Shown one piece after another: positions 1 to 6,806 of a stretch of 6,806 nt of DNA. The notes beneath the pieces are model-generated. The model was not told where the DNA came from, made no database searches, and saw nothing but the letters and a program-made list of their open reading frames with translations. Each line of letters opens with the position of its first letter. Within the stretch, counting starts at the first letter, position 1. Location of the stretch: assembly GCA_027322565.1 (NCBI GenBank), contig DAHVRG010000009.1, forward strand, positions 1 through 6,806. The letters are read 5' to 3'. The DNA is from Georgenia sp. Lineage in GTDB: Bacteria; Actinomycetota; Actinomycetes; Actinomycetales; Actinomycetaceae. Both the position numbers and the translations under genes were made by a program.

Positions 1-573
1 TGCGAGCCCTTCGACGTCTTCGAGCGGCTCGGCCTGCCGCTGCGGACCGGCGACTACGTCCCCCGCCTCGCCCCGTTCGGCACCTTCGCGACCTCCGACG
101 GCTGGTTCGCGCTGTGCGCACCGACCGACGCGTTCGCCCGCGGCGCGCTGCGCGCCATCGGGCGCCCCGAGCTGGCGGAGGACCCCCGGTTCGTCTCCCG
201 CGACGGCCGCGTCGCCAACGCCGACGTGCTCCACGGGCTCATCTCCGCCTGGGCCCGGGACCGGACCACCGAGGAGGCGGTCACCCGCATGGAGCGGGAG
301 GGAGCCCCCGCGGCGCCGGTCCGCTCCACCGCCGAGGCGGTGCGCGACCCTCTCGTGCTCGACCGCGAGGAGGTCGTGCCGCTCACCCACGCCCGGTACG
401 GGCAGACCGAGGAGCTTCTCGGCTCGGGCGTGCCGATCACCTTCTCCCGCAGCACGGTCGCCCTCGACCGGCCGGCACCGGCCCTGGGCGAGCACACCGA
501 CGCCGTCCTGGGCGAGCTGCTCGGCTACGACGCCGACCGGGTCCGGGCGATGCGAGACAGGGGAGTGCTGTGA
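1..573 (+). CDS. Family III CoA-transferase (CaiB/BaiF type), C-terminal part
   Basis: The window opens inside this gene; 190 C-terminal residues are visible, ending at TGA 571-573. The visible part follows the usual C-terminal pattern of family III CoA-transferases (PF02515): a 'GTFATSDGWFALCAPTD' strand-turn, then 'LRAIGRPELAEDPRFVSRDGR' split by ordinary variation, then an amphipathic stretch leading to 'REGAPAAPVRSTAEAVRDP', and finally 'GEHTDAVLGELLGYD' near the end. Family members move CoA from an acyl-CoA donor to a carboxylic acid through an aspartyl-CoA thioester. The catalytic Asp lies in the N-terminal half, outside the window, so activity cannot be confirmed here. The substrate cannot be read from this part. 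Because 2-hydroxyacyl-CoA dehydratase-type genes follow, a role like HadA or FldA (activating a hydroxy acid for those subunits) is a reasonable inference, but carnitine-, formyl- or succinyl-CoA-type specificity is equally open. Confidence 0.9.
   Translation, partial: CEPFDVFERLGLPLRTGDYVPRLAPFGTFATSDGWFALCAPTDAFARGALRAIGRPELAEDPRFVSRDGRVANADVLHGLISAWARDRTTEEAVTRMEREGAPAAPVRSTAEAVRDPLVLDREEVVPLTHARYGQTEELLGSGVPITFSRSTVALDRPAPALGEHTDAVLGELLGYDADRVRAMRDRGVL
559..565 (+). promoter_or_regulatory. Ribosome binding site pointing at GTG 570, not GTG 596
   Basis: The purine run AGGGGAG contains the GGAG core at 562-565 and sits 4 bases before the GTG at 570. There is no comparable purine tract just before the GTG at 596 that opens the transporter frame (bases 581-595 are C-rich). 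Translation of the transporter region therefore seems to be initiated at 570 and to reach the 596 frame either by stop-restart or by a frameshift. Confidence 0.55.
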
Positions 574-599
574 GCGGCACTCGACCTGACCCGCGGTGA
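570..599 (+). other. 9-codon mini-cistron or frameshifted start of the transporter gene
   Basis: GTG 570-572 overlaps the stop of the CoA-transferase gene (GTGA). It opens the frame MSGTRPDPR, which stops at TGA 597-599, itself overlapping the GTG start of the transporter (GTGA again). The frame thus fills the gap exactly and has its own good ribosome binding site. The peptide has a composition typical of an actinobacterial transporter N-terminus (polar, Pro/Arg-rich, no hydrophobic core). There are two readings. It may be a coupling mini-cistron whose termination hands ribosomes to the transporter. Alternatively, the transporter really starts at 570 and one base is missing or slipped near 594-597, where a -1 shift joins it to the 596 frame. 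The sequence alone cannot separate them. Confidence 0.45.
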
Positions 600-1849
600 G
601 AGCGACGCGTCCCGCGCCCTTCGCGGCGTTCCGGTCGGGCAACTTCACCCGCTACTTCACCGGCCAGCTCGTCTCGAACGTCGGTCTGTGGTTCCAGAAC
701 CTCGCCCTCTCGCTCGTCGTCCTCGAGCTCACCGACAGCGCCCGCGCGCTGGCGCTGGTCACCGTCGCCCAGTTCGGCCCGATCACGCTGTTCGGCGGCC
801 TCGCGGGCCGGGTCGTCGACGCCGTCTCGGCCCGCACCGTCCTGCTCGTCACGTGCGTCGCGGCGACCCTGACCTCGGCGGCGCTCGCCCTCGCCGTCTC
901 GCAGGAGACGACCTCCCTGCCGCTGGTCTACGGCCTCATCGCGCTCACCGGCACGGCACACGCCTTCGAGCGGGTGGCCTCCCAGGCGCTCATCTACGAG
1001 CTCGTCGGCCCCGGCCTGCTCCACAACGCCGTCGCCCTGAGCACCGTCTACCTCTCGGCGGCGCGGTCGATCGGACCCGGGCTGGCCGGAGTCGCCTACC
1101 TCGCGCTGGGACCCGCTCCCTGCCTGCTCATCAACGCCGCGAGCTACCTCGCGGCGGTGCTCGCCCTGCTCCTCATCCGGCCCGCGACGCTCCACGCCCG
1201 GCCGCGCGCCGAGTCGGCAAGCCGTTCCGTGCTGGCGGCGCTGCGCGAGGTACTGGGCAACCGGCCGCTCGTCGTCCTCCTCGTCGTCAACGTCGCCGTC
1301 ACCGTCACCGCGATGAACATGAACGTCGTCCTCACCTCGATCGTCTACCTCGGGTTCGGGGGCGACGCCGGAGCGCTCGGTGCCACCCACGCGCTCAACG
1401 CGGTGGGCGCGATCCTCGGCGGGCTGCTCGTCGCGGGCCTGCGCACCTCCCGTGTCAGCTACCTCGTGCCCGGCTGCCTCGCGTTCGCCGTCGCGCTCGC
1501 CGTCAACGCGGCGGCCCCCTCGCTCACGCTCCTGCTCGTCCTCGCCCCGGTGCTCGGGCTCGGGATCGGCACCTACCAGGGGCTCATCTACAGCGCCGCC
1601 CAGGTGTCCGCGGAGCCGCACCAGATCGGGCGGGTGATGTCCCTGCTCACCATGGGCAACGTGGGCATGGCCCCCTTCGGCGCCCTCTACGCGGGCGCGC
1701 TGGTCGACGCCACCTCCGGCCAGACGGCCCTGGCCGTCGGCGCGGCGGCCTGCCTCGGCTGCGCCACCCTCGTGACGTTCACCGTCCTGCGCCCCGCCCG
1801 CGCCCGCCGCCGCGCGGCCGGGGAGACCGACCGGGAAGGAGCCCCATGA
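596..1849 (+). CDS. MFS transporter, MFS_3 / EntS-like
   Basis: This encodes a 417-residue membrane protein of the major facilitator superfamily, a normal length for the MFS_3 (PF05977) group. The N-terminus carries the typical 'FAAFRSGNFTRYFTGQLVS' opening at residues 9-27. About eleven or twelve hydrophobic segments follow, separated in the middle by a charged loop (about residues 196-224). The loop after helix 2 holds a diverged motif A ('GGLAGRVVDAVSARTVLL', 67-84; Arg72 and Asp75 replace the more common ADR arrangement). 'SAARSIGPGLAG' (154-165) matches the conserved helix 5 region of MFS_3 proteins. The C-terminus is Arg-rich and probably cytoplasmic. Many relatives export siderophores or drugs, but the placement between a CoA-transferase and dehydratase subunits suggests movement of the pathway's substrate or product; the direction is unknown. 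GTG 596 is the only start that keeps the whole core, but it lacks its own clear ribosome binding site. The stop overlaps the next gene by ATGA. Confidence 0.9.
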   Translation: MRATRPAPFAAFRSGNFTRYFTGQLVSNVGLWFQNLALSLVVLELTDSARALALVTVAQFGPITLFGGLAGRVVDAVSARTVLLVTCVAATLTSAALALAVSQETTSLPLVYGLIALTGTAHAFERVASQALIYELVGPGLLHNAVALSTVYLSAARSIGPGLAGVAYLALGPAPCLLINAASYLAAVLALLLIRPATLHARPRAESASRSVLAALREVLGNRPLVVLLVVNVAVTVTAMNMNVVLTSIVYLGFGGDAGALGATHALNAVGAILGGLLVAGLRTSRVSYLVPGCLAFAVALAVNAAAPSLTLLLVLAPVLGLGIGTYQGLIYSAAQVSAEPHQIGRVMSLLTMGNVGMAPFGALYAGALVDATSGQTALAVGAAACLGCATLVTFTVLRPARARRRAAGETDREGAP

Positions 1850-2964
1850 CATCCACCGCACACGCGACCGCCGGTGCCGCCCTGGAACGGATCCTCGCGG
1901 CCTACCGGAGCGACGGCCCCCTGGACGTACCGGACGAGCCGGTCATCGGTTACGTCGGGCAGGACGTCCCCGAGGAGATCCTCACCGCGGCGGGCGCCCG
2001 TGCGCTCCGCCTGCGCGGCTCGCCCGACTGGGACACCCGCACCGCCGACGCCTACCTCGGTACGGGGCTGGACCCGGCCGCGCGGGCGCTGCTCGCCGGG
2101 CTCCTCGCCGGGAGGTTCGGCCCGCTCCGGGGGGTGGTGGTCTCCTCCGACTGCGACGCCTCGCAGCGGCTCTTCTACGTCATGCGCGAGATCCACCGCG
2201 TCGAACCCGGGACGAGCCTGCCCCCGGTCCACCTCGCCGACCTGCTCCACCTGCCCCGTCCGAGCACCCTGCGGTACAACATCACCCGCGTCCAGCAGCT
2301 CTGCACGGTGGTCGAGGGGTGGACCGGCGCGCGGGTGACCCCCGCGACCCTGCGCGCGGCGGTCGAGGCGCACAACACCGAGCGTCGCCGGTACCGCGAG
2401 ATCGCCGCGCTGCGCCGGTCACGACCCCCGCGGCTCAGCGGCCAGGAGGCGCTCGCCGTCCACGGCGTCAAGGGCCGGCTGCCGCTCGCCGAGCTCCTCT
2501 CCCTGCTCACCGACCTGCGGGACGGTGCCGGCCTGCCCGTCCGGGCGGGCCGGCGCGTCTTCGTCACCGGGAGCAGCCACGACACGGCCGATGTCTACCG
2601 GGAGCTCGAGGACCGCGGTGCCGTCGTCGTCGGGGAGGACCACGACCACGGTGAGCTGGCCGTCGGTGCCGACGTCACCGAGCCGAGCGTCGAGGCGATC
2701 GCGGAACGCTACCGCGACAACGGGCCCACGCCCCATCACGCCTCGATGCAGGAGCGCGCCGCGTACACCGCCGCCGCGGTCCGTCGGACGGGCGCCGAGC
2801 TGCTGCTCTGCTACGCGCGGGAGAGGGACGACGCACCGACGTGGGACGTCCCCCACCAGGCGGCTGCGGTGGAGGTGCCGACGGCGGTCCTCACCGGACA
2901 GCGGTACGGCACGGTCGACACGGCCGCGCTCGAGCGGGCACTGGAGCAGGAGGCACGGGTATGA
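1846..2964 (+). CDS. 2-hydroxyacyl-CoA dehydratase / benzoyl-CoA reductase family subunit (beta-like), one cluster Cys missing
   Basis: This 372-residue protein has the size and pattern of the HGD-D family (PF06050: HgdB, HadC, FldC, BcrC/BadD). Family members form heterodimers whose subunits each hold an Fe-S cluster through three cysteines and act on CoA thioesters by electron-driven dehydration or ring reduction. Visible landmarks are 'IGYVGQDVPEEILTAAG' (34-50), where classical proteins have Cys but Gly38 stands here; 'VVVSSDCDASQRLF' (97-110) with Cys103 at the second ligand position; an acidic-His stretch 'EDHDHGE' (264-270), where many relatives have a DDLC-type motif; and 'ELLLCYARERDDA' (318-330) with Cys322 at the third position. 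A further Cys153 lies outside the known positions. The start ATG 1846 has AAGGAG at 1836-1841, 4 bases upstream, and overlaps the transporter stop. Membership is clear; the reaction and the presence of a cluster are not. The beta assignment rests on a hand comparison. Confidence 0.85.
   Translation: MTSTAHATAGAALERILAAYRSDGPLDVPDEPVIGYVGQDVPEEILTAAGARALRLRGSPDWDTRTADAYLGTGLDPAARALLAGLLAGRFGPLRGVVVSSDCDASQRLFYVMREIHRVEPGTSLPPVHLADLLHLPRPSTLRYNITRVQQLCTVVEGWTGARVTPATLRAAVEAHNTERRRYREIAALRRSRPPRLSGQEALAVHGVKGRLPLAELLSLLTDLRDGAGLPVRAGRRVFVTGSSHDTADVYRELEDRGAVVVGEDHDHGELAVGADVTEPSVEAIAERYRDNGPTPHHASMQERAAYTAAAVRRTGAELLLCYARERDDAPTWDVPHQAAAVEVPTAVLTGQRYGTVDTAALERALEQEARV
2948..2953 (+). promoter_or_regulatory. 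Ribosome binding site fixing the start at 2961
   Basis: A full AGGAGG lies 7 bases before ATG 2961. It selects this start over the in-frame GTG at 2841, whose extra 40 residues (Gly/Pro/Arg-rich) are just the shadow of the preceding coding frame. Confidence 0.8.
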
Positions 2965-4208
2965 ACGCACGACGGCTGTCCTCGGCCGCGGAGGCCCTGC
3001 GGCACCAGCGCGAGTGGTTCGCCGGCGTCCAGCGGCACGCCGCGGACGGAGGCCTCGTCGCGCTCGTCAACGCCGACACCCCGCACGAGATCCTCCGGGC
3101 CTTCGACATCCCCTACGTCGTCAACCAGTGGTGGTCCTCGATCGCGGCTGCGAAGGGCGGTGCCCAGCGCTACCTCGACCTGGTCGCCGAGCGCGGGTAC
3201 CCCCGGGACTCCGAGCAGTACAACGCCATCGGGCTCGGCGCCGCCTTCGACCCCGCTCCCGAGGACGCGCCCTGGGGTGGGCTGCCCCGGCCCTTCCTCG
3301 TCCTCGGCGAGCTCACCGGCGACACCACGCGCAAGGTGTTCGACGCCTGGGGGGAGCAGCCCGGGGTGACCTTCTACCCGCTGGAGGCCGCGGCCAGCGC
3401 CACGGCGGAGCCGTACTGGTGGGACGACCTGGCCCACGACTGGGAGCGGCTGGTCGGGACCGAGCGCATCGACCTGCTCGTCGCCGAGATGCACGGCCTC
3501 ATCGAGCTCCTCGAGGAACGCACCGGCCGGTCGCTCGACCTCGACCGCCTCGCCGAGATCATGCGGCTGGGCAACGAGCAGGCGGAGTGGAACCGCCGCA
3601 CCCGCGACCTCGTCGCGGCCACCGCCCCCTGCCCGGTCAGCGTCACCGACTCCATCCCGGCGGTCATGCTGCCGCAGTGGCACCGCGGGACGACGTGGGC
3701 GCGTGACGCAGCGCGACGGCTCCACGACGAGGTGGCCGAGCGGGTGGCCGCCGGGGCGGCCCTCGCCCACCCCGAGCGGGCACGGCTCATGTGGGTGGGG
3801 CGCGGGCTGTGGTTTGACCTCGGGTTCTACCGGCACTTCGAGGAGGAGTACGGGGCCGTCTTCGTCTGGTCGATGTACCTGGCGATCGCCGCCGACGGCT
3901 ACGCCCGCTACGGGGACGACCCGCTGCGTGCGCTCGCCTCCCGCTTCGTCGGTTTCAACGAGCACCTCTACGTCCCACCGGCCTCGGCCGAGTGGTACGT
4001 CAACGAGGCCCGCCGCCACGGCGTGGACGGCGTGGTCCACCTCGTCTCCGACGACCCGCGGGGCTCCTGGGCCACCACCCGGGCCCTGCGCGCGGCCGGC
4101 ATCCCGGTCATCGAGGTGCACGCGGACAACGCCGACGCGAGCAGCTACGACGTCACCGCCGTCCGGGGGCGGGTGGCGCGGTGGCTCGAGGACTCGGTGC
4201 TGGGGTAG
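2961..4208 (+). CDS. 2-hydroxyacyl-CoA dehydratase / benzoyl-CoA reductase family subunit (alpha-like), no cluster Cys
   Basis: This 415-residue protein is a second, distinct HGD-D family member (HgdA/HadB/BcrB-like), the presumed partner of the preceding subunit. 'TPHEILRAFDIPYVV' (40-54) matches the CPSE-type region of classical alpha subunits, but the Cys position is Thr40. 'LTGDTTRKVFDAW' (118-130) lines up with the partner's SDCDASQRLF, with Gly120 at the Cys position. 'DGVVHLVSDDPRGSW' (356-370) matches the DGVVxHxNRSCK region, with Pro366 at or near the Cys position. 'RAAGIPVIEVHADNAD' (377-392) is the usual C-terminal strand and the acid-rich end of the family. The only Cys in the whole protein is Cys224, not at a known ligand position. 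The length is normal and the frame is intact, so this is not a decayed gene. Start ATG 2961 overlaps the previous stop (ATGA), implying coupled translation and 1:1 production. The subunit cannot bind a cluster in the known way. It may be a substrate-binding or structural partner, or the pair may do different chemistry. Confidence 0.83.
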   Translation: MNARRLSSAAEALRHQREWFAGVQRHAADGGLVALVNADTPHEILRAFDIPYVVNQWWSSIAAAKGGAQRYLDLVAERGYPRDSEQYNAIGLGAAFDPAPEDAPWGGLPRPFLVLGELTGDTTRKVFDAWGEQPGVTFYPLEAAASATAEPYWWDDLAHDWERLVGTERIDLLVAEMHGLIELLEERTGRSLDLDRLAEIMRLGNEQAEWNRRTRDLVAATAPCPVSVTDSIPAVMLPQWHRGTTWARDAARRLHDEVAERVAAGAALAHPERARLMWVGRGLWFDLGFYRHFEEEYGAVFVWSMYLAIAADGYARYGDDPLRALASRFVGFNEHLYVPPASAEWYVNEARRHGVDGVVHLVSDDPRGSWATTRALRAAGIPVIEVHADNADASSYDVTAVRGRVARWLEDSVLG

Positions 4209-4218
4209 GGGCGAGCCG

Positions 4219-4226
4219 AAGGAGGT
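4219..4226 (+). promoter_or_regulatory. Perfect Shine-Dalgarno sequence without an evident start codon
   Basis: AAGGAGGT lies 11 bases after the stop of the preceding gene. No ATG, GTG or TTG follows at a usable distance; the only candidate is CTG 4234, 7-8 bases downstream. The frame from that CTG runs to about 4410, overlapping the next gene, and is Arg/Gly/Pro-rich like an out-of-frame shadow. It may be a relic of a lost gene start, or chance. Confidence 0.35.
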
Positions 4227-4240
4227 CCACCCACTGACCG

Positions 4241-4257
4241 CGGGCCCGAACGGCCCG
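4241..4257 (+). terminator. GC-only hairpin between operon and hydrolase gene, weak terminator candidate
   Basis: CGGGCC at 4241-4246 pairs with GGCCCG at 4252-4257 around the 5-base loop CGAAC, giving a 6-bp all-G/C stem. No T-tract follows, so it is not a classical intrinsic terminator. It could attenuate or pause transcription, or protect the 3' end of the operon message. Read-through into the hydrolase gene remains possible, since only 86 bases separate the two genes and no clear promoter -10/-35 pair is visible. Confidence 0.3.
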
Positions 4258-4283
4258 GAGAACCTGGAAGAGACGTCACGACG

Positions 4284-4289
4284 AAGGGG
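4284..4289 (+). promoter_or_regulatory. Ribosome binding site for GTG 4295
   Basis: AAGGGG ends 5 bases before GTG 4295. The alternative ATG at 4313 has only AGAAGAAG-type purines before it and would remove the Arg-rich n-region from the signal peptide, so GTG 4295 is preferred. Confidence 0.6.
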
Positions 4290-4294
4290 TTGGC

Positions 4295-6806
4295 GTGCTG
4301 AGAAGAAGACTCATGGGTGGCTTGGCGGCGAGCGTCCTCGCCCTCGGGCTCGTCCCCACGGCGGCGACATCGGCCGCCGCGGCACCGGAGGAGGGGGTCC
4401 ACCGCGGTGACCTGCCCTCCGGGTCGCGGTACGTCGTCGAGGTGCCCGCCGGGTGGAACGGCAAGCTGCTGCTGTGGAACCTCGGGTACATCGGCGGGCC
4501 GCCGGGTGGCGAGGCCACGAGCGGGCCCGGGGGAGCCACCCGGGAGTGGCTGCTGTCGGAGGGGTACGCACTGGCCGCGCTCAAGCCGACGACCAACGGC
4601 TGGGCGGTGGAGGACTTCCTCGAGGAGACACCCGACCTGTACGCGGAGGCGCTCGACGTCCTCGGCAGCGAGCCCGCGGCGACGATCGCCTGGGGCAGCT
4701 CGATGGGCGGGCAGGTCTCGGCGGCGCTGGCCGAGCGCTACCCGGGGACCATCGACGGCGCGCTGCCGATGTGTGCCTCGGTCGCCGGCGGTGTCGGCAT
4801 GCTCAACAGCGGTCTCGACGGCGCCTTCGTCTTCAAGACGCTGCTCGCGCCCGACGACGACGCGATCGAGCTCGTGAACGTCAGCGACGAGCGTGCCCGC
4901 TCCGCTGCGGCGAGCGCCGTCCTGGAGGAGGCGCGGGGGACCCCGGAGGGTCGCGCGCGGATCGCGCTGGCGGCCGCCGTCGCGCAGATCCCCGGCTGGG
5001 TGCAGCAGGGCGCCGAGCGCCCCGCCGCCGACGACCACGAGGCGCAGCTGGACCAGCAGGCCTCGGTCTTCATGTTCAGCGTGTTCTCCCCGCGCGAGCC
5101 GCTGGAGGCGCGCGCCGGCGGGAACTTCTCGTGGAACACCGGCATCGACTACGCCGAGCAGCTGCGCATCTCGGGGAACAGCGCCCAGGTCGAGGCGCTG
5201 TACGCCGCTGCAGGCCTCAGCCTCGAGGAGGACCTCGCGACGCTGGCCGCCACCCCGCGGGTCACCGCCGACGCGGCCGCCGTCCAGTACATGCTGCGCA
5301 ACGCCACCCCGACCGGCCGGATCACCCAGCCGGTGCTCACGCTCCACGAGAGTGGGGACACCGCCCCGGTCATCGGTCAGGCCCAGGCCTACGCCGACGC
5401 GGTCGCCGCGGCGGGCAGGGCCGAGCTCCTCCGGCAGACGTACGTCGACCGGCCCGGCCACTGCAGCTACAGCCCGGCGGAGACCGTCGCCGCGCTGGAC
5501 ACGCTCGCCGAGCGCATCGACACGGGCACCTGGCCCGACACGTCGGCGGACGCCCTGGAGGCCCGTGCCGCAGCCCTCGACGCGGCAAGCAGCGTGGACC
5601 TCGGGGCCGCCGACTTTGCCGACCTCGAGGTGCCCGGCTTCGTGCGCGCCTACTACCCGCGGGTGGACGTGGACCTCGAGGGCACCTTCGCGGACGGCAG
5701 GCGCTACGTCGCACACGTGCCCGCCGACTGGGACGGCACCGCAGCGGTCCTCGGTCGGGTGACCCGGCTCGACCGCCCGGAGCACCGCTGGCTCAGCGAG
5801 CGGGGCGTCGCGATGATCGGGTACGAGTACCACGCCGACTGGGATCTCGGCGGCAGCCGGGACAACGCCACGGTCGCCCACGACACGCTCGCCCGGATCG
5901 CCGGTGCCGTCCCGCACACGACGATCGCGACGGGCTCCTCGCAGGCGGGCCTGACCACCCGGATCATCGCCCAGCAGGCACCGGAGTGGCTCGACGGGGC
6001 CGCGCCGATGTGCGGTGGGGGCGCCGGGGCGATCTCCATGTGGAACGCCAAGCTCGACACCACCTTCGCGCTCAGGACGCTGGTCGACCCCGACTCCCCG
6101 CTGGACATCACCCGGATCGGGGACGTCCGGGCCGAGGGCGAGGCGTTGGACGAGCTGGTGAGCACGGCCGTCTCCTCCCCCCTGGGACAGGCCCGGATCG
6201 CCCTCGCCGCCGCGCTGTCCAAGATCCCGGCCCTCGACGCGGACGGCGAGGAGCTCACCGAGCTCGCCGACCGGGTCGAGGCCTACGCCGAGAGCATGCC
6301 GCTCGCCGTCGGCGCCTCCATCCGCGCCCCCTTCGAGGAGACCGCCGGTGGCTCGTTCTCGTGGAACAACGACGTCGACTACCGCGAGGCGCTGCGGGAC
6401 TCCGGCCGGATCGAGGAGGTGCGGGCCGCCTACGCCGCCGCCGGTGGTGACCTCGAGGCGGACCTCCAGGCGCTCCACACCGCCGAGCGTCTCACCGCGG
6501 ACGAGGACGCCGTCCGCTACGTCGAGTCGCTGGCGACCTTCGACGGCGAGCTCGCGGTGCCGGTCGTCTCCCTGCACACGACCGGCGACCCGGCCGGGCC
6601 GACCGCGGACGACGACGCCTACCGGTCGGTCGTCGAGCACGCCGGCAGGGGGGAGATGCTGCGCAACACGTTCGTCAAGGCGCGCGGGCACTGCACCTTC
6701 ACGACGGCGGAGGTCGTCACGGCGCTCGACCTGCTTCTCGACCGGGTGGAGACGGGGGAGTACGGGCCGGCGGCGCCGGACGCGCTCGACGCACGCGCTG
6801 CCGACC
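4295..6806 (+). CDS. Secreted tandem alpha/beta-hydrolase, 3' end outside window
   Basis: The frame is open from GTG 4295 to the window end (837 residues, no stop). Residues 1-30 form a signal peptide: MLRRRLMGG, a hydrophobic Ala/Leu/Val core, then an SAAAA|PEE cleavage region. The mature part contains two hydrolase domains of the same design, about 33-440 and 450-837. Domain 1 has 'WGSSMGG' with Ser136 as nucleophile, 'SGDTAP' with Asp355, and 'PGHCSY' with His389. Domain 2 has 'TGSSQAG' with Ser549, 'TGDPAG' with Asp765, and 'RGHCTF' with His799. Both contain a GGxFSWNxxxDY signature (275-286 and 685-696) and a PMC strand end (Cys160, Cys573) that may be disulfide-linked to the Cys next to the His (Cys390, Cys800). 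An extracellular esterase or lipase-like function is inferred; polyester, tannin or feruloyl ester, or lipid substrates are all possible, and I do not recognise a named family. A functional link to the operon upstream is unproven. Confidence 0.85.
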   Translation, partial: MLRRRLMGGLAASVLALGLVPTAATSAAAAPEEGVHRGDLPSGSRYVVEVPAGWNGKLLLWNLGYIGGPPGGEATSGPGGATREWLLSEGYALAALKPTTNGWAVEDFLEETPDLYAEALDVLGSEPAATIAWGSSMGGQVSAALAERYPGTIDGALPMCASVAGGVGMLNSGLDGAFVFKTLLAPDDDAIELVNVSDERARSAAASAVLEEARGTPEGRARIALAAAVAQIPGWVQQGAERPAADDHEAQLDQQASVFMFSVFSPREPLEARAGGNFSWNTGIDYAEQLRISGNSAQVEALYAAAGLSLEEDLATLAATPRVTADAAAVQYMLRNATPTGRITQPVLTLHESGDTAPVIGQAQAYADAVAAAGRAELLRQTYVDRPGHCSYSPAETVAALDTLAERIDTGTWPDTSADALEARAAALDAASSVDLGAADFADLEVPGFVRAYYPRVDVDLEGTFADGRRYVAHVPADWDGTAAVLGRVTRLDRPEHRWLSERGVAMIGYEYHADWDLGGSRDNATVAHDTLARIAGAVPHTTIATGSSQAGLTTRIIAQQAPEWLDGAAPMCGGGAGAISMWNAKLDTTFALRTLVDPDSPLDITRIGDVRAEGEALDELVSTAVSSPLGQARIALAAALSKIPALDADGEELTELADRVEAYAESMPLAVGASIRAPFEETAGGSFSWNNDVDYREALRDSGRIEEVRAAYAAAGGDLEADLQALHTAERLTADEDAVRYVESLATFDGELAVPVVSLHTTGDPAGPTADDDAYRSVVEHAGRGEMLRNTFVKARGHCTFTTAEVVTALDLLLDRVETGEYGPAAPDALDARAAD
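4397..6806 (+). repeat. Internal duplication: two homologous hydrolase halves in one gene
   Basis: The halves align along their whole visible length with an offset of about 410-413 residues: Ser136/549, Cys160/573, FSWN 278/688, Asp355/765, His-Cys 389-390/799-800. The linkers after each half also match (TGTWPDTSADALEARAA and TGEYGPAAPDALDARAA). Nucleotide identity is patchy, with only short exact runs such as TTCTCGTGGAAC, so the duplication is old and the halves have diverged. The repeated linker means the protein could end soon after the window or continue into a further copy. Confidence 0.85.

Follow-up and report, generated by a model that had tools for sequence, protein, structure and literature searches.

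The two adjoining HGD-D genes described here, alpha and beta, encode proteins that together are without five of the six cysteines holding the clusters of this family. Because ligands are lost in both proteins, because this loss is common to their actinobacterial relatives and because a CoA-transferase gene lies beside the pair, we propose, at roughly even chances, that the two proteins form a cluster-cysteine-poor, likely oxygen-tolerant and non-redox acyl-CoA enzyme, a predicted heterodimer that would act on thioesters made by the CoA-transferase. The genes lie in a stretch of 6,806 nucleotides from a Georgenia sp. (contig DAHVRG010000009.1), here called the window, and its features are given in Table 1. 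A sequence-only reading of this DNA had suggested non-redox, oxygen-tolerant chemistry for an alpha subunit devoid of cluster cysteines; this idea is strengthened by our analysis, though not proven.

Table 1. Features of the window, all on the forward strand
Feature	Position	Strand	Evidence or conservation
Family III CoA-transferase, C-terminal part, gene truncated by contig start	1..573	+	Pfam CoA_transf_3, E 1.4e-32
MFS transporter, ATGA overlap with beta	596..1849	+	Pfam MFS_3, E 8.1e-34
HGD-D beta, relay-type subunit, 372 aa, one of three proximal ligand cysteines left (Cys103)	1846..2964	+	
Beta Asp76 codon, replaces ligand Cys (BzdN Cys73)	2071..2073	+	D in 77/77
Beta Cys103 codon, only ligand position retained (BzdN Cys100)	2152..2154	+	C 55, S 20, T 1, N 1 of 77
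Beta Asp328 codon, replaces ligand Cys (BzdN Cys327)	2827..2829	+	D in 77/77
ATGA, beta stop overlapping alpha start	2961..2964	+	sequence
HGD-D alpha, catalytic-type subunit, 415 aa, without cluster cysteines	2961..4208	+	intact ORF
Alpha Gln56 codon, replaces active-site Glu (HadB Glu55; taken as BzdO Glu65)	3126..3128	+	Q in 121/121
Alpha Glu85 codon, ligand site 1 (HadB Cys84, BzdO Cys95)	3213..3215	+	alignments
Alpha Tyr87 codon, equivalent of BzdO Tyr97	3219..3221	+	Y in 121/121
Alpha Gly120-Asp121 codons, ligand site 2 (HadB Cys117, BzdO Cys128)	3318..3323	+	alignments
Alpha Tyr306 codon, equivalent of BzdO Tyr298	3876..3878	+	Y in 120/121
Alpha Asp365-Pro366 codons, ligand site 3 (HadB Cys346, BzdO Cys380)	4053..4058	+	alignments
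Tannase-like alpha/beta hydrolase (DUF6351), continues past contig end	4295..6805	+	Pfam DUF6351, E 3.6e-07

Cluster ligands in the two subunits

Both proteins pass the curated cut-off of Pfam HGD-D (PF06050; 150.8 and 129.1 bits against 28.4), with E 9.4e-44 for alpha, which bears out its earlier placement in the family. Predicted structure models of the individual subunits show the fold of HadBC and BzdNO, and the best Foldseek matches are the O subunits of BzdNO and MbdNO for alpha and their N subunits for beta. The NCBIfam equivalog cut-offs are not reached by alpha (51.5 against 448.6 bits for BzdO, 47.2 against 750 for HadB) or by beta (35.2 against 453.8 for BzdN, 30.6 against 421.15 for BcrC, 12.3 against 700 for HadC).

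The ligand sites of alpha were mapped on HadB, MbdO, BzdO and four actinobacterial relatives that have all the cysteines. In place of the three cluster cysteines of a catalytic subunit we found Glu85, Gly120 and Pro366 beside Asp365, the third site being ambiguous by one residue (MAFFT places the cysteine at Pro366, HMMER places that of MbdO at Asp365). The earlier hand alignment had named Thr40, Gly120 and about Pro366: the last two stand, and Thr40 gives way to Glu85 as it lies in a different loop, where none of the templates has a ligand cysteine. The only cysteine of the window alpha is indeed Cys224. Among 121 alphas, the window protein and its 120 best-listed relatives, a cysteine occurs in none within residues 82-88, in one within 117-123 and in none within 362-368. 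The first and third stretches are likewise free of cysteine in all 79 locus alphas, that is, the window and 78 of 80 related loci (L072, a merged call, and L025, in which alpha was not called, being left out). The reading of the window protein as a lone mutant is rejected by the absence of cysteine from sites 1 and 3 in all 121 proteins.

Beta has lost two of its three ligands, a loss absent from the earlier note. Compared were 77 betas, from the window and from the 76 loci where beta was called whole; none of them holds two or more of the three proximal ligand cysteines, and a cysteine anywhere within residues 73-79 or within 325-331 was seen in one beta each. That the partner supplies a full cluster site is ruled out, as beta retains a single ligand of three.

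The locus and its relatives

The intact alpha frame and its ATGA coupling to the upstream partner gene, both read from the sequence beforehand, were confirmed, and the arrangement is shared by other genomes. Alpha is present in all of 80 related loci, and 79 of them have beta as well as a CoA-transferase of family III, the exception lying on a 3.7-kb contig; by gene calls, beta lies immediately 5' of alpha in 74 loci and overlaps it in 71. The CoA-transferase beside the pair, in the window as in those 79 loci, is a trait of Fld-type operons. Its motif MDxIxQALSG retains the catalytic D in all 80 CoA-transferase genes from these 79 loci. The remaining neighbours vary: the cluster of the window's MFS transporter was found in 17 of the 80 loci, that of its hydrolase (whose representative matches DUF6351) in 25, and an SBP family 3 transporter in 51, with other transporter types in fewer. 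The transporters differ between loci, and the neighbouring genes pointed to no one substrate.

In the phylogenetic tree one clade (support 100/100) brings together three families: that of the window, another that is poor in cysteines (family 2) and one from sphingomonads whose cysteine set is new (family 3). The rows of the tree included a third of set A1 and 17 family-2 proteins, and 5 of 27 anaerobe-type rows, of at least 480 aa, were dropped. For the window family, the expectation that alphas without cluster cysteines form a clade and share a constant partner is supported. Family 3 retains two ligand cysteines and has others at new places.

Active site and proposed chemistry

In BzdO, Tyr97 and Tyr298, by hydrogen bonds, and Gln274 bind the thioester oxygen, and Glu65 is an acid/base residue, according to PMC11971306. 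The equivalents of both tyrosines, Tyr87 and Tyr306, are nearly invariant in the window family and are each Tyr in 120/120 members of family 2 and 120/120 of family 3. Both are also kept in 29/29 full-cysteine rows, and therefore may be structural. The position of Gln56 is Glu in 28 of these 29 rows; its equivalence to Glu65 was drawn through HadB and MbdO, the N-terminal part of BzdO being misaligned. Asp39 is found in 121/121 alphas, with Val at this residue in 108 of 120 family-2 proteins, and would lie near the pocket by our interpretation of its loop. The position of Arg281 is Ala in 120/120 of family 3 and Asn in 104/120 of family 2. Elements of the CoA channel, as in BzdO, are not enriched in invariant residues (25/69 against 93/346, p 0.14).

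We consider non-redox CoA-ester chemistry the best reading; the conserved CoA-transferase, the usual lack of the ATP-dependent activator in genomes with the pair and purifying selection on alpha (below) also speak for it. An organic acid, which tannase-like or S15-type hydrolases may free from an ester, would be imported and loaded onto CoA by the CoA-transferase. The acyl-CoA would then sit in alpha's ancestral channel with its thioester oxygen on Tyr87 and Tyr306, assisted by Arg281, while the part of general base, once that of the lost Glu, might fall to a carboxylate such as Asp39. The ketyl-radical step would give way to a polar one of enolate type, be it elimination, C-C cleavage, decarboxylation or epimerisation, and the CoA of the product would be handed to the next acid. 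Beta would now serve chiefly as a scaffold and may carry a metal at Asp76, Asp102 and Asp328.

Under an alternative reading, conserved carboxylates at the old cluster site are predicted to bind a different metal centre (Mg, Mn, Zn, Fe or an Asp-ligated cluster), which would make the pair a metal-dependent acyl-CoA enzyme. A metal centre is allowed by Asp residues that stand on the former ligand positions or next to them, and by the new cysteines of the sister family: beta has Asp76, Asp328 and often Cys103 (Table 1) and Asp102 in 76/77; alpha has Asp121 in 121/121, Asp365 in 120/121 and Glu or Asp at residue 85 in 121/121; and family 3 has an invariant C85, C88, C94, C120 and C122 in the equivalent place. 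However, in a broader set of 55 alphas, 14 have Arg or Leu at residue 85, and four sphingomonad betas have Ala or Pro, and that of Rhizobium Glu, at position 76. We hold a metal-dependent enzyme to be rather unlikely.

In our view the pair is distinctly unlikely to be a non-catalytic sensor, carrier or partner of the CoA-transferase whose task is to bind a CoA ester or an organic acid. The near-constant presence of the CoA-transferase would fit this, as would the rapid evolution of beta (over 351 pairs its mean identity is 36.9% and that of alpha 59.6%, while in four canonical pairs the gap is narrower, 55-60% against 64-69%) and a beta of about 292 aa on one Novosphingobium plasmid that has no Pfam match and was matched by the beta profile. 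Yet 118 of 415 alpha positions are conserved in at least 98% of the 121 rows, and Trp, Tyr, Arg, His and Asp account for many of these positions, a pattern that resembles an active site more than a docking protein.

The genes are named dehydratase or benzoyl-CoA reductase by Pfam and in their sources, one beta ligand position is mostly Cys, and 11 of the 79 locus alphas have Cys118, two residues before site 2. It is nevertheless very improbable that the pair is a conventional ATP-dependent radical dehydratase whose ligands are unusual, whose cysteines the alignment missed and whose activator comes from elsewhere. The 120 listed relatives include 13 alphas with no cysteine and 50 with one, too few for an alpha cluster, and of 40 genomes that carry the pair, 37 gave no match above the cut-off of the HAD/BCR activator profile (TIGR00241). 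The three with the activator are those that also hold a full-cysteine pair beside it. The profile matched in 6 of 14 control genomes and in none of 7 further genomes or plasmids; its absence from the window's own genome is weak evidence, the assembly being 57% complete. A gene pair in decay, for which the lost cofactor ligands and the faster evolution of beta might speak, is hardly credible given intact frames, an operon maintained across many genera and dN/dS values of 0.22 in two comparisons for alpha, which its codons indicate is under purifying selection, and of 0.38-0.47 for beta (Nei-Gojobori, dS 0.8-1.2).

Relation to known enzymes

The nearest known systems include HadBC (3o3m), which is 2-hydroxyisocaproyl-CoA dehydratase, and FldBC, with its CoA-transferase FldA, which is phenyllactyl-CoA dehydratase. 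In contrast to both, the window alpha is without cluster cysteines and beta has one of three, Gln stands for the active-site Glu in the window family, and the activator is mostly absent from the genomes. The class I benzoyl-CoA reductases BzdNO and MbdNO (8s02, 9g87) are the best Foldseek matches and have the thioester-binding tyrosines in common with the window family, whereas the window pair is without BzdO Cys95, Cys128 and Cys380 and without five of six BzdN ligand positions, and the activator is usually absent. 4-Thiouridine monophosphate desulfidase is an example of a [4Fe-4S] cluster serving non-redox chemistry. According to PMC11971306, this desulfidase belongs in part to the family and figures in its divergence alongside BCR, HAD and DCCP; the double-cubane cluster protein DCCP (6eno) has one double-cubane per monomer; and new functions of the superfamily arose via stepwise loss of cluster parts, from a double-cubane protein to BzdNO to HAD. 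The window proteins are far below the NCBIfam double_cubane equivalog cut-off (33.6 and 62.8 against 350). No description of cysteine-free HGD-D pairs was found in the literature titles and abstract openings among the matches listed, in a search mostly outside subscription journals.

With no canonical ligand set in either subunit, the window family would supply the final step that this series of cluster losses has lacked. A broader scenario, which we hold tentatively and at a little short of even chances, is that in a clade of Actinomycetota, Chloroflexota and Alphaproteobacteria an oxygen-sensitive, ATP-driven Fe-S radical enzyme became a cluster-free polar acyl-CoA enzyme, in which carboxylates have moved onto the ligand positions or next to them, the tyrosines that bind the enolate are kept and the partner CoA-transferase cycles CoA in a three-protein machine; the sphingomonad sister family would be another end point, marked by a new metal site of the CxxC/CxC kind. 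The family makes it testable what this fold can do without a radical cofactor. Our findings also suggest that many actinobacterial and alphaproteobacterial genes called "2-hydroxyacyl-CoA dehydratase" or "benzoyl-CoA reductase" carry the wrong name, an error that would lead predictions of anaerobic metabolism astray.

Cluster ligands in both subunits and their relatives

One report (PMC11971306) gives Cys95, Cys128 and Cys380 as the ligands of the [4Fe-4S] cluster in BzdO of the class I benzoyl-CoA reductase, with the same coordination in the 2-hydroxyisocaproyl-CoA dehydratase HadB, and Cys36/73/100/263/293/327 as the ligands in BzdN. In joint alignments the alpha subunit of the window reads Glu85, Gly120 and Pro366 at the three alpha positions (sites 1, 2 and 3), with a one-residue ambiguity at site 3, where HMMER places the MbdO Cys at Asp365. 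The sequence-only reading had named Thr40, Gly120 and about Pro366; the latter two stand, and Thr40 is no ligand site. Beta, which that reading had left aside, has lost ligands too: its Asp76 aligns with Cys73 of BzdN, Cys103 with Cys100 and Asp328 with Cys327. Cys remains at one of the six ligand positions of the pair. By comparison, all 29 full-cysteine rows of the tree alignment carry Cys at sites 1–3.

The alternative that the window alpha is a lone mutant fails, as its relatives share the loss. In an alignment of the window protein with the 120 best-listed of 896 relatives, Cys is absent around sites 1 and 3 throughout and lies close to site 2 in a single protein. The alphas aligned from the best 80 of 107 loci (n=79; the window and 78/80 loci) likewise lack Cys around both of these sites; 11/79 carry Cys118, two residues ahead of site 2. 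Asp76 and Asp328 are invariant in 77 betas, none of which keeps two ligands. Beta is evolving much faster, with dN/dS of 0.38–0.47 versus 0.22 for alpha, and mean identity over 351 pairs is 36.9% versus 59.6%.

The closest relative of alpha is at 94%; among relatives with a name, those of Homoserinimonas (80%), Leifsonia and Salinibacterium (both 77%) come closest. Matches above 490 bits were found in 3/396 Actinomycetota genomes, own genome counted (next match 97 bits); hence the operon is accessory. In the assembly containing the window (2.17 Mb, 57% complete) beta and alpha are the sole HGD-D matches.

Sister families

A maximum-likelihood tree of 71 rows, ligand columns removed, placed the window family (F1), a second cysteine-poor family (F2) and a sphingomonad sister family (F3) together on one side of a 100/100 branch against the 29 full-cysteine rows, with a program warning of long branches within the full-cysteine rows and to the F1/F2/F3 clade. 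F2 comprises Nocardia carnea and Alphaproteobacteria; in its 120 best-listed of 305 members, 2, 5 and 0 proteins have a Cys within the stretch of site 1, 2 and 3, respectively, and site 3 is Asp in 120/120. In F3 (120 best-listed of 2,333), sites 1 and 2 are Cys in 120/120, site 3 is Asn in 118/120, and Cys is invariant at window positions 88, 94 and 122 (120/120 each); position 94 is also Cys in 4/29 full-cysteine rows. Our reading is that the common ancestor lost site 3, that F1 lost every site and that F3 rebuilt its set; the F3 cysteines could also have been regained. The CxxC/CxC set of F3, carried by L127, L128, L129 and L131 on Novosphingobium and Croceicoccus plasmids, may bind a different metal centre.

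On these plasmids the F3 version neighbours CapA, a TRAP transporter and a CocE/NonD hydrolase, and a tannase in one. In the Novosphingobium plasmid locus L127 beta is reduced to about 292 aa; annotated as hypothetical and lacking a Pfam match, it was detected by the beta profile only. It adjoins a CoA-transferase of 695 aa in which two stretches were matched.

Operon partners and the ATP-dependent activator

Coordinates of the window genes and of further features
Feature	Location	Strand
Family III CoA-transferase, end part	1-573	+
MFS transporter	596-1849	+
HGD-D protein, beta	1846-2964	+
HGD-D protein, alpha (subject of the finding)	2961-4208	+
DUF6351 tannase-like hydrolase	4295 to window end	+
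Window in its own assembly	G000:C110:1-6806	
CapA-like protein compared with MslH	L001:3120-4256	
Reduced beta, Novosphingobium plasmid	L127:8964-9842	
F3 alpha with CxxC/CxC set	L127:11923-13224	

ATGA overlaps join the MFS, beta and alpha genes. Six-frame profile searches of 80 loci found alpha in 80/80, beta and CoA-transferase in 79/80 each, a CapA-like protein in 68/80 and a PaaX-like regulator in 53/80. The locus that lacks both beta and CoA-transferase is a contig of 3.7 kb. The beta match in L033 is only a fragment, with the CoA-transferase about 4 kb off, and in L026 and L072 beta was matched across two frames. Transporters differ among loci (amino-acid-type SBP in 51/80, other types fewer), and clusters with DUF6351-like, S15-type and P450 representatives occur at 25/80, 17/80 and 12/80 loci. 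Beta, CoA-transferase and alpha also co-occur in a Chloroflexi MAG and, within F2, in Nocardia carnea and Rhizobium.

By eye, the window DUF6351 hydrolase (4295-6805) has two similar halves, with GSSMGG in the first and GSSQAG in the second, and its second nucleophile elbow may be altered. One CapA-like protein scored 89.3 bits (cut-off 700) against MslH, the lasso peptide C-terminal Trp epimerase model; an epimerase step preceding CoA transfer is possible.

Searching 40 genomes (drawn from the own genome and those of 40/80 loci) with TIGR00241, the activator profile, gave matches above the cut-off of 125.4 in 3/40 and about 24 bits, far under it, in two more; 6/14 control genomes were positive. 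HGD-D counts were 2 in 35 genomes and higher in 5. The three positive genomes are those with an extra pair bearing all three alpha cysteines, which argues that the activator goes with the cluster-bearing pair and not with the window-type pair. An extra pair in G020 is without ligand cysteines; in G022 the second pair is a member of F1. Two additional genomes and five plasmids had no activator. The full-cysteine pairs adjoined by an activator (L091–L094) come from the Rhodococcus (L056), Prauserella (L023) and Amycolatopsis (L037) genomes, presumably aerobic genera.

Proposed chemistry

From their genus names, we take the hosts of the pair to be aerobes. Family III CoA-transferases (FldA, CaiB, Frc) commonly supply such partners in a CoA cycle, and here the CoA-transferase would feed the HGD-D pair in this way. 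In BzdO, the thioester oxygen is bound by Tyr97, Tyr298 and Gln274, with Glu65 as acid/base residue (PMC11971306). Among the window alpha and the 120 best-listed of 896 relatives, the two tyrosines correspond to Tyr87 (121/121) and Tyr306 (120/121), Gln274 aligns with Arg281 (121/121; 52/55 in another alignment), and the Glu65 equivalent, mapped via HadB and MbdO, is Gln56 (121/121). Asp39 is invariant in the best-listed relatives of F1 and F3, and we read its loop as probably lining the pocket. We infer that thioester and enolate binding would have been kept and radical chemistry abandoned, although the thioester-oxygen tyrosines are also present in canonical enzymes and Arg281 is not retained in F2 or F3. 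Also against this reading, CoA-channel elements showed no enrichment of invariant residues (p 0.14).

No title or abstract opening listed in the literature searches describes such an HGD-D pair. In conclusion, the pair is real and conserved, a variant of a known fold family; the failed cysteine tests lower the case for a radical dehydratase, but not that for acyl-CoA handling.
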